DNA of 64,000 bases from Halothermothrix sp. Lineage in GTDB: Bacteria > Bacillota > Halanaerobiia > DY22613. Below, one piece after another: positions 1 through 64,000 of this stretch; positions within the stretch are counted from its first letter, which is position 1, and the number at the start of each line of letters is the position of its first letter. The stretch spans positions 186,001 to 250,000 of the forward strand of contig JAENYK010000001.1 of NCBI GenBank assembly GCA_016841825.1, read 5' to 3'. A program made the position numbers and the translations under genes. The notes under the pieces were generated by a model. It ran no database searches, had not been told where the DNA came from, and saw only the letters and a list, made by a program, of their open reading frames with translations.

Positions 1-1566
1 CACACCAAATCTGAAGAGTCCATACATACTACTCTCCAGAGTAAGATCACGATGAATTTTCTGTCCATCTAGATAGATTCCGCGAATAAATCTTCCTAGT
101 TTTTTGTCATACAGATGTTCAAGCATACCTTCTTTAACCTCTTCAGCCGCCTTTTGCCAACTATCCCTACGTTTTACATCTCCTAAAAGACCTGCAATTT
201 TAGCTGCTGAAATCAATCCACCATACACCGAGGCTGCTGTAAAAGTAAAGATACCTCTCCGCTCTTCCCAGAGATCATAGCTCATCAACGGCAACTTCAA
301 TTCCGGATGACGATAATCCACCATAAAATTAGCAGCTTTTCGAATCAATGGCCGGTAAAGTGATTCAATAAACTCCAGATCATGAAACCATTCGTAAAAA
401 TGCCACAAAGCATAGATAATCAAAGCAGTCTCATCTTCCTGAATTGGTAGTTGAATCTCGCCATTATTCAGATACGGATGCCAACTAGAACCGACTGATC
501 CATCAGGATTATATTTATGCCACAAATATCCACCTTCAGCCATAATTTTTTCACAAAACTTGAAGAATCGAGATGTAATCTCTGGATAACCTGCCAGGTC
601 TAAAGCATAGGCTACCAGAGCACCATCCCGGGGCCACATATAGCTATAATGATCCCGGTTATAATGCAATATATCTGAATCATTGGCAGCAATAATTGCT
701 CCTCCATTATCTATCTGTGTCCGGACTATCAACAAACTTAGTTTATACAATTTTATGATCTCTGGCGATAGATCAAAGAAATCTTTATGATTCTTATTAA
801 CCCATGCCCGCCAATAACACTCAGTACTATTCAGAAGATAATCAGGACTGCGACTCAACACATATGAATTCTTTTCCCTGACCTCTTCAAATCCTCGATC
901 CACAACAATCCAATAATACAAAACTTTTTCACTTTGACCAGGAACAATCATCTTCATGCTAACAGTACTATCCACCGATCCTTGAGCGATAGGATTTCCT
1001 TCTAACCAACCGTCCTCAGCATCTCGCCAGGTTCCTTCTGCACCTCCAAAACGTTTAGTCCCACAGGCAAATTGGAAAAACCCATCTCCATCTTTTGTAT
1101 ATCCATTAATCAGAAAACAAACATCCCGTTTATAATGGATCATCACATCCAGGCCAGGATCATAAAGAGCTGTATCACCAATATTTGTCTCATTAATATT
1201 AAAATCGTGGGTGAAGAAAATCCTGACATCCCGATCCTGCTGCTGCAGATTTTTCACCCTGATCTTTTTCAGATAGACATTTTCTCGAAAGTGGACCAGA
1301 TCATTGATTACTAACTCAATCCCCAAACGATCATTTTTTGCGGTAACATCTGTGACCAGACTCTCTTCAAGATAACCTTCTTTTCTCTGCCAATCAACTT
1401 CATCTGTCCAACCGAATTGACCATTTACCCAGACTCCTAAACTATTTTTGTGACCTCCGATATGATTTAATTCACCCACATGGGGAAAATACAGATCTCG
1501 CATATTCAATCCCCTATCAAAATTGATCAGCAGATTGCCATTTCCAATTGTTAAAGCTCTCGGCAC
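1..1566 (-). CDS. GH15 glucoamylase-like glycoside hydrolase (3' end cut by window)
   Basis: My own reverse translation gives an uninterrupted 522-codon frame from a GTG at 1566 to the window edge, so the C-terminus is missing. The GTG sits 8 nt after AGGAGG (1575-1580). The N-terminal ~250 residues look like the beta-sandwich of prokaryotic glucoamylases. The helical catalytic part follows, with WPRDG, QEDE and LWEER motifs; E434 in LWEER matches the family's general acid. GH15 enzymes release glucose from the non-reducing ends of alpha-glucans. No signal peptide is visible, so a cytoplasmic role on glycogen or maltodextrin is likely. It follows the nucleotidyltransferase gene by 12 nt and is probably cotranscribed with it. 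Confidence 0.88.
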   Translation of the reverse strand, partial: MPRALTIGNGNLLINFDRGLNMRDLYFPHVGELNHIGGHKNSLGVWVNGQFGWTDEVDWQRKEGYLEESLVTDVTAKNDRLGIELVINDLVHFRENVYLKKIRVKNLQQQDRDVRIFFTHDFNINETNIGDTALYDPGLDVMIHYKRDVCFLINGYTKDGDGFFQFACGTKRFGGAEGTWRDAEDGWLEGNPIAQGSVDSTVSMKMIVPGQSEKVLYYWIVVDRGFEEVREKNSYVLSRSPDYLLNSTECYWRAWVNKNHKDFFDLSPEIIKLYKLSLLIVRTQIDNGGAIIAANDSDILHYNRDHYSYMWPRDGALVAYALDLAGYPEITSRFFKFCEKIMAEGGYLWHKYNPDGSVGSSWHPYLNNGEIQLPIQEDETALIIYALWHFYEWFHDLEFIESLYRPLIRKAANFMVDYRHPELKLPLMSYDLWEERRGIFTFTAASVYGGLISAAKIAGLLGDVKRRDSWQKAAEEVKEGMLEHLYDKKLGRFIRGIYLDGQKIHRDLTLESSMYGLFRFGV

Positions 1567-1578
1567 CAGGATTTCCTC

Positions 1579-4041
1579 CTAACTTAACTGATAGTCTTCA
1601 ATCTTGTGGGCATATTCGCGCGAAATCTCTGCCGCAACTTCTGGATCATCAGCTTCTGTATATACGTGGAATAAGGGCTCATCTCCATCTGGATAGATTA
1701 AAGTCCAACCATGGTCATGGTGAATGCGCACTCCATCTACTAGTTCTACTTCAGCAGCATCCATATTCTCAATGATCTGACGCATGATTCTTCCCTTCTC
1801 CTCCCATGCGCAGTCAATATCTTCAGCGCAGGTATAAAAAGCCGGAATCGTCTCAACCAGAGACCCCAGACTTAACTCTTGACTAGATAGAAAATCCATG
1901 ATCAATACCAGAGCTGCTATCCCATCTCCGTATGGATAGAAGAATGGTTCACCCTGAACAGCCGCTTCAGCATAGAAGTTACGCATTACAGTTGGTCGAT
2001 CACTGCGAGTTCGCATAACCTCAACATTATACTCATCAGCCAGTTCCTCAATATATGCCGGAGCATTTACCGGTACAACCAATTTTCTCAATCCCTGGTC
2101 TATCATAACCATAGTCAAAACAATCTGTAATTCTTCATCTGTAACCACTCTACCATCCTCTGTCAACAGGGTTAGATTCTCCCCATTATGATCCAACACT
2201 ACACCAAAATCGAAGTGATTTTCAACTATCATCTGCCCAATTCGATTCGTAGTTGCCAATCTTTCTGCATAGCTGAGCGGGCGCTTACCTTTACCATAAT
2301 TATAAGTAGATTCCACATCACAGCCCAATCGATCTAAAAGTACCGATAAAATTGGACTCAAACTATCATACTCATAATCTAGCACCAGTTGATAGCGTTT
2401 CCGTCTAATCTCATCCCGATTGACCAAACTAATTAAACCCTCGAGATAACTTTCACCCATCTGTGGAGCATAATAGTATTCACCGACATAGTCCTCTTCT
2501 GCCCGATATAAATCTTCACCAAAAAATCTCTTTTCAATCTCCCTTTCCATACTTCTGTCAATCATCAAACCACTATTATCAATAAATTCAATAATTACCT
2601 CTTCAGGATTGTCATAACAGCAGCGAATATGCATTCCGCCTTCGGCTTCCATTGCTGCAATACTGTATCTGGCAGTAGGTGAAGGAACTTCTCCCAAATC
2701 CACTACTTTTATCCCTGCAGATAAGAGCCCTGCCACTACAGATTTTTGTAACATCCTGGAGATAGCAAAATTATCTGAACTGACCGCAATCTCTCCACCT
2801 CTCCGAAAAGAAGAGCCATAGGCAGTCGCCAACTTGGCACAAAACTCAGGTGTCATCTCCACATTAGCCAATCCGTGTACTCCATATGTATTAAATAATC
2901 GCTTACGCCATTTTGGAGCCCAGACCAGACTGCGGTTTAAAATAGTAAAGTCTTCTACTTCCTTCATTGGCCATACTTTGACTCCAGTCTGAATCGTTGC
3001 TTTACGACCTACAGTGCTATCTTTACCCAGCACTGCTCCTTCAAAAATTCGAACATCATCTTTAACCTTCACTCCATCACATAGAAAACCAGCTCTGACT
3101 TCAGCATTATTCCCCAAATATACACCTTGCCAGAGAATACTTCTTTTTAATGAACAACCATTTGCAATTATCGTATGATCCCCCACAACAACGGCTTCCA
3201 GATAACTACCTGGTTTAATCGTGACATTCTCACCAATGTACACAGGTGTAGCCAACTGAACATTCTCCGGAATCTCTGTATTCTCACCTACCCAGATACC
3301 TTCTTCAATCTGCTGACCCCGAATATATACATCTGCCTGGCCATTCAAAATATCGAACTGGGTTTGCATATATTGTTCCACATCACCAATATCAGACCAA
3401 TAGCCGCTGCTGGTATAACCGTATAAAGGTTCTCCATCCTGCATCAACAATGGGAATAAATCTTTGCTAAAATCAAATTTGACTCCCCGATCAAAATATT
3501 CAAAAATATCTGGCTCAAGGATATAAATACCTGTATTCACCAGATCACTAAATACTTCACCCCAGGATGGCTTCTCTAAAAATCGAGTGATCTCACCAGT
3601 ATCATCGGTCATCACTACCCCAAATTCCAATGGAACCTGTTGCTGACTTAATACCAGAGTAGCCAGTCCACCTTTCTCCTGATGATACTTAATAGCATCT
3701 TGCAGGTTAATATCAGTCAATGCATCTCCACTGATAACAACAAATGTCTCATTCAAAAACTCGGTAGCATTCCGTACACTACCGGCTGTCCCCAGAGGAT
3801 CTTCCTCTAAAAAATATTGTAAGTTTACACCCCATCTACTTCCATTGCCAAAATAATCTTTAATCATCTCAGGCAAATAGCAGGTTGTTACTCCAATATC
3901 TGTAATTCCGTGTTCACGTAATAATTCAATACTGTATTCCATAACTGGTTTGTTCAAAATAGGAACTAAAGGTTTTGGTAGATCACATGTCAGTGGACGT
4001 AATCTGGTCCCCTGACCACCTGCCATGATAATTGCTTTCAT
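1579..4041 (-). CDS. Mannose-1-phosphate guanylyltransferase-like / degenerate phosphomannomutase fusion
   Basis: This is an 820-aa two-part protein. Residues 1-235 are a nucleotidyltransferase domain with the GGxGTRLRPLT signature at 8-18. Residues ~245-370 are left-handed beta-helix hexapeptide repeats. Residues ~385-810 follow the phosphohexomutase fold. The mutase half looks inactive: the phosphoserine loop reads GGMHIRCCYDNP (468-479) with no TASHNP-type serine, and the metal loop reads DHNGEN instead of DGDADR. The ATG follows AGGAGAGG by 5 nt. It would make an NDP-sugar from a hexose-1-phosphate. Its place between the glucoamylase and GT4 genes suggests supply of an activated sugar for glucan or surface polymer synthesis; substrate and nucleotide are not readable from sequence. 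Confidence 0.85.
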   Translation of the reverse strand: MKAIIMAGGQGTRLRPLTCDLPKPLVPILNKPVMEYSIELLREHGITDIGVTTCYLPEMIKDYFGNGSRWGVNLQYFLEEDPLGTAGSVRNATEFLNETFVVISGDALTDINLQDAIKYHQEKGGLATLVLSQQQVPLEFGVVMTDDTGEITRFLEKPSWGEVFSDLVNTGIYILEPDIFEYFDRGVKFDFSKDLFPLLMQDGEPLYGYTSSGYWSDIGDVEQYMQTQFDILNGQADVYIRGQQIEEGIWVGENTEIPENVQLATPVYIGENVTIKPGSYLEAVVVGDHTIIANGCSLKRSILWQGVYLGNNAEVRAGFLCDGVKVKDDVRIFEGAVLGKDSTVGRKATIQTGVKVWPMKEVEDFTILNRSLVWAPKWRKRLFNTYGVHGLANVEMTPEFCAKLATAYGSSFRRGGEIAVSSDNFAISRMLQKSVVAGLLSAGIKVVDLGEVPSPTARYSIAAMEAEGGMHIRCCYDNPEEVIIEFIDNSGLMIDRSMEREIEKRFFGEDLYRAEEDYVGEYYYAPQMGESYLEGLISLVNRDEIRRKRYQLVLDYEYDSLSPILSVLLDRLGCDVESTYNYGKGKRPLSYAERLATTNRIGQMIVENHFDFGVVLDHNGENLTLLTEDGRVVTDEELQIVLTMVMIDQGLRKLVVPVNAPAYIEELADEYNVEVMRTRSDRPTVMRNFYAEAAVQGEPFFYPYGDGIAALVLIMDFLSSQELSLGSLVETIPAFYTCAEDIDCAWEEKGRIMRQIIENMDAAEVELVDGVRIHHDHGWTLIYPDGDEPLFHVYTEADDPEVAAEISREYAHKIEDYQLS

Positions 4042-4086
4042 CCTAACCTCTCCTTTTCTCCGACTTAAAGTTAGTAAATTTCTATA

Positions 4087-5349
4087 TTATACCTGTTGAT
4101 AGCGGTAATATACTTTATCCTCAACATCCAGCATCTCAGTGGGAGTACCTATAGATTCTGCACCCCACTCACTATCCAGATACTCCTGATAGATTCTTTC
4201 ATAAACCTGTGTGATTTTTTTAGCTATACCAGGCCAGTTATATTTTTCTCTTGCCTTTGTATAACCATTCCGTCTGATCTTCTCCCGTAATTGAGGTTCT
4301 CTTAAAACTCTCAAAATACCCTGGGCCAGTTCATGGGCAGACCCCGGAAGCACCTTAATTCCATCTATACCATCTTCAACTATACCACTCAATCCACCCA
4401 CCTCTGTAACCAGAACCGGAACTTTGGCAGCCATCGCTTCTAAAGCCACAATTCCAAAAGGTTCATACAGACTTGGAAAGACCGCCAGATCACATAGTCG
4501 ATATAGATGATCTCTGGTTTCATCATCTATGAAACCAGTAAAATAGCACCGATCAGCAACTCCCATTACTTCTGCTTGATGCTTCAATTCGCCTAATTTG
4601 GGTCCTTTACCCGCAATAACAAACTTGGTTTTCGGGTGGTGAGCTAAAACCTCTGGAATAGCATCAATTAAGACCTGCACACCTTTCTCCTGAACCAATC
4701 TCCCTACAAAATAGATGATCTTCTCATCCGAATGAGCATATTTTCCTCTAAAACCCACTGGTACATCCGTTGAAAAATCAATCATCTCCACACCATTTTC
4801 TACTATATCAATCTTATCCTGTGGAACCTGGAACAGATATTGAATCTCCCGATTCATATATTCACTACAGATAATCACTCTCCAGGCCTCATAACAAGAT
4901 AGCCATTCCAGATCATTAATATAACGTTGTAAATCATTGTGAATTCCATAATTACGACCATGTTCTGTAGCGTGAATTGTCATTACTAATGGAATTTTTA
5001 ACATATGTTTCAAAGAACGTGCTGCCATAATTACCAACCAGTCGTGTCCATGAATTAAATCAAAACTCCGGCCTTCCAGTAGCAGACGCCCTGCTGCCTG
5101 AATCATTTCAAAGTTAGTCTGAAGAATAGATGAGGTAAAATCTGTAGCATTAATAAATAGTGGATTAACCCTAATAATTTCAACACCATTCTTTATCTCC
5201 AGAGTAGGTGCACCATTAGCCATCTGGGTAATCACTGTCACCTCATGACCCTCTTCTATTAAGGCTTCAGACAGAGGATGGACATGTCTGGCCAATCCTC
5301 CAATCTGTAAAGGTGGATATTCAGGTGAAAAAATTAGAATCCGCAACAA
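4087..5349 (-). CDS. Glycosyltransferase family 4, glycogen-synthase-like
   Basis: This 420-aa GT-B protein has an N-terminal Rossmann half beginning RILIFSPEYPP, a GGL loop at 17-19 and a C-terminal Glycos_transf_1 half with the E-x7-E motif EPFGIVALE (296-304). The glycogen/starch synthase KTGGL motif appears as QIGGL, so the lysine of classical GT5 enzymes is absent, as expected for GT4. It starts at tandem TTG codons 6 nt after GGGGAGG. The divergent neighbour is a GH57 branching enzyme, which supports a chain-elongating alpha-glucan synthase. A sucrose-synthase-like or surface-polymer role cannot be excluded. Confidence 0.8.
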   Translation of the reverse strand: MLRILIFSPEYPPLQIGGLARHVHPLSEALIEEGHEVTVITQMANGAPTLEIKNGVEIIRVNPLFINATDFTSSILQTNFEMIQAAGRLLLEGRSFDLIHGHDWLVIMAARSLKHMLKIPLVMTIHATEHGRNYGIHNDLQRYINDLEWLSCYEAWRVIICSEYMNREIQYLFQVPQDKIDIVENGVEMIDFSTDVPVGFRGKYAHSDEKIIYFVGRLVQEKGVQVLIDAIPEVLAHHPKTKFVIAGKGPKLGELKHQAEVMGVADRCYFTGFIDDETRDHLYRLCDLAVFPSLYEPFGIVALEAMAAKVPVLVTEVGGLSGIVEDGIDGIKVLPGSAHELAQGILRVLREPQLREKIRRNGYTKAREKYNWPGIAKKITQVYERIYQEYLDSEWGAESIGTPTEMLDVEDKVYYRYQQV

Positions 5350-5534
5350 TATTTCCTCCCCTCAAGTTTTTCTCTTGCCAAACTACAAACTCATGATTTA
5401 GTAAACTCAGTTTTTACATCGATTTTAATATCTCCACTATTGGGACTTTTATTCAGTTATCTGATGTATAAAGATGGCGTTCATGAATCATATTAAAGAG
5501 AGTACAAAATAGAAGTGAATAGGAGTGAAGTGAT

Positions 5535-7118
5535 TTGACACAGGGTTATCTCAATTTAGTATTACATGCTCATCTTCCCTTCGTTAGACACCCCGACGAT
5601 TCAGATCCACTTGAAGAAGATTGGCTGCATGAAGCAATAACGGAGACATATCTTCCATTATTGAAGATGATGTCTAATCTAGAAGCTGAAGGTGTACCTT
5701 TTCCTTTAACACTGGTTCTAACACCGACTTTATTGAATATGCTCAATGATCCACTTTTACAGACTAGATATACAAGGCGTTTAGAACATTTAATCGAACT
5801 GGCAGAAAAGGAAGTAAAAAGAACCCAGGATCAACCAGAGTTCTTACACGTTGCTCAGATGTATCTCAATTCATTCAAAGAAGCTTACTATTTATTCTGT
5901 AAGAAATACCAGAAAAATATCATTCAGGGATTTAAACATTTTCAAGATATTGGCCAGATCGAGATAATCACCTGTGCCGCAACTCATGGTTATCTGCCGT
6001 TAATGCTCCATCGCCAGGCTATCAAAGCACAAATCTCCCAGGGTGTCAAAACTTATCAACACTTTTTCGGAAGACGTCCTAAAGGTCTCTGGTTACCTGA
6101 ATGCGGCTTTAAAGACGGAATAGATGATATTCTCCAGGAAGAGGGTATCCAATTCTGTTTTGTAGACACACATTGCATCTTATATGCAGTACCCCGTCCA
6201 CGTTACGGAGTTAACACCCCAATCTATTCCCCTGCAGGGGTAGCCTTTTTTGGACGGGATGTGGAGACTTCTCATCAGGTGTGGAGTGCCCGGGAGGGAT
6301 ATCCTGGTGATTTTGACTATCGGGAATTCTATCGGGATATTGGGTATGACCTAGACTATAACTATATCAGACCGTACCTCCATTCTACCGGAATCAGAAA
6401 AATGACAGGTATCAAATATTACCGGATTACAGGTAAGTCAAATCACAAAAAAGTTTATAAACCTGAATGGGCCAGAGAAAAAGCGGCACTCCATGCTGCA
6501 AATTTTATCTTCAACCGTCAGAAACAGATCGAATACCTGAATAATTTTATGCAGCAACCACCAATCCTAACTGCACCTTATGATGCAGAATTGTTTGGTC
6601 ATTGGTGGTACGAGGGTCCTCAATTTCTGGAATATGTCCTGAAAAAACTTCATTATGATCAGCATCAGATTAGCATGATTACCCCAGCAAAATATCTTCA
6701 GCTATATCCAAAACAACAGGTAGCAAAACCTGCTGAAGGCAGTTGGGGACATGAAGGTTACCATGAAGTATGGTTAAATGGAACCAATGATTGGATTTAT
6801 CCATACCTTCATCAGGCCAATGAACGAATGATTAAACTGGCCAGTGAAAAGAATAATCCGTCTCTCTTAGAGCGCAGGGTATTAAACCAGGCTGCCAGAG
6901 AACTTCTGCTTGCACAGAGTAGTGACTGGGCTTTCATTATGAAAGCGGGAACTATGGTTGATTATGCAATTAGGCGAACCAAAACCCATCTAAATCACTT
7001 TACTTCTCTTATTGAAATGTTACAAAATGGACAAATTATCGAATCAGAACTATACAGTTATGAGGCAGAAGACAATCTTTTCCCAGAAATGGACTACAAA
7101 ATATACCAGAACGCTTAA
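5535..7118 (+). CDS. GH57 1,4-alpha-glucan branching enzyme (DUF1957 type)
   Basis: This 527-aa protein begins with the GH57 signature LNLVLHAHLPFVRHP. The nucleophile is E189 in WLPECGF and the general acid/base is D350 in the YDAELFGHWWYEG motif; both lie where they do in characterised archaeal and Thermus GH57 branching enzymes. The DUF1957 helical C-terminal domain follows. It would transfer alpha-1,4 segments to form alpha-1,6 branches in glycogen. It starts at TTG (the only in-frame start near AGGAGTG at 5521-5527; the nearby GTG hits a stop at once). It is divergent from the GT4 gene across a 185-bp promoter region and is followed after 38 nt by the DUF4912 gene. Confidence 0.9.
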   Translation: MTQGYLNLVLHAHLPFVRHPDDSDPLEEDWLHEAITETYLPLLKMMSNLEAEGVPFPLTLVLTPTLLNMLNDPLLQTRYTRRLEHLIELAEKEVKRTQDQPEFLHVAQMYLNSFKEAYYLFCKKYQKNIIQGFKHFQDIGQIEIITCAATHGYLPLMLHRQAIKAQISQGVKTYQHFFGRRPKGLWLPECGFKDGIDDILQEEGIQFCFVDTHCILYAVPRPRYGVNTPIYSPAGVAFFGRDVETSHQVWSAREGYPGDFDYREFYRDIGYDLDYNYIRPYLHSTGIRKMTGIKYYRITGKSNHKKVYKPEWAREKAALHAANFIFNRQKQIEYLNNFMQQPPILTAPYDAELFGHWWYEGPQFLEYVLKKLHYDQHQISMITPAKYLQLYPKQQVAKPAEGSWGHEGYHEVWLNGTNDWIYPYLHQANERMIKLASEKNNPSLLERRVLNQAARELLLAQSSDWAFIMKAGTMVDYAIRRTKTHLNHFTSLIEMLQNGQIIESELYSYEAEDNLFPEMDYKIYQNA

Positions 7119-7156
7119 CTAATAGACTACAAATATTCTCAGGAGGTGACCACTAA

Positions 7157-8146
7157 GTGATTCCATGGCTTATTTTATCGGTCATCGTTATTTTGACTTT
7201 CTTCTTTTTCATAACTAGACCTGAAAAGGGTGAGCGTGAAATAACACTCAAACCCCGTCGTCATCTGGAACCTCGAACAGACACAGAGTTTGCTGAAGAA
7301 TCAGATCTGGATAAACAGATTGAAATGGATCTCAGCGAACATACAAAACACGATAATCAAAACAGTGAGAATAAAACTCAGCGGGAAGATCTACGAATCA
7401 GAAATCTTGCTGATCCCAGATTAACCAGAACTGAACATGCTGGATTGCATAGCAGAGGGATGGAGATTGAAACAATGCGACTCAAAGGCAATGTCTATGA
7501 TTTGAAAATTCAACTGAAAAATGGTGATGTTAAAAAGACTTCAGAGGACTTATCTGGGGCTTCAAAAGCAGATATCGAGGCAGCTCTTGACATACAACCT
7601 CAGGTCAAAGCACCTCTAACTATTTTGGAATATGATCCGGAGATAGCTCCAGATCATGTGCTAAGAATTGGCAATAAACCTACTCAGATACCAGGTCACG
7701 AAATGCCAATCCAGATGATCTTATCTCCTATGCTTATTGCTCTGGCTAAAGACCCTTACTGGGTACACCTATCCTGGGTGTTGCCTGAAGATTGCCCTGC
7801 AGTCAATTTAGAGATCAAGGTCAAAAACCTGTCACAACAGGCAGAATTTTATCAAAAGGTTAACTCCGATTCCCGAAGTTGGTATATCCAGCTTAATCAG
7901 CCAGATCAAAAATTCGTCTTTGAATTAGGATTTTGGGATGAAAACGGCTCTTTTCGGACAGTCCTTTGCTCTAATGAAATCAAAACACCTACCAATCGGC
8001 CATCCAATATTATCGACAGTCAGTGGATGGTTATTGATGAATTCTACCAGAGAAAGATGATTATCAGCTCAGAAGGATCTCCTGAGTTTATCATGGAAAG
8101 ATTGGGAGGGTCAGAGCAATTTGTTAGTCAATATAAAACTGACTAA
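7157..8146 (+). CDS. Membrane-anchored DUF4912 protein
   Basis: This 329-aa protein has one N-terminal membrane helix (residues 2-21), then a highly charged, presumably disordered linker (~22-110). The C-terminal domain (~180-315) matches DUF4912, with DPYWVHLSWVLPEDCP at 199-214. It starts at GTG after CAGGAGGTGACC. The function of DUF4912 is not established. It shares an operon with the branching enzyme, so a role in organising glucan metabolism at the membrane is possible, but this is inference from context only. Confidence 0.7.
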   Translation: MIPWLILSVIVILTFFFFITRPEKGEREITLKPRRHLEPRTDTEFAEESDLDKQIEMDLSEHTKHDNQNSENKTQREDLRIRNLADPRLTRTEHAGLHSRGMEIETMRLKGNVYDLKIQLKNGDVKKTSEDLSGASKADIEAALDIQPQVKAPLTILEYDPEIAPDHVLRIGNKPTQIPGHEMPIQMILSPMLIALAKDPYWVHLSWVLPEDCPAVNLEIKVKNLSQQAEFYQKVNSDSRSWYIQLNQPDQKFVFELGFWDENGSFRTVLCSNEIKTPTNRPSNIIDSQWMVIDEFYQRKMIISSEGSPEFIMERLGGSEQFVSQYKTD

Positions 8147-8226
8147 AGGGAAGGGAATCGCAAAGTATTGATTATCTAACCTGTTACTACAGTAGTTTCC
8201 CTTATCCCTTAACTTTTAGGGATAAA

Positions 8227-8270
8227 TTAACCCCAGGCATTAACAGCTTACTGTTAATGCCTGGGGTTAA
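8227..8270. repeat. 20-bp perfect inverted repeat between convergent genes
   Basis: Arms 8227-8246 and 8251-8270 pair perfectly around the loop CTTA. The hairpin lies between the + strand DUF4912 gene and the - strand patatin gene. Neither side has a true T-tract (the minus side reads TTAATTTA), so it may act as a weak bidirectional terminator or as an RNA-protecting hairpin. A second, smaller hairpin (TTATCCCT/AGGGATAA) lies just before it at 8202-8225. Confidence 0.7.
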
Positions 8271-8289
8271 TGGCATCCGAAGGAGATCT

Positions 8290-8376
8290 ATATCTCCACT
8301 AAAATAATCACTATTTAGTAATTTATACTTTCACCAATAGAGACTGAAGGACTTCCTTCTGAAATGTCACTATTAA
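8290..8376 (+). repeat. Dispersed repeat family 2, copy 1 (overlaps patatin 3' end)
   Basis: This is an imperfect copy of an ~85-bp sequence also found at 22988-23074 (inverted), 27046-27120 and 42020-42106. Shared blocks are ATCTCCAC, CACTATTTAG, TTTATACT, CACC-ATA, ACTTCC-TCTGAAATGTC and CTA. The last 20 codons of the patatin gene and its stop lie inside this copy. Confidence 0.65.
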
Positions 8377-9136
8377 TTTCTTTCTGCAAATATGGCTCCA
8401 AAATTCTGTTCGCAGCAGTATAACCAACTTCAATTAATTCATCAACCCGATGAATATCCAGAGGAGTAAATTCACTTAATTCAGGTGAGATGACAATATG
8501 ATCTGAACCAGTTGTCTGATGGGATTGTAAAAGTAAAATATTAATCGCTCTAATTATGATATCAAATAGATTCGTCGGCTCTTTTTCAGCAATTACCCTA
8601 CTCGTCAAATCAACGGCAATTATATTCTCAGCACCTAGCTGCTCAATAGTCCTTATCGGAACATTCTCAAGCAGACCTCCATCACATAACAGTCTTTTCT
8701 CATGTCTTACAGGGGTAAAAATACCCGGTATTGCACAGCTAGCTGCGACCGCAGGAAGAACCCTACCTTCTGTAATTATTACCCGTTGATTAATTCTCAG
8801 ATCAGTCGCCACTACTGCCACAGGAATTTGACAATCCTCAAAAGTCCTATCTCCCAATAAGTCTTCCAACCTTTTCATCAGAATCTCAGAGGAGATTAAT
8901 CCACGTCTTGGAAATCGCAAAGTAGTAAACTTGCGCCAATTCAAATCTCTAACATACCTGATCATATCGTCTAACTCTATTCCCAGAGCCAGTGCAGTTG
9001 CTGCGATAGAACCCGCACTGGTCCCTGACAGATGTGTTATCTCGATATGATTCTCTTGAAGATATTTAATCACCCCCAGATGGGTGATTCCCAGTGCAGC
9101 ACCTCCTCCCAGAGCCAGACCATAACCTTTCTCCAT
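8315..9136 (-). CDS. Patatin-like phospholipase (RssA/YlbK type)
   Basis: This is a 273-aa alpha/beta hydrolase of the bacterial patatin family. It has the oxyanion glycine loop GGGAALG (10-16), the nucleophile S40 in GTSAG and the dyad aspartate D152 in CDGG. Such enzymes hydrolyse acyl esters of membrane lipids; the precise substrate here is unknown. No signal peptide is seen. The family core ends near residue 253. The last ~19 residues (from NSDISEG) are encoded by dispersed repeat family 2, so this tail is probably a late addition. The ATG follows an AAAGGAGG site. It faces the DUF4912 gene. Confidence 0.88.
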   Translation of the reverse strand: MEKGYGLALGGGAALGITHLGVIKYLQENHIEITHLSGTSAGSIAATALALGIELDDMIRYVRDLNWRKFTTLRFPRRGLISSEILMKRLEDLLGDRTFEDCQIPVAVVATDLRINQRVIITEGRVLPAVAASCAIPGIFTPVRHEKRLLCDGGLLENVPIRTIEQLGAENIIAVDLTSRVIAEKEPTNLFDIIIRAINILLLQSHQTTGSDHIVISPELSEFTPLDIHRVDELIEVGYTAANRILEPYLQKEINSDISEGSPSVSIGESINY

Positions 9137-9236
9137 AATGGATACCTCCTTTTGTCTATAATAAACAAATTTGCATTTGTTTCCTCTAAATATCTAGTTC
9201 ACGATCAATAGTATTTCTCCTGCTTTAAAAAGAAAA

Positions 9237-9260
9237 CAGACCTGAAACCTTTCAGGTCTG
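9237..9260 (-). terminator. Rho-independent terminator of the TPR gene
   Basis: Arms of 11 bp (CAGACCTGAAA / TTTCAGGTCTG) are followed on the minus strand by TTTTCTTTTT, 13 nt after the TPR stop codon. Confidence 0.85.
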
Positions 9261-9272
9261 CCCTAAATCTCG

Positions 9273-10436
9273 TTAATTATTTAATAACTGATCCAATAAC
9301 TGTTGTGCTTCTGTATAATTTGGATTCATATGCAGTGCTGTGCGTAATGAATCTATCGCTGCACTGGTCATGTTCTGCTTAATAAAAGCTTTTGCCAGAT
9401 GAAAATGAGCTTTAGGATAATTCTTGTTCTTCTCAATCGCCAGTGTATACTGAGACATAGCCCGATAGTTATTACCTTGCTCTAAGTAAACATCCCCCAA
9501 AGCTATATAGGCATCTGCGTAGTTGGCATTGTATTCAATCGCCAGTTCATAATATTTGATCGCTTCCTCATAATTATCGTTATGAGTCTCAATCTCTCCC
9601 AAATAATAGTATGCCTGAAATAGATAAGGCTTGGCTTCAATGGTCTTTAAAAATTGGAATTTTGCTAAATCGTAGTTCTCCATGTTGTAATAAGTCAAAC
9701 CTAATTTTAAGGAGACTGCCACCAGATCAGAATTTAGTTCCAGTGTCTTCTTATAAAATTCAGCAGCTTCCTTCATCTCACCCATCACATATTTCAGATC
9801 ACCAAGGTTCTGATATACGCTGACATTGGTTGCATTATTCTCTAATGCTGTTTGTAAAGATGCATAGGCTTCTTCATATTTACCCATCTCTTTATAAACC
9901 AGGGCAAGATTCACATAACCTTCGATATATTTAGGATCTTGCATTAAAGCCAGCTTATATTCGGTAACTGCCTTCTCGAATTGTCCCATTCCCTGATAGG
10001 CTACTGCCATATCCTGATGAAAGACTGCACTGGTAATTCCCAGGTCATAAGCTTTCTCCAATTCAATCAAAGCCATATCAAGCATCGGGCTATCAAATTT
10101 GGAATCTTTGTTCAAATATAACTGCCCAACTCGCCAATGAAGATAACCAGAATCAAACCCTTCCTTCTGCATTGCAGCTAAAGTATCCTGTGTACCTTTT
10201 AGATCGTAAAGCTTAATATATGCTAAAGTCTTATAGTGATAAGCATCGTATAAATATTCGCCTTTACTACTAATTATCTGATCAAAATAAGTAATTGCTC
10301 CTGAATAATCCTGGCTCAGATAAGCCAGCATTCCCTGACTAAACGAATCATCTGCCAAAACCACAGGATTTACAAAACCAAAGAGTGAAATAACAACTAC
10401 AAGTACTATTACGAAAATCTGTAATCTCCTCAACAT
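9273..10436 (-). CDS. Secreted or membrane-tethered TPR-repeat protein
   Basis: This 387-aa protein has an N-terminal hydrophobic signal (residues 4-28, ending VVLA) and then about nine tetratricopeptide repeats to the C-terminus. Typical TPR spacing recurs, for example Y-x-N-L-A-L-V-Y-K-E-M-G-K-Y-E-E-A and A-x-F-H-L-A-K-A. TPRs mediate protein-protein contacts; the partner is unknown. It has its own strong terminator. It stands between patatin and the debranching enzyme and may be an envelope scaffold, but no specific function can be read. Confidence 0.85.
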   Translation of the reverse strand: MLRRLQIFVIVLVVVISLFGFVNPVVLADDSFSQGMLAYLSQDYSGAITYFDQIISSKGEYLYDAYHYKTLAYIKLYDLKGTQDTLAAMQKEGFDSGYLHWRVGQLYLNKDSKFDSPMLDMALIELEKAYDLGITSAVFHQDMAVAYQGMGQFEKAVTEYKLALMQDPKYIEGYVNLALVYKEMGKYEEAYASLQTALENNATNVSVYQNLGDLKYVMGEMKEAAEFYKKTLELNSDLVAVSLKLGLTYYNMENYDLAKFQFLKTIEAKPYLFQAYYYLGEIETHNDNYEEAIKYYELAIEYNANYADAYIALGDVYLEQGNNYRAMSQYTLAIEKNKNYPKAHFHLAKAFIKQNMTSAAIDSLRTALHMNPNYTEAQQLLDQLLNN

Positions 10437-10513
10437 GTCTACCTCCCTTTATAATTATTTATTGTCCTCTTCATATTATTTCGCTACCAATCAAAAAACT
10501 TCCTGCAAGCCAC

Positions 10514-12481
10514 TCAAGATATTAAGTCTTTTATTCTAAGGATCTCTCCAATACTCCAGGCCTGTGCATAGCAGCCCCGGTGATGATACGGGCGATTACC
10601 ATCAAAAATCTCACTAACTTGACCAATAGCTCCATCACTTTCCAGATGTGCCAATAGTGGCTGCAGTAATTTTGATATCTTTTCTTTCACATCAGTGCCA
10701 CGTGCATTCTCCACATACCATAATGCACCCAAGTATGGACCCATTAACCAACTCCAGACTGTCCCCTGATGATATGCCGCATCCCGCTGATATTGATCAC
10801 CACCATAATTTCCATGATATTTTAAATCTTTATCAGAAAGGCTACGCAGCCCCACTGGAGTCAGAAGATGTTCTTTAATTACTCCCAATACTCTGATACC
10901 GTCCGTAACATCCAATAATGGAAAAGGTAAGCTTAGAGCAAAAATCTGATTAGGGCGAATCGCTGAGTCTTTTCCCATATCTGTTACACAATCATACAGA
11001 TAGCCGCCCGCTTCATTCCAAAATACATCTCTAAAGTTTTTCAGAACCTTATCAGCTAACTCCTCATACTCCTCACTTGTTTCATCCTCACCGACCAGTT
11101 GACAAAAGAAGGAGATAATCTTTAGCGCATTATACCATAAGGCATTGATCTCTACAGCCTTTCCCTGGCGAGGAGTGACAACCCAGTCTCCAACCATGGC
11201 ATCCATCCAGGTTAACTGAACCCCCTCTTCACCCTGTGTTAATAAATAATCATCTGTCATTTTGATTCCCCAGAGGGTTCCTGTTTGATGTCTTAGAATC
11301 ATCTGCTTTAACAGCGAAAGATGTTCTTTAACAAATTCCAGGTCAACAGTCTTTAGAAAGTACTGATAGAATGCTATAAAAAACCACAAAGTAGCATCAA
11401 CAGTGTTATATTCAGGATCTTCTCCTTCATCAGGAAATCGATTGGGAATTAAACCATAATTAGAATATCTGATAAAGGTTTCTAAAATCTCTTTACCTTC
11501 TTTATACCTACCAGTAGCTAGAGTCAATCCTGGCAAAGCGATCATACTATCTCTCCCCCAATCGGTAAACCAGGGATAACCCGCTATCACTGTAGCTGTA
11601 TCAGATGACTCCCGATAAACCAAAAACTGATCAGCAGCTATCACTAGACGACGATTTTCCCAATCCTCTGCACCCGATAGCTGACAGATATGCATTATTC
11701 TCTCCTGTTCCTTTAAGTAAATCTGGTCTAAATCTGGCTCTTCCCGATACTTATTCAGGGTCGAAAAGACCACACCTACTCTCTGCCCAACCTGAAGATT
11801 AATGGTTAAATTACCCGGAACATAGTGGTCCTCAATTGAATTTAAACCACGATATTTTTCCAGGGGATAAAACAGATTTTTCTGCCAATGTGGGTTTGAA
11901 TTCCACTCACCTGTGCTGGTCAAATAAATAGGTGCTGCACCTGCAAAAGCAATAAAACTATACTGCATTCCCTGAACAGCCATATCCCATGGCCAGTCCG
12001 CAGCAGTCGTATGACCATGATAGTCACGATAGTTTAAAAAAGGCGTCAACTGTAAAGTCATAGTTCCTGAACCATCCACATATGTATATTCAACTATGGT
12101 GGTATTCTCCCCATAGCACATATAGACCTTCTTTTCCAGCAAACAACCATCCAACTCGTATGTGAATGTAGGATGGAAACTATAACTAAACTCAGCCAGA
12201 TAATTAAATCCCTGGGGGTACACACTATTCTCATAGATATTAGTTGCCAGCAAATATTCCCGACCAGAAATCAATACCTCTTCATCAAGTTTACCGACCA
12301 GCAGCAGTCGCTGCAGTGGTGGTTTAAGAGCAGCAATCAATAGACCGTGATACCCCCTGGTATTAGCTCCAACTAAAGAAGAACCCGCAAAACCACCAAC
12401 TCCATTAGTAATCAACCATTCCCGCCGGGAGAACTCATTTTCATTTCGTAATATTGAACCAGTGAGGCGAATTCGTTCCAT
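10514..12481 (-). CDS. Glycogen debranching enzyme (amylo-alpha-1,6-glucosidase, GH133)
   Basis: This 655-aa protein has the bacterial GDE layout. The N-terminal domain (~1-260) opens with EWLITNGVGGFAGSSL and TRGYHGLL. The (alpha/alpha)6 amylo-1,6-glucosidase domain (~280-650) carries WFTDWGRDSMIALPG, RFPDEGEDPEYNTVDATLWF and YHQGTVWSWLMGPYLGAL. It removes alpha-1,6-linked glucosyl residues from glycogen limit dextrins and so completes the breakdown side of this glycogen locus. The ATG follows AAGGAGG by 9 nt. A terminator-like hairpin upstream (12530-12558) separates it from the CBM gene, so it probably has its own promoter in the ~30-bp gap or is read by partial read-through. Confidence 0.9.
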   Translation of the reverse strand: MERIRLTGSILRNENEFSRREWLITNGVGGFAGSSLVGANTRGYHGLLIAALKPPLQRLLLVGKLDEEVLISGREYLLATNIYENSVYPQGFNYLAEFSYSFHPTFTYELDGCLLEKKVYMCYGENTTIVEYTYVDGSGTMTLQLTPFLNYRDYHGHTTAADWPWDMAVQGMQYSFIAFAGAAPIYLTSTGEWNSNPHWQKNLFYPLEKYRGLNSIEDHYVPGNLTINLQVGQRVGVVFSTLNKYREEPDLDQIYLKEQERIMHICQLSGAEDWENRRLVIAADQFLVYRESSDTATVIAGYPWFTDWGRDSMIALPGLTLATGRYKEGKEILETFIRYSNYGLIPNRFPDEGEDPEYNTVDATLWFFIAFYQYFLKTVDLEFVKEHLSLLKQMILRHQTGTLWGIKMTDDYLLTQGEEGVQLTWMDAMVGDWVVTPRQGKAVEINALWYNALKIISFFCQLVGEDETSEEYEELADKVLKNFRDVFWNEAGGYLYDCVTDMGKDSAIRPNQIFALSLPFPLLDVTDGIRVLGVIKEHLLTPVGLRSLSDKDLKYHGNYGGDQYQRDAAYHQGTVWSWLMGPYLGALWYVENARGTDVKEKISKLLQPLLAHLESDGAIGQVSEIFDGNRPYHHRGCYAQAWSIGEILRIKDLIS

Positions 12482-12529
12482 CCAATTGTACCTCCTTATT
12501 TAATCCATAATCAGCAGTTAGTATGTAAA

Positions 12530-12558
12530 AGAGCCTACCGGGTCTCCCGATAGACTCT
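12530..12558 (-). terminator. Likely terminator after the CBM gene
   Basis: The hairpin pairs completely only on the minus-strand RNA, where two U·G wobbles replace C/A mismatches of the plus strand. It is followed by TTTACATAC. A second small hairpin (GCGTAG/CTACGC, 12562-12575) precedes it. Confidence 0.55.
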
Positions 12559-12585
12559 GTTCGCGTAGAACTACGCCTTTAATTT

Positions 12586-12924
12586 TTAGTAGAGTTTACC
12601 ATTATGAATTTCAAAAGACCAGTTACGACCACTATTGTTATCCCAGTTTTCAGCATTGTCTTTAAAACAGAAATTAAATCGACTCTCTTCCTCAATTGCA
12701 AGATTTGATACAAAACTATTACCTTGACGATTCATCCTAATATCCATTACATTATCCCAGATCTGATTCTTGCCAAAACCCGCATGAAGGTATACTTCCT
12801 GTGCACCAGACTTTGCCAAAAGACCGTCGTACTTAATCTCTAACCTTTGACCGGCAATAATTGGAGTAGGTTGAACACTAATCCCCTGATCCATATGAGG
12901 ATCCAACTGCTGACCATTTTTCAT
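12586..12924 (-). CDS. Stand-alone starch-binding module protein (CBM25/CBM53-like)
   Basis: This protein of ~112 aa consists of a single beta-sandwich module. The C-terminal FKDNAENWDNNSGRNWSF segment (ORF residues ~89-106) is the hallmark of CBM25/CBM53 starch-binding domains. No catalytic domain and no signal peptide are present, so it should be cytoplasmic. I place the start at the ATG at 12924, ten nt after GGAGG, rather than the ATG at 12933, which would leave almost no spacing. It may tether or recruit enzymes to glycogen granules; this is inference from the module and from its neighbour, the debranching enzyme. Confidence 0.75.
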   Translation of the reverse strand: MKNGQQLDPHMDQGISVQPTPIIAGQRLEIKYDGLLAKSGAQEVYLHAGFGKNQIWDNVMDIRMNRQGNSFVSNLAIEEESRFNFCFKDNAENWDNNSGRNWSFEIHNGKLY

Positions 12925-12997
12925 AAAACCCATTCCTCCTTTTTAATGTTTTTGTGTTCCTACTATCTTAATATTTGAAAGAAGAATGGGTATTATA

Positions 12998-13939
12998 CTA
13001 AGTGTCAATTGAATCTTTTTTACTTTTTGCCCTGACAATTATCAGTAATACAAGACCCACAACAAAGATACCAAACCAGATAAATAAACGGTCTATAATC
13101 AGTGGAGCTTCTGCATCCATAGAAATTCTTAAATACGGAATAGTCGCAAACTCATCTGCATCTGCCTCAACGTTTAATACTTCTTCCTGAGTCTGACCTG
13201 CCGGAACTAACATATCTATTACTCTTGGAGAAAAACTGCTTACAGCTCCTCCGAATATCCAATCATCACCGGTCTCTCCGACATCCCGATAATAATTCGG
13301 CCCAAAAGAATCAAAGGCACCAACCAGAAGATAAAATTTGGCATCACTCAAATCTCCCAGAACTGATTTCTCAATCTCAATACGAATCGTCTTATCTTCA
13401 AGAGTTACAACTGCAGCCTCTAAATCAAAGGGATCTTCTGGGTCACTCCAGATAGATCTTTCTGCCTCTTCCCGATCTTCAGGTCGGAATACTTTAACCC
13501 ACCAACCAGTTATATGTAACATTACATCCCATGGAGCCTTCTGGTCAAATTTTACTTTAGCTCCTGGTCGAAATAGCTGACCACTACCTCCAGATTTATT
13601 ATCAAAATACAGTTCAATTAATGGATGACTGAAGTTATACTTAGAATTCCAGGGATTCCGGACCTCGTCAAAGACGAATTCCAGAGTATAATCACTCCCA
13701 TCTTCTACAATGGAAAAATAAGTAATATCAAATAACCCCTTATGTGGTTCAAATTGTTTATATTGAGGATATGTATAATATCCCGGACCCCAATCATCTC
13801 CTACAGGATCTACCATCTCAAATAAAACCTTTGGCATTACATCAATCTCATCAGCCTGAACGGTAAAACTCAGAAAAAGTAGAATAGAGATAATCGATAG
13901 AAGAATACTAATATGCACATCTTTGAGTATTTTTTTCAC
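12998..13939 (-). CDS. Membrane-anchored glucodextranase C-terminal-like protein 1
   Basis: This 313-aa protein has an N-terminal signal sequence (~8-29), a glucodextranase C-terminal-type domain (~38-245) and a C-terminal membrane helix (~283-303) with a basic tail. Domain landmarks are DPVGDDWGPGYYTYP, FSHPLIELYFDN and WWVKVF. The module occurs as a C-terminal unit of amylopullulanases and glucodextranases; here it has no catalytic partner. Topology suggests it is exposed outside the cell membrane and held by its tail. It starts at GTG 7 nt after GGGGAGG. A close relative lies directly upstream (14031-14987). Confidence 0.72.
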   Translation of the reverse strand: MKKILKDVHISILLSIISILLFLSFTVQADEIDVMPKVLFEMVDPVGDDWGPGYYTYPQYKQFEPHKGLFDITYFSIVEDGSDYTLEFVFDEVRNPWNSKYNFSHPLIELYFDNKSGGSGQLFRPGAKVKFDQKAPWDVMLHITGWWVKVFRPEDREEAERSIWSDPEDPFDLEAAVVTLEDKTIRIEIEKSVLGDLSDAKFYLLVGAFDSFGPNYYRDVGETGDDWIFGGAVSSFSPRVIDMLVPAGQTQEEVLNVEADADEFATIPYLRISMDAEAPLIIDRLFIWFGIFVVGLVLLIIVRAKSKKDSIDT

Positions 13940-14030
13940 CCTGGTTCCTCCCCTCTATCGGGTCTTAACCTAATCATTTCTTCATCCTTCAGGAAAATTC
14001 CTCTTTTTAGCTCCCAGGTCTGAAAAGAGA

Positions 14031-14987
14031 TCATTGACTACGAGTAAAGACGCCTCGTTTATGCCAGCCTAACCAAATCAACAGACAGATGATAAACGAA
14101 ACAAGATAAATAATAACTTTACGAACCGGATTGGGTTTTGAGACCGGCTCAACTACCGCCCGAACATGATTTGCAGGGTCATAGGAACCTAAAATTTTTT
14201 GCTGACTCCTCCCATCTGGTACTACCATATCAATTACATTGGGATTATAACCAGAGCCATCTCCACCTCCAAAATACCATTCACTAATCCCCTGTTCTAC
14301 AATTCGATAATGATCTGGTCCAAACCCATCATGACCACCCACCAACAGATAGTAAGAACCATCCTGCAGATCATCCAGATTAGTCCATTCACTAATAGGT
14401 AAAATTATCTGAATCGTTTTTTGATCTTCAAGAACTTTCGCTTCTCCTTCTGAATAAAAATCTGGTTCTTGAGTCACAGAATCATCACAATCAAAAAGAT
14501 AAATACCCCAACCTGTAACCTTTATCAGAGTATCCCAGGATGCCCGTGGACTAAATACAACCCGTGCCCCCGGATAAAAAGTATGGCGTTCTCCACCTGG
14601 ACGATGATCAATATAGATCTCAATTAATTGGTGACTAAATCCATTTGACCCTTTCCAGGGGTTTGTTATTTGACCAAAGGTAATCTGCAAACAGATCTGA
14701 TCTTCCCTTCCCAAAACCTTAAATCTTTCAATATCCAATAGTCCTTGATATGGAGCAAACTGGCTATTAGTAGGATACAGATAAGTTCCGGGTCCAAAAT
14801 CATCACCCTGAGGATCTTTCATATCCAGGATGGTGGTCCAGACAACTTCTCCTTCGCTTCTCATCTGTTCCTGTTCTTCTATTTCATTAGAATTATCATT
14901 TACAGCTTCACCTGTTGCCTGAATAGATAGAGTCAAACCCCAGATTAGGACAAAGATCAGGAGAATAATCCAGAATCTGCGTTTCAT
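14031..14987 (-). CDS. Membrane-anchored glucodextranase C-terminal-like protein 2
   Basis: This ~318-aa paralogue of the next gene has the same order: signal sequence (~5-27), glucodextranase-C-like domain with DPQGDDFGPGTYLYP and FSHQLIEIYIDHRPGG, and a C-terminal transmembrane helix ending in a basic tail. I prefer the ATG at 14987 (7 nt after AAGGTG) to the GTG codons just before it. It lies 45 nt downstream of hprK in the transcription direction and is probably cotranscribed with its twin. The tandem pair suggests gene duplication. A carbohydrate-binding or envelope-anchoring role is inferred from the module only. Confidence 0.72.
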   Translation of the reverse strand: MKRRFWIILLIFVLIWGLTLSIQATGEAVNDNSNEIEEQEQMRSEGEVVWTTILDMKDPQGDDFGPGTYLYPTNSQFAPYQGLLDIERFKVLGREDQICLQITFGQITNPWKGSNGFSHQLIEIYIDHRPGGERHTFYPGARVVFSPRASWDTLIKVTGWGIYLFDCDDSVTQEPDFYSEGEAKVLEDQKTIQIILPISEWTNLDDLQDGSYYLLVGGHDGFGPDHYRIVEQGISEWYFGGGDGSGYNPNVIDMVVPDGRSQQKILGSYDPANHVRAVVEPVSKPNPVRKVIIYLVSFIICLLIWLGWHKRGVFTRSQ

Positions 14988-15032
14988 CACCACTCACCTT
15001 CCAACCGAATTTTCTCCTTATTCGCGGGATTG

Positions 15033-15983
15033 TTACATCCAATCTAATAGTCCTTTCTGTTTACGTTTAATTTCTTCTTCCAATCTCTGAACGAATTGTC
15101 GTGCAGCATTGTAGCCCATAAACTGTAAACGATGATTCAATGCAGCAACTTCAATAATCGTAGGTAGATTTCTCCCAGGTCGTACCGGGATGATAACCTG
15201 TGGAATATCCAGACCTAATAATGAAGTAGTGTTAGTATCTAAACCTAATCGGTCATAATCATCACCTGGTCCACAGTTCCAATCCTGCAGCTTAACAGTC
15301 AGATGAATCTTCTGTTCTATTTTAACTGCTCCCGCGCCAAAGAGTGTCTTGACATCAATAATTCCAATACCCCGCAATTCCATATGATGTTGATTAAGTG
15401 GCAAAGCACAACCAACCAGGGTATTGGCTCCAATCTTTTTAATCATTACCAAATCATCTGCTACTAGCCTATGACATCGTTTCACCAATTCTAAAGCTGT
15501 TTCACTTTTGCCAATCCCACTCGTTCCTGTCAACAGCACTCCTATTCCATAGACTTCAACCAGGACACCATGAACTGTCTGCGATGGAGCCAACATTCGT
15601 TCAAGATAGCCAGTCATCTTACTCAAAAATTGAGTAGTAGCAATACTGGCCCGTAAGAGTGGAACTCCTGCTCTTTCAGCAAATTCAATCATTGGGTCAG
15701 GCGGGTTTAAGTTTCGGGTAATAATAACTCCCTTGAGGGGATAACTATAAAATTTTTCTAACCTTTCCCGACGGACACTGGCTGAAAGATTGTTCAAAAA
15801 ATTGGTCTCTGTTCTTCCAAACAGTTGTAATCTTTCGGGAGTAAAGTGTTCCCAATAACCAGCCAGTTCAATTCCCGGCCGTTTAATGTCTATTACAGAT
15901 AACTTCCGCTTTACTCCCTCTTGACCAGCCAAAATCTCCAATTTGAAATGCTCAAGTATATTTTCAATACTGATGCTCTGCAA
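15033..15983 (-). CDS. hprK: HPr kinase/phosphorylase
   Basis: This 316-aa protein has the N-terminal Hpr_kinase_N domain (~1-130) and the C-terminal kinase core. The core contains Walker A GTSGIGKS (153-160), H138, K159 and D176-D177, and then the HprK signature region ELRGIGIIDV. It phosphorylates Ser46 of HPr and dephosphorylates it, controlling carbon catabolite repression. The start is TTG 10 nt after AGGAG; the nearby ATG is out of frame. Its place next to glucokinase and the glycogen genes suits sugar-status control. No ptsH is in the window. Confidence 0.95.
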   Translation of the reverse strand: MQSISIENILEHFKLEILAGQEGVKRKLSVIDIKRPGIELAGYWEHFTPERLQLFGRTETNFLNNLSASVRRERLEKFYSYPLKGVIITRNLNPPDPMIEFAERAGVPLLRASIATTQFLSKMTGYLERMLAPSQTVHGVLVEVYGIGVLLTGTSGIGKSETALELVKRCHRLVADDLVMIKKIGANTLVGCALPLNQHHMELRGIGIIDVKTLFGAGAVKIEQKIHLTVKLQDWNCGPGDDYDRLGLDTNTTSLLGLDIPQVIIPVRPGRNLPTIIEVAALNHRLQFMGYNAARQFVQRLEEEIKRKQKGLLDWM

Positions 15984-16033
15984 ATGGTTTCATCTCCTGC
16001 TGTGTTTAATTGTCTCATCTTCAAACATGACAT

Positions 16034-16987
16034 CTATTTTAAAGCAACAGCTATAGCACCAAGAACTCCTACATCAGATCCCAACTTAGAAAAGGTAATC
16101 TCACATAACTTGCGTGGTGCCTCCAATGCCCGTTCTTCAACAGTCTGCAATATTCGATCAATAAATAGTTCCCCTGCCTTAGTTACACCACCACCCAGAA
16201 CAATCTTTTCGGGATTAAAAATATTAATCATATTTGCAATACCAATTCCAATATAGTTAGCAACTTTATCGACAATTTCCAGGGCTACCCGATCACCTTC
16301 CTGAGCAGCTCTGGTGACAACAGAGCCATCTATATCCTCAATCTTCTCAACCATCTCTCCTATTAGAGTATCAACTCCCCGTTCCACTGCTTCACGTCCA
16401 TAGCGTCCCAGAGCAGTACCTGAAGCCAGTGCTTCCAGACAACCACGATTTCCACATCCACAGACTGGCCCATCTGCCATAATAGTATGATGTCCGATCT
16501 CTCCAGCACTCTCACTAAATCCATGCAGTATCTGATTATTGATAATTACCCCACCACCAATACCAGTACTGATCGTCATATATATCATATTAGAACTACC
16601 TTTACCCGCACCAAAAGCATGTTCTGCAAGGGCAGCAGCATTGGCATCATTCTCTAACAAAACTGGTAATCCTAAAGCATCTGACATCATTTTAACGATT
16701 GGTACATTGTTCCATTTAAGATTAGGAGTAAAGAGAACAATTCCTTCTTTAATATTTAACGGTCCCGGAGAGCCTACTCCGATTCGGAGAACATCATCTT
16801 TTGAGACCTGTGCTTCATTCAAAACTTGCTCCACGGTGGTATTAATCCGTCTAACCACCTGCTCTGCCGGTTCATTAGCACCGGTTTCCACCCGTACTCT
16901 CTGTAGAATCTGCCCCTCTAGATCGGCCAGGGCGGTCAGAATCTTCGTACCACCTAAGTCCACACCAATTACATACTTCTTACCCAT
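16034..16987 (-). CDS. ROK-family glucokinase
   Basis: This 317-aa kinase has the phosphate-1 motif DLGGTKI near the N-terminus, ENDANAAALAE in the sugar site and the ROK zinc motif CGCGNRGCLEA. These mark a glucokinase of the ROK (repressor/ORF/kinase) family without a DNA-binding domain. It would convert glucose from glucoamylase and debranching activity into glucose-6-phosphate. The ATG follows GAGGAGG by 7 nt. It precedes hprK by 50 nt on the same strand. Other hexose specificities exist in ROK proteins but the glycogen context favours glucose. Confidence 0.9.
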   Translation of the reverse strand: MGKKYVIGVDLGGTKILTALADLEGQILQRVRVETGANEPAEQVVRRINTTVEQVLNEAQVSKDDVLRIGVGSPGPLNIKEGIVLFTPNLKWNNVPIVKMMSDALGLPVLLENDANAAALAEHAFGAGKGSSNMIYMTISTGIGGGVIINNQILHGFSESAGEIGHHTIMADGPVCGCGNRGCLEALASGTALGRYGREAVERGVDTLIGEMVEKIEDIDGSVVTRAAQEGDRVALEIVDKVANYIGIGIANMINIFNPEKIVLGGGVTKAGELFIDRILQTVEERALEAPRKLCEITFSKLGSDVGVLGAIAVALK

Positions 16988-17036
16988 TAATGTACCTCCT
17001 CATAATAAATATATTACATTAGACAAAAAACATACC

Positions 17037-17732
17037 TTATTCTATTTTGTACGGCGAAGAAAGTTCTTCTTTTATGCCATATTTTACCAACAAGTTATGG
17101 GTTGCATTATTTGATAAAATAGCTAAAAACCCAATAAAACTTACTGCAAAAGCTATACCTGCCGTAACCACACCCAGAGCAGTCAACAGGAGAAAAACGG
17201 CAAAAATTCCTCCACTATATAATAGGTTGTCCAAAACTAACAGTAAAGATTTTTTGAATATAACGAACAACTTATCCTCTGTCTGAACCAGCAGACTCCA
17301 GAAATAAAATTGACTCATAATAAAGTAAATAATTAAATAAACCCAGATTCCACTCAAATAAAGAAGTATTGTATTACCAAAGTTCAAGAAAAAAAACAGA
17401 TCTATCACAAGAATAATTAAAATCACTAAACTCAGCCAATAAGCAAACATTCCCCGAATAAATTTTTTCGCAAATCCCTGAAAATAATCTCTCAATTTAA
17501 CTTCTTGATGACAGATCAGTCTATAGGTTACATTAAAAGCAGACAGAGTTAATGGTCCAACAAAAAGTATATTCATCACTATAGGAAAGGGTTGTCTTAA
17601 AAAAATCCCCGCAACTCCCACATACATCAAAGGACCAACAATAAAAAACCAGATCAGACTCACTGCACCTAAAAAGAATAGATCTTTATAAAAATCTTTA
17701 AAACTTTTTTTTACTACTTGCCATGATGACAT
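17037..17732 (-). CDS. Polytopic membrane protein, DUF624-like
   Basis: This 231-aa protein has about five to six transmembrane helices separated by short loops. The layout and the KLRDYFQGFAKKFIRG loop are similar to the DUF624 (YesL-like) family, which is often found with carbohydrate genes and has no settled function. The family call is tentative. It precedes the glucokinase gene by 49 nt and could be the first gene of that unit. The ATG follows CGGAGG. Confidence 0.5.
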   Translation of the reverse strand: MSSWQVVKKSFKDFYKDLFFLGAVSLIWFFIVGPLMYVGVAGIFLRQPFPIVMNILFVGPLTLSAFNVTYRLICHQEVKLRDYFQGFAKKFIRGMFAYWLSLVILIILVIDLFFFLNFGNTILLYLSGIWVYLIIYFIMSQFYFWSLLVQTEDKLFVIFKKSLLLVLDNLLYSGGIFAVFLLLTALGVVTAGIAFAVSFIGFLAILSNNATHNLLVKYGIKEELSSPYKIE

Positions 17733-17810
17733 AATTACACCTCCGATAAATTCTATCTTTTATTATATCATTCGGTTTTTTTAAAGTAAAGATATGCATG
17801 TCAATGAGTA

Positions 17811-17839
17811 AGACGGTTATCCCCGGAAGATAACCGTCT
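17811..17839 (-). terminator. Hairpin downstream of bshA
   Basis: An 11-bp perfect stem (AGACGGTTATC / GATAACCGTCT) with a 7-nt loop lies 11 nt past the bshA stop. The minus-side tail (TACTCATTG) is poor in T, so termination is likely but not certain. Confidence 0.55.
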
Positions 17840-17849
17840 AATTTCATCA

Positions 17850-18965
17850 TTATTTTAGGCTGCGATAATAGTCCAGATACTGTTCCACAATCGCTTCAGC
17901 GTTAAAACGATCTTCAACCATTTGACGCCCTCTCTCTGCAAATTCCTGATGAATCCCCGGGTTTTGCAGCAGATAGATACCTTTTTCTGCCATAGTCCGA
18001 TAATCATCGGGTTCAGCTAAGAAACCATTCACTCCATCTTCCACAACCTCTGGCAGTCCACCAGTATTAGAAACCACAGTTGGTACTTTACAGGCCATTG
18101 CCTCGATACACACCAGACCAAAACTCTCTTTTACCGATGGAAGCAACAAAAGATCGGAGATTGACATTAAAGGTACAATATTATCATGTTTCCCCAGGAA
18201 AAGAACCTTATCCTCAATCTTTAACTCCTGAACCATATGCTTTGCCAGACATTCCTCGGGACCTCCACCAACCAGGAGCAGCCGGGAATTCACTTCCTGG
18301 CTAATCAGATAAAAAATCTTGATTACATTAGAGATATTCTTCACCGGTCGAAAATTAGAGATATGAATAATATTTTTAACCCGTTCTCCTCCATGATCCA
18401 GATTCACCTCTGGATTGAGTTGACGAGAATATTCCTGGACATCCACAAAATTATAGACTACTTCAATATTACTCTGGATATCAAAAGTCTCAATAGTCTC
18501 CTGCCGCAAAGCTTTGGAAACAGCAGTTACTCCATCTGTTCCCTCAATGCTATACTTGGTTAACTCTTGAAACGATGGGTCATTACCTACCAGAGTAATA
18601 TCTGTACCATGTAAGGTTGTGACTAGCCGTAAACCGGGTTTTTTAACAATATCTCTGGCGATCATCGCACATATAGAATGGGGAATAGCATAATGAGCAT
18701 GAATTACATCCAGATCCTCATATCTAATCAGTTCAGCAATTTTATTAGCCAGGGCCAGAGAATAGGGTGGATATTTAAACAGTGGGTAGTTGGGAGTATC
18801 CACCTCATGATAATATATATTTTCATAAAATTTATGCAAGCGAAATGGTAAACCATAACTGATAAAATGTACATTATGACCACGCTGGGCCAATTGTTTT
18901 CCCAGTTCAGTCGCCACAACCCCACTCCCTCCATGGGATGGATAACAGACAATTCCAATATTCAT
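17850..18965 (-). CDS. bshA: N-acetyl-alpha-D-glucosaminyl L-malate synthase BshA
   Basis: This ~371-aa GT4 enzyme has the BshA-specific N-terminus NIGIVCYPSHGGSGVVATELG, LHGTDITLVG, SNFRPVKN and the E-x7-E motif ESFGLVCIE. It joins UDP-GlcNAc to L-malate in the first step of bacillithiol synthesis. I take the ATG at 18965, seven nt after GGAGG, over the GTG one codon earlier. It follows bshB1 by 18 nt, forming an operon with it and the Cof phosphatase. The bshC ligase gene is not in the window. Confidence 0.92.
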   Translation of the reverse strand: MNIGIVCYPSHGGSGVVATELGKQLAQRGHNVHFISYGLPFRLHKFYENIYYHEVDTPNYPLFKYPPYSLALANKIAELIRYEDLDVIHAHYAIPHSICAMIARDIVKKPGLRLVTTLHGTDITLVGNDPSFQELTKYSIEGTDGVTAVSKALRQETIETFDIQSNIEVVYNFVDVQEYSRQLNPEVNLDHGGERVKNIIHISNFRPVKNISNVIKIFYLISQEVNSRLLLVGGGPEECLAKHMVQELKIEDKVLFLGKHDNIVPLMSISDLLLLPSVKESFGLVCIEAMACKVPTVVSNTGGLPEVVEDGVNGFLAEPDDYRTMAEKGIYLLQNPGIHQEFAERGRQMVEDRFNAEAIVEQYLDYYRSLK

Positions 18966-18983
18966 CACAACACCTCCATATAA

Positions 18984-19718
18984 TTAGAGCAAATTTTTGA
19001 CTTTCATTGGTAGTTTATATACTAGACCTTCTCCATAGCTCACCCCGACCATTCCACCAAAATATTCATCCCGGGCCAGCACTTTTCGCAAGAATACTGG
19101 TTGATTAATAAATGTTTTAAAATTATCTGAATCCCTAAACTGACTCTGATAAGCATTGATGGCATCTACCTTCTTTTGATACATCTCACTAATATCTACC
19201 ACCAAATCAGGATCTCCATAGTGATGCTGGAAATAATAATACCATTTTGCAGGCCGATATGGCTGTAAATCAGAAATGGTACGATATTTCTTTAAGCCAG
19301 ATTTAAACAGGCAAATGTCAATCAGCTTACTGGCAGCAGCATGGTCAGGATGGCGATCTTCCCAAAAGGGTAAAAGTACGATCTCAGGTTGATAATATCT
19401 AATAGCTGCTACTACCCGCTTTTGTTGTTCATCGGCTTCAGCTCTGAGTCCACCGTCAGGAAGATACAGATTTCTTCGCACTGTCAAACCAAGAATTTTG
19501 GCAGCTTTTTGCGACTCCTGCCGCCTTTCCTCACAGGTTCCATTGCTGGACATCTCACCAGCAGTCAGATCAACTACCACCACCTTATGCTGCAGGCTGT
19601 GCAAAGCCAGAATACCACCAATATTCAACTCTACATCATCCGGATGAGGGCCAAAAGCCAAAATATCAGCTTTAAACTGTCCGCTACTATCTTCTAACCA
19701 ATCTGGATAACTTACCAC
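18984..19718 (-). CDS. bshB1: N-acetylglucosaminyl-malate deacetylase BshB1
   Basis: This PIG-L-family zinc deacetylase has the metal motif GPHPDDVE, the TAGEMSSNGT segment and DRHPDHAAA. It removes the acetyl group from GlcNAc-malate, the second step in bacillithiol synthesis. The open frame begins at a TTG inside the preceding gene. The GTG at 19718 comes right after the Cof stop codon and follows a G-rich AGGGGG site, so I choose it. With it the protein has about 244 residues, the usual size for the family. Confidence 0.9.
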   Translation of the reverse strand: MVSYPDWLEDSSGQFKADILAFGPHPDDVELNIGGILALHSLQHKVVVVDLTAGEMSSNGTCEERRQESQKAAKILGLTVRRNLYLPDGGLRAEADEQQKRVVAAIRYYQPEIVLLPFWEDRHPDHAAASKLIDICLFKSGLKKYRTISDLQPYRPAKWYYYFQHHYGDPDLVVDISEMYQKKVDAINAYQSQFRDSDNFKTFINQPVFLRKVLARDEYFGGMVGVSYGEGLVYKLPMKVKNLL

Positions 19719-19722
19719 ACCC

Positions 19723-20547
19723 CTACCCCCTATGCAAAATAAATTTATCAATAACCTGGGTTACACCTTCCTCATCACATGAGCTGGTTACATAATTGGC
19801 TGCTTTCTGGAGATCAGGGTGAGCATTGGCAACAGCAACTCCCAATCCTGCCCATTTAACCATACTCAGATCATTTAACCCATCACCAATAGCAATCACC
19901 TGTTCAGCAGTATACCCAGATATTTTTGCCAGTTCAGCTAACGCATACCCCTTAGAGATACCTCGCTTAGTAATCTCAATAAAGTAAGGTTTAGATCCGG
20001 TAATAGTCAAAATATCACCAAATTTATCCTGTATATCTTTTCTCAATTGATCAATCTCAGTCAGATCATAATGGATAACCAACATTTTAGTCGGCCCCTG
20101 GCCCGCAAAACCTTCATTGAAAAACTCACCAATTGGCCCAACTTCCGTAGAATCTACTCTAGTTTTTTTCATGTAACGTAACACTTCGGGTGTTTTTGCC
20201 CTAACAAATAGTTGATCATCCAAATACACGTTCACCTGAGATCCTGCCCTTTCAATACAGTTGGCTACTTCCCTTGCCAAATCTACAGGAATGGGGTGGT
20301 GAACCATCGGTTTAGAATCGCTTAGACGTTTGACCATAGCTCCATTATAAACAATGACTGGATCAACTTCCAGATTCAATTCCTGTAGATAGGGAATAAT
20401 CGCCCGAAACATCCGTCCTGTCGCAATAACTATCTGAACTCCTTTTTCCTTAGCCTGTCGAATCCGATCAACAGTATCTGGACTGATCTTCAAATCACTT
20501 CCTAAAAGTGTATCATCCATATCTAAAGCTATCATTCGATATCTCAT
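19723..20547 (-). CDS. Cof-type HAD hydrolase
   Basis: This ~274-aa HAD phosphatase has motif I DMDDTLL, the Cof/YidA cap domain (residues ~85-185) and motif III/IV GDGLNDLSM near the C-terminus. Such enzymes dephosphorylate sugar phosphates, nucleotides or flavin precursors; the substrate is not predictable. I prefer the ATG at 20547 (10 nt after AAGGAG) to the upstream TTG. It is first in a three-gene unit with bshB1 and bshA, although no link between it and bacillithiol is established. Confidence 0.88.
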   Translation of the reverse strand: MRYRMIALDMDDTLLGSDLKISPDTVDRIRQAKEKGVQIVIATGRMFRAIIPYLQELNLEVDPVIVYNGAMVKRLSDSKPMVHHPIPVDLAREVANCIERAGSQVNVYLDDQLFVRAKTPEVLRYMKKTRVDSTEVGPIGEFFNEGFAGQGPTKMLVIHYDLTEIDQLRKDIQDKFGDILTITGSKPYFIEITKRGISKGYALAELAKISGYTAEQVIAIGDGLNDLSMVKWAGLGVAVANAHPDLQKAANYVTSSCDEEGVTQVIDKFILHRG

Positions 20548-20892
20548 ACTCTCCAAACTCCTTCCTAACTGTTATAACCTATCTTATTATTTTAACACAT
20601 TTCAGCATTTAGCAGCAACTTTTTTCACGTTTTCTTAACTCTCCTTCGAAATGGACTTCCCACACTAGCCTTTCGGACCAATCGGCCTATCGCCAACTCC
20701 GCAGTTTCAAATAGTTATCCTACAACCCGTAAAATTGCATAACAATGATGAAAAAGTCAGGAAGAAAATGAACACCACCATCCAATGGCCCGAAGACAGA
20801 TTCAAAAACCCTCTATCCTCTAGCCCCAGACTATTAAGTGATTCATATTCTTCCCGACTTTACAGAGCAACATAGTTACACTAATCCACGAC
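20548..20892. other. Gene-free stretch
   Basis: I see no credible ORF, hairpin-plus-T-run or repeat copy here. It holds the upstream region of the Cof gene and the 3' side of the antiporter gene. It is less AT-rich than other gaps, so a decayed sequence is possible. Confidence 0.4.
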
Positions 20893-22107
20893 TCAAAGAT
20901 TCGACGATATTTCACGTACTAACCCTTTCTTTTCAGCCTTTACCTCTCCAGCCAGTTCCAATGCTTTTCTGGAAAAGATAGGCCCGATTAATTCTGTAAT
21001 CAATACAGAGGATAGCACAATATTTAATATCGCACTGCCTCCTTCTGGATAAACAGCCTGAGCCAGAATAGTCAAACCGACTGCAACTCCAGCCTGGGGC
21101 ATTAGTGTCCAGCCCAGATATTTGGTAACCATCGGGTCTGCTTTACCCAGTTTTCCACCCAGATGTGCCCCAATAACCTTGCCAAGCATTCTCGTTACAA
21201 AATAAATTAGACCTGCTAACCCGACCTGAGCCAACATATGAATCTCCAGACAGGCACCGGCCAATGCAAAAAATGCCACGAATAAGGGTAGTTCAATACC
21301 TTCGATCTGATTAAAAATTTTCCGCCTTCTGGGAGAAGTATTGACAATATAACTCCCAACAACCATGTTAGCCAGAATGGCAGATAAATGAAACAATTCT
21401 GCAATCCCTGCTGTAAAAAAAACAATTCCAAGAGTAATCGGAAGAAGATTTTTAGGACTTTTGGTCCGCCGGGCTATAAACCCCAGGATGAATCCCATTA
21501 ATAAACCAAAGCAAATTGACAAAACTATCTCCGTCACAGGTGCCATAATCATCTGAAAAATAGACTCATTCTGACCCCCTTTAACAATTACATCTGAGAT
21601 AGAAGCCAACAGGCCAAAAACAATAACCCCGAGTGCATCATCCAATGCCACAACTGCTAAAAGACACTCGGTTACCGGGCCTCTGGCTTTAGCCTCTTTA
21701 ATCACTGCCACTGTCGCTGCAGGTGCAGTAGCAGTAGCAATTCCACCTAAAAGCAAAGCCATAGGTAAAGGTAAACCGATGAGTACTAAACTCAGACTCA
21801 CCAACAAAGCGGCACCTAAGAGCTGCAAAGTTCCAACCCACATAATAGTTTTACCCAATTTTCGCAGAGTTTTAAACTCCAATTCACCCCCAATAACCAA
21901 TGCTATAACTCCCAGGGTTATTGTGTTCAGAGGATTTAATTCATTCAATGTTTCTATCGGTATAAATCTAAAAAGTGCAGGACCAACTACAAGTCCAGAT
22001 AAAATATAACCAGTTACTGCAGGTAGTTTTAGTTTTTTAATCAGGACAGCCCCCAACAAACCTGCTAATAAGAGGATGCCCAATGCCAACACCAAACTGA
22101 TTTCCAC
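20893..22107 (-). CDS. Cation/proton antiporter (CPA2, Na+/H+ exchanger fold)
   Basis: This 404-aa membrane protein has about 12-13 helices of the Na_H_Exchanger family, with GYILSGLVVGP near the N-terminus and the ion-site segment ALDDALGV. It lacks the C-terminal RCK/TrkA domains found in KefB-type proteins. It would exchange Na+ or K+ for H+ at the cell membrane, useful in a salty or fermentative setting. The start is GTG 8 nt after AGGAGG. It follows a PII-like gene by 45 nt, suggesting that this small protein regulates it. Confidence 0.87.
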   Translation of the reverse strand: MEISLVLALGILLLAGLLGAVLIKKLKLPAVTGYILSGLVVGPALFRFIPIETLNELNPLNTITLGVIALVIGGELEFKTLRKLGKTIMWVGTLQLLGAALLVSLSLVLIGLPLPMALLLGGIATATAPAATVAVIKEAKARGPVTECLLAVVALDDALGVIVFGLLASISDVIVKGGQNESIFQMIMAPVTEIVLSICFGLLMGFILGFIARRTKSPKNLLPITLGIVFFTAGIAELFHLSAILANMVVGSYIVNTSPRRRKIFNQIEGIELPLFVAFFALAGACLEIHMLAQVGLAGLIYFVTRMLGKVIGAHLGGKLGKADPMVTKYLGWTLMPQAGVAVGLTILAQAVYPEGGSAILNIVLSSVLITELIGPIFSRKALELAGEVKAEKKGLVREISSNL

Positions 22108-22152
22108 AAAATTCGCCTCCTATAAAATGCTACCAATGAGTTTATTATAGCT

Positions 22153-22485
22153 TTAATTTGTTAACCCTTGTACTATTCCCAAAGGTACTGTAAACATTAC
22201 TGCAGAATGAGGCTGTTCTAAATCTCCAACTATTTGTTCTACTAAGTCTATCGCTTCTTCCAATTTTGCGGGGTCTTCAACAATAGAAAAAATCGTCTTG
22301 TTATGTTTCTTTCTCCCGTCCCCCAACCTACTAAGTTTTCCGAAAATAGATAAATCTTCATTGTATAAATGACCCGAGCCCATGCTATCTAAAACAGTAA
22401 CACCTTTTATACCGATATCTATGAATGCTTCGAAAATGTCGTCAAGATCACGTTCTTTATCAATTACCATCACCAACAATTGCAT
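22153..22485 (-). CDS. PII-like signalling protein
   Basis: This 110-aa protein has the ferredoxin-like beta-alpha-beta order of PII proteins: MQLLVMVIDKERDLDDIFEAF, the GVTVLDSMGSGHL turn, an exposed T-loop-like segment and a second beta-alpha-beta unit. It lacks the uridylylation tyrosine context of GlnB/GlnK, so it belongs to the wider PII-like group, which often binds nucleotides and controls a neighbouring transporter. The ATG at 22485 is 8 nt after AGGAGG and is chosen over the GTG that directly abuts that site. It is cotranscribed with the antiporter. Confidence 0.7.
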   Translation of the reverse strand: MQLLVMVIDKERDLDDIFEAFIDIGIKGVTVLDSMGSGHLYNEDLSIFGKLSRLGDGRKKHNKTIFSIVEDPAKLEEAIDLVEQIVGDLEQPHSAVMFTVPLGIVQGLTN

Positions 22486-22682
22486 ACTCCTCACCTCCTA
22501 ACTTCTTGTTATTTAAAATATTCTGCCTACTGTACATTTTTCCTTTAAATTACTTTAATTTTTTAACAGTATATGACGATAATTTCCTGCATATTCTACC
22601 AGAGTACTAACTTCAGTTTTAGATATGTAGACATGGTATTTCTAATAAACATACAGACCGGGACCACTCCATAGATGATAAA

Positions 22683-22716
22683 AATCTGACTCAGAGACAC
22701 GAATCCAAGTCAGATT
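22683..22716 (-). terminator. Terminator of copZ
   Basis: The 9-bp stem AATCTGACT / AGTCAGATT is followed on the minus strand by a T run (ATTTTTATC), 15 nt after the copZ stop. Confidence 0.8.
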
Positions 22717-22730
22717 GTCTTATAAATGTA

Positions 22731-22940
22731 TTATTCAGGTTGATAGCCAGCTTCACTAACAACCTCTTTCAACTTATCTACTCCGACAGTCGCAGAATCA
22801 TAAGTAACAGTGACGTTTGCAGCCTGCAGATTCACTTCTGCATCAGTAACTCCATCTGCACCCTTCAACGCTTTTTCCACTGCCATCTTACAATGTTTGC
22901 AGCTCATGCCTTTAACTCCAAAGGTAACTTGACCTGCCAT
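22731..22940 (-). CDS. copZ: Copper chaperone CopZ
   Basis: This is a 69-aa heavy-metal-associated (HMA) domain with the Cu(I) motif GMSCKHC near the N-terminus. It carries copper to the CopA ATPase. The ATG at 22940 lies 8 nt after AAAGGAGG; the upstream GTG directly abuts the site and is rejected. It is last in the copper block after rseC-like and copA, with a family 2 repeat upstream. Confidence 0.92.
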   Translation of the reverse strand: MAGQVTFGVKGMSCKHCKMAVEKALKGADGVTDAEVNLQAANVTVTYDSATVGVDKLKEVVSEAGYQPE

Positions 22941-22987
22941 TACTTCCACCTCCTTTCTCTTTTACAATACCCCATTTTGATTAAATC

Positions 22988-23074
22988 ATTTATCGACCTT
23001 TCAAAAGTCAACCCTCCCAACCTCTCTAGGTAGGAGTACAAATAACTAAATAATGTTTAATTCAATGGAGATAC
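22988..23074 (-). repeat. Dispersed repeat family 2, copy 2 (inverted)
   Basis: Read on the minus strand this matches the other family 2 copies: ATCTCCA, CATTATTTAG, TTATTTGTACTCC, TACC and a final GTCGATAAA. It lies in the intergenic region between the rseC-like gene and copZ. Confidence 0.6.
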
Positions 23075-23161
23075 AAATCCCCTTCCAAAGCCGTTAAACC
23101 AAACATTAACAGTTTGCTGTTCAATTTTCGTATGAAGAGTAGAACCAGGATGATGGAATGA

Positions 23162-23587
23162 TTATTCATAGATAATTCGTTTAATCTTTGGACGAAAACC
23201 ACTATTTTGTCCTGCCCGGCGATCAAATAACCGAACAAAAACAAAGGTCAAGGCCATAAACACCAGACCCACTACTACAGCAAACCCTTCACCACTGGTC
23301 ACTTTTAGTATAGAATTAATCCAGGAACCGATCCCAAAGCCCAGAATCAAAGTTAACAGAGGCAATAGATAGATAACAAAAACTGCGCTTAATAGCTTTT
23401 TAGTCTCCATCTCCAAAACAACCATATCCCCAACCCGTGCATTGATCGGATTAATCACATCATAACGAATATCTTTACCAGCACCGTGGGAACATTTACC
23501 ACAGGCACTACACGCACTGTGTCCACGTAACTCTACTTCCGCAATATCTTTGTTAACAAGCCGGATCACCTGTGCCCTTTCCTCCAT
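23162..23587 (-). CDS. RseC/MucC-like membrane protein
   Basis: This 141-aa protein of the RseC/MucC family has a cytoplasmic N-terminal domain with cysteines C26, C29 and C32 (CSACGKC) and two transmembrane helices (~67-88 and ~97-120). RseC proteins act in reduction of SoxR or in electron-transfer complexes of the Rnf/Rsx type. Here it sits between copA and copZ. No rnf genes are in the window, so its partner is unknown. The cysteine triad could bind a metal or a cluster. Confidence 0.82.
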   Translation of the reverse strand: MEERAQVIRLVNKDIAEVELRGHSACSACGKCSHGAGKDIRYDVINPINARVGDMVVLEMETKKLLSAVFVIYLLPLLTLILGFGIGSWINSILKVTSGEGFAVVVGLVFMALTFVFVRLFDRRAGQNSGFRPKIKRIIYE

Positions 23588-23657
23588 TTGCTATACCTCC
23601 CCGTTTATCTTATCAATAATTTCTCAACATCTATTAAGCCAATTGGGCAAAAGTAGA

Positions 23658-23679
23658 ATGGTGTAAAATCTTACACCAT
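23658..23679 (-). terminator. Hairpin downstream of copA
   Basis: A perfect 9-bp stem (ATGGTGTAA / TTACACCAT) with a 4-nt loop lies 17 nt past the copA stop. On the minus strand it is followed by TCTACTTTT. Partial termination or transcript protection between copA and the rseC-like gene is possible. Confidence 0.5.
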
Positions 23680-23695
23680 CCTATTATATCAGCCC

Positions 23696-26398
23696 TTAGA
23701 GTTTTTTTCTATAGCTATTCAGTAATAAAGAACTGGTAACTACTGACACTGAAGAGAAAGCCATTGCCAATCCAGCCCATTCAGGAGGTAACAATTGTCC
23801 AGTCAGAGGATATAAAACACCTGCAGCTACAGGAATACCCAGAGTATTGTAGAATAAAGCCCAGAATAGGTTCAACTTGATCCTACCCAAAGTCTTCCGC
23901 CCAAGACGGATCGCCCTTTCTACATCTTGCAGATCATTTTTCACCAGAATTACATCTCCGGTCTCTTTTGCAACATCAGTCCCAGAACCAATAGCAATTC
24001 CAATATCTGCCTGGGCCAGTGCAGGTGCATCATTAATTCCATCACCTACCATACCAACCTTAAAACCCCTCTGTTGATAATCTTTAACCACATTAATCTT
24101 ATCTTCAGGCAAAACTTCTGCCATAACTTCATCAATTCCAACTTCTCTTGCCACTACTTCGGCAACTTTTTGATTATCTCCTGTGATCATAAAAGTCTTT
24201 AATCCCAGTTCCTGCAGTGCTTTAATCGCTTCCTGCGAGCTCTCTTTGATCACATCTGCCAGACCAATAACGCCCTTAATCTGATTATCCAAAGCAATAT
24301 ACATCGTTGTTTTTCCATTACCAGCCAGATTGTTAAACTCTTTCTCCATCTCGCCAACATCCACCCCGGCAAACCGCAATAATTTGCTGTTCCCGATATA
24401 TAATTTCTGATTCTGATACTCACAGATAATCCCATGACCACCTTTTTCTTCATAATTCTGCACATCTCCTGGCTGGAGACCCTGATTTTTAGCCTTTTCA
24501 ACGACCGCTTGTGCCAGAGGATGGGTGGAAAGATTCTCACCACTGGCTGCAATCTGCAATAACTCATCCTTAGAAAGACCTTCTACAGAGATAATATCTG
24601 TTACCTCTGGACTCCCTTTAGTTATCGTTCCAGTTTTATCAAACCCAATAGCCTCCAAACCGGCGATATATTCCAAAACTGCCGCAGATTTAAAGAGAAT
24701 CCCCCGATCCAAACCAATTCCACTACCCACCATAACTGCAGTCGGAGTAGCCAGTCCTAACGCACATGGGCAGGCAATAACCAGAACTGCAATCATCGCT
24801 GTAAAAGCAAAAACAAAAGGCATACCAACTACAAATTTCCACACAAGAAAACTAATCAAAGCAATAATCACTACCGTCGGTACAAAATAGTTGGATACAA
24901 GATCGGCAAAGCGCTGAATAGGTGGTTTGTCACCCTGGGCCTCCTCCACCATCTGAATGATTTGAGAAAGAACCGTATCTTTACCAATCCGGGTCACCTT
25001 AACTTTGATTACACCAGATTTGTTGATGGTAGCTCCCGTAACAGAATCATCTTTTTCTCTCTCGACAGGAACCGACTCTCCTGTAACCATGGATTCATCA
25101 ATACTGGCATGACCCTCGATGATCACCCCATCAATCGGAATCTTCTCTCCGGGTTTAACCAACACAATATCTCCCACTTCTATATCAGAGGCTGCAACCA
25201 ATTTCTCCTGACCATTCACAAGCAGTCTGGCTTTGTCTGCCTGGAGTTCAAGCAATTTTTTCAGGGCTTGACTGGCCCTACCTTTAGCTCTAGCTTCCAA
25301 AAACTTACCAAATCTGATGAATGTGATCAATTCCAGAACGGTCGCAAAAAAACTATGTCCCTCAAAGAAAATATTCGAAAAAGTTGTCAACACACTATAC
25401 GCGTAAGCTGCTGTTAATCCCAACGCAACCAACACATCCATATTAGCTGACTTGTTTCGCAAAGAATGGTAAGCTCCACTGTAAAAAGTCCAACCAGAAG
25501 TGAATAATACCACCGAAGTAATTACCAATAACATATATTTTATTCCCTGGTTTAAGTTAACGTGTCCCCCAGGATAGAAATGTTCCAGATAAACAACAGG
25601 TATAGCCACCAGAGCAGAAAAGATCAACCAACTTAATTCCTGTTTCGCTATCGTAACACTATCATCATTTTCCTCTTCTTCTACAGGTGTATAACCGGCT
25701 TCTTTCACCAGATCAAAAATTTTTCTCTTTGTAATAACAGCAGGGTCAAATTCCACAGTTCCCTTCTCATTGGCAAAGTTAATCACTGCCTTTTGTACTC
25801 CCGCAGCTTGATTTAACTTTTTCTCAATAGTTCCGGCACAATTGACACAACTCATTCCCTGGATCTTAAACTGAATCTTCCCCTCATCGCCGGTTTCAGA
25901 GAATGCCCGATAGCCCAGATTGGCAACTTTATCAATAATCCCGTCTTCAGTCAGTTCCCCTACTGTCTCAACAGTTAATTTTTCTGAAGCAAAGTTAACT
26001 ACTGCCTTACTAACACCATCTAGTTTAGCTATATTTTTCTCAATAGAAGCAGCACAGTTAGCACAGGTCATTCCCTGGATCTTAAAAATCCGTTTATGGG
26101 TCTCTCCTGCAGCCTCCTGTACATTAATTATCTCCATCTCCTGGTCATCAGTCTGTACTTCTACACTTGTCATCTGATCATCTGGAACCTCATAATCCAG
26201 ACTTCTTATCTTTTCTATAATCTCATCCAGACTAATTATGGCTGGATCAAAAGCTACTCTGGCCAATTCTTTCTCCAAAGATACATCAACTTTATCAATA
26301 CCTGACAGTGAAGCAATTCCTTCTTTAACCCGCCTGACACAGTGTTCACAGGTCATACCTTTGACAACTATTTTCTCTAAACGTAAAGCCTTTTCCAT
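23696..26398 (-). CDS. copA: Copper-translocating P-type ATPase CopA with three HMA domains
   Basis: This ~900-aa P1B-ATPase has three N-terminal metal-binding domains in series (GMTCEHC, GMTCANC, GMSCVNC). Eight transmembrane segments follow with CPC (CPCALG), the actuator TGES, the phosphorylation motif DKTGTITKG, HPLAQA and GDGINDAPAL. It exports Cu(I). I start it at the ATG at 26398, nine nt after GAGAGGAGG; the frame extends to a TTG further up, but that would span the Shine-Dalgarno site. A CsoR-type operator and a promoter lie 60-110 nt upstream. Three HMA domains are more than the two usual in Bacillus CopA. Confidence 0.95.
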   Translation of the reverse strand: MEKALRLEKIVVKGMTCEHCVRRVKEGIASLSGIDKVDVSLEKELARVAFDPAIISLDEIIEKIRSLDYEVPDDQMTSVEVQTDDQEMEIINVQEAAGETHKRIFKIQGMTCANCAASIEKNIAKLDGVSKAVVNFASEKLTVETVGELTEDGIIDKVANLGYRAFSETGDEGKIQFKIQGMSCVNCAGTIEKKLNQAAGVQKAVINFANEKGTVEFDPAVITKRKIFDLVKEAGYTPVEEEENDDSVTIAKQELSWLIFSALVAIPVVYLEHFYPGGHVNLNQGIKYMLLVITSVVLFTSGWTFYSGAYHSLRNKSANMDVLVALGLTAAYAYSVLTTFSNIFFEGHSFFATVLELITFIRFGKFLEARAKGRASQALKKLLELQADKARLLVNGQEKLVAASDIEVGDIVLVKPGEKIPIDGVIIEGHASIDESMVTGESVPVEREKDDSVTGATINKSGVIKVKVTRIGKDTVLSQIIQMVEEAQGDKPPIQRFADLVSNYFVPTVVIIALISFLVWKFVVGMPFVFAFTAMIAVLVIACPCALGLATPTAVMVGSGIGLDRGILFKSAAVLEYIAGLEAIGFDKTGTITKGSPEVTDIISVEGLSKDELLQIAASGENLSTHPLAQAVVEKAKNQGLQPGDVQNYEEKGGHGIICEYQNQKLYIGNSKLLRFAGVDVGEMEKEFNNLAGNGKTTMYIALDNQIKGVIGLADVIKESSQEAIKALQELGLKTFMITGDNQKVAEVVAREVGIDEVMAEVLPEDKINVVKDYQQRGFKVGMVGDGINDAPALAQADIGIAIGSGTDVAKETGDVILVKNDLQDVERAIRLGRKTLGRIKLNLFWALFYNTLGIPVAAGVLYPLTGQLLPPEWAGLAMAFSSVSVVTSSLLLNSYRKKL

Positions 26399-26457
26399 TA
26401 ATAGTGACCTCCTCTCATCATAAGTATCTCCAATCAAATGATTTCAAATTAATCCAA

Positions 26458-26475
26458 TATACCCCTTGGGGTATA
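26458..26475 (-). promoter_or_regulatory. CsoR-type operator of copA
   Basis: The 18-bp palindrome TATACCCC-TT-GGGGTATA matches the G/C-tract operators bound by CsoR. It starts 5 nt downstream of the predicted -10 box, so bound CsoR would cover the transcription start. Confidence 0.85.
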
Positions 26476-26480
26476 TCAAT

Positions 26481-26509
26481 ATAATAACACAATAATCTTC
26501 CAATTGCAA
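26481..26509 (-). promoter_or_regulatory. Sigma-A-type promoter of copA
   Basis: On the minus strand, -35 TTGCAA (26504-26509) and -10 TATTAT (26481-26486) are separated by exactly 17 nt. The operator follows directly. Confidence 0.75.
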
Positions 26510-26534
26510 GTCATTCTCAAAATCAATTAAAAAA

Positions 26535-26564
26535 AACCCTCTGCCTGCAAAAAAGCATAGGGTT
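26535..26564 (-). terminator. Terminator of csoR
   Basis: The stem AACCCT(A)TGC / GCA(G)AGGGTT is followed by an uninterrupted run of eight T on the minus strand. It insulates copA from csoR transcription. Confidence 0.88.
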
Positions 26565-26596
26565 CTCATCTGACAACCGACTTATTTATGTCAAGA

Positions 26597-26875
26597 TTAC
26601 TTAGTGAACCTGAACACCACATCCAGCAATTCATCAAGAGCCTCTTGCCCACAATCATCACTAGACTTCATCGCCTTTCTTACACAACCATTTGCATGAT
26701 TCTCCAGAATGTTAAAACCTACCTTATATAATGCTGCTCGTACTGCTGCAATCTGGGTAAGGACATCCACACAATACTGGTCTTCTTCAATCATTCTCTG
26801 TACTCCCCGAACCTGTCCTTCAATTCTTCGCAGTCTTTTTACCAGGTCATCCTTATATTCTGTATATCCTGCCAT
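26597..26875 (-). CDS. csoR: Copper-sensing repressor CsoR
   Basis: This ~92-aa all-helical DUF156 protein has the Cu(I) ligand set C35-H60-C64 seen in CsoR proteins (YCVDVL and NHANGCV). Copper binding releases it from operators such as the one ahead of copA. The ATG at 26875 is 8 nt after AAGGAGG, so I choose it over the longer frame. It is transcribed separately from copA and I find no matching operator in front of csoR itself. Confidence 0.93.
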   Translation of the reverse strand: MAGYTEYKDDLVKRLRRIEGQVRGVQRMIEEDQYCVDVLTQIAAVRAALYKVGFNILENHANGCVRKAMKSSDDCGQEALDELLDVVFRFTK

Positions 26876-27045
26876 CCCTAATTCCTCCTTATTTATAATC
26901 CACATTTATTTTACCATATTCTCCAGGAAGAATTCAAATTATTCACTCCAGATAATTATCAACCCGGTTAACTAACCTGGAAAAGGATCAAATTAGTATT
27001 ACAACAAGCTGTTTATCCTTAATTTAACGATCTTGAAAGAAATTG

Positions 27046-27120
27046 TACCTCCACCCATTATAGTTATTTATACTCCCACCGATAAGGACCTGGAACTTCC
27101 CATCTAAAATGTCGTTAAAA
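27046..27120 (+). repeat. Dispersed repeat family 2, copy 3
   Basis: Matches the family blocks ACCTCCAC, CATTATAGTTATTTATACTCCCACC, GATAAGG, ACTTCC and AAATGTCGTTAAA. It lies directly beside the ferredoxin terminator hairpin. Confidence 0.65.
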
Positions 27121-27121
27121 A

Positions 27122-27152
27122 AAACACCAAGTATCCCTGATACATGGTGTTT
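27122..27152 (-). terminator. Terminator of the ferredoxin gene
   Basis: A long near-perfect stem (AAACACCA-GTATC / GATAC-TGGTGTTT) is followed by eight T residues on the minus strand. Confidence 0.88.
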
Positions 27153-27187
27153 CTGATAAGTTGTCTTTAAAAAATATAGTCCAAGAT

Positions 27188-27361
27188 TTAAGCACCTGGA
27201 CTAATTGCTTCCACAGGACACACCTCTGCACAAGCACCACAATCAATACACTCATCTGGATTGATTTCGTACTTATCGCTGCCTTCGCTAATTGCACTAA
27301 CTGGGCATTCGGATTCACAGGCTCCACACATAATACATTCATTAGATATTACATATGCCAT
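27188..27361 (-). CDS. 2[4Fe-4S] ferredoxin
   Basis: This 57-aa clostridial-type ferredoxin has two CxxCxxCxxxCP cluster motifs (CIMCGACESECP and CIDCGACAEVCP). It carries low-potential electrons in anaerobic metabolism. The ATG at 27361 lies 8 nt after AAGGAGG; the GTG three codons upstream lies too close to it. It stands alone, with its own terminator. Confidence 0.96.
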   Translation of the reverse strand: MAYVISNECIMCGACESECPVSAISEGSDKYEINPDECIDCGACAEVCPVEAISPGA

Positions 27362-27462
27362 AAAGGTCACCTCCTTAATTATCTGCTAATATTCTTAGCC
27401 TTACCCTAAAATAATATACACATCATATTTTTGTTTCAGTTATCTAGGCTACATTTTTAAAA

Positions 27463-27837
27463 CTAATTCTCTATTATTGTTGTAATCACTAAATTGAAGA
27501 TACTTATTAAGACAGCTCCCCAGAAAGCAGCCCCAAATCCAGCTATAGCAAAACCTGGCATCAACCAGGCAGTTAAGCCTAACATCAGAGCATTGACCAC
27601 AAAGGTAAATACACCCAGGGTTAAAATAGTAAAAGGTAATGAGACAATCATCAAAAAAGGTCGAATAAAATAATTAACTCCTCCCAATAACAGAGCTGCA
27701 ATTATAGCATCCACGATCCCGCCGATGATCATTCCTCCCAGAATTCCAGCAGTTAGATAAATAGAACAGGTATTGGCAAACCATCTAAGGATAAATCTCT
27801 TTCTTTTCCTTCTAACATGTATTTCAGTTCTGCTCAT
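27463..27837 (-). CDS. YvlD-like membrane protein (PF04020, 'phage holin family 4' type)
   Basis: This ~124-aa protein has a basic N-terminus and four hydrophobic helices typical of the PF04020 family, including GGMIIGGIVDAIIAALLLGGVNY. Despite the family name it is a chromosomal membrane protein; there are no phage genes nearby. B. subtilis YvlD is a member and lies in the yvlABCD operon. The ATG at 27837 is chosen from the GGGGAG spacing. It lies downstream of the DUF2089/SHOCT-like genes but behind a terminator-like hairpin. Confidence 0.8.
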   Translation of the reverse strand: MSRTEIHVRRKRKRFILRWFANTCSIYLTAGILGGMIIGGIVDAIIAALLLGGVNYFIRPFLMIVSLPFTILTLGVFTFVVNALMLGLTAWLMPGFAIAGFGAAFWGAVLISIFNLVITTIIEN

Positions 27838-27903
27838 TATTATCACTCCCCAGTTATAATTTGATAAAATTCTCTCAACTACTACGTTCCTATCTAAAAA
27901 TAA

Positions 27904-27933
27904 ATACCACTATAAGGGCATCTATAGTGGTAT
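27904..27933 (-). terminator. Terminator after the DUF2089 operon
   Basis: A perfect 11-bp stem (ATACCACTATA / TATAGTGGTAT) with an 8-nt loop is followed on the minus strand by TTATTTTTA. Confidence 0.75.
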
Positions 27934-28089
27934 CACTTACCCCGACCATCAGTTTGAAGTAAGTATTACAATTGAATAAACTATCCTAAAACCGCTAATA
28001 TTGCACCTACTTCTTCGAGAGTAATCTTACTTTCACCATACATCTATAAAATCTCTTCCTTTCATCCACAAAAGTTTCTCTTTACGAGC

Positions 28090-28440
28090 TTAATAGAGTC
28101 GAATACTGACATGAGTATCCTCATCCTTTACTTCTACTAAAGTAAACTGCCCAAAATATTGTAACTGATGAACTAGTTCGATGATGGCTTCCAGGATGAC
28201 CTCACCTTTTACCTTAATAGACCAAAACTCATGATATTCGTCAAAATTGAAACGGAAGTGTTTCTGAAGCTTTGGTAAGATTTTAAAGCCGTATCTTCCT
28301 AACCTACAAATAGAAATAATTATATCTTCTACTAATGGTAAAGGTATGGGAATGATAATTGGGAATCGTAAATCATCTGTTTTAACCTTAATTACCATCA
28401 GAAAAGCACGATTTTTGAGTTTTTCTACAACGCCCAACAC
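28090..28440 (-). CDS. Small protein of unknown function, distant paralogue of the next gene
   Basis: This 116-aa protein matches no family that I recognise. Its order of elements resembles the C-terminal half of the SHOCT-like protein upstream: a strand, IPIPLPLVEDIIISI, then EAIIELVHQLQ and LVEVKDEDTHVSIRLY, compared with NIPLSLAKLAMKFI, DEIIREIQ and VEVEDGEDRVEVFIE. The GTG start overlaps the TAG stop of that gene by one base, implying coupled translation. I infer a divergent duplicate of the same domain. Confidence 0.55.
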   Translation of the reverse strand: MLGVVEKLKNRAFLMVIKVKTDDLRFPIIIPIPLPLVEDIIISICRLGRYGFKILPKLQKHFRFNFDEYHEFWSIKVKGEVILEAIIELVHQLQYFGQFTLVEVKDEDTHVSIRLY

Positions 28441-28802
28441 TATTCTATAAATACCTCTACCCGATCTTCTCCATCTTCAACTTCCACAATCTTACCGGCA
28501 GGAGCACCATATTGAATCTCTCTAATAATCTCATCCAGATCAATTTCTTTCTCTTCCATCTTCATTTTTGCATCATTGGGGATAAACTTCATTGCCAATT
28601 TAGCCAGAGATAAAGGAATGTTAACATTAACCTTTTCCTGACCAAATTCAGTTACTTTTATCCGTAAAAATTTTGCCTCCTTACGTGCTATACTTTTCGA
28701 TTCTTTCTCGCTACCTAAAGTAGCTAACAGTTCATCGGCCTCATCAGCACTAATCTTACCATCAGCCAACATTTGTAAAATACGCTTTCTTTCCTCACTC
28801 AT
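28440..28802 (-). CDS. SHOCT-like / YvlB-type regulatory protein
   Basis: This ~120-aa protein has an N-terminal short helical SHOCT-like motif (RKRILQMLADGKISADEADELL, split here as RKRILQMLADGK and ISADEADELL), then a beta-rich C-terminal part. The same N-terminal motif begins B. subtilis YvlB-like proteins. I choose the ATG at 28802, nine nt after GAGGAGG. It lies between the DUF2089 regulator and the small paralogue as an operon of three. Confidence 0.65.
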   Translation of the reverse strand: MSEERKRILQMLADGKISADEADELLATLGSEKESKSIARKEAKFLRIKVTEFGQEKVNVNIPLSLAKLAMKFIPNDAKMKMEEKEIDLDEIIREIQYGAPAGKIVEVEDGEDRVEVFIE

Positions 28803-28830
28803 TGTAATAAGCCTCCTCATAATATAATTT

Positions 28831-29208
28831 TTAAAGATCTTTTAATAATTTGACTGCTTCTTTTGAAGATAATTCACCTGAATTCAACATATCCAAAATC
28901 TCTTTTCTCTTCTGAGCTTTATCATCATCTGGAGCTGCTCCTACATCATAACCTAAAGCTTTAATAGCATGATCAAGTCTACTCCTTACAGTAGGGTAGG
29001 AGATACTCAGTTCTCTCTCCACTTCTTTGATATTACCTCTACACTTAATAAATACTTCGATAAATTCTTTCTGTTCAGAATCCAATTTACAAAATTTACA
29101 TATCTCAAAATTACCCTGAATACTGGTTCCACAGAATTGACAGTCCATTCTGGTTACTTCCAGCTCTTGATTACAAACTGGGCACTTACCAATAATCTCG
29201 TGTGCCAT
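28831..29208 (-). CDS. DUF2089 zinc-ribbon/HTH regulator
   Basis: This ~125-aa protein has an N-terminal zinc ribbon (C9, C12, C23, C26), a further CKFC pair, a helix-turn-helix (NIKEVERELSISYPTVRSRL) and a C-terminal SHOCT-like helix pair (EILDMLNSGELSSKEAVKLL). This is the DUF2089 layout. It is probably a transcription factor for its own operon. The ATG at 29208 is 9 nt after AAAGGAGG. A very good sigma-A promoter and two palindromes lie upstream. Confidence 0.82.
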   Translation of the reverse strand: MAHEIIGKCPVCNQELEVTRMDCQFCGTSIQGNFEICKFCKLDSEQKEFIEVFIKCRGNIKEVERELSISYPTVRSRLDHAIKALGYDVGAAPDDDKAQKRKEILDMLNSGELSSKEAVKLLKDL

Positions 29209-29254
29209 ACTCTTAAACCTCCTTTGTTCCATCCTTTTATTGAATATTTTGATT

Positions 29255-29294
29255 AATACTTCAAAGTATTTAACTTCTTGATTAATATTATTAA
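29255..29294. promoter_or_regulatory. Two palindromes in the leader of the DUF2089 operon
   Basis: AATACTT-CA-AAGTATT (29255-29270) and TTAATA-T-TATTAA (29282-29294) lie between the predicted transcription start (~29302) and the start codon. They may be autoregulatory operators for the HTH protein. Confidence 0.5.
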
Positions 29295-29308
29295 TTTCTT
29301 CTGTCTTA

Positions 29309-29338
29309 ATTATACACAGTAGATCAGGTATTTGTCAA
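29309..29338 (-). promoter_or_regulatory. Consensus sigma-A promoter of the DUF2089 operon
   Basis: On the minus strand, TTGACA (29333-29338) and TATAAT (29309-29314) both match the consensus exactly, with an 18-nt spacer. The rest of 29209-29572 is very AT-rich and shows no gene. Confidence 0.85.
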
Positions 29339-29572
29339 GAGAATTTTATTATAAAAATTAATTAAAAAATTGATTTTATTAATTTATTAATTAAAAAGTT
29401 TAATTCAAATATCCAATTCAGAAAAATATTTTCCCACAGTGAGTGATGTCAAGATAGAACAACGAATGACAAACGAAAGGGAAAGACCAATTTTTTTACA
29501 GCTTTTCTGCACTAACTAATCATCCACGGAAAGATTTCCTGTACCACCCCATCCGTAAAATGCAAAAAAAAT

Positions 29573-29596
29573 GACCATGTACTCACGCACATAGTC
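29573..29596 (-). terminator. Terminator of the PHP gene
   Basis: The stem GACTATGT / ACATGGTC pairs fully on minus-strand RNA with one U·G wobble. It overlaps the stop codon and is followed by A and eight T. Confidence 0.75.
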
Positions 29597-30351
29597 TAGT
29601 ATTTAGGAATAACCAGTTTCTCTCGACGGGCTGCTCTTTCCTGTAAAAATTTTTCAACCTTCTCCTGCGAAGTATTCAAAATCAACTCATCTGGAAAGTT
29701 AACATCCTCAATCAACCTCATAGTTAACTCAAAATTGCCCACATCGGCAGAAAAATGAGCATCACTCCCCAAAACTAAGATTAACTCCTGTCTTTTGGCT
29801 TCCTCAACAATCTTTTTACAGTAGTCATAACTATTCTTTCGACCAGGGCGATTATTCGCAAAAGAACTATTATTAATCTCTAAAAAGGTATTGTTCTCCC
29901 TGGCAGCACGCACAACAGCGGGAATATCGATCTGATAGTTCTCATTATCTGGATGGACGATAATATCGATCAGGGGATTACAAATAGCATTAATCATTGC
30001 TTCAGTATGTTCTTCCAAAGTTGTTCCCTCATAACCTGTAGCTGGGTGAAGTCCTGCCAGTACAATATCCATATCATAGATAATCTCTGCAGGTAAATCT
30101 ACAACACCCAGTGTATCCTGAATGTTCAACTCTACACCACGTAATACTTTAACCCCATACATCTCCAAAGAAACCACACGCATATTACCAAAATAATAGG
30201 GATGGGGGCCGCCAGGTACCATTGGCCCATGGTCAGTGATAGCCACATACTTCAAAGATCTCTCAGCGGCTGCCTGTACATTCTCCTGAATAGTACTAAA
30301 CGCATGACCAGATGCCACAGTATGGGTATGAAAGTCTGCAATAAATCGCAT
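29596..30351 (-). CDS. PHP-domain phosphoesterase (YcdX-like)
   Basis: This ~251-aa PHP protein has the metal motifs DFHTHT and ITDHG near the N-terminus, later HPDN and a C-terminal SDAH. The layout is that of YcdX-type phosphatases and the PHP domain of polymerase X. The substrate is unknown. I choose the ATG at 30351, placed after TGAGGTG; GTG and ATG codons just upstream are alternatives. No polymerase is fused to it. Confidence 0.82.
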   Translation of the reverse strand: MRFIADFHTHTVASGHAFSTIQENVQAAAERSLKYVAITDHGPMVPGGPHPYYFGNMRVVSLEMYGVKVLRGVELNIQDTLGVVDLPAEIIYDMDIVLAGLHPATGYEGTTLEEHTEAMINAICNPLIDIIVHPDNENYQIDIPAVVRAARENNTFLEINNSSFANNRPGRKNSYDYCKKIVEEAKRQELILVLGSDAHFSADVGNFELTMRLIEDVNFPDELILNTSQEKVEKFLQERAARREKLVIPKY

Positions 30352-30472
30352 CAACATCACCTCAATTACTGTACATTCTTAATTCAGATTAATCAATTTT
30401 TTGTTAGTATACCGAATTGCATTAAAAAATTGCGGGTTTCTTAATGTTTTTCCGATATTACAGAATTTGTTT

Positions 30473-31285
30473 TCACATCGAAAGTTGATCCCAGATATCT
30501 TTGATTAAATGCTGAGATTGTTGAATATGTTTAACTTTAAATTGTTCTAGAATAATTGTTTCCTGATAATTATATTGTCTCAAAAGATGAAATAACCCTG
30601 GCAAATCGAGAAGAGAATTTGACTCACCCAGTTGTTGATGATCTTTACCATTAACAACATCGTGAAGATGAATAACCTTGATCCGTTCCTTATATCTGTG
30701 GTAAAAGAGGTATACATCTGCTCTATGTAATAACAGATGTCCGACATCCATACAGACACTATACTCATATTTTTTGATATATTCGTCTAGAAATTCAAAC
30801 TCACTGTACAGATTTTCCACAGCAATCAACCGGGGCTCAATCATATCTTTCAATCTAGAAAGGGTATCTTCAACAGCATTCAGTCTGTGTTCATGAAGTT
30901 GAACCTCAAAAGGACGCCCCAAAGGTGTTCCTCCAGTTTTAAACATGGGAGTAACATGAAGTATATAAGCCAGGGGTTGAATCTCACCCACTGCTGCAAA
31001 GATCTCTTCAAGAGTTTTTAAAGAAGCATCCCGGATAAATGGATTCACATCAGTCATTCGTAAGCTTAACGGTAAATGAATGGTATAATCAAGTTCATAT
31101 TTCTCCTTATACTCTACCAGTTTGCTAATAAAATTCCGATCTACTGGAAGAGTTTGAGGGAACTCCAATGTCACTTCAATTGATTTCAGACCTAAGCGAA
31201 CATTCAAATCTATGTTAGCAAAGACATCCTGCATTGGATTGGTCAATGAAGTGGCACCCAAACGAAAAGGATATTGCTCCATCAT
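30473..31285 (-). CDS. AP-endonuclease-2-family TIM barrel (sugar isomerase-like, possibly CbiR-like)
   Basis: This 270-aa TIM barrel opens with RLGATSLTNP. Likely metal ligands lie in the TIHLP, VENLY, CMDVGHLL, VIHLHDV and ILEQF segments. This is the xylose-isomerase/AP-endonuclease-2 superfamily. The pattern MDVGHLLLH ... IHLHDVVNGKDHQQL recalls CbiR-type cobamide-remodelling phosphodiesterases, though a sugar-phosphate epimerase is equally possible. Tandem ATG codons follow GAGGGTG. It lies downstream of a sugar ABC importer, beyond a hairpin. Confidence 0.65.
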   Translation of the reverse strand: MMEQYPFRLGATSLTNPMQDVFANIDLNVRLGLKSIEVTLEFPQTLPVDRNFISKLVEYKEKYELDYTIHLPLSLRMTDVNPFIRDASLKTLEEIFAAVGEIQPLAYILHVTPMFKTGGTPLGRPFEVQLHEHRLNAVEDTLSRLKDMIEPRLIAVENLYSEFEFLDEYIKKYEYSVCMDVGHLLLHRADVYLFYHRYKERIKVIHLHDVVNGKDHQQLGESNSLLDLPGLFHLLRQYNYQETIILEQFKVKHIQQSQHLIKDIWDQLSM

Positions 31286-31448
31286 CTATCACCCTCTCTG
31301 TATGCTATCAAATCCATAACTATTCTCTTCATCCAACTATCTCACTTAATCTCGTCAAGAATAATCGGCCTTCCGGGAAGCTTTTTTACTCTCCCCAGGT
31401 AGTGCCATTATAAGAGTTGTTAGATGTCAGACATTTCCGGAGGAATAA

Positions 31449-31474
31449 CAGGGTCTACTAAATTGTAGACCCTG
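31449..31474 (-). terminator. Hairpin after the solute-binding protein gene
   Basis: A perfect 10-bp stem (CAGGGTCTAC / GTAGACCCTG) with a 6-nt loop lies 21 nt past the stop. The minus-side tail TTATTCC is only weakly T-rich. Confidence 0.6.
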
Positions 31475-31494
31475 TGCAATTCTTTATTATTATT

Positions 31495-32736
31495 CTAGAA
31501 TCCCAAAATTTTGTTAGCTTCTGCAGCTGCAGCATCGAGAGCATCTTGAATAGACATCTCATTTAGCAGAGCTTGCTGTACATAGTCACCAATGATATCA
31601 CGGATTGTACTCCATCCGTCTGGCTTAGGATCAAATGTACCATAATCAAATTGAGCTGGGCCAGCAGCGTTTTTAGAATCAGCAGCTACGAATTCTTCCC
31701 ATTCTGGAGTCTCCAGAGCGGAATAACGTATTGGTAGATAACCAGATTGAATAGCCCACCAGGCAGTATTTTCAGTATTAACCATAAACTTCAGGAATTC
31801 CATAGCAGCAGATTTCACTTCATCAGAATGATCAGTGAAAACAGCCAGGTTAGTACCCATAAATGGAGCAGCAGCCTGAACTCCAGCTACCAGAGGAGCA
31901 GCTGTCCATGCAAATTTGCCACCTACAGCCTGAGCAGCATATGGCATACCAGCAGAAGAATCTTGATACATAGCCAGTTTGCCTTCTCCCAGTGGCTCAT
32001 TTAAATAACCCTGATAGATCATTGCAACTTTATGCTTATAAACCATATCATGCAGGAATTGCAGTGCATCAACACCAGCCTGGCTGTTAAAGATGGCTTT
32101 ACCATTCTCATCTAAGAAGTCACCGCCAGCTTGACGCAGGAAGATGTTAAATGTATCTACAGTTGGACGAATACCAAAACCATAGATATCGATAACGCCA
32201 TCACCATCAACATCTTTGGTTGCTACTTTAGATTGTTCAACAAGCTCATCCCAGGTGGTAGGAACTTTGTCAACCAGATCTAAGTTAACGTACAGCAAGT
32301 TGGTACTCTTGTTAAATGGCATAGTATACATGGTGTCATCCCAGGAGTTTGATAATTGGAAAGACCAGATGATGTCATCAATCTCCTCTTGAGTGAAGAC
32401 ACTGCCAATGTACCATTGAACAGCTTCAATCTTGTCATTTTCAACGAATTTAGTAGTCCAATCTTCATACATTTGAGCAACTACAGGTGGCTCGCCAGAA
32501 GCAACTGCACCTAAAAGCTTCTTACTCAGATCACCATAGCTACCTTGATAGATACCTACAACTTCAATCTCATCTTGAGAAGCATTGAAATCATCAATCA
32601 GTTTCTGCAAGAATCCACCATGGCCACTGGACATAGCATGCCAAAAAGTTACGGTAATTTTCTCAGCTGCAAATGCAGGCATAGCCATGCTAACAACCAT
32701 AACCACGAGCAGTGCCATTAATAAAAACTTTTTCAT
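31495..32736 (-). CDS. Sugar ABC transporter substrate-binding protein (CUT1, UgpB-like)
   Basis: This 413-aa secreted protein has a cleavable signal peptide (residues 1-23, ending AFA), with no lipobox. The mature part begins KITVTFWHAMSSGHGG and has the extracellular solute-binding family 1 fold, closest in character to glycerol-3-phosphate/oligosaccharide binders. As the mature form is not lipidated, it would be free in a periplasm, which fits a diderm cell. It is the last gene of a three-gene importer unit and follows the second permease by 112 nt. Confidence 0.9.
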   Translation of the reverse strand: MKKFLLMALLVVMVVSMAMPAFAAEKITVTFWHAMSSGHGGFLQKLIDDFNASQDEIEVVGIYQGSYGDLSKKLLGAVASGEPPVVAQMYEDWTTKFVENDKIEAVQWYIGSVFTQEEIDDIIWSFQLSNSWDDTMYTMPFNKSTNLLYVNLDLVDKVPTTWDELVEQSKVATKDVDGDGVIDIYGFGIRPTVDTFNIFLRQAGGDFLDENGKAIFNSQAGVDALQFLHDMVYKHKVAMIYQGYLNEPLGEGKLAMYQDSSAGMPYAAQAVGGKFAWTAAPLVAGVQAAAPFMGTNLAVFTDHSDEVKSAAMEFLKFMVNTENTAWWAIQSGYLPIRYSALETPEWEEFVAADSKNAAGPAQFDYGTFDPKPDGWSTIRDIIGDYVQQALLNEMSIQDALDAAAAEANKILGF

Positions 32737-32782
32737 GTGTAAAATCCTCCTTTAGTTTTGTATTGATTTTAATTATTAAAAG

Positions 32783-32796
32783 GCTAGACCTCTAGC
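32783..32796 (-). promoter_or_regulatory. Intercistronic hairpin before the binding-protein gene
   Basis: The stem GCTAGA / TCTAGC is followed on the minus strand by CTTTTAATAATT, resembling a weak terminator between permease and binding protein. Two copies of GTCCAGAC lie beside it. It may set unequal expression. Confidence 0.4.
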
Positions 32797-32848
32797 AAAT
32801 GTCCAGACCTCCTATTCCCCCATAAGTCCAGACATGGTTTATAGAAGC

Positions 32849-33733
32849 TTAACCCTTCAACCCACTTCGGCTAATCCCCTGAATAAACTGCTTCTGTAAA
32901 AAGAAGAAAAGTATCAGAAGAGGCAGCAGAGCAAAGGTCGATGCCGCCATCAACAGATGGTAATCTGTACCCACATCGGTAGAGAAGAACGAAAGCCCTA
33001 CAGGTACAGTCCGCATCCCTGGGGAATTGGTGACAATGAGTACCCAGAGAAATGAATTCCAACTGCCGACAAATTTGAACAAAGCCGCTGTCACTAAAAC
33101 TGGCTTGGACAGAGGAATAACAATCTGCCACAAAAATCTGAAACGGCTACATCCATCGATTTTGGCAGCATCATGTAATTCATTGGGAATTGTCATGAAA
33201 AACTGCCGCATCAAAAAGATTCCAAACACACTGACCATCCAGGGGACGATCAATGCCTTGTATGAATCAATCCATTTTAATTGGATAATCGTCATAAAGT
33301 TAGGAATCAACATTACTTCTCCCGGAATCATCATCGTTCCCAAAAAGACCATAAAGATTACCTTTTTACCAAAGAACTCCATCTTGGCAAAGGCATAAGC
33401 CGCCAGAGCAGATGTGATTAACTCCAGAATGGTACAGGTAATAGCAACATAACAACTATTAAAGAAATATTTAGCAAAAGGCGCCATATTCCACGCTTCT
33501 GAGTAGTTCTCCCACATAAACACACTGGGAATCCACCGTGGTGGCATCGAAGCCACCTCACTGGGCATCTTTAACGAAGTGGAGATCATCCAAAAGAAAG
33601 GCATTAAAACCAATAAGGCACCCAGGGTCAAGACAACGTATAAAACAGCTCGAGAAAATCTCTCTTTAAACTTATAAGTTAAAGTAGAATTCACTTCTAA
33701 TTGTGACTCTCTATTTGCAAGCGTCTCTTTCAT
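32849..33733 (-). CDS. Sugar ABC transporter permease (MalG/UgpE type)
   Basis: This ~294-aa permease has six transmembrane helices and the EAA loop ELHDAAKIDGCSRFRFLWQIVIPL, here quoted by its parts ELHDAAKIDGCS and IVIPL, that docks to the ATPase. The ATG at 33733 is placed after AAGGTGG. It pairs with the Cache-fused permease 17 nt upstream. No ATPase gene is linked. Confidence 0.92.
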   Translation of the reverse strand: MKETLANRESQLEVNSTLTYKFKERFSRAVLYVVLTLGALLVLMPFFWMISTSLKMPSEVASMPPRWIPSVFMWENYSEAWNMAPFAKYFFNSCYVAITCTILELITSALAAYAFAKMEFFGKKVIFMVFLGTMMIPGEVMLIPNFMTIIQLKWIDSYKALIVPWMVSVFGIFLMRQFFMTIPNELHDAAKIDGCSRFRFLWQIVIPLSKPVLVTAALFKFVGSWNSFLWVLIVTNSPGMRTVPVGLSFFSTDVGTDYHLLMAASTFALLPLLILFFFLQKQFIQGISRSGLKG

Positions 33734-33750
33734 TTTTATCACCCACCTTA

Positions 33751-35682
33751 TTAGCTATAATGTACTCTATTTTTGGACAACCGCATCTGAACCAGGGTGA
33801 AAGCGAAGATTATGAAGAACAATACATAAGCTCCCGCAGATGCATAACCCATTCTAAAGTCGCCAAATGCTTTTTTATAAACATAGAATACCATGGTCAA
33901 CCCACTATTCACCAGACCAGTACCACCATTATACAGAACAAAGACCTGAGTAAAGATCTTAAAAGCACCGATAATAGAAATAATTGAGATAAAGAAAGTA
34001 GTAGGTGAGATTAATGGCAGTGTAATATGACGGAACTTCTGCCATTTAGATGCACCATCAACCTCTGCGGCCTCATATAATTCTTTCGGAACATTCTGAA
34101 GGCCAGCCAGAAAGATAACAATATTGTAACCCATCATCTTCCAAACACTAAGTAAGATCAGGTTGGGAATGGTTAAGTCAGGATTGTTCAACCAGTTAAT
34201 CGGTGCAAAATGTAGCCATTGGTCAACAGCTCCAAGGGTAAATATATGGGCAAACCAGTTAACCAGATGAGTTAACTTCAATAGGAAATAGTTCAAAAGA
34301 CCATAATTATTATAGTTGAAGATCCATTTCCAGACCATTGTTGCTGCAACCGGTGAAGTAATCCATGGAATAAAGAAAGCCATCCGATACCAGGAACGAG
34401 CCTTGATATTTGAATTTAGTAATATTGCAATAAATAATGAAAGGGAGATAGTAATTGGGACGGAAACAAAAACAAAATAACTGGTATTTATGATCGCCTT
34501 GATGAATAATCGATCTCCAAAGAGTTCTTTAAAATTATCTAAACCGATATAAGTTCTGGCACCAATCAAATCCCAATCATAAAAACTCATCGTAAAAGAC
34601 TTAATCACTGGGTAAAAGACAAATAAACCCAGAACTGCAAAAACCGGTAACATATATAGGTAAGCCCAGAACGTCTCAGTCCAATACTGCTTTACCTTAT
34701 ACTTTGCTGGAATATAGGGTAAAAAGATGATTATCATGATCGTCATAGCAATCAATGTATAGATAAGCAGCTTAAGTTGAAATGTCAGATTTAAAGCATC
34801 AATAGCCTTAACTTCAGTAATAATCCCCCATTCTATTCCCATAAAACTAATCGGGGCATAGGCAGTCAAAGTAGTCGTACCTTGATAACTACTCTGTTTA
34901 ACAATCCCTGTCTTTTGAGCCAATATTTGCTCTGCTGCCTGAGTATCAACTGTCTGAACCAGAACTGTATCTTCCTTTACTAGCCTGGAATTGGTTCTCA
35001 TCAACATATCAGAACCTATTAGATAAGTATCTTCTGAGTCCCCAAATTTGACAGGTCTAGTAAAAGTTCTACTGAGATTCCCATCTAGCCATTCAAATAC
35101 CAGGAAACCAACTGTCTTTCCATCTTGCTCAAGGGGTTTTGCCAAAAACATACTCAATTTATCAGTTGGTTTAAAAATAGCCAGATCAGAAAGTGCAATC
35201 TCACCGATTTCGGCCTTCTCAATCACCTGACCCAGACCAGTATTCCTATATTCTCCAGAGAGCATATTCGTTCCAAAAATTCCCTCATCTCTGGTACTAT
35301 ATAGCACAGTACCATCATTATGGACAAGAATTATGCTTTGCAATCGCCGCCGGCCTGCATAATTTTTAAAGGTAGATTCAAAACTTCTAATCTGAGAAGT
35401 ATATTTAGTTGAATCTGTTATCTCATTGGATTGATAGAGTTGAGTCAACACCTCCATCATACCCAATACTTTGTCTTCAGTAGAAAAATCTGTTATGTAT
35501 TCAACCTGATTAGTGAAAAACTCTTCAATAAGAACCTTATTTGTATCACGAATCTCTGCTAAGTGTGAAAATACAGTAGATTGTTTAGAGTTTTCCAGGA
35601 CGGCTACTGTCCCGAGAAGGATAATACTGATGACAATTAAGTAAATAGTCAATCTCATCCTCAAACTTAATTTTTTTAACAT
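33751..35682 (-). CDS. Fusion of a Cache-type sensor domain with a MalF-type ABC permease
   Basis: This 643-aa single frame has two halves. Residues ~10-29 are a membrane helix. Residues ~30-300 form an extracytoplasmic domain like the double-Cache ligand-binding region of chemoreceptors and histidine kinases, with SIILVHNDGTVLYST (116-130), YLIGSDMLMRT (220-230) and GIEWGIITEVKAIDA (282-296). Residues ~303-324 form a second helix. Residues ~338-635 are a complete CUT1 permease with the EAA loop EAAEVDGASKWQKF (537-550). A usual MalF/UgpA permease is about 290-320 aa, so the sensor is an addition. The start is ATG 6 nt after GGAGGG. It could let ligand binding gate or tune transport; that is inference. 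Confidence 0.88.
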   Translation of the reverse strand: MLKKLSLRMRLTIYLIVISIILLGTVAVLENSKQSTVFSHLAEIRDTNKVLIEEFFTNQVEYITDFSTEDKVLGMMEVLTQLYQSNEITDSTKYTSQIRSFESTFKNYAGRRRLQSIILVHNDGTVLYSTRDEGIFGTNMLSGEYRNTGLGQVIEKAEIGEIALSDLAIFKPTDKLSMFLAKPLEQDGKTVGFLVFEWLDGNLSRTFTRPVKFGDSEDTYLIGSDMLMRTNSRLVKEDTVLVQTVDTQAAEQILAQKTGIVKQSSYQGTTTLTAYAPISFMGIEWGIITEVKAIDALNLTFQLKLLIYTLIAMTIMIIIFLPYIPAKYKVKQYWTETFWAYLYMLPVFAVLGLFVFYPVIKSFTMSFYDWDLIGARTYIGLDNFKELFGDRLFIKAIINTSYFVFVSVPITISLSLFIAILLNSNIKARSWYRMAFFIPWITSPVAATMVWKWIFNYNNYGLLNYFLLKLTHLVNWFAHIFTLGAVDQWLHFAPINWLNNPDLTIPNLILLSVWKMMGYNIVIFLAGLQNVPKELYEAAEVDGASKWQKFRHITLPLISPTTFFISIISIIGAFKIFTQVFVLYNGGTGLVNSGLTMVFYVYKKAFGDFRMGYASAGAYVLFFIIFAFTLVQMRLSKNRVHYS

Positions 35683-35923
35683 ACTTAGCCCTCCAACTTT
35701 CTAATAAATTGTGTTCTACTGTAGGCACATAAATAACCATCCAGAACAACTATGCACTATTAACTTAAAACCTGTTATATCTATAATCATTAAGCAACCC
35801 GCAACTATATTAATTCACCATGAAAACAAATTTTCCTCTTTCTTTTTTTTGGCGATATTAAAAATAACTTTCTCTTAACATTCTCTATTCTTCAATCAAT
35901 TGCCAACACATTATCCAGTACAA

Positions 35924-35949
35924 AGCCCCTCTCTTTATCAGCAGGGGCT
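35924..35949 (-). terminator. Terminator of uvrC
   Basis: The stem AGCCCCT / AGGGGCT (12-nt loop) lies 11 nt past the uvrC stop, followed by TTTGT on the minus strand. Confidence 0.65.
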
Positions 35950-35959
35950 CGATAAAATA

Positions 35960-37792
35960 TTAGTTATCTAAAAACTCAGCAAGCAGAAAACTTCTGATTC
36001 CCTCTGCTGTCTTCTCACTAATACCTTCTACTTCACAAAGTTCCTCAATGGTTGCAGAGCGTATCTTTTCTAGTGAACCAAAATATTGAAGTAATGCCTG
36101 GCGCCGCTTGGGACCAACTCCCGGAATCTCATCGATCAAAGTATGAGTCATTCGCTTAGTTCGTAGACGACGATGAAAACTTATTGCAAAACGATGTGCT
36201 TCATCTCGAACTCTCTGAATTAAATAGAGCGCTTCAGAATGGCGGGGTAAAAGAATAGGTTCCGATTGTCCCGGTAAGAATACCTCTTCTTCACGCTTGG
36301 CCAGACCGATAATCTGTTGGTCTTCAATCTCCAATTCTTGAAGAATTGCGATGGCTGCATTTAATTGACCTTTACCACCATCAATTAAAATCAGATCAGG
36401 CAGTTTCTTATTTTCTTCTTTAAGCCTCCGATACCGTCTTCCGACAACTTCATTCATGCTGGCAAAATCATCAGGACTCCCTTCAGCAATTCTAATCTTA
36501 AAGCGGCGGTAATCATCCTTTTTAGGTTGACCATTTTCAAAGACTACTAATGAAGCCACTGTATCTATACCCTGAATGTGAGAGATGTCAAAACCCTCTA
36601 TCCTGATCGGAGGTTTGTCTAATTCCAGATAGGTCTGAAGCTCTTTCACTCCTTTTAAAGGACGATCAGAGGCATAGGTCTCTCTAATCCTCTCTTTCTT
36701 CAAATTTTCCTGGGCATTTTTCCGGGCCAGCTCAATGAACTGTTTTTTTAAACCTCTCTGAGGAACTATCAGGACTACCTTCCTGCCGGCCACCTCTCTT
36801 AACCAGTCGCCAATGGTTTCAGGTTCATCCAATTCTTCTTCTAGCAAAATTTCTCTGGGCAAAATCTGCTGATCCAGATAGTATTGTTTAATAAAGGCAG
36901 AGATAATCTCACCTGGCTGTTCGTCTGCCACACCCTGCATCATAAAATACTCCTGTCCCATCAATCTACCCTGTCTGATAATCATCACTTGCAGACAGGC
37001 TTTGTCATCTTCTACTGCTATGGCTACCACATCACGATCAACCATGTCTTCGGTAACCACCTTCTGACTTTGAATTATCTTTTCCACAGCCTTTACTGAA
37101 TCACGATAATAAGCAGCTTTTTCAAAGTCTAATTCTTCCGCAGAATGGTTCATCCTATCCTTTAACTCTCTAATCAACTGATCTGCCTTTCCTTCTAAAA
37201 ACAGGATCACTTCTTTCACCATCTGCTGATAATCTTTTTTAGTGACAGCACCAATACAAGGTCCTGGACATTTTTTGATATGATAATTCAAACAGGGTCG
37301 ATCGTCAAATTCCCCGTCTATAATGTTCTTTTTACACATACGGATAGGAAAGAGTTTTTTCAAAATATTTAAGGTCTTGTAAACTGCATCCACATCAACA
37401 AAGGGGCCAAAATATCTGGCGCCATCTTTTTTGACAATCCTGGTCTTAAATATCCGTGGAAATTCCTCATTAACAGTTACCTTAATATACGGATAAGTCT
37501 TATCATCCTTCAACCTAATATTGTAAATAGGATCATGTCTCTTAATCAGATTTGATTCCAAAATTAACGCTTCAACCTCTGAATCAGTGACAATATAATC
37601 GAAATCGTAGATATGCTGTTTTAAAATCTCCGTCTTATAGTTGTTCTGCCGAGCTTCCTGAAAGTAAGATCTCACCCTGTTCCGCAGTACTTTGGCCTTT
37701 CCGACATAGATAATCTCGCCATATTTATCTTTCATCAGATAGACCCCTGGTTGTCTGGGCAAAATTTTTAGTTTTTCTGTCAGATTCATCAT
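35960..37792 (-). CDS. uvrC: Excinuclease ABC subunit C
   Basis: This 610-aa nuclease of nucleotide excision repair has the N-terminal GIY-YIG domain (PGVYLMKD and IIYVGKAK, ~15-95) for the 3' cut. A UVR motif (~200-235) for UvrB contact follows, then the RNase-H-like endonuclease domain with GFDISHIQG and LILIDGGKGQLNAA, and a C-terminal helix-hairpin-helix pair. The length is normal. The ATG follows GAGGGAG. It is separated from uvrBA by the maltodextrin operon and has its own terminator. Confidence 0.97.
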   Translation of the reverse strand: MMNLTEKLKILPRQPGVYLMKDKYGEIIYVGKAKVLRNRVRSYFQEARQNNYKTEILKQHIYDFDYIVTDSEVEALILESNLIKRHDPIYNIRLKDDKTYPYIKVTVNEEFPRIFKTRIVKKDGARYFGPFVDVDAVYKTLNILKKLFPIRMCKKNIIDGEFDDRPCLNYHIKKCPGPCIGAVTKKDYQQMVKEVILFLEGKADQLIRELKDRMNHSAEELDFEKAAYYRDSVKAVEKIIQSQKVVTEDMVDRDVVAIAVEDDKACLQVMIIRQGRLMGQEYFMMQGVADEQPGEIISAFIKQYYLDQQILPREILLEEELDEPETIGDWLREVAGRKVVLIVPQRGLKKQFIELARKNAQENLKKERIRETYASDRPLKGVKELQTYLELDKPPIRIEGFDISHIQGIDTVASLVVFENGQPKKDDYRRFKIRIAEGSPDDFASMNEVVGRRYRRLKEENKKLPDLILIDGGKGQLNAAIAILQELEIEDQQIIGLAKREEEVFLPGQSEPILLPRHSEALYLIQRVRDEAHRFAISFHRRLRTKRMTHTLIDEIPGVGPKRRQALLQYFGSLEKIRSATIEELCEVEGISEKTAEGIRSFLLAEFLDN

Positions 37793-37913
37793 AAAAACTC
37801 CCTCAATTTAGTAAGAATAATTACTAGTTGCTTTTATTATAATACAGAGTTAAAGTATTCGCAAGAAGATTACATATTTCCAGACTTCTTTCAATAATAA
37901 TTCCAGCCAAAAA

Positions 37914-37961
37914 AGCCACATCGGAACTCCCCTGACTTGTTGAGGGAATCCCAACGCGGCT
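37914..37961 (-). terminator. Terminator of the maltodextrin operon
   Basis: Long arms of ~19 nt pair completely on minus-strand RNA with several G·U wobbles. They are followed by six T. It ends just past the GH13 stop codon region. Confidence 0.85.
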
Positions 37962-37968
37962 CTTTTAC

Positions 37969-39735
37969 TCACTCCACCTGAGTGAGAATTACTCCTTCCA
38001 TCTGACCAATATCAATCGTCAAAACTCCGGCTTCTGTCTTAAATTCCTGCCCGCTGATTAATTCTGCTACAGGAGATTCTGGAGCAAAACCATATTCAGT
38101 CAGTTCAATAATCATCTTCTGATCATCAATACTATTATTTAGTACTACGACTACCTGCTCAGTCTCGGTAAATCGCTTATAAGCAAAAATTTTTGTAGCT
38201 TCATCTTTATATATAGTCTGATATTCTCCCCGACGCAGAACAGAACTCTCGCGATAAACTTTAATTAGTTTCCGATAATATTGTAATAGATCCTGATCCC
38301 AATCCTTTTCATCCCAGGGCATGCACCGTCGACAATCAGGGTCTTGATCGCCTTCAAGACCAATCTCATCTCCGTAATAGACGAAAGGTATTCCCAGATA
38401 GGTCATCTGAAACATGATAGCCAGACGAAAAGCAGCCTTATTTCCGGCAAAACAAGTTAACATTCGATCAGTATCATGACTATCCAGAAGGTTCCAGGCA
38501 GCCTGCACAGCCTGCTGACGATAAGTAACTCTATTCCAGGTCAACCTCTCATCAAAGGCATCTACACTCAAAGTACGTTTACCAAAAAAATAAATCACGG
38601 CTTCCCTGAAAGGATAGTTCATCACGGCATCAAACTGATCTCCCTGAAGATAGGTACCAGAATGATGCCAGGTTTCCCCGATAATATATAGATCATCTTT
38701 TATCGCCCGTACCCGTTGACGAAATTCTCGCCAAAAAGTCTGAGGGATCTCATTAGCTACATCCAGACGCCAGCCATCAATATCGTATTCCCGAACCCAA
38801 TATTCTGCCACCTGCAGTAGATATTCTCGAACTTCAGAATTAGATAGGTTCAGTTTGGGTAACCTCCAGGCAACCTCAGCAAAAGCTTCATAAGTGATCG
38901 GTTCACTGGTCACCGGAAAGTCATGAATATAAAACCAATCCACATATGAAGATTCTGTCCCCCGTGCTAAAACATCCTGAAATTGTGGGAAATCATATCC
39001 ACAGTGATTAAAGACAGCATCCAGCACAACCCGAATACCTCTGGCGTGACATTCCTGAACCAAGTTTCGAAACAATTCATTATTCCCAAAATGTGGATCA
39101 ATCAGAAAATAATCAGTTGTGTCATATTTATGGCTGGTAGCAGCGTGGAAAATGGGTGTCAGATATATCGTGTTAACCCCCAAATCCTCTATATAGGGCA
39201 ACTTTTCGATAATTCCAGCCAGATCACCACCATAAAAATCCATCTGATCTTGAGGAAGTTCACCCCAGGATTTTACCTTCTCAGGATCATTGGCCAGATT
39301 CCCATTACAGAACCTTTCCGGGAAAATTTCATAAACAACAGCATCCTGTACCCAATCAGGCACAGCAAAATAGTCATCCGGAGCAATATATGGATATTGA
39401 AAATAACCTGAATAGTATCCAGAAGGTTGACTACTGTGAAAACCAAACTCATTATACCAGATTCTCTCTTTTCCATCATCTAACAAAAAAAGATACCTGA
39501 ATTTGCGGGTTGTAACCTGAATCTGAATTCGATAATAGTCAAAAAGTTGATCACTGGCGTACTTCTCCATTGAAGTATGTTGTAACACTTCAGGCCAGGT
39601 ATAACGGTCTCCATAAAACACATACACCTTAGTCATCCCATCTTTTGCAGTTCGTAATTGAATCAACAGAGTATCTTCTGATACTGGGTAAGCATACGCT
39701 CCTCCAGATTCATGCAAAATCGCTTCACGCAACAT
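37969..39735 (-). CDS. GH13_20-type maltodextrin hydrolase (cyclomaltodextrinase/neopullulanase)
   Basis: This ~588-aa enzyme has an N-terminal CBM34-like domain (~1-120), a (beta/alpha)8 GH13 barrel and a C-terminal beta domain. The catalytic triad is D325 (DGWRLD), E354 (IIGE) and D421 (LDSHDTD), numbered from the ATG at 39735. The N-terminal domain and QDAVVYEIFPERF point to the neopullulanase/cyclomaltodextrinase group. No signal peptide is present, so it trims imported dextrins in the cytoplasm. The ATG lies 9 nt after AAGGAGG. It is 21 nt behind malG and is last in the operon. Confidence 0.92.
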   Translation of the reverse strand: MLREAILHESGGAYAYPVSEDTLLIQLRTAKDGMTKVYVFYGDRYTWPEVLQHTSMEKYASDQLFDYYRIQIQVTTRKFRYLFLLDDGKERIWYNEFGFHSSQPSGYYSGYFQYPYIAPDDYFAVPDWVQDAVVYEIFPERFCNGNLANDPEKVKSWGELPQDQMDFYGGDLAGIIEKLPYIEDLGVNTIYLTPIFHAATSHKYDTTDYFLIDPHFGNNELFRNLVQECHARGIRVVLDAVFNHCGYDFPQFQDVLARGTESSYVDWFYIHDFPVTSEPITYEAFAEVAWRLPKLNLSNSEVREYLLQVAEYWVREYDIDGWRLDVANEIPQTFWREFRQRVRAIKDDLYIIGETWHHSGTYLQGDQFDAVMNYPFREAVIYFFGKRTLSVDAFDERLTWNRVTYRQQAVQAAWNLLDSHDTDRMLTCFAGNKAAFRLAIMFQMTYLGIPFVYYGDEIGLEGDQDPDCRRCMPWDEKDWDQDLLQYYRKLIKVYRESSVLRRGEYQTIYKDEATKIFAYKRFTETEQVVVVLNNSIDDQKMIIELTEYGFAPESPVAELISGQEFKTEAGVLTIDIGQMEGVILTQVE

Positions 39736-39756
39736 CACAGTACACCTCCTTAATCG

Positions 39757-40602
39757 TTATCCTTTGGTAGCACCTCTGGTTAAACCAGAGATAAAGTATT
39801 TCTGTAACGACATATACACAATTACGATAGGAATTGCCATTAATAGTGCTCCAGCAGTAAAAGTGGTCCAGTTCTTACCAAATTGATTATTAACTAACGA
39901 AAAGAGTCCAATCGTCAAGGTATACTTCTTATAAGATGTTAATAGAATTCTGGCCAAAATAAAATCACCAAATGGTATTACAAAGTGGAAAATGGTGATC
40001 ACGGCAATAATCGGTTTAGCCAAAGGTATCATAATCTTCCAGAAGATTGTCATTCTACTGGCACCATCAATTAATGCTGCTTCTTCCAAAGATTTTGGAA
40101 TAGTGTCAAAATAACCTTTCATAATCCAGGCGTTAAAGGGAATATTCGTTCCGGCATAGACTAAAACCAATCCCATATGAGAATCCAATAACCCGACCAT
40201 ATTTAACAGAACGTACAGAGCCACAATATTCATAAAAGAAGGAAACATTTGAATAACCAGCATAGCCATCATTCCATATTTGCGACCTGCAAACCTAAAC
40301 CTGGAATAGGCATATGCAGTAGTTGAACACAGGATTACTCCTAATAAAGCAGTCAAACTGGCCACTTTCAAGGTATTCAGATACCACAGATGAAATGGAT
40401 AATCTGAATTGGTTACCAACTCCCGATAATGTTCTAATGTCGGTTTTTTGGGAAACATTGTTGAACTGTACAAACTATCACCTGAATTGAAAGATGCTCC
40501 GATCATCCAGAGGATTGGATAAGCCACAATCGCAACCATAACCAACAAAAATAGATAAGAAAAGGTTAAGCGTAAATATTTCAAAGTCTTTTGGTTTATC
40601 AT
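39757..40602 (-). CDS. malG: Maltodextrin ABC transporter permease MalG
   Basis: This 281-aa permease has six membrane helices, the EAA loop LEEAALIDGASRMTIFWKI (short form EAALIDGAS) and the C-terminal FISGLTRGATKG typical of MalG. Its ATG overlaps the malF stop as ATGA, indicating coupled translation. It works with MalF and MalE. Confidence 0.93.
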   Translation of the reverse strand: MINQKTLKYLRLTFSYLFLLVMVAIVAYPILWMIGASFNSGDSLYSSTMFPKKPTLEHYRELVTNSDYPFHLWYLNTLKVASLTALLGVILCSTTAYAYSRFRFAGRKYGMMAMLVIQMFPSFMNIVALYVLLNMVGLLDSHMGLVLVYAGTNIPFNAWIMKGYFDTIPKSLEEAALIDGASRMTIFWKIMIPLAKPIIAVITIFHFVIPFGDFILARILLTSYKKYTLTIGLFSLVNNQFGKNWTTFTAGALLMAIPIVIVYMSLQKYFISGLTRGATKG

Positions 40603-41912
40603 TGTAACATATCCTCCTCCTGGAAGGAACGGGTCCTTCTAAAGTTATAGATACTAAATCCGGCAACTATTATGAAGATAATTAACGACAAAGCTGCCGC
40701 ATAGTTATACTTAAGTTTGTCTAATGTCAGTTTAAATACCCAGGAGATCAAAATATCTGTTCCACCTGCATCCCGCAAACCTATAATCGGAGGTTTACCT
40801 TGATTGAATAGATAGATAACGTTAAAATTGTTAAAGTTATATGACATCTGCATAATGATCAATGGGGCAGTTGAATACAAAACCAGCGGTAAAGTGATCT
40901 TAAAAAACTTCTGAAATGGAGATGCTCCATCAACCATAGCTGCTTCATAAATATCCTGGGGAATACTCTGCAAAATGCCTGTACATAGAGCCATCTGGAA
41001 TGGAAATCCAACCCATAGGTTAACTAAGAGCACTGCTATTTTGGCCCAGGTGGGATCTTCCAACCATCTGACAGGACCTAAGTGGAAAAACGCCAATAAG
41101 TCATTGATTGGACCAAAATTAGTATTGAATAGACCTGTAAAGATCAGTATCGAGACCAGAGCCGGTACAGCCCAGGGCAAGATAAGAATCGTCCGAAAAA
41201 TTTTTGAGCCTTTGATATCTTTCTGATTTAAGATTAATGCCACAAATAATCCTAGACCAAAAGTACTCACAGTTGAAAGAACTGTCCAGACAACAGTCCA
41301 GGAAAAGACATAAGTTAAGGTTCTCTTCCAACCACCAAAAGACCAGATCATTTTAAAATTATTAAACCCCACCCACTCAATAAATTTTGCTGGGGGTGAG
41401 TGATATAAGTCATAATTAGTGAAAGCAATCAAAGTAGTGAAGAGTAATGGTATCAATGTTACCAGTATCAGAAAAATCATACCGGGTGATAGATAGGCTA
41501 GAGCATAACCCTGGTCTACAACATTTTTTATCGTCTGCTTAATACCAGGTACCCGATAACCTTGATCACGTAATTTTCCATTCTTATAAGCATCAATAAT
41601 ATTAAGAATATAAATCCCTAAAACAATTAAAAATAAAACAACTCCCACAAGGCTTTCAATCATTATCACCAATGAGTGATCTTTACCTGGAGTCTCCCCC
41701 ATCGTCGTCAAACCCCAATATGAATATTTCCAAAAATCTAGCCCACTAATTATCGCAAAAATATATATAATGATATAAACTATCCCTTTGACAAATTGAC
41801 CATTAAAAATTTGACCAAACCCCATGCAGATTGCTGATAAAATAGCTGCTATATATCTTTTAGTCCCTGTCACAGTAATATTTTTTGACACAGCATTGGT
41901 TTGTGGGGTCAT
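40599..41912 (-). CDS. malF: Maltodextrin ABC transporter permease MalF
   Basis: This ~437-aa permease has an N-terminal extension with membrane helices (SAICMGFGQIFNGQFVKG onward), as in Bacillus MdxF-like proteins, followed by the six-helix permease core. The EAA loop is EAAMVDGASPFQKF. I choose the ATG at 41912, nine nt after GAGAGG; the longer frame starts at a GTG with no ribosome site. It is separated from malE by 251 bp that hold a family 2 repeat and a 32-bp palindrome. Confidence 0.92.
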   Translation of the reverse strand: MTPQTNAVSKNITVTGTKRYIAAILSAICMGFGQIFNGQFVKGIVYIIIYIFAIISGLDFWKYSYWGLTTMGETPGKDHSLVIMIESLVGVVLFLIVLGIYILNIIDAYKNGKLRDQGYRVPGIKQTIKNVVDQGYALAYLSPGMIFLILVTLIPLLFTTLIAFTNYDLYHSPPAKFIEWVGFNNFKMIWSFGGWKRTLTYVFSWTVVWTVLSTVSTFGLGLFVALILNQKDIKGSKIFRTILILPWAVPALVSILIFTGLFNTNFGPINDLLAFFHLGPVRWLEDPTWAKIAVLLVNLWVGFPFQMALCTGILQSIPQDIYEAAMVDGASPFQKFFKITLPLVLYSTAPLIIMQMSYNFNNFNVIYLFNQGKPPIIGLRDAGGTDILISWVFKLTLDKLKYNYAAALSLIIFIIVAGFSIYNFRRTRSFQEEDMLQ

Positions 41913-42019
41913 TACTTCACACCTCTCTTTCCCATATGCAAACCTGACCTCTTTCAATATCTTCACCTAGTAAAGGTGCATTTGTTAATTCCTTAAATTT
42001 AACGACTTCAAAAGGGATT

Positions 42020-42106
42020 TATACCTCCACAGAAGTAAACACTATTGATTTATTTTTTACTCTCACCTATAGGTCGGGAGATTTCCCTTCTGAAATGTCG
42101 CTAAAG
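42020..42106 (+). repeat. Dispersed repeat family 2, copy 4
   Basis: Matches ACCTCCAC, CACTATT, ACTCTCACC, TATAGGTCGGGAG and CCCTTCTGAAATGTCGCTAAAG. It lies in the malE-malF intergenic region, two bases from the palindrome at 42109-42140. Confidence 0.65.
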
Positions 42107-42108
42107 TT

Positions 42109-42140
42109 GCATTCACACACTTAGCTAAGTGTGTGAATGC
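42109..42140. repeat. 32-bp perfect palindrome downstream of malE
   Basis: Two 16-nt arms (GCATTCACACACTTAG / CTAAGTGTGTGAATGC) meet without a spacer, 24 nt past the malE stop. No T-tract follows, so an RNA-stabilising or attenuating role is more likely than simple termination. Confidence 0.75.
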
Positions 42141-42163
42141 CGTCAGGATCTTGTAAACGGAAA

Positions 42164-43357
42164 TTAGTTTTTCATCTCCCAGATGTTCTCTAAGATTTGT
42201 TCGACAGCCAATTCCATTGCCAATTCTGGGTCTGCTTCCCCATTTAACATAATAGTGATAGCATTAGCCATTGGGTCCCACACTTGACCCATCTCTGGGA
42301 CGTTTGGCATTGGTACACCGCGGCTAGCCTGAGTAGCAAATGCCAGGAAGTCTTTATTTTCCTGGAATTCAGGCATAGCAATAACCTCTTCATTAGTTGG
42401 AATAATTGCATTCATTTGATAGTGCTTATAAGCCATCTCTTTAGTGGTTAACCATTTGATAAACTGCAGAGCTGCATCTTTGTTCTCACTAAATGCACTA
42501 ATGTAGTAACCTTTAACACCAATAAAAGTAGTTGGATATTGACCATTGGACAGTTTTGGCAGTGGAGCGATACCATAGTTCACGCCAGCTTTTTTGTACT
42601 CAGCAAATGCCCAGGGGCCGTTAATAATTGCGGCAACTTTCTGTTCTTTAAACAGACCATCACTCACACCATAATCAGTACCTTCCGGAATAATTCCTTC
42701 TGTCCGGAATCTAACCAATAATTCAGCACCCTGAACACCACCTACAGTAGCAAAACCGATATCTTCAGTATCCAGACCACTATCAGTCTGTTTAAATACA
42801 TAGCCACCATACCCACCAAGAAAACCATAGCTAAAGTAAAAGTCGGAGATAGGGTATAAGAAGCCGTAATTATCGTCATCAGTTAATTCTTTGGCGATGG
42901 TAAATAGAGAATCCATGGTATTGGGAACAGCTGGTAAAAGATCTTTATTATAGATCAGAGCAGTTGTTTCCAGAGAGTATGGCAAACCATATACTTTGCC
43001 TTCATAACTCATAGCATCCACTGTGGAATCAATGAATAGAGCCAAATCTTTTTCGGTTACAGGAAGAGGAGCTAATAAACCTTCCAGAACGGATTGGCCA
43101 ATCCGGTCATGTGGCCAGACTACAATGTCAGCACCTTTGCCGGCAGGTCCATCCAGAGCTAGTTTACTGGCCTGGCTTAATTGATCAACAGGAACAACTT
43201 CGATCTCGATTCCGGTTTCAGCAGTAAACTGATCTTTCACAGTATTGACAAAATCCGTCTCCGGGCCAGCACTCTCCCAAATTACCAACTTAGTCGCACC
43301 TACATTCATACTTAGAGCAAAAATAAGTATCAGAACGAACAGTAGAGACTTTTTCAT
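42164..43357 (-). CDS. malE: Maltose/maltodextrin-binding protein MalE
   Basis: This 397-aa secreted binding protein has a signal peptide (1-20, ending VGA) without a lipobox. The mature start TKLVIWESAGPE and the ADIVVWPHDRIGQ, YGLPYSLETTALIYNKDLL and INGPWAF motifs are those of MalE-type proteins. It delivers maltodextrin to MalFG. The ATG follows AAGGAGGAAGG. It is first in the mal operon and lies downstream of LacI-type operator sites. Confidence 0.92.
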   Translation of the reverse strand: MKKSLLFVLILIFALSMNVGATKLVIWESAGPETDFVNTVKDQFTAETGIEIEVVPVDQLSQASKLALDGPAGKGADIVVWPHDRIGQSVLEGLLAPLPVTEKDLALFIDSTVDAMSYEGKVYGLPYSLETTALIYNKDLLPAVPNTMDSLFTIAKELTDDDNYGFLYPISDFYFSYGFLGGYGGYVFKQTDSGLDTEDIGFATVGGVQGAELLVRFRTEGIIPEGTDYGVSDGLFKEQKVAAIINGPWAFAEYKKAGVNYGIAPLPKLSNGQYPTTFIGVKGYYISAFSENKDAALQFIKWLTTKEMAYKHYQMNAIIPTNEEVIAMPEFQENKDFLAFATQASRGVPMPNVPEMGQVWDPMANAITIMLNGEADPELAMELAVEQILENIWEMKN

Positions 43358-43511
43358 TTACATCCTTCCTCCTTGTAAATTTAGTTTTGAATAAATCAAA
43401 AATGAAATCCTTCAACAAAACATCTCTAATTTAGGATTGCTACAGGTTCACCTCCTACCGGGGTTTTATTAACACGGATAGTATGACATATGTAACAACT
43501 TAACTTATTTT

Positions 43512-43525
43512 GGACAACGTTTAGT
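43512..43525. promoter_or_regulatory. LacI-type operator-like site O3
   Basis: GGACAACGTTTAGTTC-like sequence centred on CG at 43518-43519, overlapping the presumed malE -35 box, ~155 bp upstream of malE. Confidence 0.5.
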
Positions 43526-43569
43526 TCAATGATTTGGGAACAAAACATTTATAGGCAAAATAATTCTGC

Positions 43570-43684
43570 TATATCTAAACTCTATAACTCCCACTTCTCT
43601 AAAGTGGGAGCTGCCCTGTTCTACTTCAGGTGGGTTAAATCCCTCTCTGAAGCCCTGAAGTTCAGCTTTAGCTGAACGAGTCCA
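43570..43684 (-). repeat. Dispersed repeat family 1, copy A (inverted)
   Basis: On the minus strand it reads from AGTGGACTCG to TTTAGATATA with the three family hairpins. The first, GTTCAGCT-AA-AGCTGAAC, is perfect. It lies between the lacI 3' end and malE. Confidence 0.8.
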
Positions 43685-43802
43685 CTATATCTCCCAAACA
43701 ATTATAATAATTATCATTATTATCTGACTTTTAGTTTGAAAATTAATAGTTAATTGCATCAATATTCTATGTACAAAGATAAACAAAAAATTTTTATAAA
43801 AA

Positions 43803-43816
43803 TTACAACGTTTGCA
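43803..43816. promoter_or_regulatory. LacI-type operator-like site O2
   Basis: TTACAACGTTTGCA, 22 nt beyond the lacI stop codon. It shares ACGTTTGCAC with site O1. Confidence 0.5.
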
Positions 43817-43837
43817 CAACCCACACAAAAAACACCA

Positions 43838-44860
43838 CTATCTACAAGGTTCCATAGACGATTCCCGGATAATTAATTCAGAATCTAATACTATTTGATA
43901 TTCTGTAACTTCCTCACCTTTTAGTTTCTGCAAAAGCATTCTCGCAGCCTGTACTCCCATATCATAGATAGGAATACGTATCGTAGTTAGAGCAGGCACC
44001 ACATATGAAGCCAGTGGATTATCGTTAAAACCGACAACACTAATATCATCAGGTACGATCAATCCTTCTTCTTTTATAGCCTTCATCGCACCAAGAGCCA
44101 GCAGATCATCAATCGCAAAAACTGCTGTCAGGTCAGGATGTCTCTCCAATAATCGTTCCAGAGATTTGAAGCCACTTTCTTCGGTAAAGTCCACCTCTTC
44201 AACCAGAGTAAAGTCAAAATCCAAACCAGCCTTTTGCAGACCATTCTTGTAGCCGATTAAACGATCCCGGGATACAATGAGTTCTGGTGAACCTCCCAGA
44301 AAAGCAATCTTCTTATGACCTAATTCTGTCAGATAATCGACAGCTTTTTCTGCTGACTGCACATTATCATTATTGACCCAATGAAGTTCTTCAATCCCGG
44401 GCATCCGGCCTACCAGAACAAAAGAATGCTTCTCCTTTACCAGAGTCTCGATCAACGAATCATTGGCTCTCGAAGCCAGGATTAATAAACCATCTACTCT
44501 CCTCTCTTTTAACATTCTTAATGCTTCTTCCTCTTCCTGTACATAATCTTTGCTGCTACTCAATAACAGACTATAGCCATACTCCTGGGTAACTGAAGTA
44601 ATTCCCCGAAAAATCTCCGGGAAAAATGGATTTGACAGAGCTGCAACAACAGATCTGGATAACACCAGACCAATGGTCTCTGTACTGTTCTTAACCAGAC
44701 TTCGGGCATTAGCATTGGGATAATATCCCAAATCCTCCATTGCTTTACGAACCCGTTGATGGGTTGCTTTACTTATTCTGTTACTTCCAGCTATTACCCG
44801 TGATACGGTTGAAGGTGATACTTTAGCTATTTTTGCTACATCTTTAATAGTTGGTCCCAT
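43838..44860 (-). CDS. LacI-family transcriptional regulator, probable maltodextrin regulator
   Basis: This 340-aa protein has an N-terminal LacI helix-turn-helix ([20 protein letters not shown], residues 4-23) with hinge helix NANARSLV, and a periplasmic-binding-protein-like effector domain. The ATG follows AGGAG by 9 nt. Three operator-like ACGTTT sites lie around it: one ahead of its own start, one after its stop and one at the malE promoter. It probably represses malEFG and itself until maltodextrin is sensed. Confidence 0.92.
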
Positions 44861-45163
44861 GTATTCTCACTCCTAGTGATTGGTTAACTTTAACACACCT
44901 GCGAAATATTTAGATCAAACGTTTGCACAAAATATAGTTTCTACACAAGAAATGGTTTTTCCTGCTTTAGATCCACAATTTTTTAAAAATTCGTTGAACT
45001 TTGTCATAGAATGTTTATCTGGAAGCGAACTAACCTGGCTGATAATCAATCTGCTGATTAAGTATATTATTTCAGAGTAAAAATTATTAATAGCATTTCC
45101 AAAACCAAAAAATTCACTATCGTTGATTGATATATCTAGCAAACTAATTATCAAACATAAAAA
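44861..45163. other. lacI upstream region without genes
   Basis: Between the lacI start and the uvrA terminator. It contains the O1 operator. Short open frames on both strands look random and lack ribosome sites. Confidence 0.45.
44913..44928. promoter_or_regulatory. LacI-type operator O1 ahead of the regulator gene
   Basis: It contains the perfect palindrome CAAACGTTTG (44916-44925), 55 nt upstream of the lacI-family gene, as expected for autoregulation. Confidence 0.65.
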
Positions 45164-45202
45164 ACCTGCCTAATATAGGAGTGTAACCACTATTAGACAG
45201 GT
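45164..45202 (-). terminator. Terminator of the uvrBA operon
   Basis: The stem ACCTG(T)CTAATA / TATTAG(G)CAGGT pairs fully on minus-strand RNA through a U·G wobble. It is followed by six T. It lies ~170 nt past uvrA, leaving a long 3' leader that includes repeat copy B. Confidence 0.8.
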
Positions 45203-45252
45203 ATCTTTTCTATTACTGGGCTTAAGTATCTTCTATAATTGGCTGAAAGAAA

Positions 45253-45368
45253 GTGAACTCGTTCAGCTAAAACTATAACTCGAGGCTTCAGATGGGGATT
45301 CAACCCCACCTGAAGTAGAACAGGACAGCTCTCACTTATAGAAGTGGGAATCATAGAACTTAGATATA
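45253..45368 (+). repeat. Dispersed repeat family 1, copy B
   Basis: Runs from GTGAACTCG to TTAGATATA. The second and third hairpins are conserved; the first is broken (AGCTGAAC has become AACTATAAC). It ends 2 bp from the uvrA stop codon. Confidence 0.8.
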
Positions 45369-45370
45369 CT

Positions 45371-48280
45371 TTATGCTCCCATAGCTGAAGCCCTGGAAAC
45401 TTCCTCTTTCTCTAATGTATCTTCTTCATCACGATACTCTGCCAGAGGGTCAGCATACTGACCATTCTCTAAAATTTTCTTTAGGAACATGCCGGTATAA
45501 GATTCTTTGATCGCAACCAGCTCTTCAGGTGTGCCTAAACCAATAATTTGTCCACCTCGATCCCCACCTTCCGGACCAAGGTCAATGATATAGTCAGCAG
45601 ATTTAATTACGTCTAGATTGTGTTCAATAACTAATACGGTATTACCCCCTTCACGTAAACGAAAGAGCACCTGTAACAATTTATTGACATCTTCAAAATG
45701 AAGACCAGTTGTTGGTTCATCTAAAATATAGATAGTCTTACCCGTTGAACGTTTACTAAGCTCTGTTGCAATCTTCACTCGCTGGGCCTCACCACCTGAG
45801 AGAGTGGTTGCCGGCTGACCAAGTTTGATATAACCCAAACCTACATCATATAATGTCTGTAAACGATTAGCAATAGTCGGGACGTTACTGAAGAACTCCA
45901 ATGCTTCCTCTACTGTCATGTCCAAAACATCAGCTATAGTCTTACCTTTATACTTAATCTCTAATGTCTCACGGTTATACCGTTTACCTTCACATGCTTC
46001 ACATGGTACATACACATCTGGCAAAAAGTGCATCTCAATCTTGATAATCCCATCACCTGTACAGGCTTCACACCGTCCACCCTTAACATTGAAAGAAAAA
46101 CGTCCTTTCTGATACCCCCTGGCCTTAGCTTCAGGAGTAGCTGCAAAAACATCACGAATATAATCAAACAACTTAGTATAGGTGGCAGGATTAGAACGCG
46201 GCGTCCGACCAATAGGTGACTGATCAATAGTAATAACTTTATCAAGATGTTCTAGCCCCAGTACAGTATCATGTTCACCAGGACGTTCAATAGAATCATA
46301 AAAGTGCTGCATTAATTTGCGATGAAGTATCTGGTTGATCAGAGTACTCTTACCAGAACCTGAAACCCCGGTTACACAGGTAAAAGTACCTAACGGAATC
46401 TTCACATCAACATTCTGTAGATTGTGCTGTCTGGCTCCTTTAATCTCAATATACTTGCCATTGGGTTTCTCCCGTTTGAGTGGGATCGGGATAAACTTCT
46501 CTCCAGATAAATACTGCCCCGTAAGTGATCCCTTAGTTTTCATCACCATTTCTGGCGAACCTTCAGCAACTATATAGCCCCCATGACGACCAGCTCCGGG
46601 ACCAATATCAATAACCCAATCAGCTTCCCTAATAGTCTCCTCATCATGTTCAACAACAATCACCGTATTCCCAATATTGCGCAAACCTTTTAAAGTTTTA
46701 ATCAATCTATCATTGTCCCTTTGATGTAAACCAATACTTGGCTCGTCAAGAATATATAAAACTCCTACCAATTGAGAACCGATCTGAGTAGCTAATCTAA
46801 TCCGCTGAGCTTCGCCACCCGATAAAGTTCCTGCTGATCGGCTCAATGTTAGATAATCCAGACCGACATCATTTAAAAAGCTCAATCTTGCTTTAATCTC
46901 TTTTAAAATTTGTTCAGCAATCATCTCTTCCCGATCAGTTAGTTGTAGATTATTAAAGAAATCCAAAGCTTCTTTTATAGAAAAATGGGTTATCTCAGAG
47001 ATTGATAAGCTTCCAATCTTCACGGCTAAAGCTTCCTTTTTCAATCGGTATCCCTTACACTCAGGACAGGGGCGAACACTCATATATCGTTCCATCTGTG
47101 CATGATATGAATGGGTACTATTCTCTGCCATCCGCCGACGAAAATACCCAATAATGCCATGCCATTTAGTCTCATGAACTCTGGTACGACCATAACTATT
47201 GGTGTAGGGGAACTTAACTACCACATCATCTACTCCATATAAGATAGCATCGACTGCTTCCCTGGAAAGTTCTTTTATCGGTACCTCAGTGCTAAATCCC
47301 ATCTCTTTAGCCAGAGCACTCATCAATTGGGGAAAATACTTCCCGTTAGAATGTCTCCAGGGTATAATTCCACCATCTGACACCGAACGCTCAAAATCGA
47401 GAATTAGCTCAGGGTCGAACTCACGCTTCTCTCCTAAACCATCACACTCGGGACATGCTCCAAAAGGACTATTAAAAGAGAACATCCGGGGAGCTAACTC
47501 TTCTAAATTAATTCCACATTCAACACAGGCAAATTTCTCACTCATGATAATATCTTCACCATCAATGATATTAACAATCATTAGCCCCTCACCCAGGCGC
47601 AAAGCAGTTTCGATAGAATCAGCCAGACGACCTTCAATACCTTCTTTAACAATCAGTCGATCTATTACCACTTCAATATGATGTTTCTTGTTCTTTTCCA
47701 AAATAATGTCTTCTGTAACTTCACGAATCTCACCATCTACCCGTAGACGAACAAAACCTTCCCGCTGAGCCATAGCAATAATGTTCTGATGTTCACCTTT
47801 TCGTCCCCGTACCAGAGGAGACAAAATCTGTACTCTGGTTCTCTCCCCTAAAGCCATCACCTGATCCACCATCTCAGAAACGGTCTGAGATGTGATCGGA
47901 CGTCCACAAACAGGGCAATGGGGATGTCCAACTCTGGCAAAAAGCAGACGCAGATAGTCATAAATCTCAGTAACTGTACCAACTGTCGAACGAGGGTTTC
48001 TGCTAGTTGTCTTCTGATCGATACTGATGGCAGGAGACAGACCCTCAATATATTCCACGTGGGGTTTCTCCATCTGACCCAGAAATTGTCTGGCATATGC
48101 CGACAAAGATTCAACATATCTTCTCTGACCTTCGGCATAGATCGTATCAAAAGCCAGGGAAGACTTACCCGAACCACTTAATCCCGTAATTACTACCAAT
48201 TGATCACGGGGAATCTCAATATCTAGATTTTTTAAATTATGCTCCTGAGCCCCGCGAATAATGATCTTATTTTTAGCCAT
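45371..48280 (-). CDS. uvrA: Excinuclease ABC subunit A
   Basis: This 969-aa protein is full length. It has two ABC ATPase modules with Walker A GLSGSGKS and GVSGSGKS and two LSGGEAQR signatures. The UvrB-binding/insertion region carries the [17 protein letters not shown] motif, with zinc modules around [18 protein letters not shown] and [17 protein letters not shown]. It scans DNA for damage with UvrB. It follows uvrB by 76 nt on the same strand. The ATG follows CGGAGG. Confidence 0.98.
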
Positions 48281-48356
48281 TTTGCTTTAAACCTCCGTTT
48301 ATAAAATAACTGTCCACTACTTTTCTCTCATTAATCAAATGAGCTAAGAAAGTAGT

Positions 48357-50357
48357 TTATCCCATATCAAGTTGGCTAGTCAACTCCTCGATCTCATCTC
48401 TGATCTGTGCGGCCAACTCAAACTCTAACTTCTTAGCTGCTTCTTTCATCTCTCTCTCCAGTTCAGAGATCAGAAGTTGAATCTCAGCAGGACTCATGTC
48501 TTTTCTCGACTCATCAGTCGGCATCTCCAATTCACGTTTTGGCTCTGCCAGCATCTCCACAGGACGTAAAACATCCCGCACAGGTTTTATGATCGTCTGT
48601 GGAATGATCCCATGCTTCTGATTATACTCTATCTGTAATGTGCGGCGGCGATTGGTCTCATCAATAGCTCTGTTCATCGAATCAGTCATTCGATCAGCAT
48701 ACATCACAACCCGCCCCATGGTATTTCGGGCAGCACGACCGATAGTCTGAATCAAAGATCTGGTATCCCGTAAAAATCCCTCTTTATCAGCATCAAGGAT
48801 AGCAATCAGAGAGACTTCAGGTAAGTCTAAGCCTTCCCGTAGAAGATTGATTCCAACCAGAACATCAAACTCTCCCAATCGTAAATCCCGAATAATCTCC
48901 TGCCTCTCAATAGTGTCTATATCAGAATGCATATAGCGGACTCCTATTCCGGCATCTGCCAGATATTCAGTTAAGTCTTCGGCCATGCGTTTTGTCAAGG
49001 TAGTAATCAATACCCTTTCATTTCGTTCATCAACTACCTGATGAATCTCCGCCAGTAGATCATCAATCTGACCTTGAACAGGTTTCACTTCAACCTCGGG
49101 ATCCACCAAACCAGTGGGGCGAATAATCTGCTCAACCACCTGAGTAGAATGTTCTAACTCATATTTCGCAGGGGTTGCCGACACAAATACAGCCTGATTA
49201 ATTAAGCTTTCAAATTCTGCAAACTGTAATGGTCGATTATCGAGAGCCGAGGGCAGTCTAAAACCATATTCTACTAATTTCCCTTTTCTCGAACGGTCAC
49301 CATTGTACATTCCACCGATCTGAGGAATTGAAATATGCGACTCATCAATGATTAACAACCAGTCTTCCGGAAAATAATCTAGTAATGTATCCGGTCTGGA
49401 ACCTGGTTCACGACCTGCCAGGTGACGGGAATAATTCTCGATACCAGAACAAAAACCCACTGTAGCAAGCATCTCCAGATCATATCTGGCTCGCTGTTCC
49501 AGCCGCTGAGCTTCTAATAGCTTACCCTGAGAGCGAAAGATATTCAACTGTTGTTCAAGTTCTGCTTCAATGGTCTGCAGCGCCACTTTGATCTTCTCAT
49601 CTTTCGTAACAAAGTGACTGGCAGGATAGATAGTGACCTCATCTAAAGTCTCTAAAATCTCACCCGTAAGCGTATCAATTCTGGTAATTCGCTCAATCTC
49701 ATCACCGAAGAGTTCAATCCGATAGGCCTCTTCCTGATATGCGGGAAAGATCTCTAAAGTATCACCTCTTACCCGAAAAGCTCCCCGATCAAAGTTCAAA
49801 TCATTCCGATTGTACTGAATATTGATCAACTCACGAATGATCACATCCCGCTCTTTAATCCCCCCCACTTGTAACTTACAGGAGAGATCCAGATAATCTG
49901 CTGGCGAACCCAGACCATATATACAGGATACACTGGCTACAATGATTACATCTTGACGTTCAAAAAGGTTCATAGTAGCCGACAATCTCAATTTATCAAT
50001 CTCTTCATTAATCGAAGAATCTTTCTCGATATAGGTATCAGTCTGGGGTACATAAGCTTCTGGCTGATAATAATCATAATAACTCACAAAATAACCCACA
50101 GCATTGTCAGGGAAAAACTCTCTAAATTCTGCACATAACTGAGCTGCCAGGGTCTTATTATGTGCAATAACCAGAGTTGGCTTCTTCACACTGGCGATTA
50201 CATTAGCCATAGTAAAGGTCTTCCCTGAACCGGTTACTCCTAAAAGTGTCTGAAATCGATCGCCATTATTTAGACCATCTACTAACTTCTCAATAGCCTG
50301 GGGTTGATCCCCCTGGGGATGATACCCTGCTTTTAATTCAAACTCACCTTTCTTCAT
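48357..50357 (-). CDS. uvrB: Excinuclease ABC subunit B
   Basis: This ~666-aa helicase-like repair protein has Walker [11 protein letters not shown], the beta-hairpin [13 protein letters not shown] that probes damage, the Walker B DESH box, QTIGRAARN and a C-terminal UVR motif for UvrC contact. I choose the ATG at 50357; a TTG one codon earlier is possible. It is first in the uvrBA operon. Confidence 0.98.
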
Positions 50358-50784
50358 CAATGGTCCACCTCCCTACATCTTAACAAACTAGATAACATGG
50401 CAAGCATTCTGCCTGCACCAATTAAGCACCTCTTCTCCCCACTTCCAAATATCTAAAATCAGAGGTACTATGTTCTCACAATAATTATCTGATATAATCT
50501 CTATTGATCTCCAGTTACAACTTACTAACACATGCATGTACATCTATTATGCCAATCTTTATTATCCGCTTAAGATTTTAAAAGTATACTGCCTATCTCT
50601 GCCAGGATAAAAATCGTATCATCACAAATGATACTTATATTATTATATCAATAATAGTTACTATTTTAAAGAGGCCAAATGTTACATTTCTGCTTACAGG
50701 GTTACCGAACATATATTCGATAAATGTTAGCCGATTCCTGCAATTTTTTTAAAAAAACCTGTGAAGAATTCTCTCAAAAGGGAG
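50358..50784. other. Gene-free stretch upstream of uvrB
   Basis: No credible ORF. It contains a TATAAT on the plus strand (50493-50498) without a good -35 box and a small hairpin GTATCAT/ATGATAC (50616-50634). The plus-strand terminator-like hairpin that follows raises the possibility of a small RNA. Confidence 0.35.
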
Positions 50785-50833
50785 ATTAAGCAGAATAACT
50801 TAACTGCTAATTGGTTAAGTTATTCTGCTTAAT
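50785..50833 (+). terminator. Strong plus-strand terminator-like hairpin with no gene before it
   Basis: A 20-bp perfect stem (50785-50804 / 50814-50833) with a 9-nt loop is followed on the plus strand by TTTTC. No plus-strand gene lies upstream in the window after 8.1 kb. Confidence 0.7.
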
Positions 50834-50933
50834 TTTTCTAATCAATATCCATCAACTGTTAATCTATCAATTTTAAATTCATCTAAATTTTAAGTATTGG
50901 CTAATCAGCTTTTGTAGTTCCCTTGTAACGTGA

Positions 50934-51050
50934 GTGAACTCGTTTAGCTGCAGCTGAACTCTGGGACTTCAGATGGGAATTCAACCCCACCCGAAGTAGA
51001 ACAAGACAGTTTCCGCTTATAGAAATAGGAGTCATAGAGCTTAGATATAT
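50934..51050 (+). repeat. Dispersed repeat family 1, copy C
   Basis: Runs from GTGAACTCG to TTAGATATAT. Hairpin 1 is GTTTAGCT/AGCTGAAC, kept paired as RNA by a U·G wobble. It ends 11 bp before the DUF3307 terminator. Confidence 0.8.
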
Positions 51051-51061
51051 GAGCATAAACT

Positions 51062-51092
51062 AAAAAGAGATGGCTACAGACCATCTCTTTTT
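51062..51092. terminator. Bidirectional terminator after the DUF3307 gene
   Basis: A 12-bp perfect stem AAAAAGAGATGG / CCATCTCTTTTT with a 7-nt loop carries T-tracts in both directions. Confidence 0.85.
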
Positions 51093-51146
51093 CTCTGTGC
51101 AAAACTTTCTATCCAATTTGTTCAGCGATTATCAACTCAACCAGAC

Positions 51147-51902
51147 CTAAAAAAATAGATTTGACACTGGCCAGATAGTCAACAGGGCAAATAACACGCT
51201 GGCCATCGTCCCGACAATAAAATATTCCACAAATTCCTGATTGTCAAACTTCTTGAATCTGGCCAGTGACTTGGTACCCAGAATAAAGCCGATCAAACTA
51301 ATATTCACCGTACCACTGGTAGTCAATAGAGCAGTGGCAATAATTAGCAGCCGTTCCAGAATACCAATTAATGTTCCAGCCTGATAGGCCCCTTCATCAC
51401 TAATATGTTCTTCTGCCTCTCCCCCACCTTTAATTTGACAGGTTCGATAAGTCAGATCGTTTAATATGGCTCTGATAATCCGGGGTGCTAGCCAGATATT
51501 GGCAACTAATATTAATAAAATAACCTCCCACTGCTGTATATCCAGATTGGCATAATATATCTTACCTCCACTAACTGGATACCAATTAATTCTAAATGGA
51601 ATATATATTACACAAAATGCAATTATATGAGTGAGATAAGTTATCAATAAATTACGAAACTCCCGACCTTTCTCCTGAAGTTGAGCCTTACTTTGTAAAA
51701 ATGAGATTGCACAGTATGAGATAGCAGCAATCGGAATCAAGATATATTGATATAAGTTAGCAAATCTCCAAAATAGTTCTACCACCAGAATTAACACCAT
51801 TAATCCAGTTCTCAACCAGAGATTTAACTTCTCACGATAAACAAACTCAACAATTGAATAAGCTAACAACATAATTATCAAAATTGCTGAACTGTCAAAC
51901 AT
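51147..51902 (-). CDS. DUF3307-type polytopic membrane protein
   Basis: This 251-aa protein has about seven hydrophobic helices. The C-terminal part (GTLIGILERLLIIATALL, FILGTKSLARFKKF, EYFIVGTMASVLFALL) is the pattern of DUF3307 proteins, which are commonly found beside SatD. The function is unknown. It starts at an ATG inside the last codons of the satD-like gene (8-nt overlap), so the two are translated together. Confidence 0.75.
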   Translation of the reverse strand: MFDSSAILIIMLLAYSIVEFVYREKLNLWLRTGLMVLILVVELFWRFANLYQYILIPIAAISYCAISFLQSKAQLQEKGREFRNLLITYLTHIIAFCVIYIPFRINWYPVSGGKIYYANLDIQQWEVILLILVANIWLAPRIIRAILNDLTYRTCQIKGGGEAEEHISDEGAYQAGTLIGILERLLIIATALLTTSGTVNISLIGFILGTKSLARFKKFDNQEFVEYFIVGTMASVLFALLTIWPVSNLFF

Positions 51903-52590
51903 TTAGCATACCTCCTTTGTTATCATAACTGTTCTCCACCATTTTTAAAAGTTCGATAAACCCTTCTTCTCCAGCCCTGATCTCCTCTAAATTACCTGAC
52001 TGAACCTTTTGTGTAATAGCAGATTTGGACTGGGATAACATATCCGCTACCTCCCGATAGGTGTCCGTCTCAAATAAAAGCCAATACACCTCCTTCTGCT
52101 TATCTGTTAATTTATATTTTAACAATTCAATCATTTTTAAATAATTATTTACCACTATCGTAGTTTTCTTTGAGGCAAAAGTATAATAAACTAATGGTGC
52201 AAAACGTTCTTCCAGAGTATTACCATGAATCCGCTCATACTCCTTTTTTAAATAATCAACACTGGCCCGGGCCTGATAAAAAGCTGGCCCATCCATCTCA
52301 CCACTCCGTTTACTCACTCTGGTTGTAATCTCACCATAACCAACACCTGCATACATATAGTGTTCTGCCAATAAACGTTGATATTCCCGGATTAAAGTAT
52401 AGCTATCTTCAAGACTATTGGCAATACCTTGTACCTCATCACCCAGTGTAAAAGCGAACGGAACTTTAATCATCTGTGCAAATTTTGTATTAATTATTTT
52501 TAAAATGTCTTTTAACTCTTCCTGAACCCCTCCCCGATCTTTCAGCTTTCGTGATTTGATCAGATCCAGGGTAATAACACAATAATTCAT
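51895..52590 (-). CDS. SatD-family protein
   Basis: This ~231-aa protein begins MNYCVITLDLIKSRKL, with AFTLGDEVQGI and GVGYGEITT, the pattern of the SatD family (named from streptococcal sat operons). The C-terminal ~60 residues look like a helix-turn-helix (EVADMLSQSKSAITQKVQ), so it may be a nucleotide-sensing regulator. I choose the ATG at 52590 after AAGGATGTGA instead of the longer frame. It forms a fixed pair with the DUF3307 gene. Confidence 0.75.
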   Translation of the reverse strand: MNYCVITLDLIKSRKLKDRGGVQEELKDILKIINTKFAQMIKVPFAFTLGDEVQGIANSLEDSYTLIREYQRLLAEHYMYAGVGYGEITTRVSKRSGEMDGPAFYQARASVDYLKKEYERIHGNTLEERFAPLVYYTFASKKTTIVVNNYLKMIELLKYKLTDKQKEVYWLLFETDTYREVADMLSQSKSAITQKVQSGNLEEIRAGEEGFIELLKMVENSYDNKGGMLNV

Positions 52591-52670
52591 CAATATCACA
52601 TCCTTAATTAACTCCATTACTTATTATATTTCTTCCAGGAGAGGCAAAATTCCTCTACATAAAGAAAAAC

Positions 52671-52701
52671 CCGATAGCTAACCAGCGGGGTTTACTATCG
52701 G
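52671..52701 (-). terminator. Terminator of the GcvH-like gene
   Basis: The stem CCGATAG / CTATCGG with an inner AACC/GGTT pairing is followed on the minus strand by GTTTTTCTTT. Confidence 0.8.
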
Positions 52702-52801
52702 ATACACCATTTTCAGCTAAAAGGGGGTAGTTTTGCCGCACAGATGTGCGTGAGTAAAATTAAGTACATCTTACTAGCACCTTTCTTTAAGGTGATAGAT
52801 T

Positions 52802-53212
52802 TTACATGTGTTGATTTGGCTCCCTGGTTTTAATCTCACTTACAGCATTATATGCGTTTGACAAAACAGATGTTCCTTGTTCCGATTCAAAATCATCATC
52901 CAGTTCAACAACTACTAAACCTACTGCATAGGGATCAATATTAAGAAGAGCAATATCCAGGTCATCTTCAATCACTTCCAATACATGACCTGTAACAGGT
53001 GCATAGACTTCAATCATTCCACTGGTTGTCTCGACGGTTATAAAATAATCCTCTCTTTCTATCTCCTCTCCTACAATAGGTAAGTCAATAGAATAGATCT
53101 CAACCCCACCGTTTAAAATCTCCTGATTTAACCCGATAATCGCACAATCATTCTGGAGACTGATCCAGGTATACTTCCCTGAAATAAATCTATTTTCCGG
53201 TATCATTAGCAT
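52802..53212 (-). CDS. GcvH-like biotinyl/lipoyl-fold protein without the lipoyl lysine
   Basis: This ~136-aa protein follows the glycine-cleavage H protein along its length: YTWISLQNDCAIIGLNQ, VETTSGMIEVYAPVTGHV and NIDPYAVGLVVVEL. Aligned without gaps to the VESVKAASDIYAPVSG motif, the lipoylated lysine is replaced by Ser (residue 64 from the ATG at 53212). It therefore cannot carry lipoate at that site. The start is placed 5 nt after GGGAGG. No gcvPT or lipoate genes are nearby. The role is unknown. Confidence 0.75.
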   Translation of the reverse strand: MLMIPENRFISGKYTWISLQNDCAIIGLNQEILNGGVEIYSIDLPIVGEEIEREDYFITVETTSGMIEVYAPVTGHVLEVIEDDLDIALLNIDPYAVGLVVVELDDDFESEQGTSVLSNAYNAVSEIKTREPNQHM

Positions 53213-53436
53213 CTGTTCCTCCCTTGCCTTCATACCTGTTAAGAGTATATGGAATCACAGTAGGATTATTCAACAAATTTTATCTACCAGACAAATTTAA
53301 GATGACTAAATTAGCCTATCGCACACCTTCTCTTTTGAAAAATCACCCCTTTTATTCCCGAAAAAGAAATAAAAGTTATTTCACGACTTCACACATCCAC
53401 CACCTTTCCGTCAAATGGAGAAGTTATCGGCATCAA

Positions 53437-53462
53437 AAAACCCAGCTTTTACACTGGGTTTT
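53437..53462. terminator. Terminator of the amidase gene
   Basis: A 9-bp stem AAAACCCAG / CTGGGTTTT with an 8-nt loop has T-tracts in both directions, 24 nt past the amidase stop. Confidence 0.85.
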
Positions 53463-53485
53463 TCCAAACAGGTCATCTATTAATC

Positions 53486-54112
53486 TTAATAACTAACTCC
53501 ATAATGGTCACAGATACCTCTGTAGATATAATATCCTTCTCTCCAGGTATAATTAGCATCTCTTAGACGGGCTTCTTCATCCCAATTAGAGATAAAAGAT
53601 GCTTCAGTCAGGATAGCTGGCATACTAGTATATCTTAATACGTAAAAACTAGCAGTCTTTGCACCCCGATTGTTTAAACCACCCCATGCTAATAATTGAG
53701 CCTGTACTTTATTTCTTAAGTCAAAACTGTTACTACTTCCGGATGTATAACAGAAAGTCTCAGTACCGTTAACTGAACGGTCAGAAGCTGCATTGTGATG
53801 AACCGAAATAAAACGATGTGCTCCCCAATTATTGGCATCAGTAGCCCGATAGCTGAGAGACAGAGTGGAATCACCAGCACGACTCATTCTAACGGTTGCT
53901 CCACCATATTCAATCAGACAGTTCTTCAGAACTGTAGCAACCCGCAGATTAACATCTTTCTCATATAAACCAGTAGGACCAACTGCGCCTGCATCAGAAC
54001 CACCATGACCTGGGTCAACATAAATCTTTTGACCAACCAGACCACCAGCTGCAAAAGCACTCCAGGATACAGCTAAAACCAACAGAACTACTAAAAATAA
54101 CATCTTCTTCAT
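53486..54112 (-). CDS. Secreted N-acetylmuramoyl-L-alanine amidase (Amidase_3)
   Basis: This 208-aa protein is a signal peptide (1-22) plus a single Amidase_3 domain. The zinc site is H36 (DPGHGG), E51 (YEKD) and H105 (SVHHN), with catalytic E170 (LTEASFIS). It cleaves the amide between muramic acid and the stem peptide in the cell wall. There are no SH3 or CBM repeats, so targeting is by location only. It stands alone with its own terminator. Confidence 0.94.
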   Translation of the reverse strand: MKKMLFLVVLLVLAVSWSAFAAGGLVGQKIYVDPGHGGSDAGAVGPTGLYEKDVNLRVATVLKNCLIEYGGATVRMSRAGDSTLSLSYRATDANNWGAHRFISVHHNAASDRSVNGTETFCYTSGSSNSFDLRNKVQAQLLAWGGLNNRGAKTASFYVLRYTSMPAILTEASFISNWDEEARLRDANYTWREGYYIYRGICDHYGVSY

Positions 54113-54207
54113 TTTAAAACCTCCTTAAATTTTTATTCTTCTCTTCACCTATTCCCCGCCAACATTTTATACATCCAATCATCCCCAGTCAATCAATCCC
54201 CCCTTTG

Positions 54208-55452
54208 CTAGAAAGTAAAGTTCCAACTCAGCTCAACTTTACCGTAAGTATCTTTATCATTATTAAGTAAAGCTGTAGAGAGTCGAATATCAGAAACTTC
54301 TGATAGATATTTTTGAAGTTTTACTTCAAGTATTCTCATATCATAGCGGGCTTTTCTTTCAATTTGATAGCTGCAATCCAAATATGTAGCAGCATATAGA
54401 TTGGCTCCAAAAATCAGATCTTCAGATAAACCACGCTGGTAAACCAGATCTATCCCGCCAGTATTGGGATAGAATTTGATTGCTTGTTCCATGCCAGACA
54501 TTCCTTTAACACCATATTGTGAGATAAAACCCTTACTCAATGCTCCGACCCTTAAAGTTAAAATATGTTCCAGATTCTCAATCAAATTTACTGAAACAAT
54601 TCCCCCGGGCCAGGCATGATCGGGAAATAAATCCCGAAATACCCAGGCCGGATAAATTACTGCCAATTCTGCTACCGCTGTCTTTCCCCATAATTTACCA
54701 TTATAGTCCACACTCAAACCTATCTCATCGTAAAATCCATTAGCAATCAGATTAAAACCGACCAGGTTATTCTCTCCAACTGTTCTTGATAATCGCAGTG
54801 CAACCAGATCATCCAAAAGATAGCTTGATACATAAGGATAATCTGGATACAGACTCATCAAGAGTCGGTTATAGGCAAAAGTTATCCAGGTATCTTTCAT
54901 CATCGTATGAACTAATACACCTTCTTTTGCACCATTTGGATGACCCAAAAGCAGTCCCAAAGGTCCAAGTTCATAACTGAATCTACCAATGGTATACATT
55001 GCATTTTCTGAATAATAACGGGCATACGCTTCTTTCAAAAATAGTGGAGATGTTAGTTCATATTCACTACCACTGCCTCCCCACATTCCTCTATGTCCCA
55101 TATCAATAATTGCTTCCAAATCAGGAACTGGATTGGCATAAAACTCTAATTCAATACTCTGAGATATCCCCGGAACTGTTGGATTACATAAACGAAAAGT
55201 ATTGCGAATAGCTGTATCTTCCCGCTTCTTTGCTTCCCATTCTGCCAACTCTTCCGGATCTGTAATCCCTTCAGGAATCTCCACCACTGGATTAAGCGGA
55301 TATTTTCCAAAATATGAATTGGCAATCAGTTGTATTTTTCCGGTAAAATAATATGTAGGTTGAAACTGTTCCTCTGCTCTCAGAGAAGGTGTCAGTAAAA
55401 ATAAAGCCAGACATAGCAAAACAATAATCGCTCCAGAGTTTTTCCTATTCAA
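54208..55452 (-). CDS. Putative outer-membrane beta-barrel protein
   Basis: This 414-aa protein has a signal peptide (1-26, ending LRA) and then mostly alternating polar/hydrophobic strands rich in aromatics and Gly. It ends YGKVELSWNFTF, a final strand with C-terminal Phe, the usual signal for outer-membrane assembly. No membrane helices are seen after the signal. It matches no family that I can name; similarity in layout to porin-like proteins is by pattern only. It starts at TTG 6 nt after GGAGGG. It supports a diderm envelope. Confidence 0.65.
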   Translation of the reverse strand: MNRKNSGAIIVLLCLALFLLTPSLRAEEQFQPTYYFTGKIQLIANSYFGKYPLNPVVEIPEGITDPEELAEWEAKKREDTAIRNTFRLCNPTVPGISQSIELEFYANPVPDLEAIIDMGHRGMWGGSGSEYELTSPLFLKEAYARYYSENAMYTIGRFSYELGPLGLLLGHPNGAKEGVLVHTMMKDTWITFAYNRLLMSLYPDYPYVSSYLLDDLVALRLSRTVGENNLVGFNLIANGFYDEIGLSVDYNGKLWGKTAVAELAVIYPAWVFRDLFPDHAWPGGIVSVNLIENLEHILTLRVGALSKGFISQYGVKGMSGMEQAIKFYPNTGGIDLVYQRGLSEDLIFGANLYAATYLDCSYQIERKARYDMRILEVKLQKYLSEVSDIRLSTALLNNDKDTYGKVELSWNFTF

Positions 55453-55679
55453 ATTTATCCCTCCATTATCTCTGCGTTTTGTAATTACTTCTATATATTT
55501 ACTATATTCTATATAGTAGGGAAATATCCTGCCTGAAAATTTAAATTTTTTTATTCCATTTCTAATATTAGTAAAAAAAGCTCACTGAGTTCAATAATAA
55601 ACTAAGTAATTTTGCCCAATAATTACTATCAACACAATAATAACAACCAGTGTATATGCTTCTTCATTTTCTGCACAAT

Positions 55680-55709
55680 AAAACCCAGCAGGTTCACCTA
55701 CTGGGTTTT
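55680..55709. terminator. Terminator of the polysaccharide deacetylase gene
   Basis: The stem AAAACCCAG-AGGT / ACCT-CTGGGTTTT is followed by TTTTATTGT on the minus strand, 15 nt past the stop. Confidence 0.85.
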
Positions 55710-55724
55710 ATCCAAAATTTGATT

Positions 55725-56936
55725 CTATTTTAACAGATCTTTTACATATACCAGCTGTATTCCCATCGCCTCTAATTCATCGATCATCTCCAGGATTGCT
55801 TTAGCTGTATAATTTTTAACATGTCCAATGGTGATCGCCTGACTATTTTGCAGTGCTATCTCACCAGCCTTCATCAGTTGAGTCTCTATATCTGCCAATT
55901 GATCAACATTATCCAGGAAAATATTGTTTGCCTGATGAGGTTGACCAATCTCCAGGGCTACATCTTCAGCTATCGATTGCGAAGAAGTTTTACTGTCAAG
56001 AAAGAATAGACTTTGCTGATTAAAATAGTTTAATACAGTTGTCATCACCCGGATATCCGCAGTTACTTTCGAACCCATATGGTTATTAACTCCAATGATT
56101 CCAGAGGGTAGAGTACTTAAATTAGTTTTTAAGGTGTCCACAATCTCTTCATCAGTCATCTCAGTATAAATTGCCCCTTCTCCAGGATTGAGGCTGGATA
56201 TAGGTTCCATCGGCTGGTGCATAATCAAATCGTATCCTTCTTCCAAAACCCGTTCTGCCTGGTGAGTGCTTTCAGGAAGATGGGGAATTACCGCAAAGGT
56301 CATCGGTCTAGGTATGGTCATCATCCGTTCAAATTCAGACCAGTGATACCCAAGATCATCAATTACGATCGCCAACCTGGCTTTAGGTTTTACTTTGGTT
56401 AGAATCAACTCATGGGTTGTGATTAACTGATCATTCACGCTGTGAGCAAAATAGAGCACTTCCTCTATCTTGTCAGTCGTCTCTTCTCTTTTCTCATCAA
56501 TTAACTGTCCTCCCTGTTCAAGAATCTGCTGGACTAATTGTTCTTTTAGTGGTCTGATCTCCTGTGGGTTCCGATCAAAAGTAGGAACTTCAATCTGGTA
56601 TGTCTTTAAAATCCATCTAAAGGGATGCTCTCTGTACAAAATCTCCTGCTCTTCCTGAGCAGCAGGTAAGACCTGTAGATTCATCTGATTGAAGACAATC
56701 ATCAAGTTATTATCAATCTGTTGTACAGCCTGACTCATATCCAGAAGCTCATTATTGATCAATGCTTCCTCCAATTTTTCTTGTAGTTCTATCTTCTCGG
56801 CTTTCTTCTGAGCTCTGTTCTGATAAAAAATAATCTGAGTCAAACTAAATCCATAATGCTGTGCAATAGCCAATCCTGAGATAACTAGAATAATTAATAA
56901 TAATCCAGACAATATATATTTGGATGTCTTTTTCAT
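55725..56936 (-). CDS. Divergent polysaccharide deacetylase family protein (PF04748)
   Basis: This 403-aa membrane-anchored protein has one N-terminal helix (~7-27), a helical segment with coiled-coil character (~40-85) and a C-terminal NodB-like barrel (~190-403). The barrel has RLAIVIDDLGYHW, FAVIPHLPES, DLIMHQPMEP and NNHMGSKVT, the PF04748 pattern. It probably acts on an envelope polysaccharide outside the membrane. A family 1 repeat separates it from ctpA. Confidence 0.87.
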   Translation of the reverse strand: MKKTSKYILSGLLLIILVISGLAIAQHYGFSLTQIIFYQNRAQKKAEKIELQEKLEEALINNELLDMSQAVQQIDNNLMIVFNQMNLQVLPAAQEEQEILYREHPFRWILKTYQIEVPTFDRNPQEIRPLKEQLVQQILEQGGQLIDEKREETTDKIEEVLYFAHSVNDQLITTHELILTKVKPKARLAIVIDDLGYHWSEFERMMTIPRPMTFAVIPHLPESTHQAERVLEEGYDLIMHQPMEPISSLNPGEGAIYTEMTDEEIVDTLKTNLSTLPSGIIGVNNHMGSKVTADIRVMTTVLNYFNQQSLFFLDSKTSSQSIAEDVALEIGQPHQANNIFLDNVDQLADIETQLMKAGEIALQNSQAITIGHVKNYTAKAILEMIDELEAMGIQLVYVKDLLK

Positions 56937-56953
56937 AAATAACTTCCTTTCCA

Positions 56954-57070
56954 GTGAACTCGTTCAGCTAAAGCTGAACCTTGGGGCTTCAGATGGGGAT
57001 TCAACTCCACCTGAAGTGGAGCAGGGCAGCTTCCACTTATGGAAGTGGGAGTCATAGAACTTAGATGTAT
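56954..57070 (+). repeat. Dispersed repeat family 1, copy D
   Basis: Runs from GTGAACTCG to TTAGATGTAT with all three hairpins intact, including GTTCAGCT-AA-AGCTGAAC. It abuts the ctpA terminator by 7 bp. Confidence 0.82.
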
Positions 57071-57077
57071 TAGAACA

Positions 57078-57114
57078 GGGGGATGGGCATCTTCGTTAGA
57101 TATACCCATCCCCC
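57078..57114 (-). terminator. Hairpin downstream of ctpA
   Basis: A 10-bp perfect stem GGGGGATGGG / CCCATCCCCC with an inner ATCT/AGAT pair, 27 nt past the ctpA stop. The tail is T-poor. Confidence 0.65.
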
Positions 57115-57140
57115 ATCTACAGCAGATAATAATTTACTAA

Positions 57141-58340
57141 TTAACTGGCTGGCTTAATAGCTTTTTCAGCATTTTGGTCAGCTATTTGCTGCTCAAGCAG
57201 TTCGATAGCTTTCTCTAATTGGTTGTCAGTCTCATCTTCTTTGTACTTATCAATATCGAATTCCAGAGTAATATCAGGTTCGATACCATTCTCATGAATA
57301 AAGCGTCCATTTGGAGTATAATATCTGGCAATAGTCACTTTAAAAGCAGCACCATTATCCAATGGAATAATAGATTGAACAGTTCCTTTACCAAAGGTTG
57401 TAGTACCTAATAATTTGCCGACGCCGGTATCCTGAATAGCACCAGCTACGATCTCAGAAGCACTGGCACTGCCGCCGTCTACCAAAACAATCATTGGTAA
57501 TTGATAATGTTTCATCAGACGATTCACAGTTAGTGTCTCTTCCAGATCATCACGTTGACGAACTCTCACTACTGGCCCTTTGGTAATAAAATTACTGGCC
57601 ACATTCACAGCTTCCTGCAGGATACCACCAGGATTACTCCGCAAATCAAGAATAATTCCATTCAATCCCTGATTATCCAGGTCTTCCAGAGCATCTGCGA
57701 TGTCTGTTCCAACTCCATTACCAAATTCATACAGATTCAAATAGCCAATACCACCATCCAACATCTCATAATCCAGATATGGTACTTCAATCAGTCCGCG
57801 AACAATTACTACATCTTCAGGCTTAGAGTCCTCTCTTTGAACAGTCAGAACTACTTCAGTACCGGGCTCACCTTTCATTAGTTTAGAAGCTCCAACAGTC
57901 GAAAGACCTTCGGTAGATTTGCCATCAATCTTTAAAACTTTATCTCCTGACTGTAGTCCTGCTTCCGCACCCGGAGTATCCTTAATTGGAGAAACAATTG
58001 TCAATTGATTATCGATGATAGTAATTACAATCCCAACCCCACCAAAGACTCCATCTATAAGATCTGTCTGCATCTCTTCATAAGCTTCCTTGTCAAGATA
58101 CACAGAATATGGATCTAGTTCATCAGCCATCCCCTTTAGTGCACCTTCAATTACCTTGTCTGTATCAACTTCATCGACATAATAGCTATTTATTATCTGA
58201 TATACATCAAATATAATCTGAAACTTAGCGAGAATATCGGAAAATTCTGCAGCTATTGCAGTGCGGTAAGAGATTCCCAAACCGCCAGCAAAGAGCATCA
58301 CAATAATTAAAAAACCAATAAATAGACGTTTGTTCTTCAT
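57141..58340 (-). CDS. Carboxyl-terminal processing protease CtpA (S41)
   Basis: This ~399-aa protease has an N-terminal membrane signal (~4-30 from the ATG), a PDZ domain (~95-180) and the S41 core. The SASASE motif lies at ORF residues 298-303 and the catalytic lysine K325 in FGKG (counted from a TTG 7 codons upstream). I choose the ATG at 58340. It trims C-termini of envelope proteins or cell-wall hydrolases; an amidase lies a few genes away. Confidence 0.93.
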   Translation of the reverse strand: MKNKRLFIGFLIIVMLFAGGLGISYRTAIAAEFSDILAKFQIIFDVYQIINSYYVDEVDTDKVIEGALKGMADELDPYSVYLDKEAYEEMQTDLIDGVFGGVGIVITIIDNQLTIVSPIKDTPGAEAGLQSGDKVLKIDGKSTEGLSTVGASKLMKGEPGTEVVLTVQREDSKPEDVVIVRGLIEVPYLDYEMLDGGIGYLNLYEFGNGVGTDIADALEDLDNQGLNGIILDLRSNPGGILQEAVNVASNFITKGPVVRVRQRDDLEETLTVNRLMKHYQLPMIVLVDGGSASASEIVAGAIQDTGVGKLLGTTTFGKGTVQSIIPLDNGAAFKVTIARYYTPNGRFIHENGIEPDITLEFDIDKYKEDETDNQLEKAIELLEQQIADQNAEKAIKPAS

Positions 58341-58422
58341 TTTTACACCAGCCTTCTTCAAAAAGTTTTCTACGTTACTAAATAATATTACTTATCAATT
58401 CGCGATTATGACTGGAATACCT

Positions 58423-58935
58423 TTAAAATACCTCTAATTTCTGCATTAAAAATTTTAATAATTGCCAACTTTCCTGTTCATTTCTAGCTCTTGAAAAGAT
58501 AACATATATCTGCTCTCCAGCGGGAACACCGTACACTAAACCATCAGAATCATATAGATATGGATATTTTTCTTTATCAGGTAATTCCATCCCTGCTTCG
58601 AGATAGAAGTGATTCAAAGAGAGTAATGCTTCTTTATCTTCAAATAGTGGAAATCGATCTGGAGTTAAGATAAACAGATCCGGTGCACTCTGGGCTCCAA
58701 ATAGAATAATCAACTTCTGATCATATCCATCAATTGGAGTCGGTAGTGGTTCTATCACTTTTCCTGAAGTAGTGCTGTATTCCTCTAACCATTCTTTCAT
58801 CGCTAAATCATCCTGATATGTCTCCATCCAATACATAAATGTAACAGCAGGATCTCGTTCTATTTGGGCTCCACAACCTGTTACAAAGAAACCCAATACT
58901 AAAATCAGTAATATTAGTTGACTTGTCCTGGTCAT
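58423..58935 (-). CDS. Short lipoprotein resembling half of an ABC solute-binding protein
   Basis: This ~170-aa protein has a lipoprotein signal with lipobox VTGC. The rest (VTFMYWMETYQDDLAMKEWL, GAQSAPDLFILTP, YPYLYDSDGLVYGVP) resembles the first lobe of an extracellular solute-binding family 1 protein, which is normally ~400 aa. The second lobe is missing, and no permease genes adjoin. No frameshifted remainder is visible downstream. It may be a remnant, or a small sensor lipoprotein. The start is the second of two ATG codons, seven nt after GGAGG. Confidence 0.65.
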   Translation of the reverse strand: MTRTSQLILLILVLGFFVTGCGAQIERDPAVTFMYWMETYQDDLAMKEWLEEYSTTSGKVIEPLPTPIDGYDQKLIILFGAQSAPDLFILTPDRFPLFEDKEALLSLNHFYLEAGMELPDKEKYPYLYDSDGLVYGVPAGEQIYVIFSRARNEQESWQLLKFLMQKLEVF

Positions 58936-59030
58936 CATCTCACCTCCAGATATATTATAGTATACCAGAAAACTGTCTGAATCTCAATTGGGCAATTTAC
59001 CCATGCTTTACTGTAACTACAGATCAAAAA

Positions 59031-59058
59031 AGTCCCGGAGAAGTGATCCCCCGAGACT
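59031..59058 (-). terminator. Terminator of the transketolase operon
   Basis: The stem AGTCTCGG / CCGGGACT pairs on minus-strand RNA with one U·G wobble. It is followed by six T, 14 nt after the stop. Confidence 0.85.
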
Positions 59059-59071
59059 GATGTAATCTGAG

Positions 59072-60007
59072 TTATTTACGCTTCAAAACCACATGTACTG
59101 CTTCAACAATATTTTTATCCACAAGACCATATTTTTCCATCAATTCATCAGGTTCACCGGATTCCCCAAATGTGTCTTTGATGCCCACTCGCTGCATTGG
59201 AAGTGATGCATTTTCAGCCAGCACTTCAGCGATAGCGCTTCCCAGACCGCCATAGATACTATGCTCTTCGGCAGTGATTACTGCTCCTGTCTTTTGGGCG
59301 GCTCTGATCACACCTTCTAAATCCAGAGGTTTGAGTGTATGCACATTCACTACATGTGCTGAGATACCTTCTGTCTCAAGAATCTCTGCAGCTTTTAAAG
59401 CCTGGTCTACCATCACACCGGTTGCAAAAATAGTCACATCCTGACCATCACGCAGTGGCACAACTTTACCCCATTCAAACTGATACTTTTCATCAAATAC
59501 AAAAGGTACGGCACCTCGGGTCAAACGCAAATATACAGGACCGTTATATTCTGCAGCTGCCTCCACCGCTGCTTTGGCTTCATAATAGTCACAGGGCACA
59601 ATCACAGTAAAGTTGGGAATAGATCTCAGAATGGCTATATCTTCAACTGATTGATGGGTCGCACCATCAGGACCAACTGTAATTCCCGCATGTGTTGCAG
59701 CAATCTTCACATTCAATTTAGGATAGGCGACCGAATTTCGCAATTGATCAGCGACTCTTGAACTGGCAAAAACAGCAAAAGTGCTGGCAAAAGGAATCTT
59801 ACCACAGGTTGCCAGACCTGCAGCTACACCTACCATATTGCTTTCAGCAATACCCATCTCAAAAAATCTCTCCGGAAATTCTTTCATAAAATTTTTGACA
59901 CGAGTAGAGGAGCCTACATCAGCATCCAGAACTACCACATTACCATTCTTTTTCCCTGCCTCTAAAACGCCAACACCAAATCCATCACGCGTAGCTTTTC
60001 CTGCCAT
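59072..60007 (-). CDS. Transketolase, C-terminal subunit
   Basis: This 311-aa protein covers the pyrimidine-binding (PYR) and C-terminal domains of transketolase, with DADVGSST, GIAESNMVGVAAGLA and GPDGATHQSVEDIA. With the N-terminal subunit encoded 14 nt upstream it makes a split transketolase as in many anaerobes and archaea. It moves two-carbon units in the pentose phosphate pathway. Confidence 0.94.
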   Translation of the reverse strand: MAGKATRDGFGVGVLEAGKKNGNVVVLDADVGSSTRVKNFMKEFPERFFEMGIAESNMVGVAAGLATCGKIPFASTFAVFASSRVADQLRNSVAYPKLNVKIAATHAGITVGPDGATHQSVEDIAILRSIPNFTVIVPCDYYEAKAAVEAAAEYNGPVYLRLTRGAVPFVFDEKYQFEWGKVVPLRDGQDVTIFATGVMVDQALKAAEILETEGISAHVVNVHTLKPLDLEGVIRAAQKTGAVITAEEHSIYGGLGSAIAEVLAENASLPMQRVGIKDTFGESGEPDELMEKYGLVDKNIVEAVHVVLKRK

Positions 60008-60021
60008 TTTATTCCCCTCCT

Positions 60022-60849
60022 CTATGCTAATTCTGCCAAAGCTCTCTGCAAATCTTCATCACCTGGTGCATTTCCATGCCATGCAGCAGTATTTTCCATA
60101 AAAGATACACCTTTACCCTTAACGGTCTTCGCTACAATCATCACAGGTTTTCCTTTGTAAGCTTTCGCTTCTGTTAATGCCTTAACTATCTCTTCCATGT
60201 TATGTCCATCTATTTCTATCACATGCCAGCCAAAAGCTTTAAACTTCTCAGCGGCAGGTTCAACACTCATAATCTCACAACATGGACCGACTAACTGAAT
60301 CCGATTATGATCCAAAATTGTCACAAGATTATCCAGTTTAAAGTGAGCTGCAGCCATAACTGCTTCCCAAACCTGCCCCTCTTGACTCTCACCATCACCA
60401 ATAACAGCATATACAATATACTCTTTCTGATCTAATTTACCAGCTAATGCTATGCCTACCGCTGCAGAGATTCCCTGACCCAACGAACCTGTGGTCATAT
60501 CTACACCAGGTGTTCCTTTCATATCTGGATGACCCTGTAAATGTTGATCAATCTCCCGCAGATGTTTTAAATCCTCCTTTTGAAAATATCCAGATTCCGC
60601 CAAAGCTGCATATAATACCGGTGCGGCATGACCTTTAGACAGAACAAACCTGTCCCTATCTTCCCACCGTGGATTTTCTGGGTCAATGTTCATTACATTA
60701 AAATACAGAGCGGTAACAATATCGGTTGCCGAGAGCGAACCACCCGGATGGCCTGAACCAGCCTGATGGATCATCATCATAATATCCCTCCGGATAGCTT
60801 TCGCCTGATTTTCTAAGTCCTGGATAGACTCCAATCGCTTTCTATTCAT
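60022..60849 (-). CDS. Transketolase, N-terminal subunit
   Basis: This 275-aa protein is the thiamine-diphosphate-binding (PP) domain, with the motif [13 protein letters not shown]...[23 protein letters not shown] and GSLGQGIS. It forms the complete enzyme with the downstream subunit. The two genes are probably one operon ending at 59031-59058. Confidence 0.94.
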
Positions 60850-60905
60850 TCTTTATCCTCCTTTAATTTAGTAAAAATATCTGGAAGTTATATACATTTG
60901 ATATC

Positions 60906-61769
60906 TTAAGAATGCAAATCTACCTCTTTAAAACCTTCACCCATCACCTCATGTACTCCCGTCAAAATCACAAAAGATCTGGGGTCAATTCTGGTAACCA
61001 ACCGTTTTAGCTCCGTAACTTCAGCTCTACTGACAATCACCAGAATAACATCTTTCTCTTTACCGGTAAATCCACCTTTACCATCAAGAGTCGTCACTCC
61101 CCGCCCCATAGTATTTAAAATAGCCTGACGAATCTCCTCAGAATGATCTGATATCACCAGTGCAGCCTTGGCCAGATTGAATCCCTCCTGGATCAAGTCA
61201 ATTATCTTACTGGAGACAAAAAGTGAGATGGCAGCATACAGAGCCAGTTCAGCATTAAAAACGATTCCTGCAAGAGTTACCACAATCACATCAATGATTA
61301 ACAGTCCCTGACCAATACTGACCACAGGAAAGAAATTATTCAACAAAGCTGCTACCAGATCGGTCCCACCGGTAGTTCCTCTAGACTTAAAGACCAATCC
61401 CAAACCTAAACCCGTAAGCCCACCACCATAGATACTGGCCAGCAGGGGATCACGGGTTAGGACCGGAAGGTAGGCAGCTAAAAAATCTGTAAAAAATGAT
61501 AAGACCACGATACCATAAAAGGTACGAAAACCTAGACTTTTCCCCAATACTTTGACTCCGATAAGAAATAATGGAATGTTTATCGCAAACATCACAATCC
61601 CAACAGGAAAATTAAACAGATAAAACAAGACAGTTGCCAAACCACTGACTCCTCCTGCAGCAATCTTATTGGGAATCAAAAAGATAATCAAGGCCATGGC
61701 CGTCAACAGACACCCCAGGGTAATCCCCAAATAATCCAACAGAATTCGCTTTATTCTGGAAAACTTCAT
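60906..61769 (-). CDS. YitT family membrane protein
   Basis: This 287-aa protein has five to six N-terminal transmembrane helices (YitT_membrane) and a C-terminal cytoplasmic DUF2179 domain (~200-285, starting around AALVISDHSEEI). This is the full YitT layout. The function is not settled. Its ATG overlaps the stop of the wecG/tagA-like gene as ATGA, so translation is coupled. Confidence 0.9.
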   Translation of the reverse strand: MKFSRIKRILLDYLGITLGCLLTAMALIIFLIPNKIAAGGVSGLATVLFYLFNFPVGIVMFAINIPLFLIGVKVLGKSLGFRTFYGIVVLSFFTDFLAAYLPVLTRDPLLASIYGGGLTGLGLGLVFKSRGTTGGTDLVAALLNNFFPVVSIGQGLLIIDVIVVTLAGIVFNAELALYAAISLFVSSKIIDLIQEGFNLAKAALVISDHSEEIRQAILNTMGRGVTTLDGKGGFTGKEKDVILVIVSRAEVTELKRLVTRIDPRSFVILTGVHEVMGEGFKEVDLHS

Positions 61770-62524
61770 GTAATCCGACGCTCCTTAAACCTGGCAGCAA
61801 AATAAACGAATTTTGGCAGTGCCAATACTCTGAAAAAACGATATGGTTCTCTGACCAAACGATAGAACCATTCCAGATGCAGACTCTGCATAAATTCAGG
61901 TGCCCTTTTGGATTTACCTGCCCAGATATCAATACAACCTCCAATTCCAATAGATACAGGAACCTGATATCGGTCTTTATAATCTGCAATAAATTTATCC
62001 TGTCGCGGAGCCCCCATTCCCACCAGAAGCATATCTGGTCTTAGGGCTGCAATCTCTGCAATAACCTGTTCTCGCACCTCATCAGTCAAATATCCATGAT
62101 GGGTTCCCCTGATCTGTAATTCTGGATACCTCTCCTGCAAAGCAAGGGCAGCCTCGTCCACAACTCCGGGATTTCCACCTAACAAATAAATCGAATATCC
62201 CTTCTCTGCAGCCAATGCAAAAAATCTTGTAGAGAGATCAAAACCCGTTACCCGTTCAGGAACATCAATTCCGATAAAATGTCTCGCTGCCAGAACCAGA
62301 CCAATACCATCGGGAACTATCAGATCAGCATTGTTCATAATCTGATAGAACTCCTCATCTGCCTGAGCTGTCATTAACATCTCTGGATTACCAGTAATAA
62401 TCTGCCGGGGAACTCCTCCGGCAATGGTCTTCTCAATCCAATCCAGGGTCTCTTCCATGGTGATGATATTAACTTTTACTCCTAATATTTTAATTGTATT
62501 CATAGTATCACCAACATCTTTCAT
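61766..62524 (-). CDS. WecG/TagA/CpsF family glycosyltransferase (GT26)
   Basis: This 252-aa enzyme has GNPEMLMTAQ, NADLIVPDGIGLVLAAR, RVTGFDL, LLGGNPGV and VGMGAPRQDKF, all typical of GT26. Such enzymes add N-acetylmannosamine or a related sugar to a lipid-linked acceptor for teichoic-acid-like or secondary wall polymers. The first ATG overlaps the csaB stop as TAATG; a second ATG seven codons later is an alternative start. Confidence 0.92.
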   Translation of the reverse strand: MKDVGDTMNTIKILGVKVNIITMEETLDWIEKTIAGGVPRQIITGNPEMLMTAQADEEFYQIMNNADLIVPDGIGLVLAARHFIGIDVPERVTGFDLSTRFFALAAEKGYSIYLLGGNPGVVDEAALALQERYPELQIRGTHHGYLTDEVREQVIAEIAALRPDMLLVGMGAPRQDKFIADYKDRYQVPVSIGIGGCIDIWAGKSKRAPEFMQSLHLEWFYRLVREPYRFFRVLALPKFVYFAARFKERRIT

Positions 62525-63621
62525 TATAACAAATTTAAAACCATTCTGGCATTCTTTCTGGCCTGTTCTTGAAGCATGCCAACCTGGGTTATAATCTGTT
62601 CTCGATAATTAGCCAGATCATCTAATCTTCGAATAATCTCAATATACAAAGATTCAGACTGTAAACTCTCTATATTAGCTATGGCTTGATCAGAAATCCG
62701 CTTGAGAAAACTATCAATCTTCGGGTCGTATGATATACCTACAATTGGTACATGAGCAACTGCAGAGAAAATTAACGCATGCAGCCTAATCCCTATCAAC
62801 AGACTCAACTGTTGATAAAAAGTCAGCATCTGATCAGGTTGATACTCTCCTTCGATCACCTTAACTTTCGAGAGATTAGATCCTATCTCCTGGCAAAAAG
62901 GCAGATCAACTTCCCGATGCATGGGAATCAGCAAAATCTCTGCTTCTCTCTCTTTCTGTAATCGTTCAATTGTTTGAATTAGAGCTTCTTTAAATCCTGT
63001 CAACCCTTGCCACGGGCGAGGAGCAATTCCAATCAGCGGAATACCCCTTTCGGTACATCTATTTCTCAATTTTAAAAGTTCCCGATATTCTTGAGTCTCA
63101 GGAGCTCTGGGCTCTAACAGTACCACAGGATCCACAGTCACTTCCATTGGTGGTTTTCGGACACCAATGGATTCAAGCAGGGCTAATGATTCCTGATCCC
63201 GAACAGTAATCAACTGTACCCAATTAGCCAAAATTCTAGTCAACAATCTGCCCCAAAAACCTTCAATCGGTCCAATACCCTGAGCGTAAAAAGCAACCTT
63301 CTTTCCCAATATCTTGGCAAGGCCAACTACTCCCAAATAATAGGGAATAGTCAGCTGACTTGTCACATCCTGCAAAAGACTTCCTCCACCACTGACCAAC
63401 AGGTCAGCATTCTGCAAAGTTTTAACAATCTGGAGAATCCTCCACCTGTCTCTGGCATTAACCCCATACCGATTGGCAGTACTCTGAGGATCTTTAGATA
63501 AAACAGTGATCTCCAGATCAGGTTCTTCATTACGTAATGCCTGAATAATTGACTGCAAAACAGCCTCATCACCCAAGTTATCGAATCCATAATAACCAGA
63601 GATAACGACCTTTTTAATCAT
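62524..63621 (-). CDS. csaB: Polysaccharide pyruvyl transferase CsaB
   Basis: This 365-aa enzyme of the PS_pyruv_trans family opens VVISGYYGFDNLGDEAVL and has LVSGGGSLLQD and GIRLHALIFSA, the CsaB pattern. It adds ketal pyruvate to a secondary cell-wall polysaccharide, the ligand for SLH-domain proteins. That fits with an S-layer or SLH anchoring. The ATG follows AAGGAG and overlaps the DUF5693 gene by 8 nt. Confidence 0.93.
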   Translation of the reverse strand: MIKKVVISGYYGFDNLGDEAVLQSIIQALRNEEPDLEITVLSKDPQSTANRYGVNARDRWRILQIVKTLQNADLLVSGGGSLLQDVTSQLTIPYYLGVVGLAKILGKKVAFYAQGIGPIEGFWGRLLTRILANWVQLITVRDQESLALLESIGVRKPPMEVTVDPVVLLEPRAPETQEYRELLKLRNRCTERGIPLIGIAPRPWQGLTGFKEALIQTIERLQKEREAEILLIPMHREVDLPFCQEIGSNLSKVKVIEGEYQPDQMLTFYQQLSLLIGIRLHALIFSAVAHVPIVGISYDPKIDSFLKRISDQAIANIESLQSESLYIEIIRRLDDLANYREQIITQVGMLQEQARKNARMVLNLL

Positions 63622-64000
63622 AAACCCAACTCCTTAGCCTCTCCCATAACTTCAGGACCTGATTATATAACCAGATTAGAATTAATCCGCCGCCAATACC
63701 CAGAACAATAGCTGAAATCACCCGGAGCAAAGAAGCAATAATCGGTGTATGGATATGAGAAAATGTGTTGATAATGGTCAATTGTCCGATCGAACCAACA
63801 ATCAACAAAGGTAATGCCAATCCTCTTTTCTCTTTTTTCAATAGATAGTACAATGCCAGAATCATAAATGGGTGTCCGATAGCAAATTCTTTGAAGCGTG
63901 GTCGATATATCAATAGATCCTCAAGTAAATCCCTAATCTTTATCTCAATTGAAGATACCGGCAAGATCGGAAAGTTCCCTGTACGTCCAATATAAATCAA
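63614..64000 (-). CDS. DUF5693 family membrane protein (5' end outside the window)
   Basis: The frame is open to the right edge, so this is the C-terminal 128 residues only. SSIEIKIRDLLEDLLIYRPRFKEF (by its parts RDLLEDLL and RPRFKEF), GHPFMILAL and two or three following helices fit the DUF5693 family, which regularly precedes csaB in Firmicutes. The function is unknown; a link with wall polymer pyruvylation or export is inferred from linkage. Confidence 0.82.
   Translation of the reverse strand: MIYIGRTGNFPILPVSSIEIKIRDLLEDLLIYRPRFKEFAIGHPFMILALYYLLKKEKRGLALPLLIVGSIGQLTIINTFSHIHTPIIASLLRVISAIVLGIGGGLILIWLYNQVLKLWERLRSWVYD

Follow-up and report, generated by a model that had tools for sequence, protein, structure and literature searches.

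A lone CBM53 module encoded in the genome of a Halothermothrix sp. probably binds alpha-glucan inside the cell, as a soluble protein that acts in trans in glycogen synthesis by GH57 and GT4 enzymes. It lies within a stretch of 64,000 nucleotides, analysed as a whole and hereafter called the window, and the evidence comprises the gene itself, a predicted beta-sandwich, conserved residues, the lack of an export signal, linkage to glycogen genes, and co-occurrence with a branching enzyme across genomes. The module is real, conserved, and more general than a preliminary description of this DNA had supposed, and its function is what we infer. The gene and its most conserved part, with residues numbered on the 112-residue protein (start 12924), are as follows.

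12586 to 12924, minus strand: stand-alone CBM53 gene, 112 amino acids plus stop, preceded by the RBS AAGGAGG (Pfam CBM53, 36.2 bits)
12619 to 12678, minus strand: most conserved block, residues 83–102 (FNFCFKDNAENWDNNSGRNW), with site-I-like Cys86, Trp94, Asn96, Asn101 and Trp102

The first-ATG ORF spans 12586–12933 on the minus strand, and its ATG at 12933 would give an alternative protein of 115 amino acids. The second ATG, at 12924, which the preliminary description had implied, is the better start, because AAGGAGG is well spaced for this ATG alone (10 nt) and nearly abuts the one at 12933. An in-frame TAA ends 9 nt upstream of the ATG at 12933, and the codons in between include no start; a longer, exported form of the protein, which would have spoken against the preliminary reading, therefore does not exist. 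The module had been described as encoded alone, without a signal peptide, and beside a glycogen debranching gene, and the sequence bears out each of these points: the 112 residues hold one CBM53 domain, as stand-alone genes do across many genomes, the longer start is blocked, and the next gene, 104 bp away, is GH133 (GDE_N and GDE_C). A hydrophobic N-terminal 12-mer was found in 0 of 78 collected homologues, window included, by a crude test at start codons that were picked by a simple RBS score, a choice which influences this tally. Neither an export signal nor a fused catalytic domain, the features of a secreted-amylase module, was found for the window protein, and with no signal and no longer start that identity is ruled out.

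The Pfam CBM53 (PF16760) score of the window protein exceeds the cut-off of 27.6 bits, and the CBM25 (PF03423) cut-off is not reached (14.7 vs 27.3 bits). At E ≤ 1, these two families alone were listed by Pfam, with no match to CBM21 or CBM48, and NCBIfam gave no family at the same threshold. In the 5.08 Mb of the window's own genome, no further CBM53 was found besides the window gene (E ≤ 0.001), and a CBM25 family search gave no match anywhere, controls included. Among the members of alignment A1 (50 of the 78 collected sequences), 50/50 matched CBM53, 47/50 matched CBM25 (E ≤ 0.01), and 1/50 matched CBM48, weakly (E 0.0014). An AlphaFold2 model (mean pLDDT 86.8) consists mostly of beta strands, consistent with a beta-sandwich. 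Foldseek with this model placed the CBM25 structure 2c3v eighth (E 3e-3, TMt 0.63), outranked by fibronectin-III domains and with nothing below E 1e-3, and the top row of VIA-align was the N-terminal region of BoGH13ASus (Z 10.7, 96 aligned, 2.6 Å). The matches to the predicted structure are thus Ig-like and CBM folds, none decisively ahead.

Seven positions are invariant across the 50 sequences of A1. Over all 78 sequences, window included, the residues of interest are retained in 73 (His47), 77 (Trp56), 77 (Cys86), 77 (Trp94), 77 (Asn96), 76 (Asn101) and 74 (Trp102). In an alignment with 2c3v, the counterparts of His47, Trp56 and Trp94 are His26, Trp34 and Trp74, which we take to be ligand contacts. 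A family profile built from the same 50 of 78 sequences matched, among solved structures, 2laa (5.7e-9), 2lab (5.4e-8) and 2c3v (8e-6) best, and then human PTG (E 0.0026), where the block Cys...WDNNxGxN accounts for most of the match; the PTG match consists of two weak pieces, mainly site I, and is no proof of kinship. In it, Cys86, Trp94, Asn96 and Asn101 align with PTG Cys235, Trp246, Asn248 and Asn253, the PTG residues having been assigned to the alignment by spacing. In the available part of PMC9582199, these four are among the contacts of PTG carbohydrate site I, and site II is the primary carbohydrate site. The near-invariance of Cys86 would be explained by this correspondence, because the site I contact Cys235 aligns there. 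An affinity of the window protein for alpha-glucan is accordingly predicted from conserved residues.

Matches were found in 25 of 61 genomes (the own genome and 60 relatives), and profile matches in 182 of the 398 genomes of a phylum sample, nine of them weak (E 1e-15 to 1e-6; G080, G161, G163, G232, G271, G287, G349, G370 and G421); these nine may be modules inside other proteins. Named genomes contributed a further 38 loci (among them those of Desulfotomaculum-type bacteria, Moorella, one Armatimonadetes MAG and one Actinobacteria MAG); the homologues there were seeded by an exact peptide pattern, which favours close relatives, and some loci are near-identical (three Moorella). The 78 collected ORFs, window included, are 87–167 amino acids long at the chosen starts, and the open frames of 150 tallied phylum match rows are 104–245 amino acids long, with a median of 132. 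The nearest homologue (G001) is 77% identical, with a dN/dS of 0.09 at a dS of 1.5, which is near saturation, and over eight pairs, this one included, dN/dS is 0.03–0.14; the CBM53 gene is under purifying selection. Since the open frames are short, selection is purifying, and the spread is wide, the family is a protein in its own right.

Additional copies occur in some genomes. G031 and G033 each carry four extra tandem copies, apart from the copy in the glycogen cluster. Such sets of four tandem CBM53 genes, away from glycogen genes, are those at L095:8583-10507 and L096:7244-8802, with a ClpC-type ATPase gene and a class II tRNA synthetase gene adjoining the set in L095. Four loci (L067, L068, L069 and L070) hold divergent homologues of 154–155 amino acids with a conserved basic C-terminal tail, the L069 copy adjoining an HTH/S24-type gene. 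In G012, a second, diverged copy (L084:8571-8924, minus strand) lies between CBM53 and GH133 and is probably a local duplication. In a gene tree, 12 of 14 off-cluster copies fall together, apart from the rest, in a group given no support value and with a support of 0 at the node joining all 14, and the label "cluster" in this tree takes in L078, L079 and L081, loci that lack a GT4, GH57 or mutase-fusion gene in their vicinity; the separate grouping in this rough tree is a hint only.

The genes around the module in the window, by coordinate, are as follows.

1579 to 4041, minus strand: nucleotidyltransferase-phosphoglucomutase fusion
4087 to 5349, minus strand: GT4-type, glycogen-synthase-like glycosyltransferase (TIGR02149 150 bits, below the cut-off of 302)
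5535 to 7118, plus strand: GH57 branching enzyme with BE_C domain (PF03065, PF09210)
7157 to 8146, plus strand: DUF4912 protein, modelled with an N-terminal helix, a low-confidence linker and a fibronectin-III-like beta sandwich
10514 to 12481, minus strand: GH133 amylo-alpha-1,6-glucosidase (glycogen debranching), downstream of the module (PF06202, PF12439; TIGR01561 502 bits, cut-off 364)
12490 to 12585, minus strand: gap between CBM53 and GH133, in which UUUU comes directly after a 13-bp hairpin (whole gap: MFE -28.7 kcal/mol, z -3.48)
12998 to 13939, minus strand: Glucodextran_C protein, upstream neighbour (PF09985, 199 bits)
14031 to 14993, minus strand: second Glucodextran_C protein (PF09985, 211 bits)
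16034 to 16987, minus strand: ROK glucokinase, in the same strand run (TIGR00744 278 bits, cut-off 260)

The module sits in a minus-strand run with gaps of 15–136 bp, which reads, from upstream to downstream, BshB1-, BshA- and DUF624-like genes, ROK glucokinase, HprK, the two Glucodextran_C genes, CBM53, GH133, a TPR protein and a patatin-like protein; the BshB1-, BshA-, DUF624-like and patatin-like names are what we take these neighbours to be. Outside the run follow the GH57 and DUF4912 genes on the opposite strand, and then GT4 and the fusion, the latter a likely supplier of NDP-glucose. The 13-bp stem is absent from the consensus list of terminators, and the hairpin is a possible terminator or attenuator, so GH133 may be partly separately transcribed. 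Promoter-like sites showed no excess (4 found vs a shuffle mean of 4.9). By inspection, the Glucodextran_C protein at 12998–13939 has a signal-peptide-like N-terminus and a C-terminal membrane segment, and both such proteins appear to be exported and anchored in the membrane at the C-terminus, with no second Pfam domain over its cut-off.

To see whether the DUF4912 protein could be a second CBM, it was modelled from an alignment of the window sequence and 22 of 33 candidates. The top rows of the structure search were generic (Z about 10), with no CBM among the 50 rows listed, and a profile search against solved structures gave no convincing relative (best E 0.41). In the model, the N-terminal helix is likely a membrane anchor, and the protein is a possible membrane-anchored partner of the GH57 branching enzyme. 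DUF4912 occurs in 24/61 and 191/398 genomes, the 24 being the same 24 that carry the branching enzyme. One mention of DUF4912 was found in the literature, in a cotton callus paper.

Tracking the module with GH57 and GH133 genes across genomes, as had been proposed for it, gave a clear answer for GH57 and a weak one for GH133. Over the 61 genomes, module and GH57 branching enzyme occur together in 23, the module alone in 2, the enzyme alone in 1, and neither in 35; over the 398 phylum genomes, the corresponding numbers are 162, 20, 24 and 192, so that 162/182 carriers have the enzyme (phi 0.78; the statistics given here ignore shared ancestry). Counted by family label, both occur in 62, the module alone in 7, the enzyme alone in 8 and neither in 68, the last being approximate since the 145 labels include some from outside the 398-genome sample. 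After removal of the nine weak matches, the enzyme is present in 160/173 carriers (hand count). The two genes lie within 8 kb of each other in 20 of the 23 genomes with both, own included, against 0.2 expected, and further apart in G009, G059 and G060. GH133 occurs in just 5/61 and 50/398 genomes, and in 41/182 module genomes vs 9/216 others (phi 0.28), which rules out a partnership specific to GH133. What stands from the preliminary description across many genomes is therefore a stand-alone module without an export signal that is tied to glycogen metabolism; GH133 is its local neighbour and not its general partner.

Of 70 other loci, short flanks kept, 48 have a GT4, GH57 or nucleotidyltransferase-mutase gene within 8 kb of the module (27/38 named-genome loci and 21/32 loci of relatives), and 22 have none, some of these having short flanks and some being extra copies. 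The GT4 glycogen-synthase-like gene lies within 350 bp in 21/38 named-genome loci, and GT4 is a likely partner of the module in the Desulfotomaculum-type clusters, in which GT4 and module genes are adjacent. A GT5 profile matched 46/61 genomes at 2.3e-80 or better, the best match in the own genome being at E 9e-20, and in neither this genome nor G001 does any GT5 synthase match fall below E 1e-20. Because the own genome lacks a strong GT5 match, GT4 is the best candidate synthase there, and glycogen synthesis in this organism may, judging by sequence, proceed through it. In the sections of PMC11046441 available, GT4 of archaeal glycogen metabolism clusters with GH57, GH133 and others, and its role is said to need clarification; GlgA-named GT4 enzymes that coexist with GlgE may produce maltose 1-phosphate instead (PMC11046441), a caution that applies equally to the GT4 of the window.

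The excerpts of PMC6243121 describe GH13 branching enzymes as generally carrying an N-terminal CBM48. On the window's GH57 branching enzyme and GT4 protein, no CBM was found by Pfam (E ≤ 1e-5), and since these differ in this from the GH13 enzymes, the free module most likely supplies chain binding in trans. His47, Trp56, Cys86, Trp94, Asn96 and Asn101 would form a site that grips the alpha-1,4-glucan chains of glycogen, and the free CBM53 would hold or prime glucan at the growing glycogen particle and help synthase and branching enzyme to work there. Glycogen binding, the enzyme contacted and the effect on synthesis are each what this scheme predicts. A more ambitious version, in which the protein is a dedicated bacterial glycogen-targeting factor that recruits synthase and branching enzyme as a counterpart of PTG or PTST, with PTG site-I chemistry, is put forward only tentatively; an adaptor of this kind, as the preliminary description had suggested, would have to bind glycogen and a glycogen enzyme at the same time. 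Were a free module of this kind, found in 182/398 phylum genomes and linked to the GH57 branching enzyme, to act in trans, it would account for the hold that enzymes lacking a CBM of their own have on their polymer, and would offer a small, easily tested system for the start and growth of the bacterial glycogen particle, in clusters whose glycogen synthase may be a GT4 enzyme.

Other roles for a lone binding domain were weighed against this one. The AMPK carbohydrate-binding part is thought to sense the glycogen state in animals, and the window protein, a single binding domain without a catalytic part, could likewise read the glycogen or maltodextrin state and regulate an enzyme or regulator, with HprK and glucokinase genes in its own strand run, paralogues by unrelated genes that could serve other outputs, and the divergent L069 copy beside its HTH/S24-type gene. 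We regard such a sensor as unlikely, since biosynthetic enzymes are the commonest neighbours, and HprK lies within 8 kb in just 10/32 relative and 0/38 named-genome loci, absences that depend, as do those of Glucodextran_C and DUF4912, on the identity thresholds used against the window's proteins (looser cut-offs label DUF4912 in many more loci). It is less probable again that the protein is soluble and buffers maltodextrin or carries primers, holding short linear glucans for GT4 at initiation instead of binding mature glycogen. Such a role would fit the closeness of GT4 in the named-genome loci and the weak GT5 matches in the own genome and G001, and is opposed by the association with the branching enzyme, which is also strong.

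Export by a non-classical route, with the protein binding starch at the surface together with the apparently exported Glucodextran_C proteins, appears very improbable. Glucodextran_C genes lie within 8 kb in 19/32 relative loci, 18 of these within 250 bp, the solved CBM25 modules derive from amylases, and L099 has a hydrophobic stretch 5' of its chosen start, with poorly scored start codons, which makes export of that copy conceivable; against this stand the upstream stop codon in the window, the tally of N-termini given above, and the 38 named-genome loci, in which Glucodextran_C was undetected at the threshold used and GT4 is the usual neighbour. That so short a single-domain gene is a chance module, or a fragment left by a decayed amylase, is scarcely credible given seven invariant positions and the number of genomes that carry the family, and the low dN/dS in all eight pairs, a sign of purifying selection, rules out a relic. 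Phage or plasmid cargo was also ruled out, with no tblastn match in a phage or plasmid collection (E 1e-5). The reading we retain is that of a free CBM53 protein serving glycogen synthesis inside the cell.

Non-catalytic proteins that bind glycogen or starch and organise the enzymes are known mainly from animals and plants. Among the literature matches listed (titles and abstract openings), none reported a free-standing CBM53 or CBM25 of bacteria with a link to glycogen, and the words CBM53, CBM25, CBM48 and stand-alone are absent from the first 300,000 of the 445,374 characters of a 2024 review of prokaryotic alpha-glucan enzymes (PMC11046441). The preliminary description had taken CBM25/53-like modules to sit normally on secreted amylases, which does not hold for CBM53: in the excerpts of PMC6243121, the family counted 133 sequences in CAZy in 2018, mostly in starch synthase III, with no structure, and starch synthase III usually has three CBM53 modules fused to the synthase. 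The window protein shares with that enzyme the Pfam family and a tie to intracellular glucan synthesis, and differs from it in being one module encoded as a separate gene, with GT4 and GH57 as neighbours.

Closest by sequence among solved structures are amylase modules, the CBM25 of a Bacillus halodurans amylase (2c3v), with which the His/Trp/Trp set is aligned, and those of a Beta/alpha-amylase (2laa, 2lab); unlike these, the window protein falls below the CBM25 cut-off and lacks both a catalytic domain and an export signal. PTG (PPP1R3C), the glycogen-targeting subunit of PP1, is a non-catalytic glycogen binder, as the window protein is predicted to be, but it is eukaryotic, belongs to CBM21 and has PP1-docking regions, and the resemblance in sequence may reflect analogy or very distant kinship. 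The plant proteins PTST2, PTST3 and FLO6 are likewise non-catalytic CBM proteins, of starch synthesis (PMC6243121, in part), and are of the CBM48 family, to which the window protein has no match. If our reading is right, the window protein would act like PTG or PTST while belonging to neither.

Follow-up and report, generated by a model that had tools for sequence, protein, structure and literature searches.

A gene for a CUT1 permease subunit of the UgpA/MalF type carries as a new N-terminal part, in one reading frame, the sensor module of a chemoreceptor, consisting of a transmembrane helix (TM1), a double Cache (dCache) domain predicted to be extracytoplasmic and a second transmembrane helix (TM2). 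The domain fusion is real and so far known from one genome. We propose that the protein belongs to a functional CUT1 importer and that the acquired module tunes transport in cis, a reading to which we give a probability of about 0.4. The importer itself could then sense a signal through its putative outside-facing dCache, which would offer a testable case in which a sensor transplanted from a chemoreceptor controls transport at the membrane.

Results

The 64-kb window, by which we mean the whole stretch of DNA that was analysed, holds the fused gene as a single frame of 643 codons that starts at an ATG and has no internal stop (Table 1). An earlier sequence-only reading had proposed this frame, with halves at residues ~10-324 and ~338-635; the frame is present and those limits are correct to within a few residues, the join lying at ~321-324. 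Homology to methyl-accepting chemotaxis proteins (MCPs) ends at ~322-328 and homology to the permease of the nearest relative starts at residue 324 in the same frame, and the join is too tight to accommodate a stop, a ribosome site and a start. The start codons near the join (ATG 313 and 316, within TM2, and TTG 310) are all without a ribosome site, and GGAGGG stands before the ATG of the whole frame. GC content is similar in the two halves (36.7 and 37.1%). No Rfam match was found in 29000-36500.

Table 1. Features of the fused gene and of its operon neighbours; positions are those of the window.
Feature	Position	Strand	Evidence
Fused gene, 643 aa and stop: TM1, dCache, TM2, CUT1 permease	33751..35682	-	Single open frame; Pfam matches both halves
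MCP-derived sensor cassette, residues 1-323 (TM1, stalk helix, double Cache, TM2)	34714..35682	-	End-to-end alignment with MCP N-termini, tree, absence from the syntenic G150 gene
TM1, ~residues 9-29, continuing into the long stalk helix (7-67)	35596..35658	-	Structure model; position from hydrophobicity by inspection
dCache, predicted extracytoplasmic, ~residues 33-300	34783..35586	-	pLDDT mostly >85; Z 17-21 against McpB, DctB, PctA and histidine-kinase sensors
TM2, ~residues 301-320	34723..34782	-	Helical in both models; aligned to MCP TM2
Short cytoplasmic linker and fusion point, ~residues 321-329, without HAMP	34696..34722	-	End of MCP homology, start of G150 permease homology
CUT1 (UgpA/MalF-type) permease, residues 324-643	33754..34713	-	83% identity to the unfused G150 permease; pLDDT ~90; SugA/MalF/AlgM1 matches
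EAA loop, residues 537-557 (EAAEVDGASKWQKFRHITLPL)	34012..34074	-	Columns E537, A538, A539, D542 and G543 invariant or nearly so
Ribosome-binding site GGAGGG, 5' of the fused ATG	35689..35694	-	Sequence
5' leader, also conserved before the unfused G150 permease	35751..35878	-	Local alignment against shuffles
Partner permease (UgpE/MalG type)	32849..33742	-	BPD_transp_1 E 5e-24; best NCBIfam match UgpE; 77% identity in G150
Solute-binding protein (UgpB-like, SBP_bac_8)	31495..32736	-	E 1e-37; 69% identity in G150
TIM-barrel enzyme above the NCBIfam CbiR cut-off	30473..31285	-	150.9 bits against 105; same neighbour in G150

The sensor half was modelled with AlphaFold (residues 1-328, alignment of 29 sequences) and gave a mean pLDDT of 88.9. 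The model consists of a first long helix (7-67), two PAS-like modules and a final long helix (298-320), so that both hallmarks of a dCache, the long N-terminal helix and the pair of PAS-like modules, are present. Structure comparison (Foldseek, VIA-align) paired it with solved dCache sensors across ~210-290 residues at Z 17-21, with values of 20.8 for the McpB model, 19.3 for vpHK1S-Z8, 18.9 for DctB and 18.3 for PctA, and a profile search of PDB sequences matched the chemoreceptor McpH at E 1e-6 in its membrane-proximal half. In Pfam, residues 75-289 match dCache_1 with 37-39 bits (E 4e-9 to 8e-10), which is below the curated cut-off of 45; 25 of the 29 aligned members matched it with an E of 0.01 or lower, the best reaching 4.5e-24. 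By model and structure comparison the helix-Cache-helix unit that had been claimed from the sequence is a dCache fold of the kind found in chemoreceptor and kinase sensors. The models place this domain, by prediction, outside the cell and adjoining the docking face of the binding protein.

Alignment and phylogeny both indicate that the sensor half derives from an MCP. Residues 1-323 align over their full length with MCP N-termini at 21-30% identity, and among the matches listed the close relatives of residues 1-328 in the class are MCP-like frames, mostly of 620-770 aa. Two relatives from the same GTDB family are, over their whole sequences, MCPs: L129, from the same genome, and L124, from the nearest relative, which we call G150. 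The fused sensor groups with these two in a maximum-likelihood tree at a support of 96/92, rising to 100/99 when three long-branch rows are excluded. It branches outside the L124+L129 pair (95/81), on a branch of 2.25 changes per site. Residues conserved among MCPs are retained to 51% in the fused sensor, 56% in L129 and 69% in L124; with a retention so near that of the genome's own MCP the sensor is diverged, not obviously decayed. Evolution has been much faster in the sensor than in the permease half, as that branch length compares with 83% permease identity to G150.

The second half is a full CUT1 permease with its EAA loop, as had been claimed. Residues 413-632 match BPD_transp_1 in Pfam at E 1e-15 (58.2 bits against a curated cut-off of 26.4), and EAAEVDGA at residues 537-544 falls in the conserved columns of the EAA loop. 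The best NCBIfam matches of the fused protein are UgpA, GlcT and MalF, all below the equivalog cut-offs; the score of 121.8 bits misses the 335 bits set for the UgpA equivalog (glycerol-3-phosphate importer). The permease was modelled separately from the sensor, and in this second model, built on permease rows, residues 335-640 reached a pLDDT of ~90 and matched SugA, MalF and AlgM1. The sensor region of the second model had no alignment rows and is unfolded there. TM2 ends in it at ~319 and the first permease helix begins at 330, giving a connection of ~10 residues. A Pfam scan found no MCP signalling domain in the fused protein, the permease occupying residues 324-643.

The fused gene is followed on the same strand by genes for a UgpE-like permease, a UgpB-like binding protein, a CbiR-like TIM barrel and a PHP protein, the first two being the partner permease and binding protein expected from the sequence-only reading. 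No ATPase gene was seen next to the three importer genes; the ATPase of CUT1 systems is often shared and encoded elsewhere. A side observation is the occurrence of a CbiR-like (cobamide remodelling) protein and a PHP-domain neighbour within a sugar/glycerophosphate-type ABC operon, in an order kept in G150.

G150 belongs to the same GTDB family but to another genus and is the only other genome of the family that was compared. Its locus has the same order as the window: MalE-, MalF- and MalG-like genes, an amylase-like gene, uvrC, the permease, a UgpE-like gene, a binding protein, a CbiR-like gene and PHP. The permease is ordinary, 326 aa long and without a sensor, with its start just 5' of a conserved IPTKY motif. 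From residue 324 on the fused protein is 82-83% identical to this orthologue, which equals or exceeds the 65-82% of the operon neighbours; a permease half as conserved as its neighbours is under ordinary constraint, and is probably functional on this sequence comparison. The leader is common to both genomes, its local alignment scoring 96 where 300 shuffles averaged 64.7 (sd 8.1, max 89), and the stretch with the ribosome site is also similar, although not significantly when taken alone (50 of 1000 shuffles reach its score). The common leader and the synteny thus place ~970 bp of sensor coding sequence between the leader of the permease gene and that gene's own first codons. No remnant of the sensor was found in the G150 intergenic region.

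Absence from close relatives had been named beforehand as speaking against the fusion. The sister-genus locus does lack the sensor, and no second fusion was found in the class (59 genomes) among the matches listed; the absence marks the position of the cassette and does not point to an artefact. Among the matches listed, no second fusion appeared either in a sample of the phylum (398 genomes), in two other classes (399 and 17 genomes), in a third (7 genomes) or in 78 related loci from a genome-contig scan, and no record of a plasmid collection (72,556) covered 80% of the query. The genome samples overlap and amount to ~830 distinct genomes, from which rare or distant fusions may escape, and other phyla were covered through the genome-contig scan (78 loci) and the plasmids. 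With no fused homologue among the matches listed in the class and phylum samples, a gain in this lineage is favoured. The position of the sensor outside the L124+L129 pair would also fit a gain already in the common ancestor that G150 then lost cleanly.

Three candidates for further fusions were rejected. Cache-to-permease matches on Rhizobium plasmids contain an ordinary permease frame of 342 aa, the match having run into the upstream ATPase gene. Long match spans on genome contigs, which could be taken for a widespread fusion, include the tandem partner permease, and the permease frames there measure at most ~360 aa. A permease frame of 783 aa in genome G055 has an over-long start in a high-GC genome. 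Separately, MalG-type partner permeases of 360 aa in Rhizobium (L183:8226-9308, L184:4250-5332) have ~70 extra residues near the N-terminus.

Discussion

The fused protein shares with UgpA, MalF and SugA the permease core, the EAA loop and an operon with partner permease and binding protein; it differs in its ~323-residue N-terminal TM-dCache-TM part, which occurs in none of the matched structures or 78 related loci, in agreement with the claim that standard MalF/UgpA permeases lack it. With dCache MCPs (its own L129, the sister L124 and, by structure, B. subtilis McpB) it has in common TM1, the stalk helix, the double Cache and TM2, but where these have HAMP and a signalling domain it has a permease. 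E. coli MalF also combines a large extracytoplasmic part, the P2 loop, with a MalF-type subunit. That loop has a different fold and is inserted within the permease, between TM3 and TM4, whereas the dCache stands ahead of the permease with a TM pair of its own, as the sequence-only reading had argued. The fused protein is therefore neither an MCP nor a MalF P2 variant. OpuA and GlnP likewise have an extracytoplasmic domain fused to a permease subunit, but theirs are substrate-binding domains that feed the importer, while here a PAS-like sensor fold stands beside a separate binding-protein gene. Cache domains are described as the sensory parts of kinases, chemoreceptors, cyclases and c-di-GMP enzymes, and in a published survey of Cache proteins all outputs except SMP_2 belonged to signal transduction (PMC4822843). 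A Cache on an importer subunit would, if it acts as a sensor, represent a new kind of output. The open-access literature searched gave no account of a Cache-permease fusion; earlier notice in protein-architecture databases is possible.

Direct ligand control of transport by the fused sensor is plausible from this architecture. Contact of a ligand or of the binding protein with the dCache would shift TM2 as in chemoreceptors, and the shift would pass through the ~10-residue linker without HAMP to the first permease helix, tuning the transport cycle in cis. With HAMP absent and the linker short, a piston-like or tilting movement of TM2 could be transmitted straight to that helix. That a transport rate can be set by an extracytoplasmic partner has a precedent in MalFGK2 (PMC3328499). 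Tuning in cis is favoured by the single frame with one ribosome site and none internal at the join, by a sensor fold complete with both TM helices and not visibly decayed, by a permease half close to the unfused G150 gene and by the tree support of 100/99 for an MCP-derived sensor. Against it stand the single genome and the long sensor branch, which is also compatible with relaxed constraint. The main mechanistic objection concerns stoichiometry: chemoreceptor dCache sensors usually act as dimers, but with one such subunit per importer a single dCache would have to act, unless two importers pair. In a stricter version the dCache would act as a direct switch: on binding its ligand it would displace TM2 and turn the adjoining permease subunit on or off, bypassing kinase, HAMP and transcription. 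We regard this as a rather doubtful proposal. For either version the sister genus provides a natural control, having the same transporter without the sensor.

The chemoreceptor fragment could instead do little, the permease working as before while the sensor drifts as a tolerated passenger. The single genome, the long sensor branch and a sister genus for which the unfused form suffices all fit with this; yet a frame of ~970 bp has stayed open, fold-critical residues are retained at the level of a paralogous MCP and the sensor is modelled with high confidence, and we consider such drift unlikely. Slightly less likely still is a docking or capture role, in which the dCache would keep a ligand, or the solute-binding protein, close to the importer with no allosteric gating. 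The dCache is predicted by the models to face outward near the docking place of the binding protein, and a parallel exists in the interaction of the MalF P2 loop with MalE throughout the cycle, according to a study cited in PMC3328499 (reference 29); but P2 has another fold and another position, and the source family of the dCache is a chemoreceptor sensor and not a binding protein. Its kinship with the organism's own MCP lineage, together with the retained TM1, stalk and TM2, raises the further idea that transport is linked to chemotaxis signalling through pairing of the importer, by dCache and stalk helix, with same-family MCPs; this is improbable given 27% identity to the one close MCP of the genome, a distance at which the specificity of pairing is doubtful. 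Finally, the assembly is a draft of 43 contigs and the fusion is unique among the matches listed, but a misassembly or sequencing error that merged a stand-alone sensor gene with a permease gene is highly improbable, since both flanks are syntenic with G150, the leader 5' of the sensor matches the G150 permease leader, the two homologies abut in frame and the sensor segment lacks a near-duplicate in the assembly, where the next best match has 27% identity, so that an assembly misled by repeats is unlikely.

Two further observations concern the surroundings of the locus. MITE-like inverted repeats occur in G150 (L116:8399-8855, L117:1709-1846), with two copies in the gap between uvrC and the permease and a further occurrence 5' of L124, the MCP gene related to the fused sensor; no such inverted-repeat elements were found in the 64-kb window. 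It is speculation that the G150 elements might have served as recombination sites. A neighbouring MalF-type permease in the window (40599-41966, 455 aa) has an N-terminal extension too, with a weak match to DUF5683, so that the window has two cases of a MalF-type subunit with an N-terminal addition.
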